Of a DNA stretch of 64,000 bases, positions 1 to 64,000 are shown piece after piece (position 1 is the stretch's first letter; each line of letters opens with the position of its first letter). This stretch comes from Pyrinomonadaceae bacterium (GTDB lineage: Bacteria; Acidobacteriota; Blastocatellia; Pyrinomonadales; Pyrinomonadaceae), in NCBI GenBank assembly GCA_021228405.1, contig JAJQRF010000001.1:248001-312000 (forward strand), in the 5' to 3' direction. The position numbers and the translations under genes are program-made. A model generated the notes under the pieces. It searched no databases. It saw only the letters and a program-made list of their open reading frames with translations, and was not told the origin of the DNA.

Positions 1-1
1 C

Positions 2-1726
2 TGGACAAAACTGCCGTTGGCGGGTCGCATTTCGACGATTGCCGCGGCGGTTGCGACTCTCGCCATCATCGGCGCGCTCGTTTATTACGGGACGGCGACC
101 GAATACGGCGTTTTGTTTTCCGATCTGAAAGCTGAAGACGCGCAGAAAATCGTCGAAAAACTGAAAGCCGCGAACGTTCCTTATTCTTTGACGACCAACG
201 GCACGACGATTATGGTTCCGCCCGAAAAAATTACCGAACTCCGTCTGCAAATGGCGGGCGAAGGCATTATTTCAGGCGGTCACGTCGGTTTCGATCTGTT
301 TGACAAAACGAATTTCGGCGCGACCGATTTTGCACAGCAGGTAAATTTCCGCCGCGCGATCGAAGGCGAGCTCGGCAAAACACTCGAAGGAATGGACGAG
401 GTCGAAGGCGCGCGGGTTCACATCACACCGAAAAAAGAATCCGTTTTCACCGAAAAAGAAGAAGGCGCAAAGGCTTCGGTGATGTTGCGCGTGAAGCAGG
501 GAAAAGAACTTTCCGCGGAAAGAACCGAAGCGATCGTTAATCTCGTTTCAAGCTCAGTCGAAGGCTTGGACGCGTCGAACGTTTCCGTGATGGACACGCG
601 CGGTCGTTTGCTTTCGGCGGCAGGAAAAGGAAAAGCGGGCGGAATCGGCGATGCAGGAGTTTTCAACGCCCAACTCGAAGCGAAACAAAAATACGAAGCC
701 GAAACTGCGGCACGGGTGATCGCTTTGCTCGAACCCGTCGTCGGCGAAAACCGCGTCAAGGCGGACATCGCGGCGGACGTTGATTTTTCGCAGGTCGAAC
801 AAACCGAAGAACGCTATAACCCGCAATCGCAGGTTATCCGCTCACAGCAAACCGCGACCGAATCGCGCACGGCAAACGTGCAAAATCCGAACGGCGTGGT
901 CGGTGCACGTGCCAACGATCCGACGCTTCCCGTTCAGCCGAATCAACCAACCCAGAATCAGGTCGGAAATAATGCGCGAAATTCGACGACGACAAATTTC
1001 GAGATCGACAAAACAACGCGCCGCACGGTCGGCGGCGGCGGTCGCGTCAATCGGATGACGGTTTCCGTCGTGGTCGATTACAAAACGGTCGAAGGCGTGG
1101 ACGTTGCGCGCACGAGCGAAGAAATTCAGCAGATTCAAAACCTGGTCGCGGCGGCGGTCGGCAGTGACCAAAACCGCGGCGATTCGGTCGTCGTGCAGAC
1201 GATGGCTTTCAATAAACCGCCGGCAGAAGCCGCCGTTGCCGCCGGCTGGCTGGATAAAAACAAAGCTCTGGTCGCGACCCTGATGAAATACGGTGCGCTG
1301 GTTCTGATCGCGCTTTTGATCTTTCTCTTCGTGATTCGTCCGGCACAAAAAGCTCTCAAAGCCGCCGCCGCGCCGCCCGTAATTGAGCAAGAACCGAAAC
1401 TTCTTGAAGCCGCCGAAGAATCTGCAGAAATTGCCGAAGAAAAACGGCTTGAAGATGCAAACGCGGAAGAATCCGCCAATCAACTGGAAAACGGCGAAAA
1501 TTTACCCGAACTCGAACCGGGAATGACGGTCGCCGAACTGGAGGCGAAAATGGATGCCGAAATGGAAGAAGAAAACGATATTTTGAACGCAAGCGAGATC
1601 GAAGGCGAGCCGGTCGGTGAAGAATTTCTTCGCGTCAACCGCATCAAGCAGGAAGTCATTTATCAAACGGTAAATGATACGGATTTGGTCGTCAGCACGC
1701 TTAGAAGCTGGCTCAGAGAAGATTAA
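2..1726 (+). CDS. fliF: Flagellar MS-ring protein FliF (5' end outside window)
   Basis: FliF forms the MS ring in the inner membrane, the base on which the export gate, C ring and rod are built. The reading frame is already open at base 2 (it reads W-T-K-L-P before the first possible TTG at 17), so the true start lies upstream and the gene is cut by the window edge. An N-terminal membrane helix (about bases 35-90) is followed by the periplasmic YscJ/FliF ring domains and a Q/N-rich variable region (about 930-1010). A second membrane helix lies at about 1264-1340. The acidic cytoplasmic tail ends in a conserved segment expected to bind FliG, which is encoded next, 21 bases downstream. The length and both membrane segments fit the family. 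Identification is secure; only the N-terminus is missing. Confidence 0.97.
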   Translation, partial: WTKLPLAGRISTIAAAVATLAIIGALVYYGTATEYGVLFSDLKAEDAQKIVEKLKAANVPYSLTTNGTTIMVPPEKITELRLQMAGEGIISGGHVGFDLFDKTNFGATDFAQQVNFRRAIEGELGKTLEGMDEVEGARVHITPKKESVFTEKEEGAKASVMLRVKQGKELSAERTEAIVNLVSSSVEGLDASNVSVMDTRGRLLSAAGKGKAGGIGDAGVFNAQLEAKQKYEAETAARVIALLEPVVGENRVKADIAADVDFSQVEQTEERYNPQSQVIRSQQTATESRTANVQNPNGVVGARANDPTLPVQPNQPTQNQVGNNARNSTTTNFEIDKTTRRTVGGGGRVNRMTVSVVVDYKTVEGVDVARTSEEIQQIQNLVAAAVGSDQNRGDSVVVQTMAFNKPPAEAAVAAGWLDKNKALVATLMKYGALVLIALLIFLFVIRPAQKALKAAAAPPVIEQEPKLLEAAEESAEIAEEKRLEDANAEESANQLENGENLPELEPGMTVAELEAKMDAEMEEENDILNASEIEGEPVGEEFLRVNRIKQEVIYQTVNDTDLVVSTLRSWLRED

Positions 1727-1747
1727 ATTAAAGGATCGAAATATTTT

Positions 1748-2842
1748 ATGTCACCGTCTGTCGAAGAAACAATCGAAGCAATCGATCTTAAAGATGAACC
1801 GTCCGAAGCGTTGATGGTCGCGCCGCCGCGCGCGGAAATGTCGGGCGCGCGCAAAGCCGCGATTCTTTGCCTTTCACTCGGCGAAGATGCCGCTTCCGCG
1901 CTTTTCAGTCAACTCAGCGAAGAAGAAATTCAACAGCTTTCCAAAGAACTCGCACTTTTGCCCGAAATAAATTCGGAAACCGCAAATCACATTATCGAAG
2001 AATTTCACCAGCTTCTGGCGGCGAAAAATTACATCACGACGGGCGGTGTCGATTATGCGAAACGCATTCTGGTAAAAACCTTCGGTCCCGAAGCCGCGAA
2101 ACGCCTGACCGCGAAAGTTATGCACTCGCTTGAAGCTCCGGCAAATTTTGAAGCGATCCAGAAAACCGATCCGCAACAGCTTGCAAAACTTTTTCAATCC
2201 GAACACCCGCAAACCATCGCGGTCGTGATGGCGCATCTCGATCCGGCAATCGGTTCGCAGGTTTTACAGCAATTGCCCGAAACGCTCCGCGCCGACATTA
2301 TTTTGCGGCTCGCATCGCTCCAAACCGTTTCGCAGGACGTGGTAAAACGAATCGCGCACGTGCTCAATCAAAAACTCGCCGCCGTCAGCGGAATGAGCCG
2401 CACGAGCGTCGGCGGAGTGCGTTCGGTCGCCGATATTTGCAACCGATTAGACCGCGAAACGATGCGTTTGATGCTCGAACAGATCGAAACCGAAAATCCC
2501 GATCTTTCGCTCGAAATCCGCAATATGATGGTTACGTTCGAGGATATTCTCCTGATCGATGATGTCGGAATCCGCGAAATCTTACAGCGTGTCGATAAGA
2601 AAGTTCTCGCGCTTGCGCTCAAGGGAACCGTCGTCGAATTGCAGGATCGTTTCTTCGGAAATATGTCGAGCCGTGCGGTCGAAATGATGAAGGAAGAAAT
2701 GGAATTTATGGGTCAGGTCAAGATGAAGGACGTGACCGGAGCGCAACGCGAGATCGTCGAAATCCTGCGCGAACTCGACGAGCAGGGCGTGATAAACCTC
2801 GGCGGCGGCGGCGACGGAGGCGCGGACGAATATGTTAGCTAA
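1748..2842 (+). CDS. fliG: Flagellar motor switch protein FliG
   Basis: FliG (364 aa) is the C-ring protein that contacts the stator and converts ion flow into torque. The middle domain carries the family EHPQTIA motif (residues about 152-158). The C-terminal torque domain has the alternating charged helix (FEDILLIDDVGIREIL region, about 264-280). The first 30 residues are an acidic extension before the FliF-binding domain. ATG at 1748 is preceded by AAAGGA at a usable distance. The gene follows fliF closely and overlaps fliH by 11 bases, which suggests translational coupling. Family assignment rests on recognisable motifs and operon position. Confidence 0.97.
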   Translation: MSPSVEETIEAIDLKDEPSEALMVAPPRAEMSGARKAAILCLSLGEDAASALFSQLSEEEIQQLSKELALLPEINSETANHIIEEFHQLLAAKNYITTGGVDYAKRILVKTFGPEAAKRLTAKVMHSLEAPANFEAIQKTDPQQLAKLFQSEHPQTIAVVMAHLDPAIGSQVLQQLPETLRADIILRLASLQTVSQDVVKRIAHVLNQKLAAVSGMSRTSVGGVRSVADICNRLDRETMRLMLEQIETENPDLSLEIRNMMVTFEDILLIDDVGIREILQRVDKKVLALALKGTVVELQDRFFGNMSSRAVEMMKEEMEFMGQVKMKDVTGAQREIVEILRELDEQGVINLGGGGDGGADEYVS

Positions 2843-3644
2843 AGTCGTCAAAAAAGAAGCCGCCGACAAAATTCCGTCGTTGCAGATATTCGATCTCGGC
2901 GCACAGCACGACAACCGCAAGGAATGGCAAAACTTCGTTTTTCCCGATGCGTCTTCGCTTTCCAAAAAGAAGGAAACGACAATTTTCGGACAGGAACTGA
3001 ACGCTTCCGAAAATGTCAGGGAAGTCGAAGAAAACATTCAAAAGCCGCTCGTTACCGAAGAAGAACGGCAGAAAATGATCGAAGAAATTCTGCAACAGGC
3101 GCACAGCCAAGCCGAAGAGATCGTCAAAAAAGCGGAAGAATATCAAAACGACATTCAGCAAGCCGCGCTGGAAAAAGGTTTGAACGAAGCGCGTCAGACG
3201 TTTGAACAGGAAGTCGCCGAAAGAGTTAATGCCGAAGTTTCGCCGGTGCGCGAAACGCTCGCCCGAACGATTGCACAGATTTCCGCGCTCGAAGCGCAGA
3301 TAACCTCCAGAATCGAAAGAGAACTGCTCGAATTTGCACTGGAAATCGCCAAAAAAGTCGTCGGCAGAGAAGTTACGATCGACCGCGAAGTTGCTTTGAC
3401 GCTGGTAAAAATTTCGCTCGCCAAGCTTCACAGCCGGACTTTCGCGCAGATTTATCTGAATCCGCAAGACATCGCCTTTGTCGAAGCGCACCGCGACCGC
3501 TTGAATTTTCAAGGTTCGCTCGAACTTATCGAAGACAACTCCGTTTCGCCCGGCGGTTGTCTGGTCAGAACGGAAACGGGCGACATCGATGCACGAATCG
3601 AATCGCAATTCGACGAAATCGCACACGGACTTTTGGGAAATTAA
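2832..3644 (+). CDS. fliH: Flagellar assembly protein FliH
   Basis: FliH (270 aa) is the stator-like regulator of the export ATPase FliI. It holds FliI inactive and links it to the C ring. The sequence shows a variable N-terminus and a long charged, glutamine-rich helical stretch (about residues 75-170, likely coiled coil). The conserved C-terminal domain (about 175-265) resembles FliH/YscL and V-type ATPase subunit E. The start codon lies inside the end of fliG. A repeat-built hairpin (3650-3766) separates it from fliI, so its coupling to FliI may be adjusted after transcription. No oddities in composition. Confidence 0.93.
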   Translation: MLAKVVKKEAADKIPSLQIFDLGAQHDNRKEWQNFVFPDASSLSKKKETTIFGQELNASENVREVEENIQKPLVTEEERQKMIEEILQQAHSQAEEIVKKAEEYQNDIQQAALEKGLNEARQTFEQEVAERVNAEVSPVRETLARTIAQISALEAQITSRIERELLEFALEIAKKVVGREVTIDREVALTLVKISLAKLHSRTFAQIYLNPQDIAFVEAHRDRLNFQGSLELIEDNSVSPGGCLVRTETGDIDARIESQFDEIAHGLLGN

Positions 3645-3649
3645 TTTTT

Positions 3650-3766
3650 ATTATCCGCAGATGAACACAGATACACACAGATTTATCAAGAAAGATACAG
3701 GAAACAAAAAAGCAAAATCGGCTTTTTATCCGAGTTCATCCGTGTCTATCCGTGACTAAATTTTCT
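3650..3766. repeat. Inverted intergenic repeat built from ACACAGATga words
   Basis: The left arm (about 3656-3682) holds three copies of a 10-nt word close to ACACAGATGA. The right arm (about 3740-3764) holds the same words in reverse complement (ATCCGTGTCT, ATCCGTG), so the transcript can fold into a long imperfect hairpin. It fills the whole fliH-fliI gap and ends about 12 bases before the fliI ATG. The same word family and layout recur at 61686-61806. It has no coding potential. Function unknown; see findings. Confidence 0.8.
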
Positions 3767-3775
3767 TAAAAAAAT

Positions 3776-5083
3776 ATGCTCGCCGCTTACCGCCAAAAAT
3801 TACAAAAAATCGAAACGCTCAAATCAATCGGACGCGTGACGCGTGCGGTCGGTTTAATTATCGAGTCAAACGGTCCGGCGGTTTCGGTCGGCGATCTTTG
3901 TTATTTACCGACGGTCGGCGGCGGACGCGAAACGATGCTCGAAGTCGTCGGTTTCCGCGATAACAACGTGCTTTTGATGCCGCTCGGACAGATGCCGCCG
4001 GTTCGTGCGGGCGACACGATCGTTGCCGCCGGGGTTTCGAGCGAAATCGCGGTCGGCGAACAGCTTTTAGGAAGAACGATCGACGCGCTCGGTCGTCCGC
4101 TTGACGGTTTCGGCGAAATCAAAACCGAAGAATCTTATCCGCTCAATCGTGTCATTACGAATCCGCTCGAACGCGCAAATATCGACGAAGCGATGGAAAC
4201 GGGCGTTCGTGTGATCGACGGAATGCTGACCATCGGCGCGGGACAGCGCATCGGTATTTTCGGCGGTTCGGGTGTCGGCAAATCGACTTTGCTCGGGATG
4301 ATGGCGAAACGCTCGGCGGCTGATATTAACGTCATCGCGCTGATCGGCGAACGCGGGCGCGAAGTTCGTGAGTTTATCGAAAACGAGCTCGGCGAAGAAG
4401 GAATGTCGCGTTCGGTAATGGTCGTTTCTACTTCTGACGATTCGGCTCTTGTCAGAATTCGCGCGGCGTTAGCGGCGACGGCGATCGCCGAATATTTCAA
4501 AGATCAAGGCGCGAACGTGCTTTTGATTATGGATTCGGTCACGCGTTTTTGTATGGCACAGCGCGAAATCGGACTTGCGGCGGGCGAACCGCCTTCGTCG
4601 AAAGGCTACACACCGTCGGTTTTTGCACTGCTTCCGCGTCTTCTCGAACGCGCCGGAAAATTCGACAATGGCGGTTCGATCACGGGTTTTTACACGGTTT
4701 TGGTCGAAGGCGACGATATGAACGAGCCGATTGCTGACGCGGTTCGTTCGATTTTGGACGGTCACATAGTTCTTTCACGCGCACTTGCGGCGCAAAATCA
4801 TTACCCGTGCATCGATGTTTTGAATTCGGCTTCGCGTCTTTTTTCGACGGTCGCGGAAAAGGAACATCGCAATCAAGCGGGAAAAGTCCGCGAACTGCTC
4901 GCGGCTTATCAGAAAGCCGAAGATTTAATCAATATCGGCGCATATCAAATGGGCAGCAATCGCACGATCGACTTGGCGATTGCAAGACACGAAGAAATTA
5001 TCGATTTTCTCAAACAAAACCGCGACGAAGAAGCGCATTTGAACGAATCGATCGAACAACTCCTGAATATTAAAACCGTATGA
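3776..5083 (+). CDS. fliI: Flagellum-specific ATPase FliI
   Basis: FliI (435 aa) is the hexameric ATPase that promotes unfolding and entry of export substrates into the flagellar type III gate. Visible features are the Walker A motif GGSGVGKST (about residues 162-170) and the Walker B strand VLLIMDS (about 245-251). The F1-beta-like block GYTPSVFALLPRLLERAG and a helical C-terminus that would bind FliJ are also present. The length is normal. There is no convincing Shine-Dalgarno sequence, because the preceding bases are an A/T run following the repeat hairpin. The stop overlaps the fliJ start (ATGA). Confidence 0.97.
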   Translation: MLAAYRQKLQKIETLKSIGRVTRAVGLIIESNGPAVSVGDLCYLPTVGGGRETMLEVVGFRDNNVLLMPLGQMPPVRAGDTIVAAGVSSEIAVGEQLLGRTIDALGRPLDGFGEIKTEESYPLNRVITNPLERANIDEAMETGVRVIDGMLTIGAGQRIGIFGGSGVGKSTLLGMMAKRSAADINVIALIGERGREVREFIENELGEEGMSRSVMVVSTSDDSALVRIRAALAATAIAEYFKDQGANVLLIMDSVTRFCMAQREIGLAAGEPPSSKGYTPSVFALLPRLLERAGKFDNGGSITGFYTVLVEGDDMNEPIADAVRSILDGHIVLSRALAAQNHYPCIDVLNSASRLFSTVAEKEHRNQAGKVRELLAAYQKAEDLINIGAYQMGSNRTIDLAIARHEEIIDFLKQNRDEEAHLNESIEQLLNIKTV

Positions 5084-5532
5084 AAAAATTCAAATTTACC
5101 TTGCAAACCGTCCACAATGTCCGCGAAATGACGCAGGAACGCGAACAGATCGCACTTATGACGCTTCAGAAAGATGCCGACGAGATCGCCGAAAGGCTCG
5201 ATCAGATCGAGAAAATGCAGGTCAAGGCGATCGCCACTTATTCGTCCAAATTGCGGGTCGGCGAAGCCGTCAATATCGGTGAAATGGAGCTCGAACTAAA
5301 CCATATTTCAACGCTTGACCGCTTGAAACGCAAAACTGTCGAACTGCTCGAAGAAAAGAAAAAAGCGTGTTTGGCGCAGAAAAACAAGCTCGCCGCCGCG
5401 ACGCGTGAAGTAAAGATCACGAATCGCCTTCGTGAAACGCAGGAAGCGCGCCACCAACAGGAAATTGCGCGTCAGGAACAAACCATTCTCGATGACATTG
5501 TCGCCGCCAATTATGCACGGCGTTTGATCTAA
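5080..5532 (+). CDS. fliJ: Flagellar export chaperone FliJ
   Basis: FliJ (150 aa) is a small, almost wholly alpha-helical coiled-coil protein. It inserts into the FliI hexamer like a gamma subunit and escorts chaperones. The sequence is highly charged with heptad-like spacing throughout and has no signal peptide or membrane segment. It begins with the typical MKKFKFTLQTVHNVRE opening of the family. The start overlaps the fliI stop by four bases, indicating coupled translation. Position between fliI and fliK supports the call. Confidence 0.93.
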   Translation: MKKFKFTLQTVHNVREMTQEREQIALMTLQKDADEIAERLDQIEKMQVKAIATYSSKLRVGEAVNIGEMELELNHISTLDRLKRKTVELLEEKKKACLAQKNKLAAATREVKITNRLRETQEARHQQEIARQEQTILDDIVAANYARRLI

Positions 5533-5536
5533 AAAT

Positions 5537-7597
5537 ATGATAAATATGATTTCCGCAAACTTTTACAATTTCGATGCCGCCGGCAATAATCTGCCGACCG
5601 AGGCGACAGGAAAACAATTTTCCGAAAAGGATTTTGCAACATTTTTCGATCAAATGTTCATTCATCCGACCAATGCTTCGGTTCCGTTCCAAAACTCAAA
5701 TGCGCCGTCAAACGCAGAAGGAAAAGAAATTGCACCGATCTGTATCAAGACAAATAACCTGAATTTTACGGTGAAAGACATTGCAAACCAGCGAGCTTTG
5801 CCGAATCCGATGGAAACAGCGGGCGAAACGACTGTCGAAACGCCGCCGATTCTCGAAATGCCGCAGATTTTGAATCCGACGGGCAAACAAACTCCGCTCG
5901 AAATTCCTGCCGATCCGAAAACGGGAATCATCGGCAAGGAAACGAAGCCGACGACGATCGAATCGCCGCCGATCTTGCCTGAACAAACGACGAATCCGGT
6001 CGGAACGCCGCCGATCTTTGAACAGCCGAACGTCGGGATCGATACGCAGAAACCGATCATCAAAGGCGAAACCACGATCGAAACGCCGCCGATCATCGTT
6101 CAGCCGCAACCGCAAAACAAACCCGTGACGCTCAAAACGAACACGAACAGAATCGAAACGAACACCGAACCGACCGTCGAAACGCCGCCGATCATCAGCG
6201 CGCCTGAAAACGGCAACGTTTCGACCAAAACGGAAAAGACTTTTTCGACGACGAAAGCCGAATATCTGAATTCGACCGTCAAAACAGGAAACGCAAATTC
6301 GGTCAAAAAGGCTGAAAACAATATTTCAAAATCGGAAAACAGCACCGCAAAACTTGAAAACAACACGGCAAAAGCTGAACACAACTCCGCAAAACCTGAA
6401 AACAGAAATGCGAAAATCGAGAACAGCACGGCTAAGATCGAAAACAATAACGCGAAAATCGAAAACAGCACGGCAAAAGCGGAAGACAATATTTCAAAAT
6501 CCGGAATCAAAAATCAGTTTCCGTCGATTCTGATAAATACGGAAAAGACAGCCGGAACGACGCAGAAAGATTGGAACACGGTGCGCACCGAAAATCAGCC
6601 CGAAATAAATATGATTCAGCAAGCGTTGAATCTGGCGAAAATGAACGGAAAAGTCGTCCGCCGCGAGGCTTCGGAAACGGTTAAAGCGACCGTCACGAAC
6701 GCAAATGCCAGGGACTACACGCCGATTCTGATTCCGAATGAAAACGTTTCGCTTGATTATGCGGTGAAAACCGAAAATTTCGACGCATCGGGCGAAAAAT
6801 CCGGAAAAATTGAAAATATTCTCTTCAATATGATCGCGGCAAATCCGGCGGAAACATCTGAAGCGGAGAAACAGAAAGGTTTCGGAAAAATCTCGCTCGA
6901 TGAATTTCAGATAAATGAAACGCCGAAAAATTCGACGCTTTCGGAAGTAGATTCAAATTATGCGGCTTCTGCAAATAAGGGCGAAACCACCGAACCGGTG
7001 ATCGAAACAAACGCCGAACTTTTTACGAAATCGGTTTTTCCGAAAAGAAAATCGCTCGGTTCAGCTTATGAGGCGGCAACCATCATTCGCGGCGAGGAAA
7101 ATCCGAACGCGAAATTTGAACTGTCGCAGGTCGAAAAAACGCCAGGCATTTCGGAAAAAATCCGGATCACCGAACAAGTTGAAGTGAAGATGCCCGAGAT
7201 TGTTGCGAAGGTCGAGCAGACTAAGGAAACGCAGATTTTGAAAATGCGTCTAAATCCGGCAGAACTCGGGACGGTCGAAATCCGGCTCGAAAAAAATGCG
7301 GACGGACATTTGAAGGCGCATTTTTCGACCGAATCGGAAACGGCGCGAACCGCTTTACACGAAAACATCGACCAACTGAGAAACACACTCGAAAAATCGG
7401 GTTGGCAGGTTAGCGCGGTCGAAGTGACCGTTTCGACGGCATCGACCGACCAGTTTACCGGAAGCCGCAATCACGGCGAAAATCAGCCGAACAATTTTTA
7501 TCAATCGTTTTCAAAAGCCGAAAACGCCGACAATCTTTCCCAGACTGAGATTAGCGAAAAAGACGATCTTTCGCACATCGTCAGCTTGCGAGCCTAA
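5537..7597 (+). CDS. fliK: Flagellar hook-length control protein FliK with two internal repeat tracts
   Basis: FliK (686 aa) is the secreted ruler that sets hook length and switches export specificity. The C-terminal domain (about residues 560-640; core L-x-P-x-E-L-G-T-V-E-I) is the conserved Flg_hook switch domain. The rest is low complexity. A tract with about six copies of an (E/G)(T/S)PPI(L/F/I) motif spans roughly bases 5840-6200. A second tract of about ten N-x-x-A-K-x-E units spans roughly 6310-6490. Such tracts can change length by slippage, and FliK length governs hook length in known systems. The start ATG at 5537 lies four bases after the fliJ stop. Function is secure by C-terminus and context; the repeat region is unusual in regularity. 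Confidence 0.92.
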   Translation: MINMISANFYNFDAAGNNLPTEATGKQFSEKDFATFFDQMFIHPTNASVPFQNSNAPSNAEGKEIAPICIKTNNLNFTVKDIANQRALPNPMETAGETTVETPPILEMPQILNPTGKQTPLEIPADPKTGIIGKETKPTTIESPPILPEQTTNPVGTPPIFEQPNVGIDTQKPIIKGETTIETPPIIVQPQPQNKPVTLKTNTNRIETNTEPTVETPPIISAPENGNVSTKTEKTFSTTKAEYLNSTVKTGNANSVKKAENNISKSENSTAKLENNTAKAEHNSAKPENRNAKIENSTAKIENNNAKIENSTAKAEDNISKSGIKNQFPSILINTEKTAGTTQKDWNTVRTENQPEINMIQQALNLAKMNGKVVRREASETVKATVTNANARDYTPILIPNENVSLDYAVKTENFDASGEKSGKIENILFNMIAANPAETSEAEKQKGFGKISLDEFQINETPKNSTLSEVDSNYAASANKGETTEPVIETNAELFTKSVFPKRKSLGSAYEAATIIRGEENPNAKFELSQVEKTPGISEKIRITEQVEVKMPEIVAKVEQTKETQILKMRLNPAELGTVEIRLEKNADGHLKAHFSTESETARTALHENIDQLRNTLEKSGWQVSAVEVTVSTASTDQFTGSRNHGENQPNNFYQSFSKAENADNLSQTEISEKDDLSHIVSLRA

Positions 7598-7623
7598 AAA
7601 TTCCCGCTAGAAATGAGGTAAAA

Positions 7624-7908
7624 ATGAACATAAATTCAATCTTAAATACGACCGCAAACAGAACAAATACGAACTCAAATTCGAGTTCTTCGACCTCGGA
7701 AACTGATTCGCCCGAAGATCAAAAAAATATGTTTATGACTTTGCTCGTCGCGCAATTGAAAAATCAAGACCCGCTCCAGCCGCAAGACGGAACGCAGTTC
7801 GTCGCGCAGTTGGCGCAGTTTAATTCGCTCGATCAATTGATCGGCATCCGTGAATCGATGGATCAGCTTGTCAATGCCCTGCAAACCGATCCGGCTTCAA
7901 CCAACTAA
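7624..7908 (+). CDS. flgD: Short flagellar hook-capping protein FlgD
   Basis: This 94-aa protein carries the conserved FlgD scaffold core: MFMTLLVAQLKNQDPLQPQD, then FVAQLAQFNSLDQL. That core caps the growing hook and is needed for hook subunit addition. The first 30 residues are S/T/N-rich. It lacks the C-terminal Ig-like/tudor domains of the roughly 220-aa enterobacterial protein, so it is a minimal FlgD. The reading frame ends cleanly, with flgE 49 bases downstream, and there is no sign of a frameshifted remainder. A GAGGTAAAA ribosome site precedes the ATG. Confidence 0.9.
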   Translation: MNINSILNTTANRTNTNSNSSSSTSETDSPEDQKNMFMTLLVAQLKNQDPLQPQDGTQFVAQLAQFNSLDQLIGIRESMDQLVNALQTDPASTN

Positions 7909-7957
7909 TCAGAAAACAAAACCCAAAACTTCCATAAATAAAAGGAGATTTACTAAA

Positions 7958-9223
7958 ATGACATTTTCATTTAACGCATCGCTTTCCGGCTTAAACGCCA
8001 ATTCAAACGCTTTATCGGTCGTCGGCAACAACATCGCCAACGCCAATACCGTCGGTTTTCGCGGCAGTTCGATTACGTTTTCAGACGTTTTCGCCAATTC
8101 ATACGGCGCACGGCTGAACGGCGCGGGACTTTCTTTGCAGATCGGCGACGGCGTGCAGACTTCCTCCATCCAGACCAATCTCGCGCAGGGAACGCTCGAC
8201 GAATCGGCTTCGTCGCTTCACACGGCGATTCAGGGAAACGGATTTTTCGTGGTCAGACAAAGCGACGAAACGCTTTCCTACACGCGTGCGGGCGACTTTA
8301 CGCTCAACAACGAAGGCTATCTCATCACGCCGCGCGGCGACGAGGTGCAAGGTTATCCCGCGATCGGCGGTGTCATCACGCCGGGTTCGTCTTTGACATC
8401 CCTGCGAATTCCGATCGGGCAAACATTGCCGCCGCAGACGACTTCGAGTGCTTCGATGCGTATTAATCTGAACACGAACGCCGCAACCGGCTCGGAGTTT
8501 CACGCGACGATACAGGTTTATGATTCACGCGGAACGACGCGAACCTTAGACATTAAATACACGCGTCTGGCGGACGGAAGTTTTGACGCAACCGCAACGC
8601 TCGATAATGTTCCGACACAGCTTTCGTCGAACGGCGGCGCATCGGGAACTGCGCCTGTCAATTTTTCGTTCGGTTCAAACGGCGACCTGCTTTCACCGAC
8701 GCAGTTTTCGATTCAGCCTGACCAAACCCAACTCGGCGGCGCGACTCTGCCTTCGATCGAGTTGAATCTGAGAGAGATCAATCCCGACGGTTCGCTCGGC
8801 GGCTTCAATATCGTCAGTTATGCGCGCCCGTCATCGAATTCGGCAAACAATCAGGATGGCTTTCCTCCGGGCGAGCTTTCGGGTTCTTCGATCGATCCGA
8901 GCGGAACGATTCTCGCAATTTTCTCGAACGGGCAAACCCGACCGATCGGACAATATGCACTCGCAACCTTTAATTCTTCCGAAGGTCTTTCGCGGCGCGG
9001 CGACAACCTTTTTGCCGAAACGCTCGCTTCAAACCAAGCAACCATCGGCGCACCCGGTTCGGGCGGTCGCGGTTTGGTTTCGGGCGGATATTTGGAGCGA
9101 AGCAACGTCAATATTACGAACGAATTCGTCAAATTGATCGAAGCCCAACGCGCTTTTCAATCGAATTCCAAAGTAATCAACAGTCTTAACGAAACCTTCC
9201 AATCTTTATTGCAGGTTATTTAA
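7958..9223 (+). CDS. flgE: Flagellar hook protein FlgE
   Basis: FlgE (421 aa) polymerises into the hook. The N-terminal rod/hook signature L-S-G-L-N-A-N with NNIANANTVGFRG (residues about 23-35) is present. The C-terminal FLG_bbr_C block has the expected SNVNITNEFVKLIEAQRAFQ pattern. The start was set at 7958, because AAAGGAGA sits 8-9 bases upstream and translation there begins exactly at the conserved MTFSFNASLSGL. A longer reading frame beginning at 7850 inside flgD is not needed. It is the last gene before a structured 338-base gap ahead of motA. Confidence 0.96.
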   Translation: MTFSFNASLSGLNANSNALSVVGNNIANANTVGFRGSSITFSDVFANSYGARLNGAGLSLQIGDGVQTSSIQTNLAQGTLDESASSLHTAIQGNGFFVVRQSDETLSYTRAGDFTLNNEGYLITPRGDEVQGYPAIGGVITPGSSLTSLRIPIGQTLPPQTTSSASMRINLNTNAATGSEFHATIQVYDSRGTTRTLDIKYTRLADGSFDATATLDNVPTQLSSNGGASGTAPVNFSFGSNGDLLSPTQFSIQPDQTQLGGATLPSIELNLREINPDGSLGGFNIVSYARPSSNSANNQDGFPPGELSGSSIDPSGTILAIFSNGQTRPIGQYALATFNSSEGLSRRGDNLFAETLASNQATIGAPGSGGRGLVSGGYLERSNVNITNEFVKLIEAQRAFQSNSKVINSLNETFQSLLQVI

Positions 9224-9242
9224 GGAAGTTTTTCAAAATGAC

Positions 9243-9330
9243 GAACGCGGATTTGGCGGATAGGGCGGATTATTGCGGATAAATTTTAGAAAATCCGGAT
9301 AAATCCGCCTGATTTGCCAAATCCGCGTTC
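9243..9330. repeat. Inverted intergenic repeat built from GGCGGATT words
   Basis: The left arm begins GAACGCGGATTTGGC at 9243 and contains four copies of a GGCGGAT-like word spaced 8-9 bases apart. The right arm ends GCCAAATCCGCGTTC at 9330 and is the mirror image, with 15 outer bases pairing perfectly. It starts 19 bases after the flgE stop. It belongs to the same architectural class as the other repeat-word hairpins in this window but uses a different word. Confidence 0.85.
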
Positions 9331-9388
9331 AAAAAATCGGTTACTTTTCCTCAAAAGTTTACGCGTAATTTCTAAAGAATTTTAATTT

Positions 9389-9448
9389 CTTGCCGATAAG
9401 TAATATGAGCGGGTTCATCCGCTCGATCAAACAAAAGTTATCGGCAAG
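9389..9448 (+). ncRNA. Candidate structured RNA element upstream of motA
   Basis: A perfect 11-bp outer helix (CTTGCCGATAA at 9389-9399 with TTATCGGCAAG at 9438-9448) encloses a second perfect 6-bp helix (GAGCGG at 9407-9412 with CCGCTC at 9419-9424). The joining segments are purine-rich and unpaired. No T-run follows, so it is not a simple terminator. It matches no riboswitch family I can recall, and c-di-GMP class I signature loops are absent. It could be a leader structure or a processed small RNA. Strand assumed from flanking genes. Confidence 0.45.
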
Positions 9449-9478
9449 GGATGTTCGCCAATCAAATAAAGCATCTCG

Positions 9479-9527
9479 GCACGGATAAATAAAAGCGGAA
9501 AAATCTGCATTTGTCCGTGTTTTTTTC
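9479..9527 (+). terminator. Rho-independent terminator between flgE and motA
   Basis: GCACGGATAAAT (9479-9490) pairs with ATTTGTCCGTG (9509-9519) with one G-U wobble, and a short inner helix is possible. Eight T residues follow immediately. It lies 35 bases before motA, separating the fliF-flgE transcript from the motor genes or acting as an attenuator for motA. Confidence 0.7.
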
Positions 9528-9561
9528 CAAACTCCATTAACTGAATAATCAGTAAATTTCT

Positions 9562-10422
9562 ATGTTTATTATTATTGGAATCGTCTTTACTCTGATTGCC
9601 GTGATCGGCGGTTTTATGATGGTCAACGGTCCGCTCGGAACGCTCATCCAGCCGTCCGAAATGGTCGTCATCATCGGTGCGGCGATTGGCGCGGCGATCA
9701 CGTCGAATCCGCTCAAATTCCTGCTCAAACTGACCAAATCTCTTCCGGCGGCGTTAAAGGGAACTCCATATAATAAAAACGCTTACTCGGAAGTTTTGCG
9801 GATGCAATACGACATTTTCGTGAACTCGAAGAAAAACGGTTTGCTTTCGCTCGAAGAAGATGTTAACAATCCTCATTCCTCATCGCTTTTCACGAAATAT
9901 CCGACCTTTGTTCACAATCATCACGCCGTCGAATTCTTTTGCGATGCGATGAAAATGCTCGTCAACGGCGCGTGTTCGCCCGAAGAACTCGAAATGATGC
10001 TCGATACCGAAATGGAAACGCATCACGAGGAAGCGGGACTTTCGCCGAATATGATTACGAAAATCGCCGAATCTCTGCCCGGACTCGGCATCGTCGCCGC
10101 CGTTCTGGGAATCGTCGTGACGATGCAGCATTTGGACGGACCGCCCGAAGAATTAGGGCATCACGTCGGCGCGGCACTCGTCGGAACGTTTCTCGGTCTG
10201 CTTCTTTCTTATGGAATGGTCGGACCGATCGCGGCAAATATGGAAGGTTTGAATCTGGACGAAACCAAATATTACAGCTGCTTGAAAACGGGCATCGTCG
10301 CTTTTGCATTCGGCGCGGCTCCGTCAACCGCTGTCGAGTTTGCCCGCAAAACCATTTTCAGTATCGACCGCCCGTCGAGTCAGGAATTGGAACCGCTTCT
10401 GAAGGAAATCAAACCGCGATAG
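9562..10422 (+). CDS. motA: Flagellar motor stator protein MotA
   Basis: MotA (286 aa) is the membrane stator subunit that, with MotB, conducts ions and pushes on FliG. Membrane segments are visible at residues about 1-25, 32-50, 173-195 and 205-225. Between them is the large cytoplasmic loop with the charged segment that contacts FliG. The final helices carry the PGLGIVAAVLGIVVTMQHL motif typical of the family. The start ATG follows an A/T-rich stretch without a strong ribosome site. motB follows after a repeat-built spacer. Confidence 0.96.
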   Translation: MFIIIGIVFTLIAVIGGFMMVNGPLGTLIQPSEMVVIIGAAIGAAITSNPLKFLLKLTKSLPAALKGTPYNKNAYSEVLRMQYDIFVNSKKNGLLSLEEDVNNPHSSSLFTKYPTFVHNHHAVEFFCDAMKMLVNGACSPEELEMMLDTEMETHHEEAGLSPNMITKIAESLPGLGIVAAVLGIVVTMQHLDGPPEELGHHVGAALVGTFLGLLLSYGMVGPIAANMEGLNLDETKYYSCLKTGIVAFAFGAAPSTAVEFARKTIFSIDRPSSQELEPLLKEIKPR

Positions 10423-10428
10423 TTTTTA

Positions 10429-10524
10429 GGATTTGGTCTTTGGTCTTTGGCTTTCGGGCTTCGACTGTAAATCAAGACATTTGTTAATCAAAAACCAAAG
10501 ACCGAAAACCGAAGACCAAAGACC
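10429..10524. repeat. Inverted intergenic repeat built from GGTCTTTG words between motA and motB
   Basis: The left arm (about 10429-10463) reads as consecutive GGTCTTTG-like 7-8-nt words. The right arm (about 10491-10524) is their reverse complement (CCAAAGACC, CCGAAGACC). The spacer is about 27 bases. The right arm ends eight bases before the motB ATG, so no normal Shine-Dalgarno sequence can fit. The left arm happens to be open in the motB frame, which makes a spurious 33-residue N-terminal extension possible on paper. Confidence 0.85.
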
Positions 10525-10531
10525 CAACTTT

Positions 10532-11587
10532 ATGGCTGAACCGAACAAAGACGAAGAGAATAAACCGAGGCGAAAAAAGAAAGCCGCCAAACATCACGCT
10601 GGACATCACGGCGGTGCGTGGAAGGTTGCGTTTGCCGATTTTATGACGGCAATGATGGCACTTTTTCTCGTTTTATGGTTGGTTTCGCAAGCCGATACAA
10701 AACTTAAACAGTCTATCGCGCAATATTTCCGTTCGCCCGGAGTTTTCGACACGATGAAAGGCGGAATCTTGTCGCAGGCGAAAAAAGTCAGCCGCGAACC
10801 GACGAGTCTGACCTCAAAGGATGACGAACAAGTGCTTTTCACGGTCGCGCAAAAACTGGAAAAAAGCATCAAATCCAGATCGGAATTCGACAAATATAAA
10901 GATCAAATCCGCATCAAGGTCACGGAAGAAGGCTTAATGATCGAACTGATCGACAAAGCCGAACGTGTTTCATTCCCGTCGGGAAGTGCGGAAATCGCGA
11001 CGGAAGCGCGAATGATCCTCGAAGAAATCGCCCGCGGGCTCTGCGAGATTCCGAACAAGATAAATATCGGCGGACACACGGACAGCCAGGTTTTCGCGTC
11101 TGATAACGGTTATACAAATTGGGAATTATCTGCTGACCGGGCAAATGCGGCGAGGCGCGTTTTGCAATCTATCTGTGTCGAACCTTCACAAATTAATCGG
11201 ATCGTCGGTTATGCCGACACCGAACCGCTCGACCCAACGGATAAAAATTCTCCCTCGAACCGTCGCATCAGCATTATGGTTCTCAGGCTCGCGGCGGAAA
11301 AAACCGAAGCCGCCGATGATAAAAAGGTTGTTGAAGAACTTGAAAAAAGCATCAGCGAAGATGAGGGCGTTAAAAAAGAGAGCAGGGAATCAACCGATCT
11401 AAAAAAAGATTCCAACTCAAAATTGTTAAACCCAAGCTCGTCACAAAAAACGGATGAACCGAAAAAAGAAACGAATTCTTCCGAAGGTGATGATAAGAAA
11501 GCCGCGAAAACAAAATTATTGAACGAAGGGGCAGTCAAAGTAGGTGAAGCGGACATCGTGCCGGATAAACCGAAAATCAAACAGTAA
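10532..11587 (+). CDS. motB: Flagellar motor stator protein MotB with long C-terminal tail
   Basis: MotB (351 aa from this start) anchors the stator to peptidoglycan. After a basic N-terminus, a single membrane helix (about residues 32-52) carries the FADFMTAMMALFLVLW signature, including the ion-binding aspartate. The OmpA-like peptidoglycan-binding domain follows (about 130-255; GGHTDSQ and LSADRANAARRVL). The last 85 residues are an unusual charged, Ser/Lys/Glu-rich tail. The start was placed at the ATG at 10532, not the in-frame ATG at 10433, because the upstream codons are the intergenic repeat and the family begins with the basic segment. Confidence 0.93.
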   Translation: MAEPNKDEENKPRRKKKAAKHHAGHHGGAWKVAFADFMTAMMALFLVLWLVSQADTKLKQSIAQYFRSPGVFDTMKGGILSQAKKVSREPTSLTSKDDEQVLFTVAQKLEKSIKSRSEFDKYKDQIRIKVTEEGLMIELIDKAERVSFPSGSAEIATEARMILEEIARGLCEIPNKINIGGHTDSQVFASDNGYTNWELSADRANAARRVLQSICVEPSQINRIVGYADTEPLDPTDKNSPSNRRISIMVLRLAAEKTEAADDKKVVEELEKSISEDEGVKKESRESTDLKKDSNSKLLNPSSSQKTDEPKKETNSSEGDDKKAAKTKLLNEGAVKVGEADIVPDKPKIKQ

Positions 11588-11608
11588 ATTCACGACGCGT
11601 AGAAAAAT

Positions 11609-12475
11609 ATGAAATTAACCGTAAAGTTGCTTCCAAAATCGATCTCAATATTTTTGATCCTGATGCTCCTATTATCGTTCAGCACCGTTTTTATGAGCGG
11701 CTGTAGTTCCTCGAAGGCTTCCGAGGAAAAATCAAAATCGAAAAAGAAAAAATCAGCCGCTGAAGAGGAAGAAGAACCTGAAAAGGAAGAAGCCAAGGAA
11801 GAAAAGAAAGACGAAGACCAGAAAACCGAAAAAACCGAAAAATCCGAAAAAGCCGAAAAGAAAGGCGATAAGAAAGACGAAAAAGTTGAAAAAGGTCTTT
11901 CGGGCGAAGAAATCTGGAAGGATTTAATGGTAGGCAATAAGCATTTCGTTGCCGGAACACACACCACGCCGAAGCTCGTTTCAATGCGTCAGAGTTTGGT
12001 CAACGGGCAGAAACCGAAAGCCATCATTCTCGGTTGTGCGGATAGCCGCGTTCCGCCCGAACTTCTTTTTGACAAAAATCTCGGCGAAATCTTTGTCGTG
12101 CGTGATGCGGGAAACATTCCCGATCCGGTTGTGCTGGGAAGCATTGAATATGCCGTCGAACATCTTCACGCTAATCTGATCGTAATTCTCGGTCACGAAA
12201 GTTGCGGCGCAGTTGCGGCGGCAGTTTCGGATGAAGAAATGCCGACCAAAAATCTACAGGCAATCGTTGACCGCATCAAACCTGCCTTTGAAGGCTCGAC
12301 AGCTTGTCCGCTCGGCGGGAAGAGCAATATGGACTGCGTAAAATTAAATATTGACCGCAGTGCTGAGGAAGTCTTGAAACAAAGCCCGATCATCAAAGAA
12401 GCGGTCAAAGAAGGTTTGACCATTGTGAAGGCTGTTTACAAGCTCGATACCGGTGAAGTTACTCGCTTGAACTAA
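11609..12475 (+). CDS. Lipoprotein beta-carbonic anhydrase
   Basis: Beta-class carbonic anhydrases are zinc enzymes that interconvert CO2 and bicarbonate. Here the zinc ligands and catalytic dyad are intact: C143, D145 and R147 in GCADSR, then H196 and C199 in GHESCG. The protein (288 aa) begins with a signal peptide ending in a lipobox-like MSGC (C32), so it is probably a lipid-anchored extracytoplasmic enzyme, unlike most cytoplasmic members. Residues 36-95 form a Lys/Glu-rich linker before the catalytic domain. It sits between motB and fliL in the same direction and is followed by a strong terminator. Its link to the motor is unexplained; local pH or bicarbonate control at the envelope is speculation. 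Confidence 0.9.
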   Translation: MKLTVKLLPKSISIFLILMLLLSFSTVFMSGCSSSKASEEKSKSKKKKSAAEEEEEPEKEEAKEEKKDEDQKTEKTEKSEKAEKKGDKKDEKVEKGLSGEEIWKDLMVGNKHFVAGTHTTPKLVSMRQSLVNGQKPKAIILGCADSRVPPELLFDKNLGEIFVVRDAGNIPDPVVLGSIEYAVEHLHANLIVILGHESCGAVAAAVSDEEMPTKNLQAIVDRIKPAFEGSTACPLGGKSNMDCVKLNIDRSAEEVLKQSPIIKEAVKEGLTIVKAVYKLDTGEVTRLN

Positions 12476-12493
12476 ACGCTTTATCGGAATCAA

Positions 12494-12546
12494 GCTCGAA
12501 TCCGCAACGTTAAATTTAACGTTGCGGATTCGAGCCGTTTTTATTT
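12494..12546 (+). terminator. Strong rho-independent terminator after the carbonic anhydrase gene
   Basis: Bases 12494-12535 are a perfect 42-nt palindrome (each arm 21 bases, beginning GCTCGAATCCGCAACGTTAA), followed by CGTTTTTATTTT. This is the strongest terminator in the flagellar region. It implies that fliL onward has its own promoter or depends on read-through. Confidence 0.88.
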
Positions 12547-12688
12547 TGAAGTGTCGGTTCGTTGACGCGTCTTGTCAAAAAAAAGTCGTAAGTTCTGGAA
12601 AAAAGCCCGAATTATCATTAAAAAACAGCGCAAGGACGTGTTTTTCGTTCTGGCACAAGTTTCGCAAAACTATCGAATGGAGGATTCT

Positions 12689-13324
12689 ATGTCCGAAGAA
12701 AATAACGAAATGCCGGTCGCCGGAGAAGAAACCGCACCGGGCGGCGGCGGTAAAAAGAAATTAATATTACTTGTTCTGATCGTCCTTTTGCTTGTCGGCG
12801 GCGGCGGTGCCGGAGCATTTTTTTTCCTGAAAGGTTCAACTGAGGAGGGCGAAGAAACCGCCGAAGCCGAAAAGCCTGAAAAAAAATCGAGTAAGAAAAA
12901 GGCTCTGGAAGAAGATGAAGAAGAGGAAGAACCAGCCGACCCGAAAAGCGGAAAAACTTCGTCAGCCTCGAAAAGCTCGCTCAAATCCGCAATTCCGAAC
13001 GATGAAGATGTCAAACATATCATCGAGCTTCAGCCTTTTATCGTGAATCTTGCCGACGAAGATCAGGCGCGTTATCTGCGTTTGAGCGTCAGTGTCGGAA
13101 TCGGCGGCGAAGAAGGCGGAAAGGAGGAAAAAGCCGATCCGATCTTTATCACACGCGTCAGAAACGCGATGCTTGCCGTACTTTCCGTTAAATCTTCCGA
13201 AGAAGTTCTGACGGTCGAAGGCAAAGCGAAACTCAGAAAGGAATTGCTCAAAGCCGCTCAAACCGCCTCGGAAGAACCGCACGTCGAAGCCATTTACATT
13301 ACCGATTTTATTGTTCAGCTCTAA
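12689..13324 (+). CDS. fliL: Flagellar basal body-associated protein FliL
   Basis: FliL (211 aa) is a single-pass membrane protein that surrounds and stabilises stators. After a short cytoplasmic Gly-rich segment there is a membrane helix (about residues 25-48) and an acidic/lysine-rich linker (about 55-105). The periplasmic FliL domain follows (RYLRLSVSVGIG, then AMLAVLSVKSSEEVLT near the end). The ATG at 12689 was chosen because GGAGG lies six bases upstream; an upstream in-frame TTG at 12572 would add 39 poorly conserved residues. fliN follows after six bases; fliM, usually between them, is absent here. Confidence 0.92.
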   Translation: MSEENNEMPVAGEETAPGGGGKKKLILLVLIVLLLVGGGGAGAFFFLKGSTEEGEETAEAEKPEKKSSKKKALEEDEEEEEPADPKSGKTSSASKSSLKSAIPNDEDVKHIIELQPFIVNLADEDQARYLRLSVSVGIGGEEGGKEEKADPIFITRVRNAMLAVLSVKSSEEVLTVEGKAKLRKELLKAAQTASEEPHVEAIYITDFIVQL

Positions 13325-13330
13325 AGGAAA

Positions 13331-13597
13331 ATGAAACAGCACAACGAAGAAACAATCAAATCCTGGCAGAATTTTATGGATTTGCGGTTGCCTTTGTCGG
13401 TTGAACTCGGCAGGGCAAAACTGAAAATCCGTGAAATTCTCGAACTCGAACCGTCGAGCGTTATCAAACTTTCGCGTTCGACGGGCGAAGGCGTTGAGAT
13501 ATGCAGTGATAATCAACCGCTCGTGCGCGGTGAAATTATCGCTATCGAAGACCGCGCCGGAGTCCGCATCAATGAAATCGTCAAAGAAGAAGAGTAA
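13331..13597 (+). CDS. fliN: Flagellar motor switch protein FliN (SpoA domain)
   Basis: This 88-aa protein is essentially one SpoA/FliN domain. The conserved sequence is LPLSVELGRAKLKIREILEL, then a central V-x-L-x-R, then GEIIAIEDRAGVRINEI. FliN builds the bottom of the C ring and binds FliH for export targeting. The start follows AAAGGAAA. It abuts fliO with no gap. Its short length is normal for FliN. No FliM-type chemotaxis-binding N-terminus is present, so it does not replace FliM. Confidence 0.93.
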   Translation: MKQHNEETIKSWQNFMDLRLPLSVELGRAKLKIREILELEPSSVIKLSRSTGEGVEICSDNQPLVRGEIIAIEDRAGVRINEIVKEEE

Positions 13598-14179
13598 ATG
13601 AAAACGAATCCAGTCTTAAAATTTTTGTGCGGAATTCTGCTGTTACAGTTTGCGGTTTTCGGTGTTACGGCGCAGGAAACGAACGCAAATGTTCAGCAAA
13701 ATCAGAGTGAAACTCAGGTTTTAGGCGAAAACGAACGAATTCCTTTTATGCAGACTGAAGAATCGGCAAAACAAGCGGATTCAGGTAGTGGAAGTCTTAT
13801 CCTGAGAACTTTCGGCGCGATGCTTCTGATCGTCGGCGTGATTTTTTTCGGTGCGTGGACGATGAAAAAGTTAGGGTTCGTAAAATCTCCCGCAGTTTCG
13901 TTATCGGACGCGCCCGAGCTTTCTGTTTTGAATTCGGTTTCGATTGGGAATAATCAAACGATTTCGGCGATCAAGTTCGGCGAAAAGATTTTGCTGGTCG
14001 GTTCGACCGCGCAATCCTTTACGCTTTTGGCGGAAAACGCGGGAAATGAAGCGATTAATGCGGAAAATCCGCGTTCGGTCGCGGAGCTTTTGGCGGAGGA
14101 AAACTTCGATTTTGAAGCTGAATTGTCGCAGGCGCAAAAGCGTCTGGGACTATTTCAGGAGAAAGGAGAAGAAATTTAA
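13598..14179 (+). CDS. fliO: Flagellar biosynthetic protein FliO
   Basis: FliO (193 aa) helps assemble the FliP pore of the export gate. A signal peptide (residues about 1-26, cleaved near TAQ) precedes a Gln/Asn-rich periplasmic segment and one membrane helix (about 68-88). A cytoplasmic domain follows with the typical L-S-V-x-I-G-N-N-Q motif. The start codon directly follows the fliN stop, and the last base overlaps the fliP start. FliO is poorly conserved; position and topology carry the call. Confidence 0.88.
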   Translation: MKTNPVLKFLCGILLLQFAVFGVTAQETNANVQQNQSETQVLGENERIPFMQTEESAKQADSGSGSLILRTFGAMLLIVGVIFFGAWTMKKLGFVKSPAVSLSDAPELSVLNSVSIGNNQTISAIKFGEKILLVGSTAQSFTLLAENAGNEAINAENPRSVAELLAEENFDFEAELSQAQKRLGLFQEKGEEI

Positions 14180-14940
14180 TGAAATCGTTTCTTTTATCCG
14201 CTTTTTTCTTTTTCCTTTTATTTTTCAGCTTTTCATATTCGGCAAACGCCCAACCCAACCCGCCGAATGCGCCTACTGCGCCCGAAGTCAAGGTCGATCT
14301 GAGTAAGACCGCGAACAGTTCGACACCTTTGCAGATCATCGTTCTGCTGACGGTTTTGAGTTTTATCCCGGCTCTGCTCATTTCGATGACGTGCTTCACG
14401 CGGCTGATCGTGGTATTTCACTTTCTGCGGCAGGCACTCGGAACGCAGGAAACGCCGAATAATCAGGTTTTGCTCGGGCTTTCGCTTTTCATCACGCTGT
14501 TCGTGATGTCGCCCACGCTCACGCAAATCTACAACGAAGCCTACAAACCGATGTCCGAAGGTGTGATGACACAAGCCGAAGCGTTGGAAAAAGGACTCGT
14601 TCCGCTTCGTGCGTATATGCTCAAGCACACGCGTGAGAAGGATTTGGCACTTTTTCTGCGGATGGCGAAAGCACCGCGTCCGAACACGCCCGACGACGTT
14701 CCGACGACTTCGCTGATTCCGGCTTTTATGATCTCGGAACTCAAAACGGCGTTTCAGATCGGATTCGTTTTATTTCTCCCGTTTTTAGTGATAGATTTGG
14801 CGGTTTCGAGCGTCCTGCTCTCGATGGGAATGATGCAACTGCCGCCCGTGATCGTTTCGATGCCGCTGAAAATACTGCTTTTCGTGATGGTTGACGGTTG
14901 GTATCTGATCGTCGGCTCGCTCGTCAAAAGTGTGATGTGA
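14179..14940 (+). CDS. fliP: Flagellar export gate protein FliP
   Basis: FliP (253 aa) forms the pentameric core of the flagellar type III export pore. A cleavable signal sequence (residues about 1-24) is followed by four membrane segments. The signatures are FIPALLISMTCFTRLIVVFH, LRQALGTQETPNNQVLLGL and PFLVIDLAVSSVLLSMGMMQLPP. AAAGGAGAAG lies just before the ATG. fliQ follows after a 78-base repeat hairpin. Length and motifs are typical. Confidence 0.97.
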   Translation: MKSFLLSAFFFFLLFFSFSYSANAQPNPPNAPTAPEVKVDLSKTANSSTPLQIIVLLTVLSFIPALLISMTCFTRLIVVFHFLRQALGTQETPNNQVLLGLSLFITLFVMSPTLTQIYNEAYKPMSEGVMTQAEALEKGLVPLRAYMLKHTREKDLALFLRMAKAPRPNTPDDVPTTSLIPAFMISELKTAFQIGFVLFLPFLVIDLAVSSVLLSMGMMQLPPVIVSMPLKILLFVMVDGWYLIVGSLVKSVM

Positions 14941-14943
14941 AAA

Positions 14944-15014
14944 CAGTGGTCGGTGGTCAGAAGTCAGTAAACAGAAGAACTATCTGACCACCGACCACTG
15001 ACCACCGACTACCG
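14944..15014. repeat. Inverted intergenic repeat built from GGTCGGT/GGTCAGT words between fliP and fliQ
   Basis: The left arm (14944-14968) is a run of 7-nt words of the form GGTCGGT or GGTCAG. The right arm (about 14984-15014) is their reverse complement (CTGACCACCGACC and further units). The element occupies the whole gap and ends four to five bases before the fliQ ATG. No ribosome-binding sequence is visible. Confidence 0.85.
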
Positions 15015-15018
15015 ATTT

Positions 15019-15288
15019 ATGAATGACGCATTAATTATTTCTTTGATCCAGAACGCGCTTTCGACTTTGATGTGGATTTGCGCGCCGATGATGATCGCGG
15101 CGATTGTGATCGGGGTTATCGTCAGCTTGATTCAGACGTTGACTTCGATTCAAGACCAGACTTTTTCGTTTGCGCCGCGCGTGATCGTTATTTTCGGTGT
15201 TTTCCTGTTTATATTTCCCTGGATATTGCGGATTTTGATAACCTTCACGTCATCTATCTTCAGCGATTTTTCGCAGTTCATCAAATAA
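15019..15288 (+). CDS. fliQ: Flagellar export gate protein FliQ
   Basis: FliQ (89 aa) wraps around the FliP/FliR core as part of the export gate. Two long membrane helices (about residues 15-40 and 52-75) and the family block IQTLTSIQDQTFSFAPR are clear. The ATG follows directly after the repeat hairpin without a recognisable Shine-Dalgarno sequence. fliR begins five bases after the stop codon. Confidence 0.95.
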   Translation: MNDALIISLIQNALSTLMWICAPMMIAAIVIGVIVSLIQTLTSIQDQTFSFAPRVIVIFGVFLFIFPWILRILITFTSSIFSDFSQFIK

Positions 15289-15292
15289 AAAA

Positions 15293-16069
15293 TTGGAACC
15301 TTTTGAAGTCCCATTGCGCCCGTTTTTAGTTTTTCTCGTCGTCTTGGCGAGAATCGGCGGTTTGGTGACTTTTGCGCCGTTCTGGTCGCACCGCGCCGCA
15401 AATACAAAGATTCGCATAATCCTCGCACTCGTTTTGGCTTTAGCTTTAACGCCGCTTCTGGCAAATAAACTCGAAACTCCGCCGAGCGAAAGTTACGCGC
15501 TGGGAATCGTTTTGATGGGCGAGGTCGTGATCGGTTTGATCTTCGGATTTGCGGGAAAACTGATCTTTTCGGGATTGGAACTGGCGGCGCATTTCATCGG
15601 GGCGCAGATGGGATTTTCGCTTGCGGGAACGATCGATCCTTCGACGCAGGCGCAGACGACGGCTTTCGGCATTATCGCGCAGATGCTCGGATTGATGGTT
15701 TTGCTCGGCGCGGACGGGCATCATTGGTTTCTGGCGGCGGCGGTGAAAAGTTTTTCGACGACCACGCCGGGAAGTTTTTCGTTTTCGCCGCAGCTTCTCG
15801 AAATAATTTTGCGTCTTTCGGCGGATGCTTTGGTGATCGGCGTGACGCTCGCCGCGCCCGCGATCATCGTTTTGCTGGCGGTCGAATTTGCGCTCGAATT
15901 TTTCGGACGATCCGCACCGCAGTTTCAGGTTTTCATCCTCGGCTTCCCGGTAAAGATCGCGGTCGGTTTCTGGGTCGTCGGCGCGTCGCTCTATTTTCTG
16001 CCGAACGCGATGCGCGACGTTCTGGCGCAAATGTATCACGGATTGGTGAAAATATTGGGAATAATGTGA
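15293..16069 (+). CDS. fliR: Flagellar export gate protein FliR
   Basis: FliR (258 aa) completes the FliPQR export pore. Six or so membrane segments are visible, with the conserved GEVVIGLIFGFAGKL and the G-x-Q-M-G-F-S block. The start is most likely the TTG at 15293, five bases after fliQ, because the following residues match the usual N-terminal region; there is no better in-frame ATG before the first helix. A GGATTTT-word hairpin separates it from flhB. Confidence 0.94.
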   Translation: MEPFEVPLRPFLVFLVVLARIGGLVTFAPFWSHRAANTKIRIILALVLALALTPLLANKLETPPSESYALGIVLMGEVVIGLIFGFAGKLIFSGLELAAHFIGAQMGFSLAGTIDPSTQAQTTAFGIIAQMLGLMVLLGADGHHWFLAAAVKSFSTTTPGSFSFSPQLLEIILRLSADALVIGVTLAAPAIIVLLAVEFALEFFGRSAPQFQVFILGFPVKIAVGFWVVGASLYFLPNAMRDVLAQMYHGLVKILGIM

Positions 16070-16071
16070 GG

Positions 16072-16186
16072 CGATTTTGGATTTTGGATTTTGGATTTTA
16101 GATTAAATACATTTGTTATTGAATTAAAACCAAACTTCATAAGAATTAAAATCAATCCAAAATCCAAAATCCAAAATCCAAAATCG
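16072..16186. repeat. Inverted intergenic repeat built from GGATTTT words between fliR and flhB
   Basis: The left arm (about 16073-16103) is four successive 7-nt GATTTTG words. The right arm (about 16152-16186) is four to five copies of the reverse complement CCAAAAT. They are separated by about 48 A/T-rich bases. The element starts three bases after the fliR stop and ends four bases before the flhB ATG. It is the clearest member of this hairpin class. Confidence 0.9.
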
Positions 16187-16190
16187 AATT

Positions 16191-17246
16191 ATGTCTTCGG
16201 AACGCACAGAGAAAGCCACGCCGAAAAAGCGTGAAGATGCCAAAAAGGAAGGGCGGATTGCGCGCGGGGCGGAGCTTCCGGCGGCTTTGACGTTTCTCGG
16301 GGCGTTGTTTGCGGTGAAATGGGTGAGTGCGGAGATTTTTGCGAAAATGGGATTTTTTATGCAGAATTCGGCGCACAATATTGCCGAACTCAAAGTTTTG
16401 CATCCCGAAGATGTGCACGTTCTGATTATCGAATCGATCAAGGTTCTCGCTTATTTCGCGATTCCCGTCGTGCTCGTCGCTTTTGTCGCGAGCATCGCAG
16501 GAAACTTTGCGCAGGGCGGATTCACGCTTTTGCCCGGCGCGCTCAAACCGAAAGCCGACAGATTTAATCCGGCGCAGAACATCAAACGCATTTTCAGTGC
16601 CGATTCGGTCGTCAATCTGCTGAAAAGCGTCTTAAAACTTTTATTTATCGGCGCGGTTGCATACAGCGTTCTGACACCTGTTTTTGAAACTGCGCCGACT
16701 TTGGTTAATGCGCCGATCGGGACGGTCGCGGTCAGGCTGGGCGAAACCATTTACAATCTCGCTTTTCGCGTCGGGCTGATCCTGCTTGCGCTCGCGCTCG
16801 CCGATTACGGTTATGCGTGGTATAAACACGAAAAATCACTGCGGATGACGAAACAGGAAATCCGCGACGAATATAAAAACCAGGAAGGCGATCCGATGGT
16901 CAAAGGGCAACGCCGCCGTGCCGCCCGCGCGCTCGTGCAAAAACGTTCGCTCGGTGCAGTTCCGACCGCGAACGTCGTCATCACGAACCCGACACATTTT
17001 GCCGTCGCCCTGCGCTATGACCGCGATAAGGATGCCGCGCCGGTCGTCGTGGCAAAAGGCGTTGACCATTTCGCGAAACAAATCCGCGAAATTGCGAAAA
17101 AGAACGACGTGCCGCTCGTCGAAAATCCGCCGCTTGCACGCGCGCTCTACAAAATGGTCGAACCCGACCAGATCATTCCCGTCGAATTTTTCGGCGCGGT
17201 CGCTGAAATTCTTGCGTTCGTTTTCAAGCAAAAGGAAAAAATTTAA
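16191..17246 (+). CDS. flhB: Flagellar export switch protein FlhB
   Basis: FlhB (351 aa) is the export-gate protein whose self-cleavage, triggered by FliK, switches export from hook to filament substrates. The N-terminus (ERTEKATPKKREDAKKEG) is typical. Four membrane helices follow, then the cytoplasmic domain with the autocleavage site NPTH (about residue 266-269, in VVITNPTHFAVALRYD). The gene ends the visible flagellar run; flhA, often next, is not present downstream. A terminator-like hairpin follows. Confidence 0.97.
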   Translation: MSSERTEKATPKKREDAKKEGRIARGAELPAALTFLGALFAVKWVSAEIFAKMGFFMQNSAHNIAELKVLHPEDVHVLIIESIKVLAYFAIPVVLVAFVASIAGNFAQGGFTLLPGALKPKADRFNPAQNIKRIFSADSVVNLLKSVLKLLFIGAVAYSVLTPVFETAPTLVNAPIGTVAVRLGETIYNLAFRVGLILLALALADYGYAWYKHEKSLRMTKQEIRDEYKNQEGDPMVKGQRRRAARALVQKRSLGAVPTANVVITNPTHFAVALRYDRDKDAAPVVVAKGVDHFAKQIREIAKKNDVPLVENPPLARALYKMVEPDQIIPVEFFGAVAEILAFVFKQKEKI

Positions 17247-17298
17247 TAGTTTGAGGATTGAAACAATTTGAATATTACTCGGAAAAGAAAAATCTCTC

Positions 17299-17330
17299 CT
17301 TCTTACAAAGTAAGGAAGCTTTTTCTGTTT
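17299..17330 (+). terminator. Probable terminator after flhB
   Basis: TTCTTAC (17300-17306) pairs with GTAAGGAA (17310-17317) with one G-T wobble around an AAA loop, followed by CTTTTTCTGTTTT. The stem is short but placed about 50 bases after the last flagellar stop codon. Confidence 0.5.
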
Positions 17331-17556
17331 TGAAACCGACTTTGCAGATTTTGAAACCGACTTTGCGGATTTTGTCGCGGCTTTTTTCATTTTGAAGCGG
17401 ACTTTTTTCATTTTGAAGCGAACTTTTTCCGTTTTGAAGCGGACTTTTTCCGTTTTGAAGCCGCTTTCGCGATTTTTTTGGCGGCTTTGCGGATTTTGTC
17501 GCCGCTTTTTTCATTTTGTCGGCGGTTTTTTTTATTTTGAAGCCGCTTTCCGAAAT
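17328..17556. repeat. 21-nt tandem repeat array between flhB and the sensor kinase
   Basis: About eleven degenerate units of 21 bases occur here. Four units in exact phase are at 17388, 17409, 17430 and 17451, each close to CATTTTGAAGCGGACTTTTT. Because 21 is a multiple of three, open frames run through it on both strands. On the minus strand these read as Lys/Ser/Ala-rich heptads such as LQNEKSP. I see no ribosome site or family match and treat the array as non-coding with low confidence. It fills most of the 410-base gap between flhB and the kinase. Confidence 0.75.
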
Positions 17557-17656
17557 TATTTTAGCGGTCGGCACGATCGTGAAGCAGGGAAAAAGTAAAA
17601 AAAATCTCCTTTTTCCTTCCCTAAAAAAAGATAACCTTTTATGATGGAAGGCGGAT

Positions 17657-20461
17657 TTGAAAATCTCTTCTGCGCTTAACTTGGAAATGGGAAAAAAAAG
17701 AACGTCTGCCACCGAAATTTCTAAAGAAATCATTCTGCCCGAAAGCAATGCTTTCCTGCGCGCTTTCACCGAAAACGCGCCGTTTATGACGGTCGTTTAC
17801 GATGCCGGATCACTCGCTCCGACCTATTTCAACCGCCGTTTCGCAGAGATCAGCGGCTACGAATTCAGGGATTTACATTCGTTCGACGGCGATTTCCTCG
17901 AAACGGTTGTGCACCCGCACGATCTCGCTCCGATCTTCGATCATTTTGAAAAAGTTTGCGCCGACCGAAACGACGATGCGCACGAAATCTATTTCAAACT
18001 GATCTGCAAAAACGGCGAATTGCTCTGGTTAAAGGCTTCGGACAAGGTTTTCAGGCGCGGCGCAAACGGCGAACCTTTGGAAATCGTCAGTTTTATCGAG
18101 GACGTGAGCGGCAATAAAAAGACCGAACTCGATTTTTTCAAGCTCGGCGCGATTGTCGAAGCGTCAAACGATGCCATCATATTTAAAGATTTCGACGGGA
18201 AAATTTTAAGCTGGAACAACGGTGCGGAAAAGATTTTCGGCTACACTGCCGGGGAAGTCATCGGGCAAAACATCAGCATCGTTTTTCCCATCGAACGGCT
18301 TGCCGAAGAAGTCGAAATTCTGGAAAAAATCCGCGCCGGACAAAACGTCAAACAATATGAAACCGTGCGGATAACCAAAGACGGCAGATATATCGACGTT
18401 TCGCTGACGATCTCGCCCGTTAAAAATTCGGACGGCGAGCTTGTCGGCGTTTCAAAGATCGTGCGCGACATCTCCGATTTCAAACAGGTCGAAGCAAAGG
18501 TTTTTGAAAACGAACGAAGGCTCCATCTGATTACCGATTCGATTCCCGCGATGGTTTCATACATCGATGACGAGCACCGTTACCAATTCGTCAACCGTGA
18601 ATTTCTCAATTGGTGGTCGCTCTCCGAGAAAGACGTGATCGGCAAAAAAATGCCCGAAATCATCGGTGCGCAAGCCTATCAAACCCTGCTTCCGAGGATC
18701 GAAGCCGTCTTTGCGGGCGAAGAACAAAATTTTGAACAACCCGTCAATTACAAAAATCTCGATCTGCGTTTTATCCGCGCCAATTACGTCCCCGATTTCG
18801 ACGTACAGGGAAAAGTCAGGGGTTATTACGCGCTCGTCGTTGACATCTCGGAACATAAAACCGCCGAGGAAGCTCTGCGCCAATCCGAAGAACGCTACCG
18901 CGTTTTCATCGAACAAAGCTCCGAAGGCATCTGGCGTTTGGAACTCGACGAACCGATTCCGATCGACCTCGAAATCGATGAACAGATCGAACTCATTTTC
19001 CGCAACGGTTATCTTGCCGAATGCAACAACGCGATGGCGCATCAATACGGTTTCGATAATTCGGTCGAACTCGTCGGCAAAAGGCTCGGCGAATTTCTGC
19101 TGACCGATAACGATCACAACCGCGCACATCTGCGAAAGTTTATCGAAGCCGATTATCATTTGTCTGAGGACGAAAGCATCGAAATGAAAAAAGACGGCAA
19201 CGATGTCTATTTCTCGAACAATATGGTCGGCATCGTCGAGGACGGAAGGCTCGTCCGCGCGTGGGGAACGCAACGCGACATCACCGCTACCAAACAGGCA
19301 CAGCAAGCCTTTCAGGAATCGGAAGCACAGCTTCGCCAATCGACCAAGATCGAAGCCATCGGTCGGCTGGCGGGCGGAATCGCGCACGATTTCAACAATT
19401 TTCTGGCAGTCATTATGCTTCACGTCGATATGCTTAATTTACAACTTCCGCCTGAAAGTCCGCTTCGTTTCCGCATCAGCGAAATAAAATCCGTCACGAA
19501 CAACGCCGCCGAAATGGTTCGCCAACTGCTCGCCTTCGGTCGCAAAACAACGTTACAGCCGCATCCCGTTGTGCTCAATCAGGTCGTCAAGGAATTTGTA
19601 AAAATCCTGCGCCCGATCGTCGGCGAAGACATCGAAATTCAGCTTCATCTCGACTCCGAACTCGGCGTTTGTTTCGTTGACCCGAACCAGATCATCCAGG
19701 TTTTGATGAATCTCGCCGTCAATGCGCGCGATGCGATGCCGTCGGGCGGAGTTTTCAGGGTTGAAACGAAAAATACGAACATCGACCGCAATTCGCGCCG
19801 CCATAAAGCCCAACCGCCCGCGTCTTACATCGAATTATGCGTGACCGACAACGGGATCGGGATGGAATCGCGGATTCAGGAACGAATTTTCGAGCCGTTT
19901 TTCACGACCAAAGAATCGGGAAAAGGCACGGGTTTAGGTTTGGCGACCGTTTACGGGATCGTCAAACAGTCGAACGGTTTCATCTGGGTTGAAAGCGAGA
20001 TCGGCAAGGGAACGGAGTTCAGAGTCCAGTTTCCGCGCATCGACCAGCCCGCGATGATCGTCAAAAAGGAAACGCCCGAAACGATTCTGCGCGGCAACGA
20101 AACGATCCTGCTTGTCGAGGACGAAGAAAAGATTCGCCGCGCCGCCGTCGAAGTTCTGGTCGTGTTGGGCTATCAGGTTCTCGAAGCGAAACACGGTGAA
20201 GAAGCCGTTCAAATCGCCGAAAATTACACAAAGCCGATCCATCTTTTATTAACCGACGTGGTAATGCCGAAAATGAACGGGCGCGATCTTTCCGTCAAAA
20301 TAAAGAAAATGCACCCCGAAACCTCGATCCTTTTTATGTCCGGCTACGACGACGAGATCATCGCCCGTCACGGCATTCTGGAAGACAACGTGCAGTTTAT
20401 CGGCAAACCCTTCTCGCCCGGCAAACTCGCTCTCAAGGTTCGTGAATCATTGGAAAACTGA
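17657..20461 (+). CDS. Multi-PAS hybrid sensor histidine kinase with receiver domain
   Basis: This 934-aa protein looks soluble and senses through four successive PAS/PAC modules (about residues 27-150, 153-278, 285-405 and 412-550). The histidine kinase core follows, with H577 in GGIAHDFNNF, and the ATPase has an N box (NLAVNARDAM) and G boxes (DNGIGM, GKGTGLGL). A C-terminal receiver domain (about 812-932) has phospho-acceptor D867 in LLTDVVMP. There is no membrane segment, so the signal is probably cytoplasmic (redox, small molecule or light). The start may be TTG at 17657, after GGAAGG, or ATG at 17687. No separate response regulator is adjacent, making it an orphan. A role in motility is suggested only by position. 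Confidence 0.93.
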   Translation: MKISSALNLEMGKKRTSATEISKEIILPESNAFLRAFTENAPFMTVVYDAGSLAPTYFNRRFAEISGYEFRDLHSFDGDFLETVVHPHDLAPIFDHFEKVCADRNDDAHEIYFKLICKNGELLWLKASDKVFRRGANGEPLEIVSFIEDVSGNKKTELDFFKLGAIVEASNDAIIFKDFDGKILSWNNGAEKIFGYTAGEVIGQNISIVFPIERLAEEVEILEKIRAGQNVKQYETVRITKDGRYIDVSLTISPVKNSDGELVGVSKIVRDISDFKQVEAKVFENERRLHLITDSIPAMVSYIDDEHRYQFVNREFLNWWSLSEKDVIGKKMPEIIGAQAYQTLLPRIEAVFAGEEQNFEQPVNYKNLDLRFIRANYVPDFDVQGKVRGYYALVVDISEHKTAEEALRQSEERYRVFIEQSSEGIWRLELDEPIPIDLEIDEQIELIFRNGYLAECNNAMAHQYGFDNSVELVGKRLGEFLLTDNDHNRAHLRKFIEADYHLSEDESIEMKKDGNDVYFSNNMVGIVEDGRLVRAWGTQRDITATKQAQQAFQESEAQLRQSTKIEAIGRLAGGIAHDFNNFLAVIMLHVDMLNLQLPPESPLRFRISEIKSVTNNAAEMVRQLLAFGRKTTLQPHPVVLNQVVKEFVKILRPIVGEDIEIQLHLDSELGVCFVDPNQIIQVLMNLAVNARDAMPSGGVFRVETKNTNIDRNSRRHKAQPPASYIELCVTDNGIGMESRIQERIFEPFFTTKESGKGTGLGLATVYGIVKQSNGFIWVESEIGKGTEFRVQFPRIDQPAMIVKKETPETILRGNETILLVEDEEKIRRAAVEVLVVLGYQVLEAKHGEEAVQIAENYTKPIHLLLTDVVMPKMNGRDLSVKIKKMHPETSILFMSGYDDEIIARHGILEDNVQFIGKPFSPGKLALKVRESLEN

Positions 20462-20467
20462 TCGAGC

Positions 20468-20523
20468 GATTTCGGATTTTAGATTTCGGATTTTGGATTG
20501 ATTTAGGAATCCGGAATCTTGAA
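20468..20523. repeat. Half-formed repeat-word element after the sensor kinase
   Basis: CGGATTTTAGATTT and GGATTTTGGATT words occur in a row at 20468-20497. A short mirrored piece (AATCCGGAATCTTGAA) ends near 20520. The word is the same as in the fliR-flhB element but the right arm is degenerate. Confidence 0.55.
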
Positions 20524-20539
20524 TGGTTCGATACGCTCC

Positions 20540-20567
20540 TTGACAGTCGCGTTTCTGCCTGTATTGT
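20540..20567 (+). promoter_or_regulatory. Candidate sigma-70 promoter of the 62-aa membrane protein gene
   Basis: TTGACA (20540-20545) is a perfect -35 element, followed 16 bases later by TATTGT (20562-20567). Transcription would begin at or just inside the hairpin at 20570-20610, giving a leader of about 165 bases before the ATG at 20740. Confidence 0.55.
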
Positions 20568-20569
20568 AA

Positions 20570-20610
20570 GCCGTGAGATTTTTCAGCTTAATTGCGAAAA
20601 ATTTCACGGC
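20570..20610 (+). promoter_or_regulatory. 14-bp hairpin at the start of the leader (attenuator or terminator)
   Basis: GCCGTGAGATTTTT (20570-20583) pairs with AAAAATTTCACGGC (20597-20610) with one G-U wobble around a 13-base loop. It is followed by GTTTTGGCTTT. It may terminate the kinase transcript, or form the 5' end of the transcript from the promoter just upstream. Confidence 0.5.
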
Positions 20611-20739
20611 GTTTTGGCTTTAAAAATAGAATTTCTCAATAAATACGGCGGTTTAGCGAATGGAACGGAGCTTGCAATCTCGATTGCCGACAGTGCTGAC
20701 AGGAGTTTGAGGTCAGAAAATCGCTTAGGAGGAAAGAAA

Positions 20740-20928
20740 ATGTTAGTAAAAATCTACATGACAATTTGGGGGTTGACGGCGGCACTTGCCGGAGTTTTAT
20801 TCTTATCGGGATATTTTGGCAAAATGACGGTGGTGGCTTTCGGATTTATTTGCTTCGGATTGATTTTTATGGGCATTCTGTCCGTGCTGCCAACCACGGT
20901 TGGTCACAATACGCACGCCAAACATTAA
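20740..20928 (+). CDS. Small two-helix membrane protein, unknown function
   Basis: This 62-aa protein has two predicted membrane helices (about residues 4-24 and 29-51) joined by a tight GYFGKM turn, and a short His/Lys tail. I do not recognise the family. The start was fixed by a very good AGGAGGAAAG ribosome site six bases before the ATG at 20740. The longer in-frame opening from 20614 has no such site. It has its own candidate promoter and a hairpin leader and is followed by structured, non-coding DNA. It stands alone, convergent with the cyanophycinase gene. Confidence 0.75.
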   Translation: MLVKIYMTIWGLTAALAGVLFLSGYFGKMTVVAFGFICFGLIFMGILSVLPTTVGHNTHAKH

Positions 20929-21116
20929 CCCGTTTCGACGTGTGCAAGTTTTGACCTCGGATAATTGCTTTGCGCGCGACGGCGAATTAAGCGCGCATCG
21001 GGAAATATAATTCGCATCTCCAGGCTAAAACGATAATTTTAGTTACCTAAAAATTAGTTTATATTAAATTTTTCCCTTGATTGAAAAAATTATTGCCGAA
21101 TTTGAACAATAATTTT
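20929..21116. other. Structured non-coding spacer between convergent genes
   Basis: No coding frame is credible here. GCGAATTA near 20980 pairs with TAATTCGC near 21010, and AAAATTATTG with CAATAATTTT (about 21086-21116) forms a perfect 10-bp hairpin just before the terminator. The DNA is otherwise A/T-rich. It could contain a small RNA, but no promoter is clear. Confidence 0.4.
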
Positions 21117-21152
21117 AAGGCTTAACGACTTGAACAACCGTTAAGCCTTTTT
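21117..21152. terminator. Terminator between convergent genes, overlapping the 3' end of the cyanophycinase gene
   Basis: AAGGCTTAACG (21117-21127) pairs perfectly with CGTTAAGCCTT (21139-21149) around an 11-base loop, followed by a T-run on the plus strand. On the minus strand the T-run is weaker. The last codons of the minus-strand gene lie inside the right arm, an economical overlap. Confidence 0.8.
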
Positions 21153-21935
21153 TCGTTTCTTAAGATCGAATTTTTCGTTCCGTTTGAGCAGGTAGATTTT
21201 CAGTTCGTTCGTTTTTTTCTGCGCGTCCAGTATCATCACCTGGCTGTCGCCCAAAACTTCGCCGAAACGATTGTCGGAAACATAAAAAGCCGTGTCTTCA
21301 TCGATGCCGATGCCGATCAATGCAGGATTTTTCAAGATCAATCCGAATAACCGATTTTGCCGCTGACGCGCAATAAAATGCTGGTCAACGATCGTGTTCG
21401 GCAGAAGCCCGAGCCCGTCGCGCGTTTCTACTTTACTGCCGTCGATCACTTTGAAATCGCCTTCGCCCGTAATCATTATTTTCGACATTATCGCCGTTCC
21501 CGCGCTCGTTCCGCTGAAGATCGTGCCGCCGTTATATTTTTCCGTCAAAGCCTTCAACAGATTTTCATCCTTCAAAACTTCCATAATGCGGTTTTGATCG
21601 CCGCCCGTGAAAAAAACTCCGCTCGCTTCCTTGAGTTGTGATAAAAATTTCGCTTTGGCGGTTTCGTCTAAAGGCGAAAAAGGCGCGGCAACGAGAGTTA
21701 TTTTGGAAACTTTTTCAATATCCGTCTTGAAAGCGTCAAAGCTCGCTTGCGGTTCGCCGCCCGCCCATGTGACAACCAGAATTTTGCCTTTGTCGCCCCC
21801 GCTTGCTTCGGTCAGTTTCGACAAAACCGAAGCGGGACGTTCACCGCCGCCGATCATTAAAAGTTTTTGCTGTGCTTCGGTCGAAAGACTGAAAAAGATT
21901 AATAATGCGATGAATAGAAATGATTTGCGGAACAT
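21141..21935 (-). CDS. cphB: Secreted cyanophycinase-like peptidase (S51 family)
   Basis: Cyanophycinase is a serine peptidase that degrades the storage polymer cyanophycin (multi-L-arginyl-poly-aspartate) to beta-Asp-Arg. This 264-aa protein shows the S51 signatures: FTGGDQNRI, the nucleophile region FSGTSAGTAIM, and VDQHFIARQRQNRL with the DQHF pattern. A Sec signal peptide (residues about 1-22, ending EAQ) implies export, so external or periplasmic substrate is likely. No cyanophycin synthetase is in the window. The related Asp-specific dipeptidase PepE is shorter and lacks the DQHF-RQR segment, so cyanophycinase is preferred. The ATG at 21935 begins directly with the signal peptide. Confidence 0.85.
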   Translation of the reverse strand: MFRKSFLFIALLIFFSLSTEAQQKLLMIGGGERPASVLSKLTEASGGDKGKILVVTWAGGEPQASFDAFKTDIEKVSKITLVAAPFSPLDETAKAKFLSQLKEASGVFFTGGDQNRIMEVLKDENLLKALTEKYNGGTIFSGTSAGTAIMSKIMITGEGDFKVIDGSKVETRDGLGLLPNTIVDQHFIARQRQNRLFGLILKNPALIGIGIDEDTAFYVSDNRFGEVLGDSQVMILDAQKKTNELKIYLLKRNEKFDLKKRKKA

Positions 21936-21958
21936 TTGTGAACAGATTCTACCGAAAA

Positions 21959-21983
21959 ACCGGGTAAAAGCAAATTTTCCCGG
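21959..21983 (-). promoter_or_regulatory. Hairpin in the leader of the cyanophycinase gene
   Basis: On the minus strand CCGGGAAAA pairs with TTTTACCCGG (one bulge) around a five-base loop and is followed by TTTTTCGG. It lies about 24 bases before the ATG. It looks like a terminator or attenuator placed in the 5' leader. The rest of the 21984-22189 gap shows only A/T-rich DNA. Confidence 0.4.
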
Positions 21984-22189
21984 AAGCTGATCGGAAATTA
22001 GAAAGTATTAAAAGCTTTCGGATCATTAAATGCGGATTGGGCAGGTCGAACAGATCAGGGCGGTTCTTATAAAATATATCCTCGATAATCAGCCTCATCT
22101 TTCTTTATTTTATTTTCCATATCTTTCACCTGTCGCAAAGGAATTCAATAACTGCATAGTAATGATCGTTCTACAAGAAAATCGAACAA

Positions 22190-23206
22190 TTAATAACTGA
22201 ACTTTCCGAGTTCCACCTTTCCGCGAAAAACCCAATAAACGATTGCCGTGTAAGTCAAAACAATGGGCATTCCGATAATTGCGATTGTCAGTGCGATGCC
22301 GAGCGTTTTTTGCGACGAAGCGGCGTTATAAATTGTGATACTGTATTCGGGATTGATGCTCGAAACGATCAGATTCGGAAAAAGAGCCATTCCGAACAGG
22401 AAAACCAGCGCGGCGATCGTCGCACTCGATGAAAAAAAGGCGTAGATCGGTTTTTCCTTATAAATTGCGCGCGGAATGTTGGCAATCGCCAGAATATTGA
22501 GCACAACGGCAACCCACGCGATCGGCATCGTTTCAAAATTTCGTGTGACGGCAGGAAGTTTGATGAGCGTCACAATGGTTGTCAAAACATATAAACTCAT
22601 AAAAATTCCGAACGTTTTCCACATCCAATTCTTTATTTTTACCTGAAGTTCGCCGCTCGTTTTCAGATACAGGTAGATCGAGCCGTGCATCGCAAAAAGT
22701 GCGACGGCGAGAGCTCCGACGAGCAACGGGTAAGGTTTCAGCAAACCGAAAAATGTGCCGGCAAACTCTTTATCCGCGCCGATCGGCATTCCTTGAATCG
22801 AATTCCCGACCGCCACACCGAACAGAAAAGTTGCTAATGCGGATGCGCCGAAAAATGAGAAATCCCAGGCTTTACGCCACATTTTATTTTCTGATTTCGA
22901 GCGAAATTCCATCGAAACCGCGCGAAAGATCAGCGCGCAGAGCAAAAGCATAAACGCCAGATAAAATCCCGAAAAGGCGGTCGCGTAGGCGTGCGGCATC
23001 GTGGCGAAAAGCGCACCGCCGAAGGTTACGAGCCAGACTTCGTTGCCGTCCCAGAGCGGTCCGATCGAGTTCATCAAAAGCCGCCTTTCGGTGTCTTCTT
23101 TGACCGATAAATGCAGGATTCCAACGCCGAGATCGAGCCCGTCGAGAATCGCGTATCCGGCAAGTAAAATTCCTAAAATTCCGAACCAAACAATATTCAA
23201 ATCCAT
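22190..23206 (-). CDS. cydB: Cytochrome bd ubiquinol oxidase subunit II
   Basis: CydB (338 aa) pairs with CydA in the bd-type quinol oxidase, which reduces oxygen at very low concentration and resists sulfide and NO. About eight membrane helices are visible, with the conserved N-terminal GYAILDGLDLGVGILH and GPLWDGNEVWLVTFGGALFA blocks. The start was set at 23206, where GGGGCG and one base after the cydA stop place an ATG directly before MDLNIVWFG. An upstream in-frame ATG at 23239 lies inside cydA. No CydX-like membrane peptide is apparent downstream. Confidence 0.96.
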   Translation of the reverse strand: MDLNIVWFGILGILLAGYAILDGLDLGVGILHLSVKEDTERRLLMNSIGPLWDGNEVWLVTFGGALFATMPHAYATAFSGFYLAFMLLLCALIFRAVSMEFRSKSENKMWRKAWDFSFFGASALATFLFGVAVGNSIQGMPIGADKEFAGTFFGLLKPYPLLVGALAVALFAMHGSIYLYLKTSGELQVKIKNWMWKTFGIFMSLYVLTTIVTLIKLPAVTRNFETMPIAWVAVVLNILAIANIPRAIYKEKPIYAFFSSSATIAALVFLFGMALFPNLIVSSINPEYSITIYNAASSQKTLGIALTIAIIGMPIVLTYTAIVYWVFRGKVELGKFSY

Positions 23207-23207
23207 C

Positions 23208-24656
23208 TTATTTCGCCCCTTTTGTATTTTCTTCTTCATCCCCGAGCATCGAATATCCCGCCGGATTGACCAGTCGCGAAGCCGCTTCCAGCAAACCGCT
23301 TTCCGTTGTTTCGGCAGGCATCATCACTTCTTCGGGTCCGTGTTGTATTTTGCTGTTCATCACGAAAACCCAGACGGCAAAAAGCAAAATATAGACGAAC
23401 GAAAACATCAGGATCGAAACCAAAACCTGTTCACCGATGACGGCTTTGGAAATGCCGTCCGAGGTTCGCAAAAGTCCGTAAACCACCCACGGCTGTCGCC
23501 CGACTTCCGCCGCGATCCAGCCCGCCTGATTAGCCGCGTAACCGCCAAGAACGGCGAAAACGAAAATCCGCATCAGCCAACGTTTTTCAAAAATGGATTT
23601 TGTGACGAATCTGAAATACAAACCCAAAATCGTAATGAAAATAAAGAATATTCCGAAACCGACCATCAGGTGATACATATAAAACGGAATCACGACCGGC
23701 GGACGGTTTTCCTTCGGAATCTCATCGAGGGCAGTGACGGGCGTTGAAAAATTTTCGTGAAGCAGAAAGCTTAAACCGCCGGGAATTTTGATTCCATACT
23801 TTACACTTTCTTCCTTTTCGTCGGGAATTCCGAAAATCCACATATCCGCACCTTCGCCGTTTTGTTTGAAATGTCCTTCAAAAGCGGCGAGCTTGGCGGG
23901 TTGAGTTTTGGAAACCGTATTTGCCTGAAAATGTCCCGAAAGAAGTTCGGCAAATGAAACGACCGCGCCGAATACAAGGGCGATCGTGAATGCTTTTTTG
24001 GAAAGTTCGAGGTGTTTTTTCTTCAAAATGTAATATGCCGTAATGCTCATTACGAAAAATGCACCCAAAATAAACGAACCCAAAATGACGTGAATCAAAC
24101 GATCAACCGACGAAGGATTAAAAACCATCGCCCAGAAATCGGTAATTTCGGCGCGCGCATTAATGCCTTCGCCGACTACGTGAAAACCTGCCGGAGTTTG
24201 TTGCCACGAATTTGCCACGACGATCCAAATGGCTGAAAACATTGAACCTAAACTCACCATTATGGTCGAGAAAAAGTGCATTCGCGGCGAAACTTTATCC
24301 CAACCGAAAACGAGAATTGCCAAAAAACCCGACTCCAGAAAAAATGCAAAAATTCCTTCGGCGGCGAGTGCCGAACCGAAAACATCACCGACAAAGCGCG
24401 AATAAGTCGCCCAATTCGTTCCGAACTGAAATTCCATTACGATTCCCGTTGCCACGCCGAGCGCGAAATTAACGGCAAAGAGTTTCGTAAAAAAGCGCGT
24501 CATATTTTCATATTGTTTGTCGCCCGTTTTCAAAAACATTCCTTCCATAAAGACGAGCAAAATGCCCAAGCCGATGGAAAGCGGCGGAAACAGATAATGA
24601 AACATCACAGTGAGCGCAAACTGTATGCGTGACAAGAGCGTAACGTCTAATTCCAT
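23208..24656 (-). CDS. cydA: Cytochrome bd ubiquinol oxidase subunit I
   Basis: CydA (482 aa) carries the haems b558, b595 and d of the bd oxidase. The conserved GRQPW motif (in [17 protein letters not shown]) and the haem-ligand-bearing helices are present. A periplasmic Q-loop of moderate length contains the segment [27 protein letters not shown] ribosome site precedes the ATG. The pair cydA-cydB is transcribed alone, with a candidate operator 44 bases upstream of the start. The neighbours downstream are cyanophycinase and upstream the rhodanese pair, so it is a separate unit from the cbb3 operon. Confidence 0.97.
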
Positions 24657-24699
24657 TTGATAACTCCCGGAACACGAAAAATAAACAAGCCAACTTATA

Positions 24700-24719
24700 T
24701 TGTAAAACTGTATTTACAA
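24700..24719. promoter_or_regulatory. Candidate operator upstream of cydA (Rex-like palindrome)
   Basis: TTGTAAAACTGTATTTACAA is a 7-bp inverted repeat (TTGTAAA / TTTACAA) with a six-base centre, placed 44 bases before the cydA start. The arms resemble the Rex consensus TTGTGAA-N4-TTCACAA in five to six of seven bases, but the spacing is two bases longer. Rex controls cyd genes in actinobacteria. The regulator here is unknown; the palindrome itself is clear. The rest of the 24720-24958 stretch is A/T-rich with no gene. Confidence 0.45.
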
Positions 24720-25036
24720 CTATTTCTAATTAATGATTATGGAATGCGGCTTGATTTTAAAGTTGAAAAGTAGTCTGAAAAAATACTTTTCAAAATCAGT
24801 TAAATTTATCAGGCAATGTAAAGCGTCTGAAATTACGGCAATTGCTTTTTATTATGGAAATGCGTAAGTGATTAGAAATAAATAAATTCCTCTACGGCGA
24901 ATAAATAATTTCCGGCGTTTCGGCAAATCTATCGGCGAAGCAAAATCCGGCGGGAATTTTATAAAATTTCTTCCTTATCTGCCGGCGTATCGTTTCTTTT
25001 CTGACCCCGAAACTCGCGATCGCAGGCTCCGCGCAT

Positions 25037-25126
25037 TCAGGTAGAAACGCCGAGTTTCGGCAAAATAACGAGCTGAAGCAACAGCCAGCCCCCGAGCAGT
25101 CCGATCAACCAGTAAAAATCGTCCAT
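25037..25126 (-). CDS. 29-residue membrane peptide next to the rhodanese gene (frame continues past TGA)
   Basis: An ATG at 25126 opens a short frame whose product is one membrane helix (W-L-I-G-L-L-G-G-W-L-L-L-Q-L-V-I-L) ending L-P-K-L-G-V-S-T before TGA. It begins six bases after the stop of the secreted rhodanese gene, with the terminal codons of that gene providing purine-rich sequence upstream. After the TGA the same frame stays open for 25 more codons, to TAA at 24959-24961, and reads M-R-G-A-C then a charged tail. This could be a normal 29-aa peptide, a recent nonsense mutation, or a selenocysteine codon (T-U-M-R-G-A-C). I could not find a convincing SECIS hairpin. Confidence 0.5.
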   Translation of the reverse strand: MDDFYWLIGLLGGWLLLQLVILPKLGVST

Positions 25127-25132
25127 AAAAAA

Positions 25133-25543
25133 TTATTTTTCGGTCGGAAGTCCCGCCGAAATCCATTCGCTCGTTCCGCCCTTAACGTTATAAATTTCCC
25201 TGAATCCTGCTTTTTGCAGAGTTTCCGCCGCTTTTTGCGAACGCCGTCCGGTCTGACAAATTACATAAACAGGCTTATTTTTGTCTAGTTTTGCAAGCTC
25301 GGTTTCGATCTTGTCGAGCGGATGATTAGCCGCTTTCGGCGCGTGTCCGCCCGCATATTCTTCGGGTGTGCGAACGTCGATAAACTGCACGTTTTCCTTT
25401 TTCACGGCTTCGCCCGTTTCCTGCACGGTGACTTGTTTGATCTCACTATCGCCGGTTTGCGAACTTATCGAAGACTCACACGAAAACGCGAAAAGCGATA
25501 AGATACAAAACGCTGCGAACATTAGAAATTTTGGTTTGAACAT
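25133..25543 (-). CDS. Rhodanese-like lipoprotein
   Basis: This 136-aa protein has a signal peptide with a lipobox (FSC at residues about 21-23), so it is anchored outside the cytoplasmic membrane. One rhodanese domain (about 50-133) has an intact active-site loop ICQTGRRSQ, whose cysteine would carry a persulfide. Rhodaneses of this type move sulfane sulfur or act as periplasmic thiol acceptors. The family phrase YNVKGGTSEWISAGLPTEK closes the domain. The tiny membrane ORF at 25037-25126 follows six bases after its stop. It is co-directional with the persulfide dioxygenase gene, 88 bases upstream. Confidence 0.9.
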   Translation of the reverse strand: MFKPKFLMFAAFCILSLFAFSCESSISSQTGDSEIKQVTVQETGEAVKKENVQFIDVRTPEEYAGGHAPKAANHPLDKIETELAKLDKNKPVYVICQTGRRSQKAAETLQKAGFREIYNVKGGTSEWISAGLPTEK

Positions 25544-25631
25544 AAATTTTCTCTCGCTATTTTTTGGAGTATTCCGTCAATATTGTATTAATTTTAGTAT
25601 TTGAACCGAATCGGATTTTTTGTATTTAACT

Positions 25632-27011
25632 CTATCGACCGCAAGCCGTGGCGGACATTTCCGTTTCAAAACCCGCATCCATCCAAGCCTTGGTTCCGCC
25701 TGTGACATTATAAACCTTCCTGAATCCCGCATTTTCCAAAATGCTTGTTCCAAGACTCGAACGATAACCGCTTTGACAGATCACATATGTCGGATTATCG
25801 GGATCGAGCTTGTCGATCTCGCGAGAAAGCGCATCGAGCGGAATGTTAAAAGTTCGCGGCGCGTGCCCGGCGGAGTGTTCGGCGACACGGCGAACGTCAA
25901 CGAATTGCAATCCTTTTTCGGTTTCGGTCAACGATTTCATTTCTTCGACCGGAACCTGTTCGATGAATTTCGTTTCGCCAGTGTAATCTTCCATCAGAAT
26001 ATATCCTTTGACCGTTTCGATGCCGACCCGCGCCAAACGCATAAATGCTTCTTCGATCTGCACGGCGGTTTCGGCAACGATGGCAACGGGCGTTTCGGTC
26101 GGAATTAATGTTCCTGCCCACGAAGCAAACTGACCGCCAAGCCCGATGTTAATGGAATTCGGAATGTGCGCCGCGCCGTATTCGACACTCTGGCGAACGT
26201 CGATAACTACGCCGTCAAAATTCAGGATTTCTTCGCTCGAAAGTTTGACAGGTTTCGGCAATTCGTCGAGCGAAACCGAACCTTTCAAATTTTGCGCGGC
26301 GGATTTCGGAAAATACATCGGAACTTCTGGCTGATTTGCTGCGACCGTTTGGACAAATTCTTCTTTTGACATCGGTTTCAGCGCGTAATTCATTTGTTTT
26401 TGCACGCCGAGCGTTGACCACGTTTCCTTTGAAAGCGATTTTCCGCACAAGCTTCCTGCGCCGTGTGCGGGATAAACTTCGGTTTCATCGGGAAGCGGAA
26501 GAATTTTTTCATAAAGCGAATCGTAAAGCATCGAAGCCATCTGTTCAGCCGTGAAACCTTTCGAGCCGACCAGATCGGGACGACCGACATCGCCGATAAA
26601 AAGCGTGTCGCCCGTGAACATTTTCATCGGTTCATCACAATTTTCGGTATTTTCCGCCAAAATCGTGATGCCTTCGGGCGTGTGTCCCGGCGTTTCGAGA
26701 AATTTCAGTTTGATCTTACCGACCGCAAGTTCGTCGCCGTCCTTGACTTTATGCGTTTCAAAGGTCGTATTCGCACGTTGACCGAAAACGATCTCCGCGC
26801 CTGTTTTCTTGGCTAATTCGATGTGACCGCTGACGAAATCGGCGTGTGAATGAGTTTCGATAATGTATTTGATCTTTTGATTATTTGCGGCGGCTTCATC
26901 CAGATATTGCTGAATGTCGCGTTGCGGGTCGATGATCGCCGCTTCCGTTTCCGAACCAAGATAATATGATGCGTGTGCCAGACAGCCGAGATAAAATTGT
27001 TTGAATTGCAT
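25632..27011 (-). CDS. Persulfide dioxygenase-rhodanese fusion (MBL-fold)
   Basis: The N-terminal half (residues about 1-240 of 459) is a metallo-beta-lactamase fold of the ETHE1/persulfide dioxygenase group, which oxidises glutathione persulfide to sulfite. The iron-site motif HSHADFVSGH and the downstream GHTPEG and GDTLFIGDVGRPDL are visible. Two rhodanese domains follow. The first (about 255-350) has lost its catalytic cysteine (loop reads IVAETAVQ), while the second (about 360-455) keeps it in ICQSGYRS. The ATG at 27011 was chosen because GGAGATTT lies eight bases upstream and the family begins at MQFKQFY. It is likely part of sulfide detoxification that protects the nearby oxidases. Confidence 0.92.
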   Translation of the reverse strand: MQFKQFYLGCLAHASYYLGSETEAAIIDPQRDIQQYLDEAAANNQKIKYIIETHSHADFVSGHIELAKKTGAEIVFGQRANTTFETHKVKDGDELAVGKIKLKFLETPGHTPEGITILAENTENCDEPMKMFTGDTLFIGDVGRPDLVGSKGFTAEQMASMLYDSLYEKILPLPDETEVYPAHGAGSLCGKSLSKETWSTLGVQKQMNYALKPMSKEEFVQTVAANQPEVPMYFPKSAAQNLKGSVSLDELPKPVKLSSEEILNFDGVVIDVRQSVEYGAAHIPNSINIGLGGQFASWAGTLIPTETPVAIVAETAVQIEEAFMRLARVGIETVKGYILMEDYTGETKFIEQVPVEEMKSLTETEKGLQFVDVRRVAEHSAGHAPRTFNIPLDALSREIDKLDPDNPTYVICQSGYRSSLGTSILENAGFRKVYNVTGGTKAWMDAGFETEMSATACGR

Positions 27012-27071
27012 TTCGTAAATCTCCTGAATATTTCCTTTTCTATAAATTATACCTTCATTTTTCCTTTTCAA

Positions 27072-27320
27072 AATTCTATTTTGATTAGAACATTTTCTCC
27101 AATCCGAATATTATAAAAAATTGCTCAATTTCAGACTCCGAAAACAAGCCGCAAGTTTTGCGCGATCAGAAAAAACGCGACCGCCGGAACGAAAACCGCG
27201 AAGCCCCGCCAAATATAATTGCGAGGCTTTCGAGCATGTTTAAGCGTTCAGAGTCCCGCCTTCAGGCGGTAATGCCCTTCACAAAAGCATTTTAAAGAAA
27301 GAACTCTGAACTCGCTCTGA
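27072..27320. other. Structured spacer with a gene-like frame lacking a start codon
   Basis: Downstream of ccoI (minus strand), GTTCAGAGT and ACTCTGAAC near 27300 and 27250 form a 9-bp outer stem enclosing CCGCCT/AGGCGG, plausibly the ccoI terminator region. Between 27248 and 27131 on the minus strand, one frame reads as a basic stretch then a hydrophobic helix (FAVFVPAVAFFLIAQ) ending at TGA. It has no ATG, GTG or TTG. It may be a decayed small membrane protein gene. No promoter is evident. Confidence 0.35.
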
Positions 27321-29834
<2,514 letters not shown>

Positions 29835-29882
29835 AGTTTTGAAGATTGAAACCCAAGCAAATTTCGGCGTTCCGGTCAAAAT

Positions 29883-30050
29883 TTAATGATGATACGTGTC
29901 GCTTTGGGTTTGAACGGGATTTCCTTTTTCATCAAGAAATATCGGGTTTGCCTGTCTTGCGATCAGGTAAACGGTAACGAGAATGGCGATAAAAAGCACC
30001 ATAATTCCGCCTAACAATACGGGAAAAAATCCCGCTTTTTTCCTTATCAT
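29883..30050 (-). CDS. Small single-helix membrane protein between ccoG and ccoI
   Basis: A 55-aa protein begins MIRKKAGFF and has one membrane helix (about residues 10-31), then a short polar tail ending T-Y-H-H. Its ATG overlaps the ccoG stop codon (ATGA), and AAGGAG lies seven bases upstream, so translation coupled to ccoG is likely. It stops about 49 bases before the ccoI start. The position is where other cbb3 operons carry small assembly proteins (FixH, CcoS). The sequence does not clearly match either, so I leave the function open. It is too short for most automatic gene calls. Confidence 0.75.
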   Translation of the reverse strand: MIRKKAGFFPVLLGGIMVLFIAILVTVYLIARQANPIFLDEKGNPVQTQSDTYHH

Positions 30051-31450
30051 TTGTTCTCCTTTTCGAGCGGCATAATAAATGTTTCTTCAAATTTATCAGT
30101 CGTATTTTCGGGCGTTGCAACGCTGATTATTTCAAAATGATTCACTTCCGTCGGCAAACTTTTCGCGGGAACGGAAATCTCGAACTCCTGCTGAACCGAT
30201 TCGCCTGCCTTGAGCGAAATTTCGTTTGAAGGCAGAGTAAATTTCGCGTCGGGAAGATTTGCGATCGACAAACTGACGGTCGAATCATTTTTACCGCGAT
30301 TGGCGAGCGTCATTCTGAAAGTGTTGTAAACGCGGTTGTCGTCGCCGATTCGGTAGAGCGTGGCGCGGTTCGGCGCGACCGTCACCATTACGCTGTGGCG
30401 CATCGTGAAAGCGGTGAAAAGTGCGATGGCGTAGATAAAAATGATCGCAAAAACCGCGAAACGTTTTGCGTCGCGCAAGCCGATTCGTTGAAACCATTTC
30501 GCTTTTTTATCGCCGAGAACTTCGCCGTTCTCGCCCCACGCATATTGAATCAGCGATTCCTTGCCGAATTTGCCCATAATCAATTTGCAGGCATCGACGC
30601 ATTCGCCGCAGTGGATACATTCGATCTGATAGGGCGAATTGCGAATGTCGATGTCCATATGGCAAACGCGGACGCATTTTTTGCATTCGACACAGATTTT
30701 TTCGGGGTCGCGGTAATGCACGACGAGCGTGTTGTCGTCGCCTAAAATCCCTTGCAGATAACCGTAAGGGCAAATCGTCGTGCAGAATTTCTGACGCAGA
30801 AACGCGAAATCAGCAAAGGTTATTAAAGTGATGACCGCTCCGGCAATGCCGCCGACCGTCACCAGATCGAACGACATCAAACGCCAAAACAGATCGTGCG
30901 GCTCGATAAAATATGAAATAAATACGAAGGCGAGAAAGACCGAAGCGATTCCCAAAACCGTGTATACCGCCACACGATTCATCCAATTTCGTGCGTCGAT
31001 GCTGTATTTAGCGAAATTTTTATTGATGAAAGTTTTAACTTTTTCTTCGAGATTGATCGAAGCTTCGCTGAAGATCATCTGCGGGCAAAGATAGCCGCAG
31101 TAGATTCTGCCGTAAAGCATTGAAGCCGCCGCGATGACGAACATCAGAAACAGCATCGAGAAAAAAATCGTCGCAAATTCGTTGATCCAAAATTCAAATC
31201 CCGCGAAATAAAAACGCTGGCGCGGAATGTCGAAACGCATCAGGTTGAAAAAGGGAAGCGTGACGAAAACCAAAAAACAGAGCAGATGAACGATTCTGCG
31301 GAGCGTATGCCAGCTGTATTTTTCGAGTTGAAAATCCTTATTGACGACCGGAAGTTTTTTTCTGACCTTCGGTTGTTTTTTCTCGGAATCAATAATTTTT
31401 TCCGTAGTGACTGCGGAAAAATTCGCGGTGTGACCGCCTTCGCCTAACAT
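30047..31450 (-). CDS. ccoG: cbb3 oxidase accessory ferredoxin CcoG/FixG/RdxA
   Basis: CcoG (467 aa) is a membrane protein with two 4Fe-4S clusters. It reduces copper for insertion into cbb3 oxidase. The N-terminal membrane helices include the FixG patterns R-I-Y-C-G-Y-L-C-P-Q and TICPYGYLQG. The two cluster motifs are CVECKKCVRVC and CIHCGECVDAC. The C-terminal 120 residues form the Ig-like FixG domain with a further membrane helix before it. It is followed by an overlapping 55-aa membrane protein and then ccoI. The start ATG at 31450 opens directly into the conserved N-terminal region after a short variable leader. Confidence 0.95.
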   Translation of the reverse strand: MLGEGGHTANFSAVTTEKIIDSEKKQPKVRKKLPVVNKDFQLEKYSWHTLRRIVHLLCFLVFVTLPFFNLMRFDIPRQRFYFAGFEFWINEFATIFFSMLFLMFVIAAASMLYGRIYCGYLCPQMIFSEASINLEEKVKTFINKNFAKYSIDARNWMNRVAVYTVLGIASVFLAFVFISYFIEPHDLFWRLMSFDLVTVGGIAGAVITLITFADFAFLRQKFCTTICPYGYLQGILGDDNTLVVHYRDPEKICVECKKCVRVCHMDIDIRNSPYQIECIHCGECVDACKLIMGKFGKESLIQYAWGENGEVLGDKKAKWFQRIGLRDAKRFAVFAIIFIYAIALFTAFTMRHSVMVTVAPNRATLYRIGDDNRVYNTFRMTLANRGKNDSTVSLSIANLPDAKFTLPSNEISLKAGESVQQEFEISVPAKSLPTEVNHFEIISVATPENTTDKFEETFIMPLEKENK

Positions 31451-31475
31451 TTTTTTATTCCTTCATTCCAAAAAA

Positions 31476-32210
31476 TTAATGCCTGTGGCAAGCGGGAACT
31501 TCGGAATCCCGGGCTGAAAAGTTTTGCGCCGATGCCATTAACGGCATCACTCCGCGCGAAGCCAGAAACAAACCGAGCAATAAAACGCTGACCGCCGCGA
31601 GCCGATTTCCCCAACGGCTCAACTTCAAACTAAATGCGGATGAAAAGATTCCGATTGCCAAAAGCGAAGCCGAAGTTCCCAAACCGAAGGCAATCATAGT
31701 CATCGCACCTGCAAGCATCGTGCCTGTTGCCATCGCTTTGAAAAGTGCGGCGTAGATTAAACCGCAAGGCATAAAACCGAGAATCAGCCCGAGCGAAAAT
31801 TTACTGCCGATCGTGGTCGAAGAAAGACGATTTCCGACCGGACGGAGAAATTTCTGCGTGTAAAGCAAAGGATTGAATTTTTGGATTTTTCTGACCGGAA
31901 CGAGGTCGAGCATAATGATTCCCGCAACCATCATCAGCACACCTGCGGCGATTGCGGCGACGTTTTCATATCCGGCAAGCTGTCCGAGAAATCCGACCGT
32001 TCCGCCGAATAAACCCGCCATAATTCCGAGAATCGAATAAGTGATGATTCTGCCTGCATTATAGGAAATATGCGCGAAAATCTGCCGCGAAAATTTACTC
32101 GAACCGAGCGGCAAACTGTAGGACAAAACGAGCGGTCCGCACATCGAAACACAATGCAGACTGCTGACCAAACCCAATGAAAAAATTAAATAAAATTCCC
32201 ACGCGGACAT
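31476..32210 (-). CDS. SafE/COG2836-family membrane transporter in the cbb3 operon
   Basis: This 244-aa protein with about six membrane helices belongs to the sulfite exporter TauE/SafE-like (DsbD-like) group of COG2836. Members are often encoded next to cbb3 oxidase genes and are proposed to move copper or sulfur compounds. The group motifs HCVSMCGP (residues about 19-26) and MPCGLIY (about 147-153) are present, with cysteines suited to metal or thiol chemistry. A short His/Cys tail (PACHRH) ends the protein. Its place between cysteine dioxygenase and ccoG fits either sulfite export or copper delivery; the sequence alone does not decide. Confidence 0.85.
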   Translation of the reverse strand: MSAWEFYLIFSLGLVSSLHCVSMCGPLVLSYSLPLGSSKFSRQIFAHISYNAGRIITYSILGIMAGLFGGTVGFLGQLAGYENVAAIAAGVLMMVAGIIMLDLVPVRKIQKFNPLLYTQKFLRPVGNRLSSTTIGSKFSLGLILGFMPCGLIYAALFKAMATGTMLAGAMTMIAFGLGTSASLLAIGIFSSAFSLKLSRWGNRLAAVSVLLLGLFLASRGVMPLMASAQNFSARDSEVPACHRH

Positions 32211-32220
32211 ATATTTTTCC

Positions 32221-32754
32221 TTAGTAAAGCGGATAGATTTCGACTTCGCCTGTGCCTTCCTTGTAAATATGAAGACGTTTCAAAGGCGGTGCGTAAATAT
32301 GAATCGTTAGCGAATTTTGTGCCGAGATATTTTTCAGATGATGAATATCGGAATCGCCGACCGAAGTCATCATTCCGCTGGTTGCCTCTGTTTTTGAAAC
32401 GGCGCGAAGCTTGCGGTTTTCGTCCCAGTTAAATTTGGTTTCGCAGATCGAGCCTTCAAAAATGCGCACGACACCGTGCGAACCGTCGTGGTCGTGAATC
32501 AAACTTTCCTGTCCGGGAATCCAGCCCAGAACCAAAATTTCGGCAAAATCGTTGCGAAAGATTAGATTGCGCGTGTAGTTTTCTTCACTGAAAACCCGAA
32601 ACGGTGCGATTTCCTCATTCGTAATTTCGGCTTCGGCAAGCCAGCCGCAAATGTCGGGAAGCGAAGGAATTTTCTTTAGCTCGCTGAATTTTTCGACGAG
32701 AAATTTAAAGCCGCTCACGTCAAAATCATTTTCACTTACAATCTTCGTTTGCAT
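32221..32754 (-). CDS. Cysteine dioxygenase (cupin)
   Basis: This protein (177 aa from this start) matches type I cysteine dioxygenases, non-haem iron cupins that oxidise cysteine to cysteine sulfinate. The iron-binding motif HDHDGSHG and the later histidine in SDIHHLKN are visible, with the small cupin barrel between. The ATG at 32754 was preferred because the conserved family starts near it; an ATG at 32883 would add 43 unrelated residues. It lies inside the cbb3 operon between the GltD-like oxidoreductase and the SafE-like transporter. Sulfite derived from cysteine sulfinate could be a substrate for that exporter, which is inference. Confidence 0.85.
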   Translation of the reverse strand: MQTKIVSENDFDVSGFKFLVEKFSELKKIPSLPDICGWLAEAEITNEEIAPFRVFSEENYTRNLIFRNDFAEILVLGWIPGQESLIHDHDGSHGVVRIFEGSICETKFNWDENRKLRAVSKTEATSGMMTSVGDSDIHHLKNISAQNSLTIHIYAPPLKRLHIYKEGTGEVEIYPLY

Positions 32755-32889
32755 AAAACTTAAAGAGCCGGAAATCGAACGCAGATTTATTCTTATGAAA
32801 GTCTTGTCAATTACTAAATCAAAAATAAAAACTCGCGTTCGATCTCCGTTGATTGGGTCAGAATTAAAATTTTCGCTTTTCAAATTGCG

Positions 32890-34839
32890 CTAAACTATTG
32901 ATTCCGAACCATATTTTATCTTCGGATTCGGTGCGGGAATCGTCACGCATTCGCGGTAAAACTCAAAGCGTTTCATCTGAATCGCGTGCGTCGGACAGCG
33001 CGAGGCGCACATCGCACAGCGAATGCAGGTCGATTCGTCCTTGAGCATCAGACCTCCCGCTTCCATCAATTCTTCGTCCGTGTAACCTTTCAGATCGTCT
33101 TCGGCAATGCCGAGCGAATCCGATGCGATCTGCATTAAATAGTTGTCCGAACGAACCTGATTCAAACCGACGAGTTTTATCAGGTTTTCGGGACAAACAT
33201 CGACGCAACCGTTGCAGGCGATACAGATAGACGTATCGAAGACCGTGTTGACGTTACAGCGCAAGCATCGCGCCGCTTGTTTTCTCGCTTCCGTATCGCT
33301 GTAATTTATTTCGACGATGTCATTGGACGAAGCGCGAATTTCGCTGTCGAGCGCGGGCGGAAGCGTGCGTTTGAACTGATCCCAACCGTCAACCATCGTA
33401 TAATCTGCGGGAAGCCAGCGTTTGCGAACGACGACATCGGTTCGCGTTTTTCTCAAATAATCGTGCATCGAACGCGCCGCGATCTGCGCCGAAGCGATCG
33501 CGTGAATGAAAAGCCGCGCGCCGTGCGCTACGTCGCCGCACGCGAAAATGTCAGGCGCGGTCGTTTGATAAGTTTCGGGGTCGATCTTTATCAATCCGTT
33601 TTCCGTTTCCACGCCGTCTTCGGGACTTAAAAACGAAAGATCGGAAGTTTGACCGATGGCGAAAAATATCGTGTCGGCTTTGATGTCTTCGACTTGAGCT
33701 TCATCGAATTTCGGACTGAATTTCCCGTTTTCATCGAAAACGGAAGTGCATTTCACGGTTCGCAAACCCGTCACATAACCTTCTTCGTTGAGAATCATTC
33801 GCGGTCCGCGTCCGTCGTGGAGCTTGATTCCTTCTTCTTCGCCTTCGTCTATTTCGATCACGTCGGCGGGCATCTCGTGACGTTTTTCAAGACAAACGAC
33901 GTGAACTTCCTTGTCGCCGCTCATTCTCAGAGCGGTTCGCGCCACGTCGTAAGCGACGGTTTCGTTGCGTTCCATATCCGATCTGGCATCGCCCATCGGA
34001 ATTTTAGTCGGACGAACCGCCGAACGCGCCACGTCGTAAGCCACGTTTCCGCCGCCGATTACGACTATTCTTTTGCCGATTTCCATCGGTTTGCCTTCGT
34101 TGTAAGAACGCAGAAAATCCAGACCGTCGAAAACCTGCGGCAAATCTGCGCCTTCGAGCGGGATTTTACGACCTTTCTGCAAACCGATTCCGATAAAAAT
34201 TGCTTTGTAGCCTTCTTTTCGCAGACTTGCGATCGTAAAATCCCGCCCGAGCCTCATGTTGCATTTCAGTTCCACCCCCATAGAAAGAATTGCATCGATT
34301 TCGGCTCGGACGAGTTCTCGCGGAAGACGGTAGATCGGAACACCTGCCGTCAACATACCGCCCGGTTCGGAATATGCTTCAAACACAGTAACTTTATAAC
34401 CGAGTTGAATCAGATCGTGTGCAACGGTCAAACCAGCAACACCTGCGCCGACGACGGCGATTCTTTCGCCTTCACTCTTTTCGGGCGGCAGCATTTTCGC
34501 GTTACAGCCTTCTTTGTAAAAGGTGAAATCGCCCGTTTCAGGTCCGTATTGTTCGTTAACAAAACGTTTCAGAGCACGAATCGTGATCGGCGTGTCGAGC
34601 GAACCGCGCCGGCAATTTGCTTCGCACGGCGCACCGCAAACGCGTCCGCAGATCGACGCGAACGGGTTTGTGGCGCGCGCGATCTTATATGCGTCGAGGT
34701 CGCGTCCTTCGGCGATTGCCGTGACGTATCCGCAAGCATTCGTGTGAACCGGACACGCGTCCTGACATTTGACCATTTTCATCCAATAGTCAGAGTCTTT
34801 TTGATCTACTAATTCAAATTGTAAAGTGTCGTTATTCAT
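32890..34839 (-). CDS. GltD-like FAD/NAD(P) oxidoreductase with two C-terminal 4Fe-4S clusters
   Basis: This 649-aa protein has the architecture of glutamate-synthase small-subunit-like oxidoreductases. It opens with an N-terminal Fe-S domain (CQDACPVHTNAC, then CGRVCGAPCEANC). A flavin domain with GAGVAGL and an NAD(P) domain with GGGNVAYDVAR follow. The C-terminal ferredoxin part has CIACNGCVDVCPE and CIRCAMCASRCP. No glutamate synthase large subunit is near, so a role as NAD(P)H:ferredoxin or electron-bifurcation partner is more likely. It sits inside the cbb3 operon, unusual company, and has a paralogue at 60055 beside pyruvate:ferredoxin oxidoreductase. A membrane quinone link via its small-protein neighbours is speculative. 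Confidence 0.88.
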   Translation of the reverse strand: MNNDTLQFELVDQKDSDYWMKMVKCQDACPVHTNACGYVTAIAEGRDLDAYKIARATNPFASICGRVCGAPCEANCRRGSLDTPITIRALKRFVNEQYGPETGDFTFYKEGCNAKMLPPEKSEGERIAVVGAGVAGLTVAHDLIQLGYKVTVFEAYSEPGGMLTAGVPIYRLPRELVRAEIDAILSMGVELKCNMRLGRDFTIASLRKEGYKAIFIGIGLQKGRKIPLEGADLPQVFDGLDFLRSYNEGKPMEIGKRIVVIGGGNVAYDVARSAVRPTKIPMGDARSDMERNETVAYDVARTALRMSGDKEVHVVCLEKRHEMPADVIEIDEGEEEGIKLHDGRGPRMILNEEGYVTGLRTVKCTSVFDENGKFSPKFDEAQVEDIKADTIFFAIGQTSDLSFLSPEDGVETENGLIKIDPETYQTTAPDIFACGDVAHGARLFIHAIASAQIAARSMHDYLRKTRTDVVVRKRWLPADYTMVDGWDQFKRTLPPALDSEIRASSNDIVEINYSDTEARKQAARCLRCNVNTVFDTSICIACNGCVDVCPENLIKLVGLNQVRSDNYLMQIASDSLGIAEDDLKGYTDEELMEAGGLMLKDESTCIRCAMCASRCPTHAIQMKRFEFYRECVTIPAPNPKIKYGSESIV

Positions 34840-34848
34840 TTTGACCTT

Positions 34849-35151
34849 TTAATCGCGAAATTTTTTGAAAACGAAAGCGATCAGGATTGCCGCGTAAATC
34901 AAACCGAGTGCGGCAACGAAATACATAAAACCATTTGCCGTTCCCGTTACTTTGTTAAAGGCTTCGACCAGCACGCCGCGGTCGGCGTGAGTCGTTTCGC
35001 CGTTCATATAAACGATCAAATAAGTAACACAACCGAGTGAAATTACGATATACGCAAATTTCAGAAAAATCGGCGCGTCCGTGCCTTTGCGTTCGGTGAT
35101 CCAACCGTCGGCATATTCTTTGATCTCATTGTTATTTTTGTTTTCTTCCAT
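34849..35151 (-). CDS. Small membrane protein of the cbb3 operon (two helices)
   Basis: A 100-aa protein with an acidic, Asn-rich N-terminus (MEENKNNNEIKEYADGW) and two membrane helices (about residues 29-48 and 72-93). No CxxCH motif is present, so it is not CcoP despite its position after ccoO. GGGAGG lies five bases before the ATG at 35151. It overlaps the preceding small gene by 20 bases. I do not recognise the family. It may substitute for the membrane anchor part of CcoP, with haems supplied by the separate seven-haem cytochrome. Confidence 0.75.
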   Translation of the reverse strand: MEENKNNNEIKEYADGWITERKGTDAPIFLKFAYIVISLGCVTYLIVYMNGETTHADRGVLVEAFNKVTGTANGFMYFVAALGLIYAAILIAFVFKKFRD

Positions 35152-35317
35152 AATCGCCTCCCATTTCGTCATCGAGCATTCTGTGTTTCGCTTCTTCGCT
35201 GTCCTTTCCGAAATAGCCTTGTTTGTAAGTTTTGAAAAAGAAAAACGCGGCTCCCGAAAAAACTATGAAGAAGAAAAAATACGCAAAATAAACGCTCGGA
35301 TATGTGTAATCTGTCAT
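35132..35317 (-). CDS. CcoQ/CcoS-like small membrane protein
   Basis: A 61-aa protein with one aromatic membrane helix (about residues 9-28). A charged tail follows with the pattern GYFGKDSEEAKHRMLDDE, which resembles the post-helix segment of CcoQ/CcoS-type small cbb3 proteins. It follows ccoO, the usual place for ccoQ, separated by a repeat hairpin. Its end overlaps the next small gene. Function as CcoQ is inferred from size, topology and place; sequence identity with known CcoQ is not strong. Confidence 0.7.
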   Translation of the reverse strand: MTDYTYPSVYFAYFFFFIVFSGAAFFFFKTYKQGYFGKDSEEAKHRMLDDEMGGDYGRKQK

Positions 35318-35321
35318 AAAA

Positions 35322-35396
35322 TCAGTGGTCAGTGAGCGGTGAGCAGTGAGCAGTAAACAAAAATTTTCTGCTTACTTCTTACCGCTTACGGCTTAC
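35322..35396. repeat. Inverted intergenic repeat built from GTGAGCAGT words after ccoO
   Basis: CAGTGGTCAGTGAGC (from 35323) continues as GTGAGCAGT-type 7-nt words to about 35355. The opposite arm (35369-35397) is the mirror image of GTAAGC-type words, pairing well only if G-T wobbles are allowed. The right end overlaps the last codon region of ccoO. It is related in word to the fliP-fliQ element (GGTCAGT). Confidence 0.75.
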
Positions 35397-35965
35397 TATT
35401 TCTCATAATCATTATCAGGTCGCCAATTTTTTGCCCGACCGAGCGTTTGCATATAGGCAACCAATGCCTTGAATTCCTCGGGGTTATCCGCGATCCAGGG
35501 AAACGGCGGCATAATCGAACCCGGAACCAAATCCGCCGGATTGCGGAAATGCGCTTTGTGCCATTGTTCGTTATATTTGCCGCCGACTCGCGCCAGATCG
35601 GGACCAGTTCGTTTCGTGCCGAAAAGATGCGGCGCGTCGTAAACGAATTCGTCGGGCGTTGAGATCGGTGCATCGACTCCACGCCAACCGTAGCGTTTGG
35701 TATCAGCCAAAATCGTGCGAATTTGCTGTGTGTGGCAATACCAACAGCCTTCACGAATGTAAATTTTGCGACCTTTTTGTTCCGTTTCGTTCAATTGCAC
35801 GAGCTTTCCTGTCACGCCTTTGGTCGGGTCGGAATTTTCAAAAGGCTTTGCCCAGCTTGCGTCGATCAGCGGCGGAACGACCGTCGTTAAGATTCCGCCG
35901 ATAAAAAATAATGTCAGAGCCGCCGCTACGAAAAACGGTGCGCTGTAATCTGCTTTGTGTAACAT
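35396..35965 (-). CDS. ccoO: cbb3-type cytochrome c oxidase subunit II (CcoO/FixO)
   Basis: CcoO (189 aa) is the membrane-anchored mono-haem cytochrome c of cbb3 oxidase. It has an N-terminal membrane helix (about residues 11-31), a haem motif CWYCH (about 72-76) and the family segment Q-Q-I-R-T-I-L-A-D-T-K-R-Y-G. A methionine ligand lies in the IMPPFPW loop. GGAGG six bases before the ATG at 35965 fixes the start; a longer frame to 36022 is not needed. It follows ccoN directly and precedes two small membrane genes. No CcoP-type dihaem subunit follows. Confidence 0.95.
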   Translation of the reverse strand: MLHKADYSAPFFVAAALTLFFIGGILTTVVPPLIDASWAKPFENSDPTKGVTGKLVQLNETEQKGRKIYIREGCWYCHTQQIRTILADTKRYGWRGVDAPISTPDEFVYDAPHLFGTKRTGPDLARVGGKYNEQWHKAHFRNPADLVPGSIMPPFPWIADNPEEFKALVAYMQTLGRAKNWRPDNDYEK

Positions 35966-36041
35966 AATTTCCTCCGTCTGCGGTTGTGTAAAACGAACTT
36001 CAGTTTGTTTCGATTTTGACAAACTAAAGTTTGTCGGACAT

Positions 36042-37472
36042 TTAAGCTACCGCCACATTCGCCTCCATTTCTTCGCCTTTCGGTCCTAGGATAGTTGCCA
36101 GAATGTTGTATGCGAAAGTGATTATTCCGCCGAACATCAGGAAGCCCGAACCGAGCCGCACGTGCCAGACGGGTTTGAGCGCGACGACCGTATCGATGAA
36201 CGGGATCGCGGGATTATTCCATTGCCAGCCCTGCCAGAAACCGCCGAGCCAAAGCGTCACGAAAAATCCGAGTCCGCCGATTAGGAAAAGCCAGAAGCTC
36301 CAGTTTGCCAAAGCTTCCGAGTAAAGTTTGGTTTTGAAGATCAACGGCACGACGTGATAAGTTCCCGCGATCGCAAAGAACGAAAACGCGCCGAGAACCG
36401 CCATATGCGCGTGCCCGGGAATCCAATCGGTTTTTGAAACGATGGCGTTGACGGCGCGTAAACTGTGCATCGGACCTTGAAAACAGGTCAGCAGGTAAAA
36501 CACCACGCCCGACATCAGAAATTTGAGCGAAACATTTTCACGAAGCTGGTGCCATTGTCCGCGCATCGTCGAAATAAAGTTGTAAACCGCCGCCCAAACC
36601 GGAATCAGAAGCATTACCGAAAAAACAATCGTGATGGTTTGAAGCCATTGTGAGATCGGACCGTGAAGCATATGATGCGCGCCTGTCCAGACATAAACGA
36701 AGGCGAGCGACCAGAAGCCGATCATCGAAAGTTTGTGGCTGTAAAGCGGATTATTTGAAACGCGCGGGATGAAATAATATGCAATCGCCAAGCCGACGGG
36801 AGTAAAGATCAGACCAACCGCATTGTGAACATACATCCAATTCAGATTTGCCTGATTTACGCCCGTCGTGAACAATGTCGCAAAGTTTCCCGTCAGATAA
36901 ACGAACGCCGTCCAGAGAATCGTTCCCATCGCATACCACAACGAAACATACATCGCGTTGTATTTGCGCGTGGCAATCGTTCCGAAAATGTTCGCGCCGA
37001 ACATAATCCAGGCGACGACGACACCAACGTCCAGTAAAGTCGGTAGTTCGGCGTATTCTAAACCCTGATTCCATCCCATCACGAGCGAAACAACCGCGCC
37101 GAGAATGATCGCGTTCCAGAGAATTCCCGTGGCGATGCCAAGCTTTTCGCTCCATAATTTCACCCCGCACAGGCGCGGAACGACGTAGAACATCAATCCC
37201 ATATCAGCCGCGAGAAGCCAGCCGAACAACATTCCGTTGACGTGAAGCGGACGCATTCGCCCGTAAGTCAGATATTGGACGCTTCCGAGAAACGACGGCA
37301 TCGAAAATTTCGCTGCAATAATCAATGCGACAAGTCCGACGATGACGAAATATGAAACCGAACTCGCAATGAAAATCTTTGCGGTCGTGTCATCGTGGAT
37401 CGAATCAGAACGCTTCGCCGCCGGCGCAACAGGGGTTTCGCCTACATTCTGAATAAGTTCTTCTTTTTGCAT
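36042..37472 (-). CDS. ccoN: cbb3-type cytochrome c oxidase subunit I (CcoN/FixN)
   Basis: CcoN (476 aa) is the catalytic subunit with low-spin haem b, high-spin haem b3 and CuB. Twelve membrane helices with the conserved histidines are visible, including GRMRPLHVNGMLFGW, the VHNAVGLIF region and WTGAHHMLHGP (adjacent histidines for CuB). Also present is PGHAHMAVLGAFSFF. It couples oxygen reduction to proton pumping at low oxygen. GGAGG precedes the ATG. It lies directly downstream of the seven-haem cytochrome and the bc-type genes, so the operon can carry electrons from menaquinol to oxygen. Confidence 0.97.
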   Translation of the reverse strand: MQKEELIQNVGETPVAPAAKRSDSIHDDTTAKIFIASSVSYFVIVGLVALIIAAKFSMPSFLGSVQYLTYGRMRPLHVNGMLFGWLLAADMGLMFYVVPRLCGVKLWSEKLGIATGILWNAIILGAVVSLVMGWNQGLEYAELPTLLDVGVVVAWIMFGANIFGTIATRKYNAMYVSLWYAMGTILWTAFVYLTGNFATLFTTGVNQANLNWMYVHNAVGLIFTPVGLAIAYYFIPRVSNNPLYSHKLSMIGFWSLAFVYVWTGAHHMLHGPISQWLQTITIVFSVMLLIPVWAAVYNFISTMRGQWHQLRENVSLKFLMSGVVFYLLTCFQGPMHSLRAVNAIVSKTDWIPGHAHMAVLGAFSFFAIAGTYHVVPLIFKTKLYSEALANWSFWLFLIGGLGFFVTLWLGGFWQGWQWNNPAIPFIDTVVALKPVWHVRLGSGFLMFGGIITFAYNILATILGPKGEEMEANVAVA

Positions 37473-37493
37473 AATAGCCTCCGGTCTTTTTTG

Positions 37494-39338
37494 TTAATGG
37501 CTTGAAACGTAAGCGTTTGCCGCCACCAGATTCTGTTTGTTTTTATTTAAATTTCTTATGTAATTTACGAGATCGCCGACATCGTCCTTCGATAAACCGT
37601 AGTCGATCCACGGCGGCATCGCCGTTCCCTGAACGCCGTAAAGAATCGATTCAAACAATCTTCGGTCATTCGTTCGGGTGACGAATTCGGCATTCAGCAG
37701 ATTGCGCGGGCGCGGCAGAATATCGAGCGAATTCGGACCTTTGCCGTCCGCTTTGCGACCGTGACAACCCGTACAGCGTTGCAGATAAATGCTTTCGCCG
37801 CGTGTCACTGATTCGGGCGACATTGCAACCGGATTTTGTTCGGGAACGTCGCGCTGCTTAATGTCCGTGCGGGTTTCCTTCGTAAAGTTTTGATTGATAT
37901 AGGTCAGCACGTCTTTGATCTGCTGTTCGTTCAAAACTTTTGCCCACGAAGGCATCGAAGTTCCGGGAACGCCGTTTTTGATCGAAGCCGTCAAACGTTC
38001 GTCGGTTTTGCTGCTCATAAATCCGGCGTTGGTAAAATCGCGCGGATACGGGTCGAGATAAGTTGCGATCATTCCGTGCCCGTCGCCTTTTTCGCCGTGA
38101 CAGCGCAGACAGAGATTTTGATAGATTTCCTGCCCGTTACCTGTCGGCGGAACTTTATTCTGCGTCAGCAAATAAGCCGATAACGCTTTGAATTCCGTGT
38201 CGGGAAAACCGAACGACGGCATATTCGAGTCGGGAACGAGTGAGCGCGGATTTTTGAAATGCGCGACCAGCCATTGTTCGTCTTTCATTAAACCTTCAAA
38301 CGAAAGATCGGGCGCGATTCCGCCGTCGAGTTCGCCGAGCTTATGACACGCGGCGCAGGCTCTTTCGGTGAAAAGCTGTCCGCCGTAATTTGCGGAAGTA
38401 TCAGTATTTAGCGTGGTTGGCTGGTTTCCTTCGGTCGGCTGAACCATTGCGGAATTCGATGACGGTTTTTTCAGAGTTGCGCGGTAACGGTCAAGCGTCG
38501 TTTCGGCATAATTGAAACCGCGACGGCTTTTCAGGAAGATCGTCAGGGCTTTTACTTCCTCGTTCGTCAGGTTAAATTTCGGCATAAAAGAAGTTGCGCT
38601 GTTTGCTCGCGGATCGACGATCGATTCGTGAAGGTAATCGATCTTCCATTTCTTGCCGACATCCGAAAGGTCGGGTCCGAGCGTTCCGTTTGAAATTCCC
38701 TCGATGCGGTGGCATCCGTAACAGTTTTTCGATTGGAAAAGCTCGCGTCCTTTGTTGACCATCGGCGTTGCTTTGAAATTCTTTTCCGTGTGGCATTGCG
38801 CGCAGTTCGCTTCCATAAACTCTTTGCCTTTCAATTTATCTTTGAAATCCGCCCGCCAATTTTCCTGCGTGACGTAACCCATCAAAGGATCGTTCCAAAA
38901 TTCGTCTTCGCCGTGTGCATAAAACTCGGTCAAACCGCGTCCCTGCCCGTCGTGACAGACGGTACAGCCCATATCGGAGAACTTGTGGCGGCGTTCCCAG
39001 CGTCCGTCAACTTGTTTATCGCCAAGAGCTTCCGAGTAAGGATGAGTTTTATAAGGATGCGGCGAATTTAAAAAGCGCGGGTCGTCCGATGCAATGTGGC
39101 ACGTCGTGCACCGGTCGACCCGCTCGCTGCCGAACTGCGTCACCATAATTTGTTCGATCTTGGGTGAGCGTCCGGCGAATGTTTCCTTTTCAGCATCGTT
39201 TTTAGCTAAAGTTTTTGCTTGGTCGAAGTAAGATTGCTGATAATTTTCCCATTTATGGAAAAACTGCTGATAAAATACGAATCCGTGGACAACTAAAATT
39301 GCCAAACTTGCAATTGCTAATGATAATCTCATTTTCAT
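37494..39338 (-). CDS. Seven-haem membrane-anchored cytochrome c
   Basis: This 614-aa protein has an N-terminal membrane anchor (about residues 5-26) and seven CxxCH motifs: CTTCH, CTVCH, CAQCH, CYGCH, CAACH, CLRCH and CTGCH. The last four lie in separate mono-haem cytochrome c domains like those of CcoP and bc-complex cytochromes. The first three form an N-terminal multi-haem block. GAGGA precedes the ATG. Encoded between cytochrome b and ccoN, it is well placed to relay electrons from the Rieske/b complex to CcoO, possibly replacing both cytochrome c1 and CcoP. The exact family name is not known to me. Confidence 0.92.
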
Positions 39339-39361
39339 AGCATCAATTCCTCAAATTTGCC

Positions 39362-40669
39362 CTAGAACGGCGATACAAACTCCCAGTTTTGACCACGGAA
39401 AAACGTTCCGATGATGATGAGCAGAATATTCACGACAACAAAGATCAAAAACAGTGTGTTCGCCAAGAGGCGTTCCTTCGCAAACCATTTGCCGACACCC
39501 TTCTTTCCGCGGTCGATATACGGAACGAGCATTAAAATAATGACTTCGATCGCCGGAATGCCGACTCCGCCCCAGAAAGCCGAATAACTGACCTGTTCCT
39601 GAAGTCCGAGAAAATACCACGGAGCTTTTGCCGGATTTGGCGGATGCAGAACGTTGACGGGTTCTTCGAGCGGCGCGTTGAAATATGCGGAAACAAGCAC
39701 GACACCCGCGACCGTCAGCACGAACACGAAAAGCTCGGCAAGCAAAAGATTCGGATAACTGAAAACCGTATTGTCGGGAACGTTTCCGACTTTCGTAAAC
39801 GGTCCGCGCACCAATCCCTGAATGCCGTAACGCGCTTTTGAAAGAAAGTTTAACTGCGGTTGTTCGATCGTTGCGGGCATCACGTTTGCGGCAACGGCAG
39901 GCATCGGAGTAATGACAATATCCGCGTCGTCAGGGCGCGAAAGTCCGCCGTCTTTGCGGATGCGCCAGAAATGAATCGCCACCATTCCCGTCATCACTAA
40001 CGGCAAAACCGCGACGTGCAAAACGTAGAATCTGAGCAATGCTTCCTGTCCGACAGCCGTATCGCCGAGCAGTAAAAATCGCATCTGTTCGCCGACAACA
40101 GGCGCGTAACCCGCGATCGCCGTTCCGACCGTGATCGCCCAAAATGCGAGTTGATCCCACGGCAGCAAATATCCCGTAAAACTCGAAAAAAGCGTCAAGA
40201 GAAACAAACCGACACCGAGAACCCAGTTGAATTCGCGCGGTTTTTTATATGAACCCGTGAAAAATACGCGGCACATATGGAGAAAAACCGCCGCGACCAT
40301 TCCGTGTGCCGACCAGCGGTGCATATTTCGCAGGAAAACGCCGAAAGCGACCGAACCGCGTAAATCCAGCATTCGGTCATAGGCTTGCGTCGTGGACGGA
40401 ACGTAATAAAACATCAGCAAAACGCCCGTTACCGACAAGATCATAAACAGAAACAGGCTCATCAATCCCAAACCCATCGTGAACCACGGTTTCAGCGTGT
40501 GTTTATGAACCTTGACGGGGTGCATATGCAGAAAGAAGTTGGTAAAGCTTGTTTTCGATCTGCCGAGGTCGGTATGCGGTAAATTATTGCGGAAAACCGA
40601 ATCCCAGATTGCTTTCGGCATCTCCGTGACCGTGTTTAAAAAATTGTTCTTTTGATTATTCTTGCTCAT
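39362..40669 (-). CDS. Cytochrome b of a menaquinol:cytochrome c reductase (bc type)
   Basis: This 435-aa protein combines the cytochrome b N-terminal four-helix core with a C-terminal subunit IV-like part in one chain. The core has the haem-ligand histidines in [10 protein letters not shown] and the later [11 protein letters not shown]. The quinol-site motif reads A-P-W-Y-F instead of P-E-W-Y, a change seen in menaquinol-oxidising complexes. The ATG at 40669 overlaps the Rieske stop (ATGA), and the N-terminus is a polar 60-residue extension. With the upstream Rieske protein and downstream seven-haem cytochrome, it forms a complete reductase. Confidence 0.94.
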
Positions 40670-41151
40670 ACCGTAAACCATTTTCCCGATTCGATTTCCT
40701 TTCCTTTGTCCACTTCCAGTTCGCCGTTCGGAGCCAGCGAAAGTTCATACCACGGCAAAGGTTTCGGAGCCGGTCCGCCCGTCACGTTTCCGTCCTGGTC
40801 AAAGCGCGAACCGTGACACGGACACGCGAAACCCGTATCCGCAACACCGACGATGCAACCCAGATGCGTGCAAACGACCGAGATCGCCGCCATTTTGTCG
40901 CCTTCGCGGATGACCGCAACTTTTTGGTCGCCGAGCGCGATGCGCGTTCCGGGCGGAAACTGTTCGGGCGTGCCGATCGCAAAACGCGTCGGTTTTCCGT
41001 AAGTTGCCCGCGGTTTGATAAACACGAGATTTGAAACAATGCTGACAATTGCCGAGCCGAACAAACCCATACTCGTCAGCCACGCTAAAACTTTTCTTCT
41101 CGAAACGGGTTCGCCCGATTCGACTTCCTGAGCGTTGTGCTTATCGCTCAT
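40666..41151 (-). CDS. Rieske iron-sulfur protein
   Basis: This 161-aa Rieske protein carries the 2Fe-2S ligand boxes CTHLGC (about residues 95-100) and CPCHGSRFD (about 111-119), needed for quinol oxidation. The N-terminus has a twin-arginine signal (SRRKVLAW) followed by one membrane anchor, so the folded cluster domain is exported by Tat and stays tethered. It overlaps both neighbours: the CcoS-like gene upstream by 11 bases and cytochrome b downstream by four. Translation of the set is therefore likely coupled. Confidence 0.96.
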
Positions 41152-41326
41152 AGTCCGTTTCCTCCTCGATTTGGTCGATCATTTCTTCAAGATCAGACCA
41201 AAATACTTGATATTTGGTGTCTTCGATGTCGCGGAAATAATCTTGCTTAACGGCAAAAACGAAGATCAGTGCCGCGCCTGCGCCCATTAAAAGACTTGCA
41301 ATAATGGCTATCCAAGTTAATGTCAT
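41141..41326 (-). CDS. ccoS: cbb3 oxidase maturation-type small protein (CcoS-like)
   Basis: This 61-aa protein has one membrane helix (about residues 3-24). It is followed by [20 protein letters not shown], which matches the CcoS pattern of a helix, then an aromatic/acidic Q-F-D-D-L-E-like segment and K-Y-R. CcoS helps insert cofactors into CcoN. The ATG at 41326 was chosen over a TTG two codons upstream. It is the first gene of the 14-kb respiratory operon and overlaps the Rieske gene. The tail is longer and more acidic than usual, so the symbol is tentative. Confidence 0.7.
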
Positions 41327-41401
41327 ACTCAAGACCTTTCCGAAATGCCTGAGAAATGTTTCACAAGCGGAAAAATAAATCTGTCCGCTCCGAAAAATTT
41401 C

Positions 41402-41803
41402 CTAATTGTTTTTATTAAAATCTGCGATCGTTTTTTCTTTCAGCAAAGTCACCAATTCTTCACGCATCCGCTTCCAGTCCTTGCAAACCGGGCACTGATC
41501 GCCGTCGTCCTGCGAACGGCATAAAATACATTCATCGAGATACGGATCGTGGTCTAAAACTCTGAAAACGTCCCACAGAGTTATCATTTGCGGGTCGCGT
41601 GCCAACAAATAACCGCCGTGAATCCCTTTGACCGAACGAACAATGCGATGTCGGCGCAGTTCGCCGAGCAGTTTTCTCAAATAAACGGGCGGAATCTTTT
41701 CGCTGTCGGCAATTTCGGACAAACCGCATAAACTCAGGTCGGAACGCCGCGCCAAATGCGCCAAGGCTCTGATTCCATATCCGGTTGCTTTTGAAAAAAC
41801 CAT
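41402..41803 (-). CDS. Rrf2-family transcriptional regulator with two CxxC pairs
   Basis: Rrf2 proteins are winged-helix regulators that usually sense iron-sulfur status, NO or redox. This 133-aa member has the N-terminal winged helix (about residues 2-70; GIRALAHLARR, VRSVKGIHGGYLLAR). Four cysteines are arranged as C92-x2-C95 and C104-x2-C107, one more than the usual three-cysteine cluster, so metal or Fe-S binding is likely but of a different layout. It is transcribed toward the respiratory operon and starts 217 bases from the divergent PAS-LuxR gene. Control of the bc/cbb3 genes is inferred from position. Confidence 0.9.
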   Translation of the reverse strand: MVFSKATGYGIRALAHLARRSDLSLCGLSEIADSEKIPPVYLRKLLGELRRHRIVRSVKGIHGGYLLARDPQMITLWDVFRVLDHDPYLDECILCRSQDDGDQCPVCKDWKRMREELVTLLKEKTIADFNKNN

Positions 41804-42020
41804 TCAGCTTGTTACCTTGTCGAAATGTTACTTCTTTGTCCCATTTACATATTTGCGTTAAACGAAAATTTGGACAATAATCATTTCGCATCATTTTTTT
41901 GATTAATCTGACCAAAAAAACAACCTAAATCTAACGAACTGTTGAAGGATTAATTTTTGGAACTTTTGAAAATTAACTGTTTTACTTTCACGGAAGTTTT
42001 CCGTTCGATTTTTTGTTTGA
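41804..42020. promoter_or_regulatory. Divergent promoter region between the Rrf2 and PAS-LuxR regulators
   Basis: This 217-base A/T-rich gap must contain the start signals of both divergent regulator genes. I see no clean -35/-10 pair on either strand and no long palindrome. It has no coding potential. Confidence 0.4.
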
Positions 42021-42683
42021 ATGAGAATTAGCGAGATAAAAGAATTGGTTGAGGGAACGGCGGACGCGGCGTTTGCGCTCGATCCGCAAGGCGCAGTGAC
42101 GGCGTGGAATCGCGCCGCCGTCGAGCTTTTCGGCATCAGCGAAGCCGACGCAATGGGTAAACATTGCCGCGAAGTGGTCAAAGGAATGGACGAATGCGGT
42201 CACGCCTGCACCGAAAATTGCATAATTCGTCAACGCGCTCAAAATCGACAGCTCGTTCACAATTACGATCTACAAGTTCAAACCAAAAACAAACGCGAAT
42301 GGTTTAATTTTTCGGTTTTGATCGTTAACGAAGTCAAATCGACCAATCCTTACACGATTCACATTGCCCGCCGCGCCGATCTGCAAAAACGTTTCGAGAT
42401 TTTGATGCGCGATTTCGTCGTTCAGCAAACGAGTCTGCCCGAAGTAAATATGGGCGAAATCCTGTCCGCCAAAAACTCGCCGACAAACTCTGTCGATCTG
42501 AGCAAACGTGAGATCGAAATCCTCAAACATCTTGCCAAAGGAACGAAAACCGCCGCGCTTGCCGAAAAATTATTTATCAGCCGCACGACTGTGAACAATC
42601 ATATTCAGCATATTTTGAAGAAACTCAATGCGCATTCACGCCTCGAAGCCGTCCGCCGCGCCGAGCAAGCCGGATTAATTTAG
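42021..42683 (+). CDS. PAS-LuxR transcriptional regulator with a four-cysteine cluster
   Basis: This 220-aa protein joins one PAS domain (residues about 5-120) to a C-terminal LuxR-type DNA-binding helix-turn-helix (about 158-218; LSKREIEIL, then ISRTTVNNHIQHILKKLNAHSR). The PAS domain carries C49, C59, C63 and C67 in the helix-rich part, which suggests a metal or Fe-S cofactor or a thiol switch. It lacks a receiver domain, so it probably senses directly and not through a kinase. It diverges from the Rrf2 gene at the head of the respiratory operon, so a paired redox or gas-sensing role is plausible. Confidence 0.88.
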   Translation: MRISEIKELVEGTADAAFALDPQGAVTAWNRAAVELFGISEADAMGKHCREVVKGMDECGHACTENCIIRQRAQNRQLVHNYDLQVQTKNKREWFNFSVLIVNEVKSTNPYTIHIARRADLQKRFEILMRDFVVQQTSLPEVNMGEILSAKNSPTNSVDLSKREIEILKHLAKGTKTAALAEKLFISRTTVNNHIQHILKKLNAHSRLEAVRRAEQAGLI

Positions 42684-42716
42684 GCAACGCCATACAAAAA
42701 TATTCGGTATTTTAGC

Positions 42717-42745
42717 TTGACAGTAAAGCTAAACAGGAATATATT
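42717..42745 (+). promoter_or_regulatory. Strong sigma-70 promoter for the efflux operon
   Basis: TTGACA (42717-42722), a 17-base spacer and TATATT (42740-42745) form a near-consensus promoter. The ATG of the DUF2892 gene is 50 bases downstream of the -10 element. Confidence 0.8.
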
Positions 42746-42750
42746 TTTCT

Positions 42751-42780
42751 TAACTATATAACTAGATAATTATTTAGTTA
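42751..42780. promoter_or_regulatory. Imperfect palindrome at the start site of the efflux operon
   Basis: A 30-base A/T palindrome runs from TAACTA at 42751 to TAGTTA at 42780, with most inner positions also paired. It begins about six bases after the -10 box, so a bound repressor would block initiation. No regulator gene of the efflux locus is adjacent; the nearest is the PAS-LuxR gene just upstream. Confidence 0.5.
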
Positions 42781-42794
42781 TTCAAAAAGCATTT

Positions 42795-42992
42795 ATGACA
42801 GTAGAAAGATTATTATTCAGAATCGCCGGAAGTTTTATCGTCATCAGCGTCGCTTTGGGATATTTCGTAAGCCCGTATTTTTATTTGTTTACGACATTTG
42901 TCGGGCTGAATATGTTTCAATTTTCGTTCTCAAACTTTTGCCCGATGATTAGTGTCATTAAATTTTTCGGTTTTGTCGAAAAGAACGTGTAA
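42795..42992 (+). CDS. DUF2892 membrane protein (YgaP-like)
   Basis: This 65-aa protein matches the DUF2892 family: one compact pair of hydrophobic segments (about residues 8-28 and 30-48) with the typical R-I-x-G-x-F, N-x-F-Q-F-x-x-x-x-x-C-P pattern near the end. In other bacteria this domain is fused or adjacent to rhodanese domains and is linked to sulfur or metal stress; the C-P motif holds its single conserved cysteine. It is the first gene of the operon with tolC, adaptor and RND permease. The function is unknown. Confidence 0.85.
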   Translation: MTVERLLFRIAGSFIVISVALGYFVSPYFYLFTTFVGLNMFQFSFSNFCPMISVIKFFGFVEKNV

Positions 42993-42999
42993 TTTTCAA

Positions 43000-44391
43000 A
43001 TGTGCAGAAGGCTATTAAAATTTCCCATCCACGAAAAATTGCTTTTGCAGTTGATTTTGCCGGTGTTTTTCGGCTTTTCGGTCAGTTCTGCGACGTTTGC
43101 TCAAAACATTTTTCCGCCTAAACTAACGCTCGAACGAGCCGTCGAAACCGTCATTCAAAACAACCCGCAAACGCGAATGTCGGACGCGGGAATCAAGCTC
43201 GCTGAAGCGAAAATTGCCGAAGTAAAAACCGGAAAAAGTCCTTTCGTGAACTTTACGCAAACCGCAATAAGAAGCAACAATCCTGTCTTCGTATTCGGTT
43301 CATTACTCGAACAGGGTCGCTTCGGCGCGTCCGATTTTGCGCTGAACGCGCTCAATCATCCGGGCGGTTTGAATAATTTTCGGTCGGTCGTCAGCATTCA
43401 AAAAACGCTTTTCGACCAGAAACAAACGAGTTCACGCATCACTCAAGCGAATATCGTAAAAAATCAAGCGGAATTGAATGCCGAATTTACACGTCAAAAT
43501 TTAAGATTTGCGGTTATAAAACAATTTTACGGGACGATTCTCGCGCAGGAACAGGTCAAAGTCAGCACCGATGCGCTCAAGGCGGTGGAAGCGAACCGCA
43601 AGAAGGCAAAAGATTTAGCGGAAGTCGGGATGACGACCGAAGCCGATTATCTAGCCGCCGAAGTTGAATATGCCAACACCGAACAGCAAAAGCTCGAAGC
43701 GGAAAGCAATCTGATCGTTTCACTTTCAACGTTGAATATTTTGCTCGGTTCAAAGCCTGAAATCGATTACGAATTTAACGCAAATTTGCAGGAAAGATAT
43801 TTTCAGGTTGAAGATCAGGAAAATCTATTGCGGCTTGCCTTTGAAAATCGCGCCGATTTTCAAAAAGCGATTCTGGCGGTTCAGAATTCCGCCGAACAGA
43901 CTAAAGCCCTGAAAAACACGAAGCTTCCGCGTGTCGATACGTTTGCGAAATACGGTTACAGTTCGCCGTATATCGTCAACGGAAGCGCGGATTACACGGT
44001 CGGCGTGAGCCTGAATTACACGCTTTACGATGCCGGAAGAAAAGCGCGAATCGAGCAGACGACTTCCGCCGAAATGATTGCCGAAGCCGAAAAGGAAAAT
44101 CTTGCGAATCAGATTCGTCTGGAAGTTATTAAAAGTTATCAAAATTATCAAACTTCTCGCGCCAAAATTCAGGTTTCGATCAAATCGATCAAGCAAGCCG
44201 AAGAAGCTTTAAGAATCATTCAGGATCGTTATAAATTCGGCGTTTCGACGATCACGGAAGTTTTGCGGGCGGAGAACGCTCTGGTTCGCGCCAGGCAAAA
44301 TCTGCTGTCGGCGCGGCACGATTATTATGTTGCGTTCGCCTCGATCTTGCTGGCGACGGGAAGATTGACCGATGTCCGCGCTTTCGATTAA
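43000..44391 (+). CDS. TolC-family outer membrane efflux protein
   Basis: This 463-aa protein forms the outer membrane channel of a tripartite exporter. After a signal peptide (about residues 9-33, ending FAQ) come two repeats of the long helical hairpin and beta-strand pattern of TolC/OEP. These include L-x-x-A-V-x-x-x-I-x-x-N-P near the N-terminus and R-Y-K-F-G-V-S-T-I-T-E-V-L-R-A near the C-terminus. The ATG at 43000 avoids overlap with the DUF2892 gene; a GTG at 42952 is also in frame. The final bases overlap the adaptor frame, and the three efflux genes are in the usual order. Confidence 0.92.
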   Translation: MCRRLLKFPIHEKLLLQLILPVFFGFSVSSATFAQNIFPPKLTLERAVETVIQNNPQTRMSDAGIKLAEAKIAEVKTGKSPFVNFTQTAIRSNNPVFVFGSLLEQGRFGASDFALNALNHPGGLNNFRSVVSIQKTLFDQKQTSSRITQANIVKNQAELNAEFTRQNLRFAVIKQFYGTILAQEQVKVSTDALKAVEANRKKAKDLAEVGMTTEADYLAAEVEYANTEQQKLEAESNLIVSLSTLNILLGSKPEIDYEFNANLQERYFQVEDQENLLRLAFENRADFQKAILAVQNSAEQTKALKNTKLPRVDTFAKYGYSSPYIVNGSADYTVGVSLNYTLYDAGRKARIEQTTSAEMIAEAEKENLANQIRLEVIKSYQNYQTSRAKIQVSIKSIKQAEEALRIIQDRYKFGVSTITEVLRAENALVRARQNLLSARHDYYVAFASILLATGRLTDVRAFD

Positions 44392-44425
44392 AAAAATGCG
44401 AAGAACAGCAAAAAGCGGTAAAAAT

Positions 44426-45625
44426 ATGAAAGTAAATTTTGCCTTGATTACATTGATCTTAAGTCTGATGGTTTTAGCGAACGCGTGCGCCGTAAAAGAA
44501 GAAACCGCGCCGATAAGCGTTCCGTTAACGGAAGCGTTAAATGTTCCGATTATGAAGGTTACGGTCGGTTCGATGGAAAATTTCTACCAAGCGACCGGAA
44601 CCGTCAAAGCGAAAACGACGACACAAATTTCAGCCAATATGATGGGCAGAATCGTTTCGTTTCCTGTTGCCGAAGGCGATTATGTTTCACGCGGTCAAAC
44701 TTTGGTCGGAATCGACAATCGTGAAAGCCAGACACAATTGCAGAAAGCGAACGCCGGATTGAAAGAAGCGCAAGCCGCGCTCGTCGAGATCGATAGATCG
44801 GTCGTTGCCGCCAACGCCGCCGTCAAAACCGCCGAAGCAAACCGCGTTTTAGCTGAACAGACATTCGCACGTTACAAAGAGCTTTACGAACGAAGATCGG
44901 CAAGCGGACAGGAATTTGACGAAGCGGAATCGCGTTTGAAAACGGCAACTTCCGAAGTCGAACGCGCCAAAGCCTCGGTGCAGACGATTCTTTCCAAAAA
45001 ACAACAAATTAACGCCAGAATCGAACAGGCAAAAGCCGACATCGCAGGAACGAAAGTTTATGAAGGTTATGGAAAAATAGTTTCGCCCGTTGCGGGTGTC
45101 GTCGTCAAAAAACTCGCGGAACAAGGCGCGGTCGCTTCGCCCGGCGTTCCGTTGCTTTCGATCGAAGACAGTTCGCAATATCGGCTCGAAGCCGCTGTCG
45201 AAGAATCGAATTCAAAACTCGTCAGGATCGGAAATCGTGTCAATGTGCAGATCGACGCAATCGGCGGCGGTGAATTTCCGGGCGTTGTTTCAGAAGTTGT
45301 GCCGTCAGCTGACGCTTCGAGCAGAAGTCTGACGGTGAAGATCGATCTTCCTGCAAATCCTTTATTGAGAACAGGTTTATACGGTTTGGCACGTTTTCCT
45401 GTGGCAGGGAAACAATCGATCTCGGTTCCACAAACGGCGATAGTTCAGCGCGGACAATTGACGGGAGTTTTCGCGGTTACGATGGACGGAACCACCCAAT
45501 TTCGGATTGTCACGACGGGAAAAACTGCGGGCGGTGCGGTTGAAATACTTTCAGGACTTTCGGAAGGCGACGAATTTATTTCGGCTGATGTCAGCCGTGT
45601 GAGCGACGGCTTAAAGGTCAGGTAA
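44426..45625 (+). CDS. RND efflux periplasmic adaptor (membrane fusion lipoprotein)
   Basis: This 399-aa membrane fusion protein links the RND pump to TolC. The signal peptide ends in a lipobox LANAC, so it is lipid-anchored. A lipoyl half-motif ([18 protein letters not shown]) is followed by a coiled-coil hairpin (about residues 100-200). The second lipoyl half ([17 protein letters not shown]) and beta-barrel domains complete it. Start codons at 44372 and 44396 are also in frame, but only 44426 places the lipoprotein signal at the N-terminus. Confidence 0.92.
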
Positions 45626-45629
45626 AAGT

Positions 45630-48600
45630 ATGAAAAACCCCGGAATTGCCGGAAAGCTTGCCGGCGCATTCATTCAATCGAAACTCACGCCGTTGATAAT
45701 TGCGGCTTCGATTCTGCTCGGACTCGGCGCGGTCGTGATGCTTCCGCGTGAAGAAGAACCGCAGATTATCGTGCCGATGATCGACGTGATGGTGCAAATG
45801 CCCGGCGCGTCGGCGAAGGAAGTCGAAGAACGCGTCACGAAACCGATGGAAAAACTGCTCTGGGAAATTCCGGGAGTTGAATATATTTACTCGACTTCTT
45901 CGACGGGTCTTTCGATGGCGATCATTCGTTTCAAAGTCGGGCAAAACGAAGAAGATGCAATAGTTAGACTGAATCAAAAACTCTTTGCGAATGTGGATTT
46001 GATTCCGAGCGGAGCCAACCAGCCGCTCGTCAAACCGCGTTCGATCGACGATGTCCCGATTCTCGCGCTGACGCTTTCCAGTGCGAGTTCCGACCATTTC
46101 ACGCTCCGGCGCATCGCCGCGCAGTTGACCGATCAGATCAAGGAAATCAACGATATTTCTGAGGTAAAAATAATCGGCGGTCAGCGTCGCCAAGTTCGCG
46201 TTTTGCTCGATGAAGCGAAAATGTCTTCGAGAAACATCGCTCCGGCGGCGATTATTCCGATGCTTCAACAATCAAATCAGCAGATTACGGCGGGAACGAT
46301 CTCATCGCAAAACAAAGAAGCAATCATTGAAACGGGAAATTTTTTCAAAAATTCCGAAGATGTCGGCAACCTCGTTGTCGGAGTTTTCGGCGGTCGTCCC
46401 GTATTTTTGCGCGACGTGGCGACGATTTCCGACGGCGCGGAGGAACCTGCCGATTATGTAATGTTCGGACACGGCGCGGGCGAAAAACGCGAAGCGAACG
46501 CAGAACAAAAAGCGTCTGGCGTTGAACCTGCCGTCACGATTGCCGTTTCAAAGCGAAAAGGCACGAGCGCGATCGAAATCGCACGCAATGTTTTGGAAAA
46601 AGTCGAGGCGCAAAAAGGGATTTATATTCAGAATAATGTTCGCGTGACGACGACGCGAAATTACGGTGAAACGGCGGCGGAAAAATCGAACGAATTATTG
46701 CTTCATATGTTGGTCGCGATCGTTTCGGTTTCGATCTTGATTATGTTCGCGCTCGGTTTCCGCGAATCGGGAATCGTCGCAACCGCGATTCCTGTGACAC
46801 TTGCGCTGACTCTGGCGGTCTTTTATTTTTACGGTTACACGCTCAACCGCATCACGCTTTTCGCCTTGATCTTTTCAATCGGAATTTTGGTCGATGATGC
46901 CATCGTGGTCGTCGAAAATATGACGCGGCATTACGGTCTGCCCGAAAATAAAGGGCGTTCGCTCGTTTCGATTGCCGTCGATGCGGTCGATGAAGTTGGA
47001 AATCCGACTATTCTGGCGACATTTGCGGTAATCGCGGCGATTTTGCCGATGGCGTTCGTGAGCGGTTTGATGGGACCGTATATGCGTCCGATTCCGGTCG
47101 GTGCATCGGCGGCGATGATCTTTTCGATGATCGTCGCGTTCGTCGTTACGCCCTGGGCGGCTCTCAAAATGCTTAAACCCGATACGAAACACGAACACGG
47201 AAAGGAAGGTTTTACGACGCGTCTTTACCGCAAAGTGATGCACGGCATCATCGTTGAACCTTTCTGGCGATATTCATTTTTAGCAGGCGTGGTTTTTCTT
47301 CTGCTTGCCGCCGCTTCGCTCGTCGCCTTGAAATTCGTCAAGGTGAAAATGCTTCCGTTCGACAATAAATCCGAGTTTCAGGTCATCATCGATATGCCGG
47401 AAGGCTCGACTCTGGAAGAAACCGCCGCCGTTACGCGCGAGCTTGCTCAATATGTCGGCACGATTCCCGAAGTCATCGATTATCAAATGTATGTCGGCAC
47501 AGCTTCGCCTTATAATTTCAACGGCTTAGTGCGTCATTATTTCCTAAGGCGCGGCTCGAATGTCGCTGATATTCAGGTCAATCTTCTCGAAAAGGGCGAA
47601 CGCTCGGCGCAAAGCCACGATATTGCAAAGCGCGTTCGTCCCGAACTCCAAAAAATCGCACGCAAATACGGCGCGAATGTCAAAGTTGCCGAGGTTCCGC
47701 CCGGTCCGCCCGTTCTGCAAACTATCGTCGCTGAAGTTTACGGTCCTGCCTACGAACGTCAGATCGAGATTGCCAAAAATATCCGCGACATCCTCGAAAA
47801 CACTGAAGGCGTGGTCGATGTCGATTGGTATGTCGAGGACGATCAAACGAAATATAACTTGAAAATAAACAAGGAAAAAGCCGCGATTAGCGGAATTACT
47901 GCCGAACAGATCGCGCAAACACTTAAAGTTGCGGTTGATGGAATGAACGTCGGTTTGCTTCACGTTCCGAATGAAAAAGAAGACGTTTACATAAATCTTC
48001 GTCTGCCGAAAGCCGAACGTTCGAGCCTTGCAGATTTACAACAGATCAAGGTTATCGGCAATCAGGGAAATCTTGTTTCCGTCAGCGAGTTTGTCGAAGT
48101 TCAGCAAAAAAAAGCCGATAAATCCATTTATCACAAAAACTTAATGCCCGTTGTTTACGTCACGGCAGATGTGGCGGGTGAGGTCGAAAGTCCGGTTTAT
48201 GCGATTCTCGGTTTGAACGGTAAGATCGCCGAAATGAAAGTGCCCGAAGGCTACGAACTCGAAAGATACGTCGCCTCTCAGCCGTTTTTGACGAACAAAT
48301 ATTCAATGAAATGGGACGGCGAATGGCATATTACCTACGAAGTTTTCCGCGATATGGGCATTGCTTTCGCGGCGGTGATGGTCTTGATTTACATTCTCGT
48401 CGTCGGCTGGTTTCAATCGTTCAAGACTCCGCTCACGATCATGGCGGCGATTCCGTTTTCGCTCGTCGGAATTTTACCCGCACACGCTTTGATGGGCGCG
48501 TTTTTCACGGCAACTTCGATGATCGGATTTATTGCCGGAGCGGGAATCGTCGTGCGAAATTCGATTATTCTGGTTGATTTCGTTGAACTCCGAATGAAAC

Positions 48601-49670
48601 ACGGAATGCCGCTCGTCGATGCGGTCGTCGATGCCGGCGCGGTGCGTTTTCGACCGATGCTTTTAACGGCGGCGGCAGTCATCGTCGGTTCCGCCGTGAT
48701 GCTTGCCGATCCGATCTTTCAAGGCTTGGCGATTTCCCTGATGGCTGGCGAAGTCGCTTCGCTGTTGCTTTCACGAATGGCGGTTCCCGTTTTGTTTTAT
48801 TTGAGCGAACGCAAAAAAAATGTTGAAACCGTTGCTGGATCGAATGAAAAATCGATTCTTTGCCCGACGGATTTCAGTCCGCAATCGGGAGTTGCATTAA
48901 GCTATGCCGAAAAAATTGCGAATGCTTTCGGTGCGAAACTGAAAATTTTACACGCTCACGAAGCAGATTTACCGCCGTATTTTACCGAATCTCAGCTTGA
49001 TGAAATTGCTTCGGAAGAAAATCAGGTCGAGAATGAAAACATTGTGCAAATAAAAACATTTGCGAAAGAGATTCTCGCACCGGAAACGGATTTCGAGGCA
49101 GTTTTTATAGATGACTCGGTAGTTTCGGCAATTTTGGCGGAAGCCGAAAAAGGCAAAACGCTTTTGATCGCGCTGGGAACCGCTGGACGCGGCGAAATCG
49201 GGAAATTGCGTTTCGGTTCAGTTGCCGAAACTGTTTTGAGAGAGTCCGAAACAGCGGTTTTGACGGCAAACGCAAAGGTAAAAAAAGCGGAAAACGATGA
49301 CATCAAACGCATTATTTGCCCGGTCGATCTTTCAAAGGAATCGGAAAACGCCTTTAAATTTGCGACCGATCTGGCGCAGGCTTTAAACGCCGAATTAACC
49401 GTGATCCGAGTTTTATCGAAAGACGATTCGACCGAAAAGAAGCCGCTTTGCGATTGGATCTCTGATGAGGCAAGGGAAAAATGCAGAATTCGTGAGGTCG
49501 TCAAAAAAGGTGATTACATCGAACAGATTTTCAGCGAAATTGCAGAGCAGAAAGCCGATCTTGTCGTCGTCGGAGTCGATCACGGACTTTTTTCAGACCA
49601 AAGTTTGGGAAAGCAAACCATAAAAATCATCAACGAAGCAAGCTGTCCGATAATTTCCGTTTTTCATTAA
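45630..49670 (+). CDS. RND efflux permease fused to two universal stress protein domains
   Basis: Residues 1-1065 of this 1346-aa protein are a complete RND transporter. They comprise twelve membrane helices, two large periplasmic loops, and helix 4 with [17 protein letters not shown] holding the proton-relay aspartates. After the last helix and a short linker, residues about 1075-1212 form a universal stress protein (USP) domain with the ATP-binding pattern G-x2-G-x9-G-S (from about residue 1182). Residues about 1225-1346 form a second USP domain whose glycine motif is degenerate. Both are cytoplasmic by topology. The reading frame is continuous and the linker natural, so a sequencing join is unlikely. 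Nucleotide or stress control of the pump is the obvious inference. The substrate is unknown. Confidence 0.93.
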
Positions 49671-49760
49671 ATCTTATCAAAACCTACAGAAAATCGGGAG
49701 AATCTTCAATAGTTCGCCCGATTTTTATCTCTCCGAAAAAATTTCTTTCAATTTTTCAAA

Positions 49761-49804
49761 AAAAAATGTCTTGGTTTTCCTTAAAACGTCGCGTTAATAG
49801 ATAG
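49761..49804 (+). promoter_or_regulatory. ECF-type promoter, copy 1
   Basis: ATGTC (49766-49770), 16 bases, then CGTC (49787-49790) continues as ACGTCGCGTTAATAGATAG. The spacing and the CGTC -10 core are those of ECF sigma promoters. A five-bp hairpin with a T8 loop (GGACG/CGTCC) follows at 49805-49822. It lies about 55 bases before the orphan gene at 49862. It is almost identical to copy 2 at 50378-50421. Confidence 0.65.
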
Positions 49805-49861
49805 GGGACGTTTTTTTTCGTCCGGTCTTGTCTGAAAAAAAAATAAGGATTCATAAAATCA

Positions 49862-50311
49862 GTGTTTTTATTACAAGAGCAGCATACCGATATAGAGCAG
49901 CTTAGGGTGGAATTTAATAAGAAATTCAATATTTGCGAAAACGGCACAGGTAACGGAGCGCAATTTTGGGTTCATATTTCAGAGGATAACGACACCTTTG
50001 AGATCATAAGTGACTGGCAGGTAACAATTCGCCATCATTATGAAAATTGGAGCGGAACGATTTCGTCGGAAAAACCGGGGAAAATCTTGCAGACTCCGAA
50101 TTTGTCGGGAATTTTTCACGTCACGGTCACGGCAAAGATCGGAGATAATCCGATTTCGCGCGAAATCGAACCTTTAGAGGGAAGCAATCGAAATATCGGT
50201 TGTAATTCAAATTACGCGGCGATGATCGGGATCGAGGCTTTGCCGAGCGGCGCGGATGCGCGTTACTGGACGGTTTGGGATGCGGTCGAGATGTCGGAAA
50301 ACGAAGATTAG
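49862..50311 (+). CDS. Orphan protein controlled by ECF-type promoter 1
   Basis: This 149-aa protein has no signal peptide, membrane segment or motif I recognise. It is polar, with several Asp/Glu-Asn stretches and two cysteines, and a middle part of alternating hydrophobic residues (WQVTIRHHYENWSG, FHVTVTAKIG) that looks like a beta-sandwich. The start is uncertain: GTG at 49862 follows AAGGA at a long distance. It belongs with the sigma factor and kinase by its promoter and by having a counterpart orphan (54821) at the other end of the cluster. The two orphan proteins are not obviously similar. Confidence 0.65.
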   Translation: MFLLQEQHTDIEQLRVEFNKKFNICENGTGNGAQFWVHISEDNDTFEIISDWQVTIRHHYENWSGTISSEKPGKILQTPNLSGIFHVTVTAKIGDNPISREIEPLEGSNRNIGCNSNYAAMIGIEALPSGADARYWTVWDAVEMSENED

Positions 50312-50377
50312 AAACTTCTTTTTTGAAATTTTCGGATGAAAAAAGATCGAATTTCAAGTCTTTCAAAAAAAAATTGA

Positions 50378-50421
50378 AAAAAATGTCTCCTTTTTTTCAA
50401 AAACGTCGCGTTAATAGATAG
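50378..50421 (+). promoter_or_regulatory. ECF-type promoter, copy 2, upstream of the sigma factor gene
   Basis: ATGTC (50383-50387), 16 bases, CGTC (50404-50407) and the same ACGTCGCGTTAATAGATAG block as copy 1. It is followed by an 8-bp hairpin (TTTTGGTT / AACCAAAA, 50432-50450). It lies 550 bases before the probable sigma start, with a terminator-like hairpin between, and may autoregulate the sigma operon or produce a short leader RNA. Confidence 0.65.
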
Positions 50422-50642
50422 AGGCAATTTTTTTTGGTTGCGAACCAAAACGGATCAGCGGCAATTGGAAACGATTGAATGTAAAGTCAGAACAGAGGGA
50501 AGAAAACGAGTGATTATTATTTTTGAATAAAAAGACAGCAGGACAAATTCGGAGAGGTAATTTATATTGGATTGCCCCCCAAACATTAAAAAATTCTTCT
50601 TATTTGTTTTGCTTAGAGATTAAAAGCCCCCTAACCCCCCGG
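50422..50642 (+). other. Non-coding leader between ECF promoter 2 and the attenuator hairpin
   Basis: No credible gene is visible in this stretch. Only peptides under 20 codons open, the best being a TTG frame at about 50567 after GGAGAGG. Runs of CCCCCC occur near 50575 and 50635. Together with the hairpin that follows, a 300-base untranslated transcript is possible. Confidence 0.4.
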
Positions 50643-50712
50643 AAGCGGCTTTGGTTATAAAAATTAAACAAAGCAATTTTTAAGGTAAATCTAAAGCCGC
50701 TTTTTTAATTCT
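50643..50712 (+). terminator. Terminator-like hairpin inside the sigma factor leader
   Basis: AAGCGGCTTT (50643-50652) pairs with AAAGCCGCTT (about 50693-50702), with a second inner pairing of AAAAATT and AATTTTT. Six T residues follow. It stands between ECF promoter 2 and the sigma gene, so it could end the orphan/leader transcript or act as an attenuator. Confidence 0.65.
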
Positions 50713-50968
50713 GACCTAACGGATATTTGCATTCATAATCGAAGAATTCCGAAATACGGAAGATTCAAATTTTTTAACTAGTAAACCTGCTGAAAATCAG
50801 TCTCTCTAATCAACCTCATTCCAATTGCTGCTAATCCTCACTTTTTTATAAGTTTATGTGACATCAAAGTTTATGGAAATTGCGAAAAGAAATATTTTGA
50901 CTTTGGTTTTGGGTTCCTGTAATCTCACTGTATTAAGTGCGAACTCCCAACGCTTTTTTGGACTTTTG

Positions 50969-51571
50969 ATGTCTCCCGATTCTAATCCAAATGAAGAAAC
51001 GATCGGAAAAGCACGTCTGGAAGAAAGCGATAATCGCCAAACTCTCGACGCGCTGATGCCCTATGTTTACGAAGAACTTCACCGTCAGGCACACCGCTAC
51101 CTGCGTCACGAACGCGCCAATCACACACTTCAAACAACAGCTTTAATCAATGAGGTTTATCTGCGTCTTGCCGTGCAGGAAGAAATGCGTTGGCAAAACA
51201 GGGCGCAGTTTTTCGGCATTGCCGCCAATATGATGCGGCGCATTCTGGTCGATTATGCCAAGTCAAAGCAACGTTTCAAACGCGGCGGCGGCGAGGAAGA
51301 TTTGCCGATCGAAGAAGCAATGACCATTGCGGTCGATACGTCAGGCGAACAGCGAAACATCGATCTGATCCTGCTGGACGAAGCGTTGGATAAACTTTCA
51401 AAGTTTGATGAACGGCAGGCGCGCATCGTCGAACTCAGGTATTTCAGCGGTTTGACCGTCGAGGAAGCCGCCGAAGTTTTGGATCTTTCGGAAAAAACCA
51501 TTGTTCGTGAATGGAAAATTGCCAAGGCTTGGCTCCGTCGCGAAATAAATTCGGAAACTCTTGAGCGATAA
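50969..51571 (+). CDS. ECF-like RNA polymerase sigma factor (TIGR02999 type)
   Basis: This 200-aa sigma factor contains region 2 (LMPYVYEELHRQAHRYL, then ALINEVYLRLA) and region 4 (LRYFSGLTVEEAAEVLDLSEKTIVREWKIAKAWL). It lacks region 3. The NHTLQTTALINEVYLRLA phrase is typical of the TIGR02999 group found beside Ser/Thr kinases in Acidobacteriota and Planctomycetes. The start is uncertain: the ATG at 50969 fits the family length, while an in-frame GTG at 50858 would add 37 residues of unrelated sequence. Its stop overlaps the kinase start by 11 bases. It probably reads the two ECF-style promoters nearby, which would make it autoregulated. Confidence 0.9.
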   Translation: MSPDSNPNEETIGKARLEESDNRQTLDALMPYVYEELHRQAHRYLRHERANHTLQTTALINEVYLRLAVQEEMRWQNRAQFFGIAANMMRRILVDYAKSKQRFKRGGGEEDLPIEEAMTIAVDTSGEQRNIDLILLDEALDKLSKFDERQARIVELRYFSGLTVEEAAEVLDLSEKTIVREWKIAKAWLRREINSETLER

Positions 51572-54500
51572 AAACTGGGAAAATGTTAAAGACCTGTTCA
51601 GCGAGGCGATCGAAAAACCGCCCGAAGAACGCGATGCGTTTCTCGAAAAAGCGTGTGCCGATCAGTCTTTGCGCGAGGAAGTCCGTCAGCTTTTAAGATC
51701 GTATGAAGAAGACGACGAATTTATGGAAAACGCCGCCGTCGGCGAAGTCGCGGACATCATCGTCGCCGAAACGGAAGAGAATCTATTCGATGAACTGGTC
51801 GGTCGTTACGAAATAAAATCACTGCTCGGCGAAGGCGGAATGGGTAAGGTTTATCTGGCAAAAGATACCCAACTCGAACGCCTCGCCGCCGTTAAAATAC
51901 TCCTGACTTACTATTCGGATGACGAACATCGCATCAAACGCTTTTTTCAGGAAGCAAAATCGGCATCTGCGCTCAATCATCCGAATATTCTGACGATCTA
52001 CGAGATCGGAAGCTTCAAGGATACTTATTTCATTGCCACCGAGTATGTCAAAGGCGAAACTCTGCGCCACAGGCAAAAACGCAAACGTCTTTCCCTGAGC
52101 GAGATTGCGAAAATTTCGCTTCAGGTCGTTTCCGCGCTGAAAGCCGCACACGAAGCGAAGATCGTTCACCGTGATATTAAGCCGGAAAACATTATGATCC
52201 GAAAAGACGGTTTGGTGAAAATCCTCGATTTCGGATTGGCAAAACTCGTCGCCGATAAGCAGAACAAACTCGATTCGCAATTCGGCAGAATTAATCTCGT
52301 CAATACGGCTCCGCGCGTCGTTTTGGGAACGGTCGCGTATATGTCGCCGGAGCAGGCGCGCGGAAAACAAACCGATTTTCGGACGGACATCTGGAGTTTC
52401 GGCGTTTGTCTATACGAACTGCTCGCCGGATTTTCACCCTTTAGGGGCGAAACGATGAACGATCAGATCGCTGAAATCCTGACCGTCGAACCAACGCCTC
52501 TGAGTCCCGAAATACCTTCCGAGTTGAAGCGTATCGTCGGCAAATGCTTAAAGAAAAACGCCGACGAACGTTATCGAAATGCGGATGAATTGCTGACCGA
52601 TCTGACCGTTTTTGAAAGCACCTTGCTGGACACCGAACCGACCGAGAAAATAACTTCCTACACGGAGGTTCAAAACACTGCCGGAAATCGTATCAAGACA
52701 ATTTTCACCCAACTGACCGCGCCGACCTTTTTACACAGCTTCCGTTCGGTCGCGTTGGTTTCGGTATTGAGTTTATCACTGATTCTGGCAGTTTTCGGGG
52801 TTTACAGTTTTCGTAAAAATTCGGTTTATGCACCGAATCCCGAAGCTGTCCGGTGGTTTAAGGATGCCGGCGAAGCGGCGCGAAACGGCAACGATTTCAA
52901 AGCGCAAAAAATGCTCGAACAAGCCGTTCGGCTCGATGAAAACTATCTTCCGGCACGGGCAAAACTGGCTGAAATTTGGTTCAACCGCGATTATGAGGAC
53001 AAAGCCGCACAAACGATGCTGAAAGTTACGGAATTGATTCCGCAACTCAAGGGTTTATCGGAAAACGAAGAAACATATATTCTAGCCGTAACCGCCACCG
53101 TTCGGCGCGATTACCGGAATGCACTTGCAAAATATGAAGAACTCGCCGAAAATGCGCCCGAAAACGAAAAAGTCTTCGCACTTTTCGATGTCGGCAAAGC
53201 CTTTGAAAAACTCGAAGATTCCAAACGGGCAACCGAAACTTTTGAGGAAGTCGTCCGGCGCGATCCGCAATTTGCGGCGGCTTATCTGCGGCTTGCTTCG
53301 CTTTACTGGTTCGACGAAAAACGCGACCAATCGCTCGAAGCCTTCCGAAAAGCGGAAACTGTTTATTCGTCGCGCAGTGATTACGACGGGTTAGCCACGC
53401 TTTATTATTTGAAAGGCGGTTTGTTCGGTTACAACGACGAATTTCCCGAAGCCGTAAAAAATTTGGAAAAATCGTTGGAAATTTCCAAAGCGACCAACAA
53501 TTTAGGGCTTGAGATCAGAACAATGCTCGCGCTTGGCGGCGTGAAATTTTCGATCGGTGAAAATCAGCAGGCGCAAGAGATAATCAAAGAAGGTTTGAGC
53601 CTGGCGCAAGCCGAAAACCTCGAATATTTTGCAACCACCGGCTTGATCGATCTCGGAATGGTTTACACGCTGAAAGGCGATTATGCCGAAGCCGAAAAAA
53701 ACGTTCAGCAAGCCTTGCAAATATCACGTGTCAACGGCAGTAAGCTGATCGAAGCACAGGCTTTGACTCTGCTCGGAAGCATCGCGCTTGACAGGATCAA
53801 ACCACGTGAAGCGGTCGCGTATGTCGAACCGGCATTGAAATATTACGATGAAACCAACGCAAAACCGCAAAAAGCCAGATGTTTGCTGATTCTCGGAATT
53901 TCGCTGATCCAGACCGGAAAATATGATCGTGCAATCGAGATTTTAAGGCAATTAAGTGAAAACGCGGTCGAGGCGAACGATCTTAGTTTAAAGGCGCAAG
54001 CCGAGGAAAACATCGGAAACGCGCTCATCCAGACCGGAAATTACAGCGAGGCGTTGGATTATATAAATAAAAGTCTGGAGATCAACCAAAATCTCGGGCT
54101 GGAGCAGAACACCGGATACAATCAAGCTTCGCTGTCACTGATCTTCAGTGAACTCGGCAGACTCAACGAATCTGCCAAACTTTCAAATTTGAGTGAACAA
54201 ACCGCCGTAAAAAGCGAGGACATCAGGCTTGCCGCCGAAATAAATCTCATCAAGGCAAACAAGGCTTTATACGAAAACAATTTTTCGGAAGCGATCAAAC
54301 AAAGCCAACTTGCCGTTCAAAAAATCGAAAACAAAAATTTCGAGATAATAATCTCGGCAAATTTAATATATTCCCTTGCGGAACTGCGTCGTGATAATAT
54401 AGCTAAAGCCGATGAATATTTTTCAAAGGCTGAAGATGTTTTGACCAATTCCGAAAACCCGAAAACTTCCGCTGAGTTTCAGTTGGTCAAATCCGAAATC

Positions 54501-54785
54501 TTAATCAAAAAAAATCTCCCTGATGAGGCGTTGTCGGCGGCATTGAGTGCCAGAGAAAAATTTGCTTCGTTAAAAAACAAACCTTCAGAATGGCGTTCCG
54601 CTGCAATGGCTTTGATAGCCGTTTCAATGCTGAAAGACACGCAAAAAATTTCGGAATTCAAATCCGAATCTGCAACACTTTTCAATTCTCTGAATCAACT
54701 TTGGGGAAATGAAAACTTCCAGAAATTTCGTTTGAGAAAGGATATTGCACTTTTGCTTTCTCAAACCGACAAGATTGAAGGGTAA
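51561..54785 (+). CDS. Membrane Ser/Thr protein kinase with TPR sensor region
   Basis: This 1074-aa protein begins at a TTG inside the sigma gene. Residues 1-60 are a conserved helical segment found in sigma-associated kinases. The kinase domain (about 82-345) has GEGGMGKVY, the AVKIL lysine, HRDIKPEN, DFGLAK and SPEQARG, so it should be active. One membrane helix (about 394-415) follows, then about 14 TPR-like helical repeats (about 430-1040) on the outer side by topology. Such kinases are thought to phosphorylate or release the partner sigma factor after the TPR region senses a signal. No zinc-finger anti-sigma gene is present, which favours control by phosphorylation. Confidence 0.93.
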   Translation: MSDKNWENVKDLFSEAIEKPPEERDAFLEKACADQSLREEVRQLLRSYEEDDEFMENAAVGEVADIIVAETEENLFDELVGRYEIKSLLGEGGMGKVYLAKDTQLERLAAVKILLTYYSDDEHRIKRFFQEAKSASALNHPNILTIYEIGSFKDTYFIATEYVKGETLRHRQKRKRLSLSEIAKISLQVVSALKAAHEAKIVHRDIKPENIMIRKDGLVKILDFGLAKLVADKQNKLDSQFGRINLVNTAPRVVLGTVAYMSPEQARGKQTDFRTDIWSFGVCLYELLAGFSPFRGETMNDQIAEILTVEPTPLSPEIPSELKRIVGKCLKKNADERYRNADELLTDLTVFESTLLDTEPTEKITSYTEVQNTAGNRIKTIFTQLTAPTFLHSFRSVALVSVLSLSLILAVFGVYSFRKNSVYAPNPEAVRWFKDAGEAARNGNDFKAQKMLEQAVRLDENYLPARAKLAEIWFNRDYEDKAAQTMLKVTELIPQLKGLSENEETYILAVTATVRRDYRNALAKYEELAENAPENEKVFALFDVGKAFEKLEDSKRATETFEEVVRRDPQFAAAYLRLASLYWFDEKRDQSLEAFRKAETVYSSRSDYDGLATLYYLKGGLFGYNDEFPEAVKNLEKSLEISKATNNLGLEIRTMLALGGVKFSIGENQQAQEIIKEGLSLAQAENLEYFATTGLIDLGMVYTLKGDYAEAEKNVQQALQISRVNGSKLIEAQALTLLGSIALDRIKPREAVAYVEPALKYYDETNAKPQKARCLLILGISLIQTGKYDRAIEILRQLSENAVEANDLSLKAQAEENIGNALIQTGNYSEALDYINKSLEINQNLGLEQNTGYNQASLSLIFSELGRLNESAKLSNLSEQTAVKSEDIRLAAEINLIKANKALYENNFSEAIKQSQLAVQKIENKNFEIIISANLIYSLAELRRDNIAKADEYFSKAEDVLTNSENPKTSAEFQLVKSEILIKKNLPDEALSAALSAREKFASLKNKPSEWRSAAMALIAVSMLKDTQKISEFKSESATLFNSLNQLWGNENFQKFRLRKDIALLLSQTDKIEG

Positions 54786-54820
54786 CACCTTTGATAATCA
54801 AGTAATTAAGGAGAAATAAA

Positions 54821-55426
54821 ATGAGTTATCAAGAAAATCCCAGTGAAACTGTAAATGATTGTGAAATGTTGCCGGGAACTACGGTTCGTGTCAAAACTAA
54901 ACCCAAAATCGCTTCTCAGGAAGAAACAACCGATCAGGATTTTTACATCGAGATCAGCTTACCCAATAACGTCGCAGTGGTTCAAAGCGGTCAGGGAAAT
55001 GAATGGACGCTGAGTGATATTCCATTGACAACGTCTATACAGGAAATCGTTATTCAGGAAGGAAATTCTCAAAGCAAGGACTACGAAGAAACCAGTCTGA
55101 ACACGACTACTTATTCCTGCCCGAAAAGAGTTGAAATATATACGGTTGACGACCCGACGGCTCCGCCGTATCTGGTTTTTCAGGAAGTTATCAATAAAGG
55201 CGTGACGGGTTGGCAGATTTATGCTCCAGTTCCCTTTATTATCCAAACGTCGGGCGGAAACGACAGTTGGATGACGGCGATTTCGAGTGAGTATGTCACG
55301 ATGAAACAAGTCGTGGTTTTTGATAATTGTAACTACAGCATTCAACAGCCGCCGCCGCCGGGCGCGGCTCCATTATTTGATATGGGGACGCAATCGGTTC
55401 TGACCGAAGTAGATATTCAAAGTTAA
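54821..55426 (+). CDS. Orphan protein at the end of the sigma-kinase cluster
   Basis: This 201-aa protein shows no recognised domain, signal peptide or membrane segment. It is acidic, with many Thr, Gln and Val residues suggesting beta structure. A proline run (QQPPPPGAAP) precedes the last 20 residues. AAGGAG lies eight bases before the ATG, and it begins 36 bases after the kinase stop, so it is very likely in the same transcript. It may be a substrate or effector of the kinase. A weak hairpin follows; the next gene is convergent. Confidence 0.8.
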   Translation: MSYQENPSETVNDCEMLPGTTVRVKTKPKIASQEETTDQDFYIEISLPNNVAVVQSGQGNEWTLSDIPLTTSIQEIVIQEGNSQSKDYEETSLNTTTYSCPKRVEIYTVDDPTAPPYLVFQEVINKGVTGWQIYAPVPFIIQTSGGNDSWMTAISSEYVTMKQVVVFDNCNYSIQQPPPPGAAPLFDMGTQSVLTEVDIQS

Positions 55427-55527
55427 ACTTTGAAATTAAGGAAGATCAAATTATCTTCTTCAAGTATAATTAAAGTTATTTCGGAATCGGTTATCTTTCC
55501 CTATTTCTGTCGTTGCTTCGCAATAAA

Positions 55528-56766
55528 TCAAGGGAAGCTTGGATTAATCCTTTTTGCTTTGTCGGGATTGCTCAAAACTTCCTGAAAAACTGCCGCGATC
55601 CCGCCCATAATGACAGCATCGGAACCAAATTTGGCGACGGCAAGCCGGGTATTTTCCAATGACCAGGAAAGCGTTCTGGCGGAAAGTTCTTTGGATGCTT
55701 CGGGAAGTATAAAATCGCTTGCCTGGCTGAGTTTGCCGCCTAAAACTACTAAATCAGGGTTGAAAATGTTCAGCAATGAAGCAAGCCCGATTCCGAGATT
55801 TCGACCAATTTTTTTTAATGAATTAAGCGCAATGTGACTGCCGTTTTCGGCGGCTTCGACCGCATTTTTGACCGTGATCTTTTCGATCTTTGAAAATTTC
55901 GCGGTTATTTTTGTGTTCGGGTTATTTTCGATCTCATCTTTTATATTTCGATGTAAAGCCGAAATACTCACCTCGGTTTCCCAACACCCGCGGTTTCCGC
56001 AACGGCAGGGAAATCCGTCGGGAAAAAGCGTCAAATGACCGAATTCTCCGGCGATTCCACGCGCGCCGCCATACATTTTTCCGCCAAGAACGATACCGCC
56101 GCCTAAACCTTCGCTGATGCTCAGATACAAAACATTGCCGTTTCCGACCGCCGCGCCGAAAAATTGTTCGCCGAGTGCGGCAAAGTTTGCTTCGTTGTCG
56201 ATCAGAATTTCGGTCTGAAATTTCTTTTTCAACATTTCATACAACGGCAGGTCGCGCCAGCCGGAGTTCGGGGCAAAGAGCAAAACGCCTCTTTCCTTGT
56301 CGATCAAACCGTGAACGCAAACGGCTATGCCGAGCAGACCGCTTTGCTGTTGCGCGAACGAAACCGCTTCTTTTATTGAAGAAAATATCTGTTGTAATGC
56401 TTTCTCCTGATCTGAAGCCTCAAATGCCTCTCTGTGTTTCCAAACGATTTTCGCCGAAAAATCCGCGCAAACGGTATAGAAATAATCCGTCCCGATCTCG
56501 ACACTTACGATAAATCCGTATTGCGGATTGATGCCGAGCAGAACCGCGCTTCTGCCTGCGCCGGCTGATTTTTCAATGCCGATCTCTTTGACAAAATTAT
56601 TCTTAATTAGCTCCTCGATCAAACTCGAAACCGTCGTCTTATTCAATTTCGTCAGACGTGCCAATTCGATACGCGAGATGGGCGCATTCTCGTAAAGATA
56701 CTGAACGATTCCGTTCAAATTTTGCCGGCGAAGAAAACCGTGATTTCCTGTTCTGTATTTCGACAT
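55528..56766 (-). CDS. ROK-family repressor (XylR-like) of the xylose genes
   Basis: This 412-aa protein joins an N-terminal winged helix-turn-helix (about residues 14-65; ISRIELARLTKLNKTTVSSLIEEL) to a ROK sugar-binding domain. The ROK zinc motif CRCGNRGCWE (about 258-267) and the glycine-rich phosphate region GEGLGGGIVLGG are present. ROK regulators of this form repress xylose operons and release DNA on xylose binding. It is divergent from xylB-xylA, 197 bases apart, which supports that role. It could be a kinase-like NagC-type regulator instead, but the context decides. Confidence 0.9.
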   Translation of the reverse strand: MSKYRTGNHGFLRRQNLNGIVQYLYENAPISRIELARLTKLNKTTVSSLIEELIKNNFVKEIGIEKSAGAGRSAVLLGINPQYGFIVSVEIGTDYFYTVCADFSAKIVWKHREAFEASDQEKALQQIFSSIKEAVSFAQQQSGLLGIAVCVHGLIDKERGVLLFAPNSGWRDLPLYEMLKKKFQTEILIDNEANFAALGEQFFGAAVGNGNVLYLSISEGLGGGIVLGGKMYGGARGIAGEFGHLTLFPDGFPCRCGNRGCWETEVSISALHRNIKDEIENNPNTKITAKFSKIEKITVKNAVEAAENGSHIALNSLKKIGRNLGIGLASLLNIFNPDLVVLGGKLSQASDFILPEASKELSARTLSWSLENTRLAVAKFGSDAVIMGGIAAVFQEVLSNPDKAKRINPSFP

Positions 56767-56819
56767 TTACTCTACGATCTGATAAAAATTCAGTCAGATT
56801 GAAAATATCATAAAAATGG

Positions 56820-56846
56820 TTGACAAAACAAACAAATTCATAATAA
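56820..56846 (+). promoter_or_regulatory. Weak candidate promoter for xylB
   Basis: TTGACA at 56820-56825 is followed after only 15 bases by TAATAA (56841-56846). The spacing is short, so the call is tentative. It lies 124 bases before the xylB ATG. Confidence 0.35.
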
Positions 56847-56880
56847 ATTGCATATAACTCTGGTATGCTTGTTTTTAATT

Positions 56881-56946
56881 AACAACTAATGAAGCCAAGT
56901 CTGAGGCATTTTAGGTTATGAGCATTCATAAAAGTGATTAGTTGTT
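56881..56946. promoter_or_regulatory. Inverted repeat in the xylB leader, candidate ROK operator
   Basis: AACAACTAAT (56881-56890) and ATTAGTTGTT (56937-56946) form a perfect 10-bp inverted repeat 46 bases apart, ending 24 bases before the xylB ATG. The arms may be two half-operators bridged by a repressor dimer-of-dimers, or a leader stem. Confidence 0.5.
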
Positions 56947-56969
56947 TTAATAGACCAATGTAATTGTTT

Positions 56970-58469
56970 ATGAAATTTCTTGGAATAGATGTCGGCACGG
57001 GCGGTTCACGGGCGGTTGTGATCGATGAAAACGGCATAGTTCTGGCAACCGCAACAGTCGTTCACGAAGATTTTGCTTCGCCGGAAATCGGTTGGGCTGA
57101 ACAAAATCCCGACGATTGGTGGCGTGCCTGTGTTTTGGCGATCCGGGAAGTTCTTCAAACGGTGAAATCTGAAGAAATTGTCGCACTCGGATTTTCCGGA
57201 CAAATGCACGGCTCGGTTTTTCTTGACAAAGCGGATAAAGTTATCCGTCCCGCACTTTTGTGGTGCGATCAGCGGACGGAGAAACAATGTTCTGAAATAA
57301 GCGCGAAGATCGGTGCGGAAAAACTCATCACGCTTGTTTCAAATCCGGCGGTGACAGGTTTCACGTTGCCGAAAATGCTTTGGCTGAGAGAAAATGAACC
57401 GCAAAATTTTGAACGGGTTAAGTCGATTTTGCTGCCAAAGGACTATATTCGTTTGAAACTTTCAGGCGACAAAGCGAGTGATGTCGCGGATTCTTCAGGA
57501 ACTTTGATTTTCGACGTTTCGCGTCGGAAATGGTCGGGGGAAATGCTTTCAGCTTTTGGAATCAATGAGAATTTGCTTCCAAAAGTGTATGAATCCATCG
57601 AAATAACGGGAAGAGTTTCGAGCAAGGCGGCTGACGAAACAGGATTGAAGGCTGGAACATTGCTGGTTGCCGGTGCGGGCGATAATGCCGCCGGAGCAAT
57701 CGGAATGGGAATTACCGAAAAGGGAAAAACGAGCGCAACCATCGGGACTTCGGGTGTGATCTTTGCTGTCACGGATGCGCCGAAATTAGATTTAAAGGGC
57801 AGGATTCATACAATGTGCCACGCGATTCCGAATCGTTGGCACAACACGGGCGTAACGCTTGCCGCCGGGCTTTCGTTCAAATGGTTTCGCGAAAATTTCG
57901 GCGATGGAAAATCCTATGATGAACTGGTCGGTGAAGCCGAAAAAGTTTCGAGCGGCTCGGATGGCGCGCTCTGGCTTCCGTATTTGATGGGCGAGCGCAC
58001 GCCGCATCTCGACCCGCACGCACGGGCGGCTTTCGTCGGTTTGACGGCGAGCCACACGAAGTCGCATTTGACGCGTGCCGTTTTGGAAGGCGTTGCATTT
58101 TCATTGCGTGATTCGTTGGAAATTTTCAAGGAATCAGGCGCGGAAATCTCGTCCGTTCGGCTTGGCGGCGGCGGCGCGAAATCGAAACTTTGGCGGCAGA
58201 TTCAAGCCGATGTTTACAATAAACCTGTCGAAATTATCGAAGCCGACGAAGGCGCGGCTTTCGGTGCAGCGATACTTGCCGGAGTCGGCGCAGACGCGTG
58301 GAAAACGGTCGATGAAGCGTGCGAAGAAACGATTCGCGTGATCGAAACGATCGAACCCAATTTGGAAGTGGTCGAAAAGTTGAATCGCAATTACGAAGCC
58401 TACCAAATGCTTTACACGGCACTTCGTCCGGCAGTGCGGATTTTGAAAAATCAGGAAAATTTTACCTGA
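56970..58469 (+). CDS. xylB: Xylulokinase
   Basis: XylB (499 aa) is an FGGY-family kinase that phosphorylates D-xylulose to xylulose 5-phosphate. The phosphate-binding start FLGIDVGTGGSRAVV, the substrate segment GFSGQMHGSV, the WCDQRT loop and the C-terminal adenosine region RLGGGGAKSKLWRQIQADV are all visible. The ATG at 56970 opens directly at the family start; a TTG at 56964 is also in frame. xylA follows after 155 bases containing heptameric repeats. Confidence 0.96.
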   Translation: MKFLGIDVGTGGSRAVVIDENGIVLATATVVHEDFASPEIGWAEQNPDDWWRACVLAIREVLQTVKSEEIVALGFSGQMHGSVFLDKADKVIRPALLWCDQRTEKQCSEISAKIGAEKLITLVSNPAVTGFTLPKMLWLRENEPQNFERVKSILLPKDYIRLKLSGDKASDVADSSGTLIFDVSRRKWSGEMLSAFGINENLLPKVYESIEITGRVSSKAADETGLKAGTLLVAGAGDNAAGAIGMGITEKGKTSATIGTSGVIFAVTDAPKLDLKGRIHTMCHAIPNRWHNTGVTLAAGLSFKWFRENFGDGKSYDELVGEAEKVSSGSDGALWLPYLMGERTPHLDPHARAAFVGLTASHTKSHLTRAVLEGVAFSLRDSLEIFKESGAEISSVRLGGGGAKSKLWRQIQADVYNKPVEIIEADEGAAFGAAILAGVGADAWKTVDEACEETIRVIETIEPNLEVVEKLNRNYEAYQMLYTALRPAVRILKNQENFT

Positions 58470-58541
58470 AAAAAACTAAAATAACGAAAAAGCGATATAT
58501 TCATTGTAAATCTTTAATTTTGCATAATGTAAGGAAGCAAT

Positions 58542-58570
58542 CAATTAACAATTAACGATCTACAATTAAC
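58542..58570. repeat. Heptameric CAATTAA repeat between xylB and xylA
   Basis: Four 7-nt units in register: CAATTAA, CAATTAA, CGATCTA, CAATTAA (58542-58570). It is the same style of short-word repeat as the hairpin elements but I see no mirrored arm. It is non-coding. Confidence 0.7.
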
Positions 58571-58624
58571 CAAACTTTCGTTTCTTTCGTTCTTTTCGCA
58601 AGTAGTCGAAATTGGAGAAATAAA

Positions 58625-59791
58625 ATGAGCAACGATAAATATTTACCAAAACCGGAGCATAAATTTACCTTCGGATTATGGACGGTCGGAAATCGCGGAG
58701 CAGACCCGTTCGGGACGCAAGTAAGAGAAAAAAGATCGCCTGTCGAGCTGGTCGAATTGCTGGCGGAAGTCGGCGCATACGGGGTTAATTTTCACGACAA
58801 CGACCTCGTTCCGATCGATGCAACCGCAACCGAACGCGACCGTATCGTTTCGGATTTCAGAAAAGCTTGTGACGACAACAACATTAAAGTTCCGATGGCG
58901 ACCGTCAATCTTTTTTACGAACCTGTTTTCCGTGACGGCGCATTTACCGCAAATGATGCAAAAGTTCGTGCTTACGCGATTCAAAAAACAATGCGGGCGA
59001 TGGATTTGGGTGCAGAATTCGGCGCGGAAACTTTTGTGCTCTGGGGCGGTCGCGAAGGCGTTGAAACGGATGCCTGCCGTCGAACTGATGAAGCGATCAA
59101 ACGTTTTCGCGAGTCGTTAAATTATCTTTGCGAATACAACAAGGCGCAAGATTACGGCTATAAATTTGCGCTCGAAGCGAAACCGAACGAGCCGCGTGCA
59201 GACATTTATTTTCCGACGACAGGCGCGTATCTCGCTTTTATCGAAACGCTCGAACACAAAGAAATGGTCGGCGTTAATCCCGAAGTTGCACACGAACAAA
59301 TGCCCGGTCTTTCGATGATGCACGCCGTTGCGCAGGCTTTTGAAGCCGGAAAATTGTTTCATATCGATCTCAACGATCAGTATCCGGGCAGATACGATCA
59401 GGATTTGCGGTTCGGTTCGGTATCGCCGAAACAGTCTTTCTGGCTCGTCAAATTTCTCGAAGATGTCGGTTATCAGGGAATGCGGCATTTCGACGCACAC
59501 GCTTACCGCACCGAAGATTATGAAGGTGTAAAAGATTTTGCGCGCGGCTGTATGCGAACTTATCTGATCTTTAAGGACAAAGCCGAACAATGGAACAATC
59601 ATGCCGAAATTCAGGCGATCTTAGCAGAAATCGAAGAAACGAATAAGCAATACGATCTCGGAAAATTCAGCGCGCAATCGTCCGCGAAATTGCTTTCTAC
59701 CGAATTTGACCGTCACGCGCTTGCCTCGAAGGGTTTGAAATATGAACGGCTCGACCAGTTAACGATGGATATTCTATTTGGTGTAGCGTAA
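58625..59791 (+). CDS. xylA: Xylose isomerase, short (actinobacterial/class I) type
   Basis: XylA (388 aa) converts D-xylose to D-xylulose. It resembles the short Streptomyces-type enzymes in length and in the opening KFTFGLWTVGNRGADPFG. Metal- and substrate-site segments are visible: FHDNDLVP, LWGGREG, ALEAKPNEPR, HIDLNDQ and FDAHAYRT. GGAGAAATAAA precedes the ATG. It is co-transcribed with xylB and ends in a clear terminator. No xylose transporter or xylanase is in the window. Confidence 0.97.
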   Translation: MSNDKYLPKPEHKFTFGLWTVGNRGADPFGTQVREKRSPVELVELLAEVGAYGVNFHDNDLVPIDATATERDRIVSDFRKACDDNNIKVPMATVNLFYEPVFRDGAFTANDAKVRAYAIQKTMRAMDLGAEFGAETFVLWGGREGVETDACRRTDEAIKRFRESLNYLCEYNKAQDYGYKFALEAKPNEPRADIYFPTTGAYLAFIETLEHKEMVGVNPEVAHEQMPGLSMMHAVAQAFEAGKLFHIDLNDQYPGRYDQDLRFGSVSPKQSFWLVKFLEDVGYQGMRHFDAHAYRTEDYEGVKDFARGCMRTYLIFKDKAEQWNNHAEIQAILAEIEETNKQYDLGKFSAQSSAKLLSTEFDRHALASKGLKYERLDQLTMDILFGVA

Positions 59792-59815
59792 AAAATATTC
59801 AAATTAATTTTACGG

Positions 59816-59845
59816 AAAGTCTGCTTCTATCGGCAGACTTTTTTA
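59816..59845 (+). terminator. Rho-independent terminator after xylA
   Basis: AAGTCTGC (59817-59824) pairs with GCAGACTT (59833-59840) around an eight-base loop and is followed by TTTTTATTT. It ends the xylBA transcript 25 bases after the stop codon. Confidence 0.85.
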
Positions 59846-60054
59846 TTTCGGCAATTCTCAGTTTCTCGAAAGTGAGTATTTTCTCATACCGGGCTGTGAG
59901 TTTTTCCGCGCTGAAATCATTGAAATCACTCTCAAATCCTCTTAATTCATAACTTTTGATTCATCTAAAAAACGGCACGGCGTTTGCGCTTACGGATTAC
60001 GATTTTTCTTTTACAAGTTAAATTTCTGATCCAAAAATGAATGGAAGACAAAAT

Positions 60055-61686
60055 ATGATTTTCCTGAAAACAGACCTGACAACCCAAACCGATCTTCAGG
60101 AACACGGTTCAGGGACAGGCGCAACACGCTCGAAACGACCGCTTTACGTAGATTTTTTTCCGCCCTGTAATCAGGCTTGTCCGGCGGGTGAAAACATCCA
60201 ATCCTGGCTTTCGCTGGCACAGGAAGGAAATTATTTTGAGGCGTGGCTTCGACTTACGGAAGAAAATCCGATGCCTGCGATTCACGGGCGCGTTTGCTAT
60301 CATCCGTGCGAAACGGCTTGCAATCGTCGCGATCTTGACAGTTCGGTAAGCATTCACGCGGTCGAAAGATTTTTAGGCGATCTGGCAATTGAAAAAGGCT
60401 GGCAATTTACCAAACCGCAAAGCCGCACACGCAAAAGAATTTTAGTGATCGGCGCAGGTCCGAGCGGGCTTTCTGCCGCGTATCATCTTGCTCGGCGCGG
60501 TCACGATGTCAGCATTTACGAAGCCGGACCCGTTGCGGGCGGAATGATGAATTTCGGAATTCCGGCGTATCGTTTACCTCGAAATATTTTGCAAGCCGAG
60601 ATCAAACGCATCGAAGAAATAGGCGTTGAAATCCGTTTGAATTATAAAGTTACCGACATTCTCGCCGAAAAAGATGCGGGCGGTTTCGATGCGGTTTTTA
60701 TCGCTATTGGCGCGCATATCGGCAAGAAAACGGCGATTCCGGCGCGTGAAGCGGGAAAAATTCTGGATGCGGTTTCTTTTTTGAAAGATGTCGAACTCGG
60801 AAATGCTCCGCAGATCGGTCGCCGTGTGGCGATCTACGGCGGCGGAAATACGGCGATGGATGCGGCTCGGACGGCAAAGCGGCTCGGTGCGGAAGAAGCG
60901 TTGATTATTTACCGACGCGACCGCGAACATATGCCTGCACACGATTTTGAAGCTGACGAAGCCTTGAGCGAAGGCGTAAAAATCCATTGGCTCAGAACGA
61001 TCAAAAATCTCGATTCAACTTCGATGACGGTCGAGAAGATGAACATCATTGACGGCAGACCTGTTCCGACGGGCGAATTTGAAACGCTCGAAGCCGATTC
61101 GCTGATTCTCGCACTCGGACAAGATACCGAAACCGACTTTTTGAAAGGAATCAACGGAATCGAATTTCAAACAGATGGAACAGTGGTCGTCAATTCAAAA
61201 ATGATGACCGGATACGACGGAATTTTCGCGGGCGGCGATATGGTTCCGAGCGAACGCACCGTCACGATTGCGACCGGACACGGCAAAAAAGCGGCTCACA
61301 ACATTGACGCTTGGCTCAATCGAAAATCCTATGAAAAAGTTCCGAACAATCCATTGATTCCGATTGAAAAACTGCACGTCTGGTATCGAACGAATGCGGC
61401 TCCGAAACCGCAAACTCATTTAGAACCAGAAGTTGCATCGCATAATTTTGAAGAAATCGTCGCGTGTTACACGCCCGAAGAAGCGAACTACGAAGCACAG
61501 CGTTGTCTTTCGTGCGGAAATTGTTTCGAGTGCGACGGTTGTTTCGGTGCCTGTCCCGAGAACGCGATCATCAAGCTCGGAAAAGGAAAACGCTATAAAT
61601 TTAATTACAAAATTTGCACCGGTTGCGGAGTTTGTTTTGAACAATGTCCGTGCCACGCCATTGATATGGTCGCGGAAGAAAATTAA
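60055..61686 (+). CDS. NADPH:ferredoxin-type oxidoreductase (GltD-like) paired with pyruvate:ferredoxin oxidoreductase
   Basis: This 543-aa flavoprotein has an N-terminal Fe-S domain (CNQACPAGENIQ, then CYHPCETACNRRDLD). An FAD domain with GAGPSGL and an NAD(P)-binding motif GGGNTAMDAAR follow, then two C-terminal 4Fe-4S sites (CLSCGNCFECDGCFGACPE and CTGCGVCFEQCPC). It is a paralogue of the 32890-34839 gene. Direct linkage to the pyruvate:ferredoxin oxidoreductase gene suggests it moves electrons between reduced ferredoxin and NAD(P). The ATG at 60055 has GGAAG upstream; an ATG at 60037 is possible. A repeat hairpin separates it from the next gene. Confidence 0.88.
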   Translation: MIFLKTDLTTQTDLQEHGSGTGATRSKRPLYVDFFPPCNQACPAGENIQSWLSLAQEGNYFEAWLRLTEENPMPAIHGRVCYHPCETACNRRDLDSSVSIHAVERFLGDLAIEKGWQFTKPQSRTRKRILVIGAGPSGLSAAYHLARRGHDVSIYEAGPVAGGMMNFGIPAYRLPRNILQAEIKRIEEIGVEIRLNYKVTDILAEKDAGGFDAVFIAIGAHIGKKTAIPAREAGKILDAVSFLKDVELGNAPQIGRRVAIYGGGNTAMDAARTAKRLGAEEALIIYRRDREHMPAHDFEADEALSEGVKIHWLRTIKNLDSTSMTVEKMNIIDGRPVPTGEFETLEADSLILALGQDTETDFLKGINGIEFQTDGTVVVNSKMMTGYDGIFAGGDMVPSERTVTIATGHGKKAAHNIDAWLNRKSYEKVPNNPLIPIEKLHVWYRTNAAPKPQTHLEPEVASHNFEEIVACYTPEEANYEAQRCLSCGNCFECDGCFGACPENAIIKLGKGKRYKFNYKICTGCGVCFEQCPCHAIDMVAEEN

Positions 61687-61806
61687 GAGAATTATCCACA
61701 GATGAACACAGATAAGCACAGATGCAAGAATGATTTAGCAGGAATGAAAGGGCTATCTGTTGCTTATCCTAAAAAAATATCTGTGTCCATCCGTGTTTAT
61801 CTGTGG
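61686..61806. repeat. Inverted intergenic repeat built from CACAGATgaA words
   Basis: The left arm (about 61693-61724) reads CCACAGAT, ACACAGAT, GCACAGAT at ten-base spacing. The right arm (about 61777-61806) is the mirror of CCACAGAT, ACACGGAT, ACACAGAT. The arms match almost base for base and the transcript would fold into a long hairpin. It starts inside or at the stop of the upstream gene and ends 20 bases before the next ATG. It uses the same word as the fliH-fliI element. Confidence 0.88.
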
Positions 61807-61825
61807 ACAAAAATTTCATAAGAAA

Positions 61826-64000
61826 ATGGAAGACGAAAAACAAAATATTGTAACTCTCGACGGAAACGAAGCGGCGGTTTATGTCGCGTATCGAGTTAAT
61901 GAAGTTTGTGCGATTTACCCGATCACGCCTTCGTCGGCGATGGCTGAATTTGCCGACGAATGGTCGGCGAAAGGCATCAAAAATATCTGGGGAAACACGC
62001 CCGAAGTCATTGAAATGCAGTCGGAAGGCGGTGCGGCGGGAACGGTTCACGGAGCGTTGCAGACGGGAAGTTTGACGACGACTTTCACCGCTTCGCAAGG
62101 CTTGATGCTGATGCTGCCGAATATGTATAAGATCGCGGGCGAACTCACGTCGGCGGTTTTCCACGTTGCGGCTCGCTCGTTGGCAGCACAAGCTTTGTCA
62201 ATTTTCGGCGACCATCAAGACGTGATGGCGGCTCGCACGACCGGATTTGCGATGCTTGCGGCGGCAAGCGTGCAGGAAGCTCACGATATGGCTCTAATTG
62301 CTCAAGCCGCAACACTTAGAGCAAGAATTCCGTTCATTCATTTCTTCGACGGTTTCCGCACTTCGCACGAAGTCAACAAGATAAATTTCCTTTCCGACGA
62401 ACAAATTCGGGCGATGATCGACGATGATCTGGTCATCGCTCACCGCAATCGCGGACTCAATCCCGAAAAACCATTCATTCGCGGAACGGCTCAAAACCCG
62501 GATGTTTATTTTCAGGGACGCGAAACCGTAAACGTTTTCTACGCCGCAGTTCCGAAAATTTTGAAAGAGGAAATGCGGAAGTTTTGCGAACTTACCGGAC
62601 GCGAATATTTGCCTGTCAAATATTACGGTGCGGCTGATGCCGAAAATGTCATCGTGATAATGGGTTCGGGCGTTGAAACCGCCGCCGAAACTGCTGAATT
62701 TCTCGCAAGCCGAGGCGAAAAAACGGGCGTGATTCAAATAAGTTTGTATCGTCCGTTTCCGAGCGAAGATTTTATCGCGGCGTTTCCGAAAACCGCCAGA
62801 AACATCGCCGTTTTAGACCGCACAAAAGAATCGGGTGCGACGGGCGAACCGATGTATCAGGACGTGATGGTCACGTTTATGGAAGCTTTTGCAAAAGGCG
62901 AAGTTTCCGCGATGCCGAAAATTATCGGCGGTCGCTATGGTCTTTCATCGAAAGAGTTTACGCCCGCGATGGTGAAAGCGGTTTTCGACAATTTGCAGTC
63001 TGAAACGCCGAAAAATCATTTCACGGTCGGCATTAATGACGACGTGACGAATACGAGCATTCCGTTCGATCCTTCGTTCAAATTGGACGAATCCGGATGG
63101 ACGCAAGCCTTATTTTTCGGGCTTGGTGCGGACGGAACGGTCGGTGCAAACAAAAACAGCATCAAGATCATCGGCGAAAATACCGAGCTTTTCGCTCAAG
63201 GATATTTCGTTTATGACTCAAAAAAATCGGGCGCAAAAACCGTTTCACATCTTCGTTTCGGCAAAAAACCGATCAAAGCCCCGTATCTGATTGCAAAAGC
63301 TGATTTTATTGCCTGTCACCAATTCAATTTCGTCGAAAGAGAAGAGATGCTTTCGTTTGCCAAAGACGGAGCGAGTTTTCTGCTCAATTCGCCTTACGGT
63401 AAAACGGAAGTTTGGGACAAATTACCGCTCAAAGTCCAACAAGCGATTCTCGATAAAAACATTAAATTATTCGTAATCGACGCGACCGACGTTGCCCGAA
63501 AAACGGGAATGGCGGGCAGAATCAATACGATTATGCAAACTTGTTTCTTCAAGCTTTCCAACGTTTTACCGCCCGAAGAAGCGATTTCACAGATCAAACA
63601 CGCGATCGAAAAAACGTATTTCAAAAAAGGTCGAGCCGTTATCGAAAAGAATTTCGTCGCCGTTGACCGAACGCTCGAAAATCTTTTTGAAGTCGAAATT
63701 CCGAAACAAGTGACGGCTGTTGCGGCAACGCCGAACGGTTCCGCGATGAAGAATGCTCCGGACTTTTTCAAAAAAGTAACTTCAATAATGATTGCAGGTT
63801 ACGGCGACGAAATTCCCGTCAGTGCGATGCCGATTGACGGAACTTATCCGAGCGGAACTTCTAAATTTGAAAAACGAAATGTTTCCAACCGCATCGCCGT
63901 TTGGGATGAAGCGAGCTGTATTCAATGTGGAAATTGCAGTTTTGTCTGTCCGCATTCGGTCATTCGCTCGAAATTTTATCATCGAGAGTATTTAAAAGAC
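61826..64000 (+). CDS. nifJ: Pyruvate:ferredoxin (flavodoxin) oxidoreductase, 3' end outside window
   Basis: The first 725 codons run open to the window edge. The enzyme oxidises pyruvate to acetyl-CoA, CO2 and reduced ferredoxin. The N-terminal pyrimidine-binding domain shows AIYPITPSSAMAEFADEW and the TFTASQGLMLMLPNMYKIAGE block. FRTSHEVNKI and the transketolase C-like and gamma domains follow. The sequence ends within the ferredoxin-like insert (CIQCGNCSFVCPHS), so the thiamine pyrophosphate domain lies beyond. The ATG at 61826 follows AAGAAA. The enzyme is oxygen-sensitive and fits a low-oxygen lifestyle. Confidence 0.95.
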   Translation, partial: MEDEKQNIVTLDGNEAAVYVAYRVNEVCAIYPITPSSAMAEFADEWSAKGIKNIWGNTPEVIEMQSEGGAAGTVHGALQTGSLTTTFTASQGLMLMLPNMYKIAGELTSAVFHVAARSLAAQALSIFGDHQDVMAARTTGFAMLAAASVQEAHDMALIAQAATLRARIPFIHFFDGFRTSHEVNKINFLSDEQIRAMIDDDLVIAHRNRGLNPEKPFIRGTAQNPDVYFQGRETVNVFYAAVPKILKEEMRKFCELTGREYLPVKYYGAADAENVIVIMGSGVETAAETAEFLASRGEKTGVIQISLYRPFPSEDFIAAFPKTARNIAVLDRTKESGATGEPMYQDVMVTFMEAFAKGEVSAMPKIIGGRYGLSSKEFTPAMVKAVFDNLQSETPKNHFTVGINDDVTNTSIPFDPSFKLDESGWTQALFFGLGADGTVGANKNSIKIIGENTELFAQGYFVYDSKKSGAKTVSHLRFGKKPIKAPYLIAKADFIACHQFNFVEREEMLSFAKDGASFLLNSPYGKTEVWDKLPLKVQQAILDKNIKLFVIDATDVARKTGMAGRINTIMQTCFFKLSNVLPPEEAISQIKHAIEKTYFKKGRAVIEKNFVAVDRTLENLFEVEIPKQVTAVAATPNGSAMKNAPDFFKKVTSIMIAGYGDEIPVSAMPIDGTYPSGTSKFEKRNVSNRIAVWDEASCIQCGNCSFVCPHSVIRSKFYHREYLKD

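What the first reader, a model, noticed from the sequence alone, without database searches (positions are those of the whole stretch)
49761..50421. Two near-identical ECF-style promoters with conserved initial transcribed sequence
ATGTC, a 16-nt spacer and ACGTCGCGTTAATAGATAG occur at 49766 and 50383. Conservation continues about 14 bases beyond the CGTC core, into what would be the 5' end of the RNA, and each copy is directly followed by a different small hairpin with a strong stem. Conserved leader plus variable hairpin implies a defined regulon signature for the adjacent TIGR02999 sigma factor, whose promoter motif is, to my knowledge, not well described.
Basis: partly seen in the sequence, partly recalled or inferred. 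Interest (0 to 1): 0.72.

Follow-up and report, generated by a model that had tools for sequence, protein, structure and literature searches.

The report
Promoter signature of a kinase-linked sigma
Two near-identical DNA signals next to a sigma-factor gene are most likely promoters read by that kinase-linked type of sigma factor; the same signal recurs at about nine places in this genome and beside sister sigma genes in related genomes, so an uncharacterised control circuit now has a readable address label.

Summary
In detail: ATGTC-N16-CGTCGCGTTAATAGATAG occurs exactly at 49766-49804 and 50383-50421. Both copies happen to be 12-codon ORFs, so I tested a leader peptide first; other copies speak against it. 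A sequence model built only from seven own-genome copies (blind to relatives) hit 26 places in 14 related genomes. Nine of these lie within 500 nt of a TIGR02999 sigma gene (0.15 expected, P about 2e-14), all either upstream and divergent from the sigma gene or directly downstream on its strand. In this genome the only two of 13 TIGR02999 genes with the motif nearby are sister paralogues. Across 27 sites the element reads TTGA(C/A)C or ATGTCC, N16-17, (C/T)GTCGCG(T/C)TAATAAATAGAGG: an ECF-type promoter whose conservation runs well past the -10. The sigma factors carry QTTA, the ECF43 hallmark linked to activation by Hanks kinases. Hairpins after the element are a trend, not a rule (7 of 27 significant). 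Targets are mostly orphans, three with weak toxin-domain similarity; one relative's hit precedes vgrG. Transcript starts and sigma dependence are not shown. No published promoter for this sigma subfamily was found in the open library.

The parts
49766..49790 (+). Predicted promoter 1: -35 element ATGTC (49766-49770), 16-nt spacer with a T-tract then an A-tract, -10 element CGTC (49787-49790)
   Evidence: Exact match and recurrence; model score 41-46 bits
49791..49804 (+). Extended conserved element GCGTTAATAGATAG: discriminator plus predicted initial transcribed sequence (start site inferred around 49797-49799)
   Evidence: Conserved in 26 aligned sites across genera; start position inferred from ECF promoter geometry
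49806..49823 (+). Hairpin GGACG-TTTTTTTT-CGTCC, part of a longer fold 49798-49834
   Evidence: RNA fold z -3.5; listed as terminator-like by the simple scan, with a poor T-tail
49862..50311 (+). 149-aa orphan ORF (GTG start, SD), predicted target of promoter 1
   Evidence: No Pfam, NCBIfam or PADLOC hit; single-sequence fold uninformative, pLDDT 38
50383..50407 (+). Predicted promoter 2: ATGTC (50383-50387), 16-nt spacer, CGTC (50404-50407)
   Evidence: Exact match; best model score in the genome, 48 bits
50408..50421 (+). Extended conserved element GCGTTAATAGATAG of promoter 2
50432..50450 (+). Weak hairpin TTTTGGTTGCGAACCAAAA downstream of promoter 2
   Evidence: Fold -5.5 kcal/mol, z -1.0
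50969..51571 (+). TIGR02999 ECF sigma factor (ORF open from 50858), QTTA in region 2.2; predicted to read the motif; its own promoter is possibly promoter 2, with a leader of over 400 nt
   Evidence: TIGR02999 189 bits, cut-off 126; PF07638 E=2e-46; sister of the only other motif-adjacent sigma
51561..54785 (+). Hanks-type Ser/Thr kinase with TPR region, overlapping the sigma gene end; predicted activator of the sigma factor
   Evidence: PF00069 E=1.9e-56 plus TPR families
54821..55426 (+). 201-aa orphan ORF after the kinase gene, possible member of the same operon
   Evidence: No family above cut-off

Best explanation
The two repeats are promoters of one regulon, read by RNA polymerase carrying a TIGR02999 (ECF43-type) sigma factor: the window's own sigma at 50969-51571, its sister paralogue elsewhere in the genome, or both. 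Shown here: the element is a bipartite DNA motif with near-fixed spacing, sits upstream of genes, recurs in this genome and in related genera, and is strongly and geometrically tied to TIGR02999 sigma genes. Inferred: sigma domain 4 binds ATGTCC/TTGACC, domain 2 binds CGTC, transcription starts about 7-9 nt after CGTC, and the RNA begins with the conserved AAUARAUAGRGG, often followed by a small hairpin. Inferred from ECF43 literature: the sigma is inert until the neighbouring Hanks kinase phosphorylates the Thr of QTTA. It then transcribes the orphan gene at 49862, probably its own sigma-kinase operon, and dispersed targets.
For: Nine own-genome sites, most 30-110 nt upstream of a start codon, usually with SD. 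Model R2, built only from seven own-genome sites, hits relatives with 9 of 26 within 500 nt of a TIGR02999 gene (0.15 expected). Orientation is regular: upstream and divergent, or downstream on the same strand before the kinase gene. Retrained model R3: 8 of 22 unseen hits lie equally close, plus three in two further genomes. Of 13 TIGR02999 genes in this genome only two have the motif nearby and they are sisters (UFboot 86, SH-aLRT 99). Motif-linked sigmas cluster on the tree, 5 label changes against 8.4 shuffled. In relatives the -35 reads TTGAAC, TTGACC or TTGAGC and spacing is 16-17 nt. QTTA hallmark.
Against: No transcript start or sigma-deletion data exist. Eleven of 13 TIGR02999 genes in this genome lack the motif, so the link is to a subset. 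Motif-linked sigmas in relatives span several subclades, so which sigma reads which site is open. The motif does not sit directly upstream of the sigma genes in relatives, so autoregulation is not general. The sister sigma has no adjacent kinase gene. One own-genome site (C13) has no gene within 600 nt. Conservation downstream of the -10 is partly a product of searching with models that include it.
Confidence: 0.85

Rival explanations
1. The repeats are short leader ORFs (MSWFSLKRRVNR* and MSPFFQKRRVNR*) upstream of regulated genes, acting by translation of a conserved peptide.
For: Both copies begin with ATG and end with TAG exactly at the conserved boundaries; an in-frame TAG, TGA or TAA at codon 12 or 13 is present in about 22 of 27 sites.
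Against: No start codon in about 10 of 27 sites, and spacing varies by one base, which shifts the frame. Third codon positions are the most conserved (CGC GTT invariant in all eight own copies then known) while codon 8 changes non-synonymously (CGT/TGT/TGC/CTC). The stop is expected from a T followed by a purine tract. It would not explain the link to sigma genes.
Confidence: 0.05
2. The motif is a promoter or operator for another regulator that merely tends to sit next to sigma-kinase loci (a different ECF paralogue, or a DNA-binding activator).
For: Motif-linked sigmas in relatives come from several subclades; 17 of 26 blind hits are not near a TIGR02999 gene, although some of those are chance.
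Against: Two-part layout, 16-17 nt spacing and a GAAC-like -35 are those of ECF promoters, and the adjacency is to the sigma gene itself with a fixed geometry.
Confidence: 0.08
3. A dispersed repeat or local duplication without regulatory function.
For: Two near-identical copies 617 nt apart.
Against: Flanks are unrelated; other copies differ in the spacer but keep the two boxes; placed upstream of genes; shared across genera.
Confidence: 0.02

Closest known systems
ECF43 sigma factors with Hanks kinases (EcfP/PknT of Vibrio parahaemolyticus, EcfK/PknS of Xanthomonas citri)
   Same: Sigma gene beside or overlapping a Hanks kinase gene, QTTA in region 2.2 in place of the acidic DAED motif (PMC13147305, PMC8999054). 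EcfK controls a T6SS; here one relative's motif hit precedes vgrG.
   Different: The passages read of these papers give no promoter consensus; here one is derived, with an extended conserved start region. The sister sigma lacks an adjacent kinase gene.
ECF41 promoters (TGTCACA-N16-CGTC)
   Same: TGTC ... CGTC with 16+/-1 nt spacing (PMC3426412).
   Different: No CACA after TGTC; relatives have TTGA(A/C/G)C; the sigma shows no C-terminal extension domain in Pfam; conservation extends about 14 nt past CGTC.
Generic ECF promoters (GAAC-like -35, CGTC-like -10)
   Same: Box identity and spacing in the relatives.
   Different: Strong T-tract and A-tract inside the spacer, and the conserved GCGTTAATAAATAGAGG block.

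Membership tests
ECF43-type (kinase-linked) ECF sigma | ECF sigma of the TIGR02999/PF07638 type | tested here: met
   TIGR02999 189 bits over cut-off 126; PF07638 E=2e-46
ECF43-type (kinase-linked) ECF sigma | QTTA/STTA in place of the acidic DAED motif in region 2.2 | tested here: met
   HTLQTTALINE in L108 and L110; of 12 motif-linked relatives nine have QTTA, one QTTE and two QPTA
ECF43-type (kinase-linked) ECF sigma | Hanks kinase gene next to the sigma gene | tested here: met
   Window sigma overlaps the kinase gene; not so for the sister sigma L108
ECF43-type (kinase-linked) ECF sigma | Placement in group ECF43 by the published ECF classification models | not testable with these tools
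   Those models are not held
ECF43-type (kinase-linked) ECF sigma | Activation by phosphorylation of the region 2.2 Thr | not testable with these tools
   Biochemistry needed
ECF-dependent promoter | Two boxes with 16-17 nt spacing, upstream of genes, linked to the sigma gene | tested here: met
ECF-dependent promoter | Transcription starts 5-10 nt after the -10 box in a sigma-dependent way | not testable with these tools
   No RNA data
ECF41 promoter | -35 TGTCACA and a sigma with a C-terminal extension | tested here: not met
   TGTCTT, TGTCTC, TGTCCT, TGTCCG at the -35; no extension domain in Pfam
Leader peptide / uORF | Conserved start codon and coding-type substitution pattern | tested here: not met
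   No start in about 10 of 27 sites; third codon positions most conserved
Rfam RNA family | Match above gathering score | tested here: not met
   No match in 49600-51100

The most novel reading that the evidence does not exclude
An ECF43-type promoter class with a third, sigma-specific element: the block GCGTTAATAAATAGAGG from discriminator into the first transcribed bases is read by the holoenzyme or acts in the RNA 5' end, often followed by a hairpin, and in this lineage it drives a kinase-switched set of toxin-like, possibly injected, orphan proteins.
Probability: 0.25. Interest if true: 0.72.

Novelty: new variant of a known kind. Interest (0 to 1): 0.58.

Why it matters
Kinase-linked ECF sigma factors are numerous in this lineage (13 TIGR02999 genes here; 4 to 39 matches in each of the 14 relatives searched), yet I found no published promoter for this subfamily. 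A motif that can be searched for turns them into predictable regulons, points to their targets (orphans, toxin-domain-like proteins, a vgrG in a relative) and gives a direct reporter for testing activation by phosphorylation outside Proteobacteria. Conservation into the transcribed start is unusual for ECF promoters (own knowledge) and can be tested by mutation.

Tried and rejected
1) Leader peptide: pursued first because both copies are perfect 12-codon ORFs; dropped after collecting more copies. 2) Exact and 3-mismatch pattern searches in relatives found nothing convincing, because the relatives' -35 and -10 differ; profile models were needed. 3) Collection scans: genome contigs gave 8 hits, in coding or unrelated DNA and about the number expected by chance (my estimate); viral contigs gave one hit with a mis-spaced pattern and none with the right one. 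4) Single-sequence structure predictions of two target proteins were useless (pLDDT 38 and 29). 5) Sigma-70 promoter and Rfam scans: nothing informative. 6) A hit inside kinase coding sequence near sigma L102 (C7:186784) was judged chance. 7) A near-match at C4:237697 (L049) has no stop and looks like coding sequence; discarded.

Full report
OBSERVATION. ATGTC starts at 49766 and 50383; CGTCGCGTTAATAGATAG lies at 49787-49804 and 50404-50421, with 16 nt between ATGTC and CGTC (15 nt to the A before it). The 18-mer with up to three mismatches averages 0.03 hits in shuffles of the window. Flanks beyond the repeat are unrelated apart from A/T richness.

A TRAP TESTED FIRST. Each copy is also a perfect 12-codon ORF, MSWFSLKRRVNR* and MSPFFQKRRVNR*, with conservation apparently bounded by ATG and TAG. 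Two more own-genome copies (reading MSSFSQNRRVNK* and MSVFFSFCRVNS*) seemed to agree. Further copies did not: C4:1090237 has no stop, C4:394207 starts TTG, codon 8 changes non-synonymously (CGT, TGT, TGC, CTC) and CGC GTT never changes at third positions. In relatives about 10 of 27 sites lack any start codon and some spacers are one base shorter. The in-frame stop, present in about 22 of 27 sites as TAG, TGA or TAA, follows from a T and a purine tract. I give the peptide reading 5%.

MORE COPIES IN THIS GENOME. A sequence-only profile of six copies (R1) finds seven clear sites in 5.7 Mb: E 3e-12 to 7e-9 for the six training sites and 1.7e-4 for the next, then a drop to 0.04. Two weaker ones (C7:794892 and C7:544252) pass with the final model. 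Sites and nearest genes on the same strand: 49766, 149-aa orphan; 50383, the sigma-kinase operon over 400 nt downstream, with no clear ORF between; C4:352492(-), 182-aa deaminase-like protein (PF00383 E=2e-5, just under the cut-off); C19:82805(-), 239-aa HNH-like protein (PF01844 E=5e-4, just under), near an integrase-like gene; C4:1090237, 154-aa protein with weak similarity to the CdiA-CT RNase A domain (E=0.006, under the cut-off); C4:394207, 486-aa protein followed by a paralogue; C13:53224, no convincing gene within 600 nt; C7:794892, exported CarboxypepD_reg protein; C7:544252, an ATG about 60 nt downstream. The toxin-like labels are weak single-domain similarities.

LINK TO TIGR02999 SIGMA GENES. 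This genome has 13 TIGR02999 genes over the cut-off. Only two have the motif within about 1.5 kb: the window's (L110) and C4:393549 (L108), where the motif lies between the divergent sigma gene and its neighbour. Among the 13 these two are sisters (UFboot 86, SH-aLRT 99). Model R2, from the seven own-genome sites only, was run over 140 relatives, giving 26 hits in 14 other genomes at E<=0.02. Against the listed TIGR02999 coordinates of those genomes, 9 of 26 lie within 500 nt of a sigma gene; 0.15 are expected (P 2.5e-14, still 1e-9 if the base rate were 2%). Two of the nine share one sigma gene. All nine obey one of two geometries: upstream and divergent from the sigma gene, or just downstream on its strand; in the latter loci a kinase gene follows. 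R3, retrained on 27 sites, found 22 further hits in genomes with known sigma coordinates, 8 within 500 nt (P 4e-13), and both-sided arrangements in G045:C159 and G037:C154. R3 is not blind, since its training set contains sigma-adjacent sites; R2 is blind to relatives, although three of its seven own-genome training sites lie near sigma genes.

ANATOMY. Over 26 anchored sites: A/T-rich upstream, TG at -22/-21 from the (T/C)CGCG block, C-rich -19/-18, T-tract -15 to -11, A-tract -6 to -4, then (C/T)GTCGCG(T/C)TAATAAATAGAGG. In relatives the -35 is TTGAAC, TTGACC, TTGAGC or ATGTCC, close to ordinary ECF -35 boxes; this genome's ATGTCC is the local variant. Conservation continues to offset +18 and then falls towards background. 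Two cautions: models that contain these columns favour hits that keep them, and the transcription start is inferred.

HAIRPINS. Copy 1 folds strongly (z -3.5), copy 2 not (z -1.0). For 27 sites mean z is -0.94 (s.e. 0.29) against 0.00 in a downstream control (P 0.004) and -0.29 upstream (P 0.06); 7 of 27 are individually significant. Thirteen sites not used for the model repeat this (-1.09 against 0.09 downstream, P 0.018; no difference from upstream). So a hairpin after the element is a tendency with changing sequence, not a defining part.

MECHANISM. Sigma factors of this type sit beside Hanks kinases; EcfP and EcfK are activated by phosphorylation, in EcfP of a Thr in region 2.2, where acidic residues are replaced by STTA or QTTA (PMC8999054, PMC13147305). 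The window's sigma and its sister have HTLQTTAL, and of the 12 motif-linked sigmas of relatives examined nine have QTTA, one QTTE and two QPTA. The kinase overlaps the window's sigma gene. Most likely: a signal activates the kinase, the kinase activates the sigma, and the sigma opens these promoters. Shown: motif, distribution, linkage, family of the sigma and kinase. Inferred: recognition, start site, phosphorylation switch, autoregulation by promoter 2.

KNOWN OR NEW. ECF41 promoters share TGTC-N16-CGTC but have TGTCACA (PMC3426412) and a different sigma. No paper in the open library mentions TIGR02999, and the ECF43 texts read gave no promoter consensus. That library lacks most subscription journals, and the original EcfP and ECF-classification papers did not come up in the searches, so absence of a published motif is not proved. 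EcfK of Xanthomonas citri drives a T6SS; a weak R3 hit in relative G037 (E 0.005) precedes vgrG, and several targets here look like toxin domains. That parallel is suggestive only.

LIMITS. Assignment of motif variants to sigma subclades was not done; motif-linked sigmas cluster but do not form one clade (5 changes against 8.4 shuffled). The sigma list was truncated at its weak end, which can only lower the count of adjacent hits.

Noticed in passing
L043:4858-5406(-), L044:4513-5232(-), L121:4311-4775(+): Three predicted targets are small orphan proteins with weak, below-cut-off similarity to deaminase, HNH and CdiA-CT RNase A domains, hinting at a regulon of toxin-like proteins.
   Followed up: partly
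L175:1-1467(-) (relative G037:C17): A weak motif hit with a strong GC hairpin stands upstream of a VgrG/baseplate-hub gene (PF05954 E=6e-85), recalling ECF43 control of a T6SS in Xanthomonas citri.
   Followed up: partly
L119:6291-7751 and 7967-9370 (+): Tandem paralogues of 486 and 467 aa, divergent from sigma L108 and behind a motif copy, with no Pfam family above the cut-off.
   Followed up: no
L123:97-702(-) and L168:863-1426(-): Two relatives carry the motif before closely similar exported cupin-like proteins, one divergent from the sigma gene, the other elsewhere.
   Followed up: no
L121:3446-4165 region (also L055): Repeated short genes for an exported peptide (MKK..KKIA.ALVLTS.CSLTIFAG..) with nearby paralogous TPR-like proteins; looks like a locally amplified family.
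   Followed up: no
L170:952-1449(-): 166-aa protein behind a motif-like site with a strong hairpin; by eye it resembles a papain-like cysteine protease, but no Pfam match.
   Followed up: no
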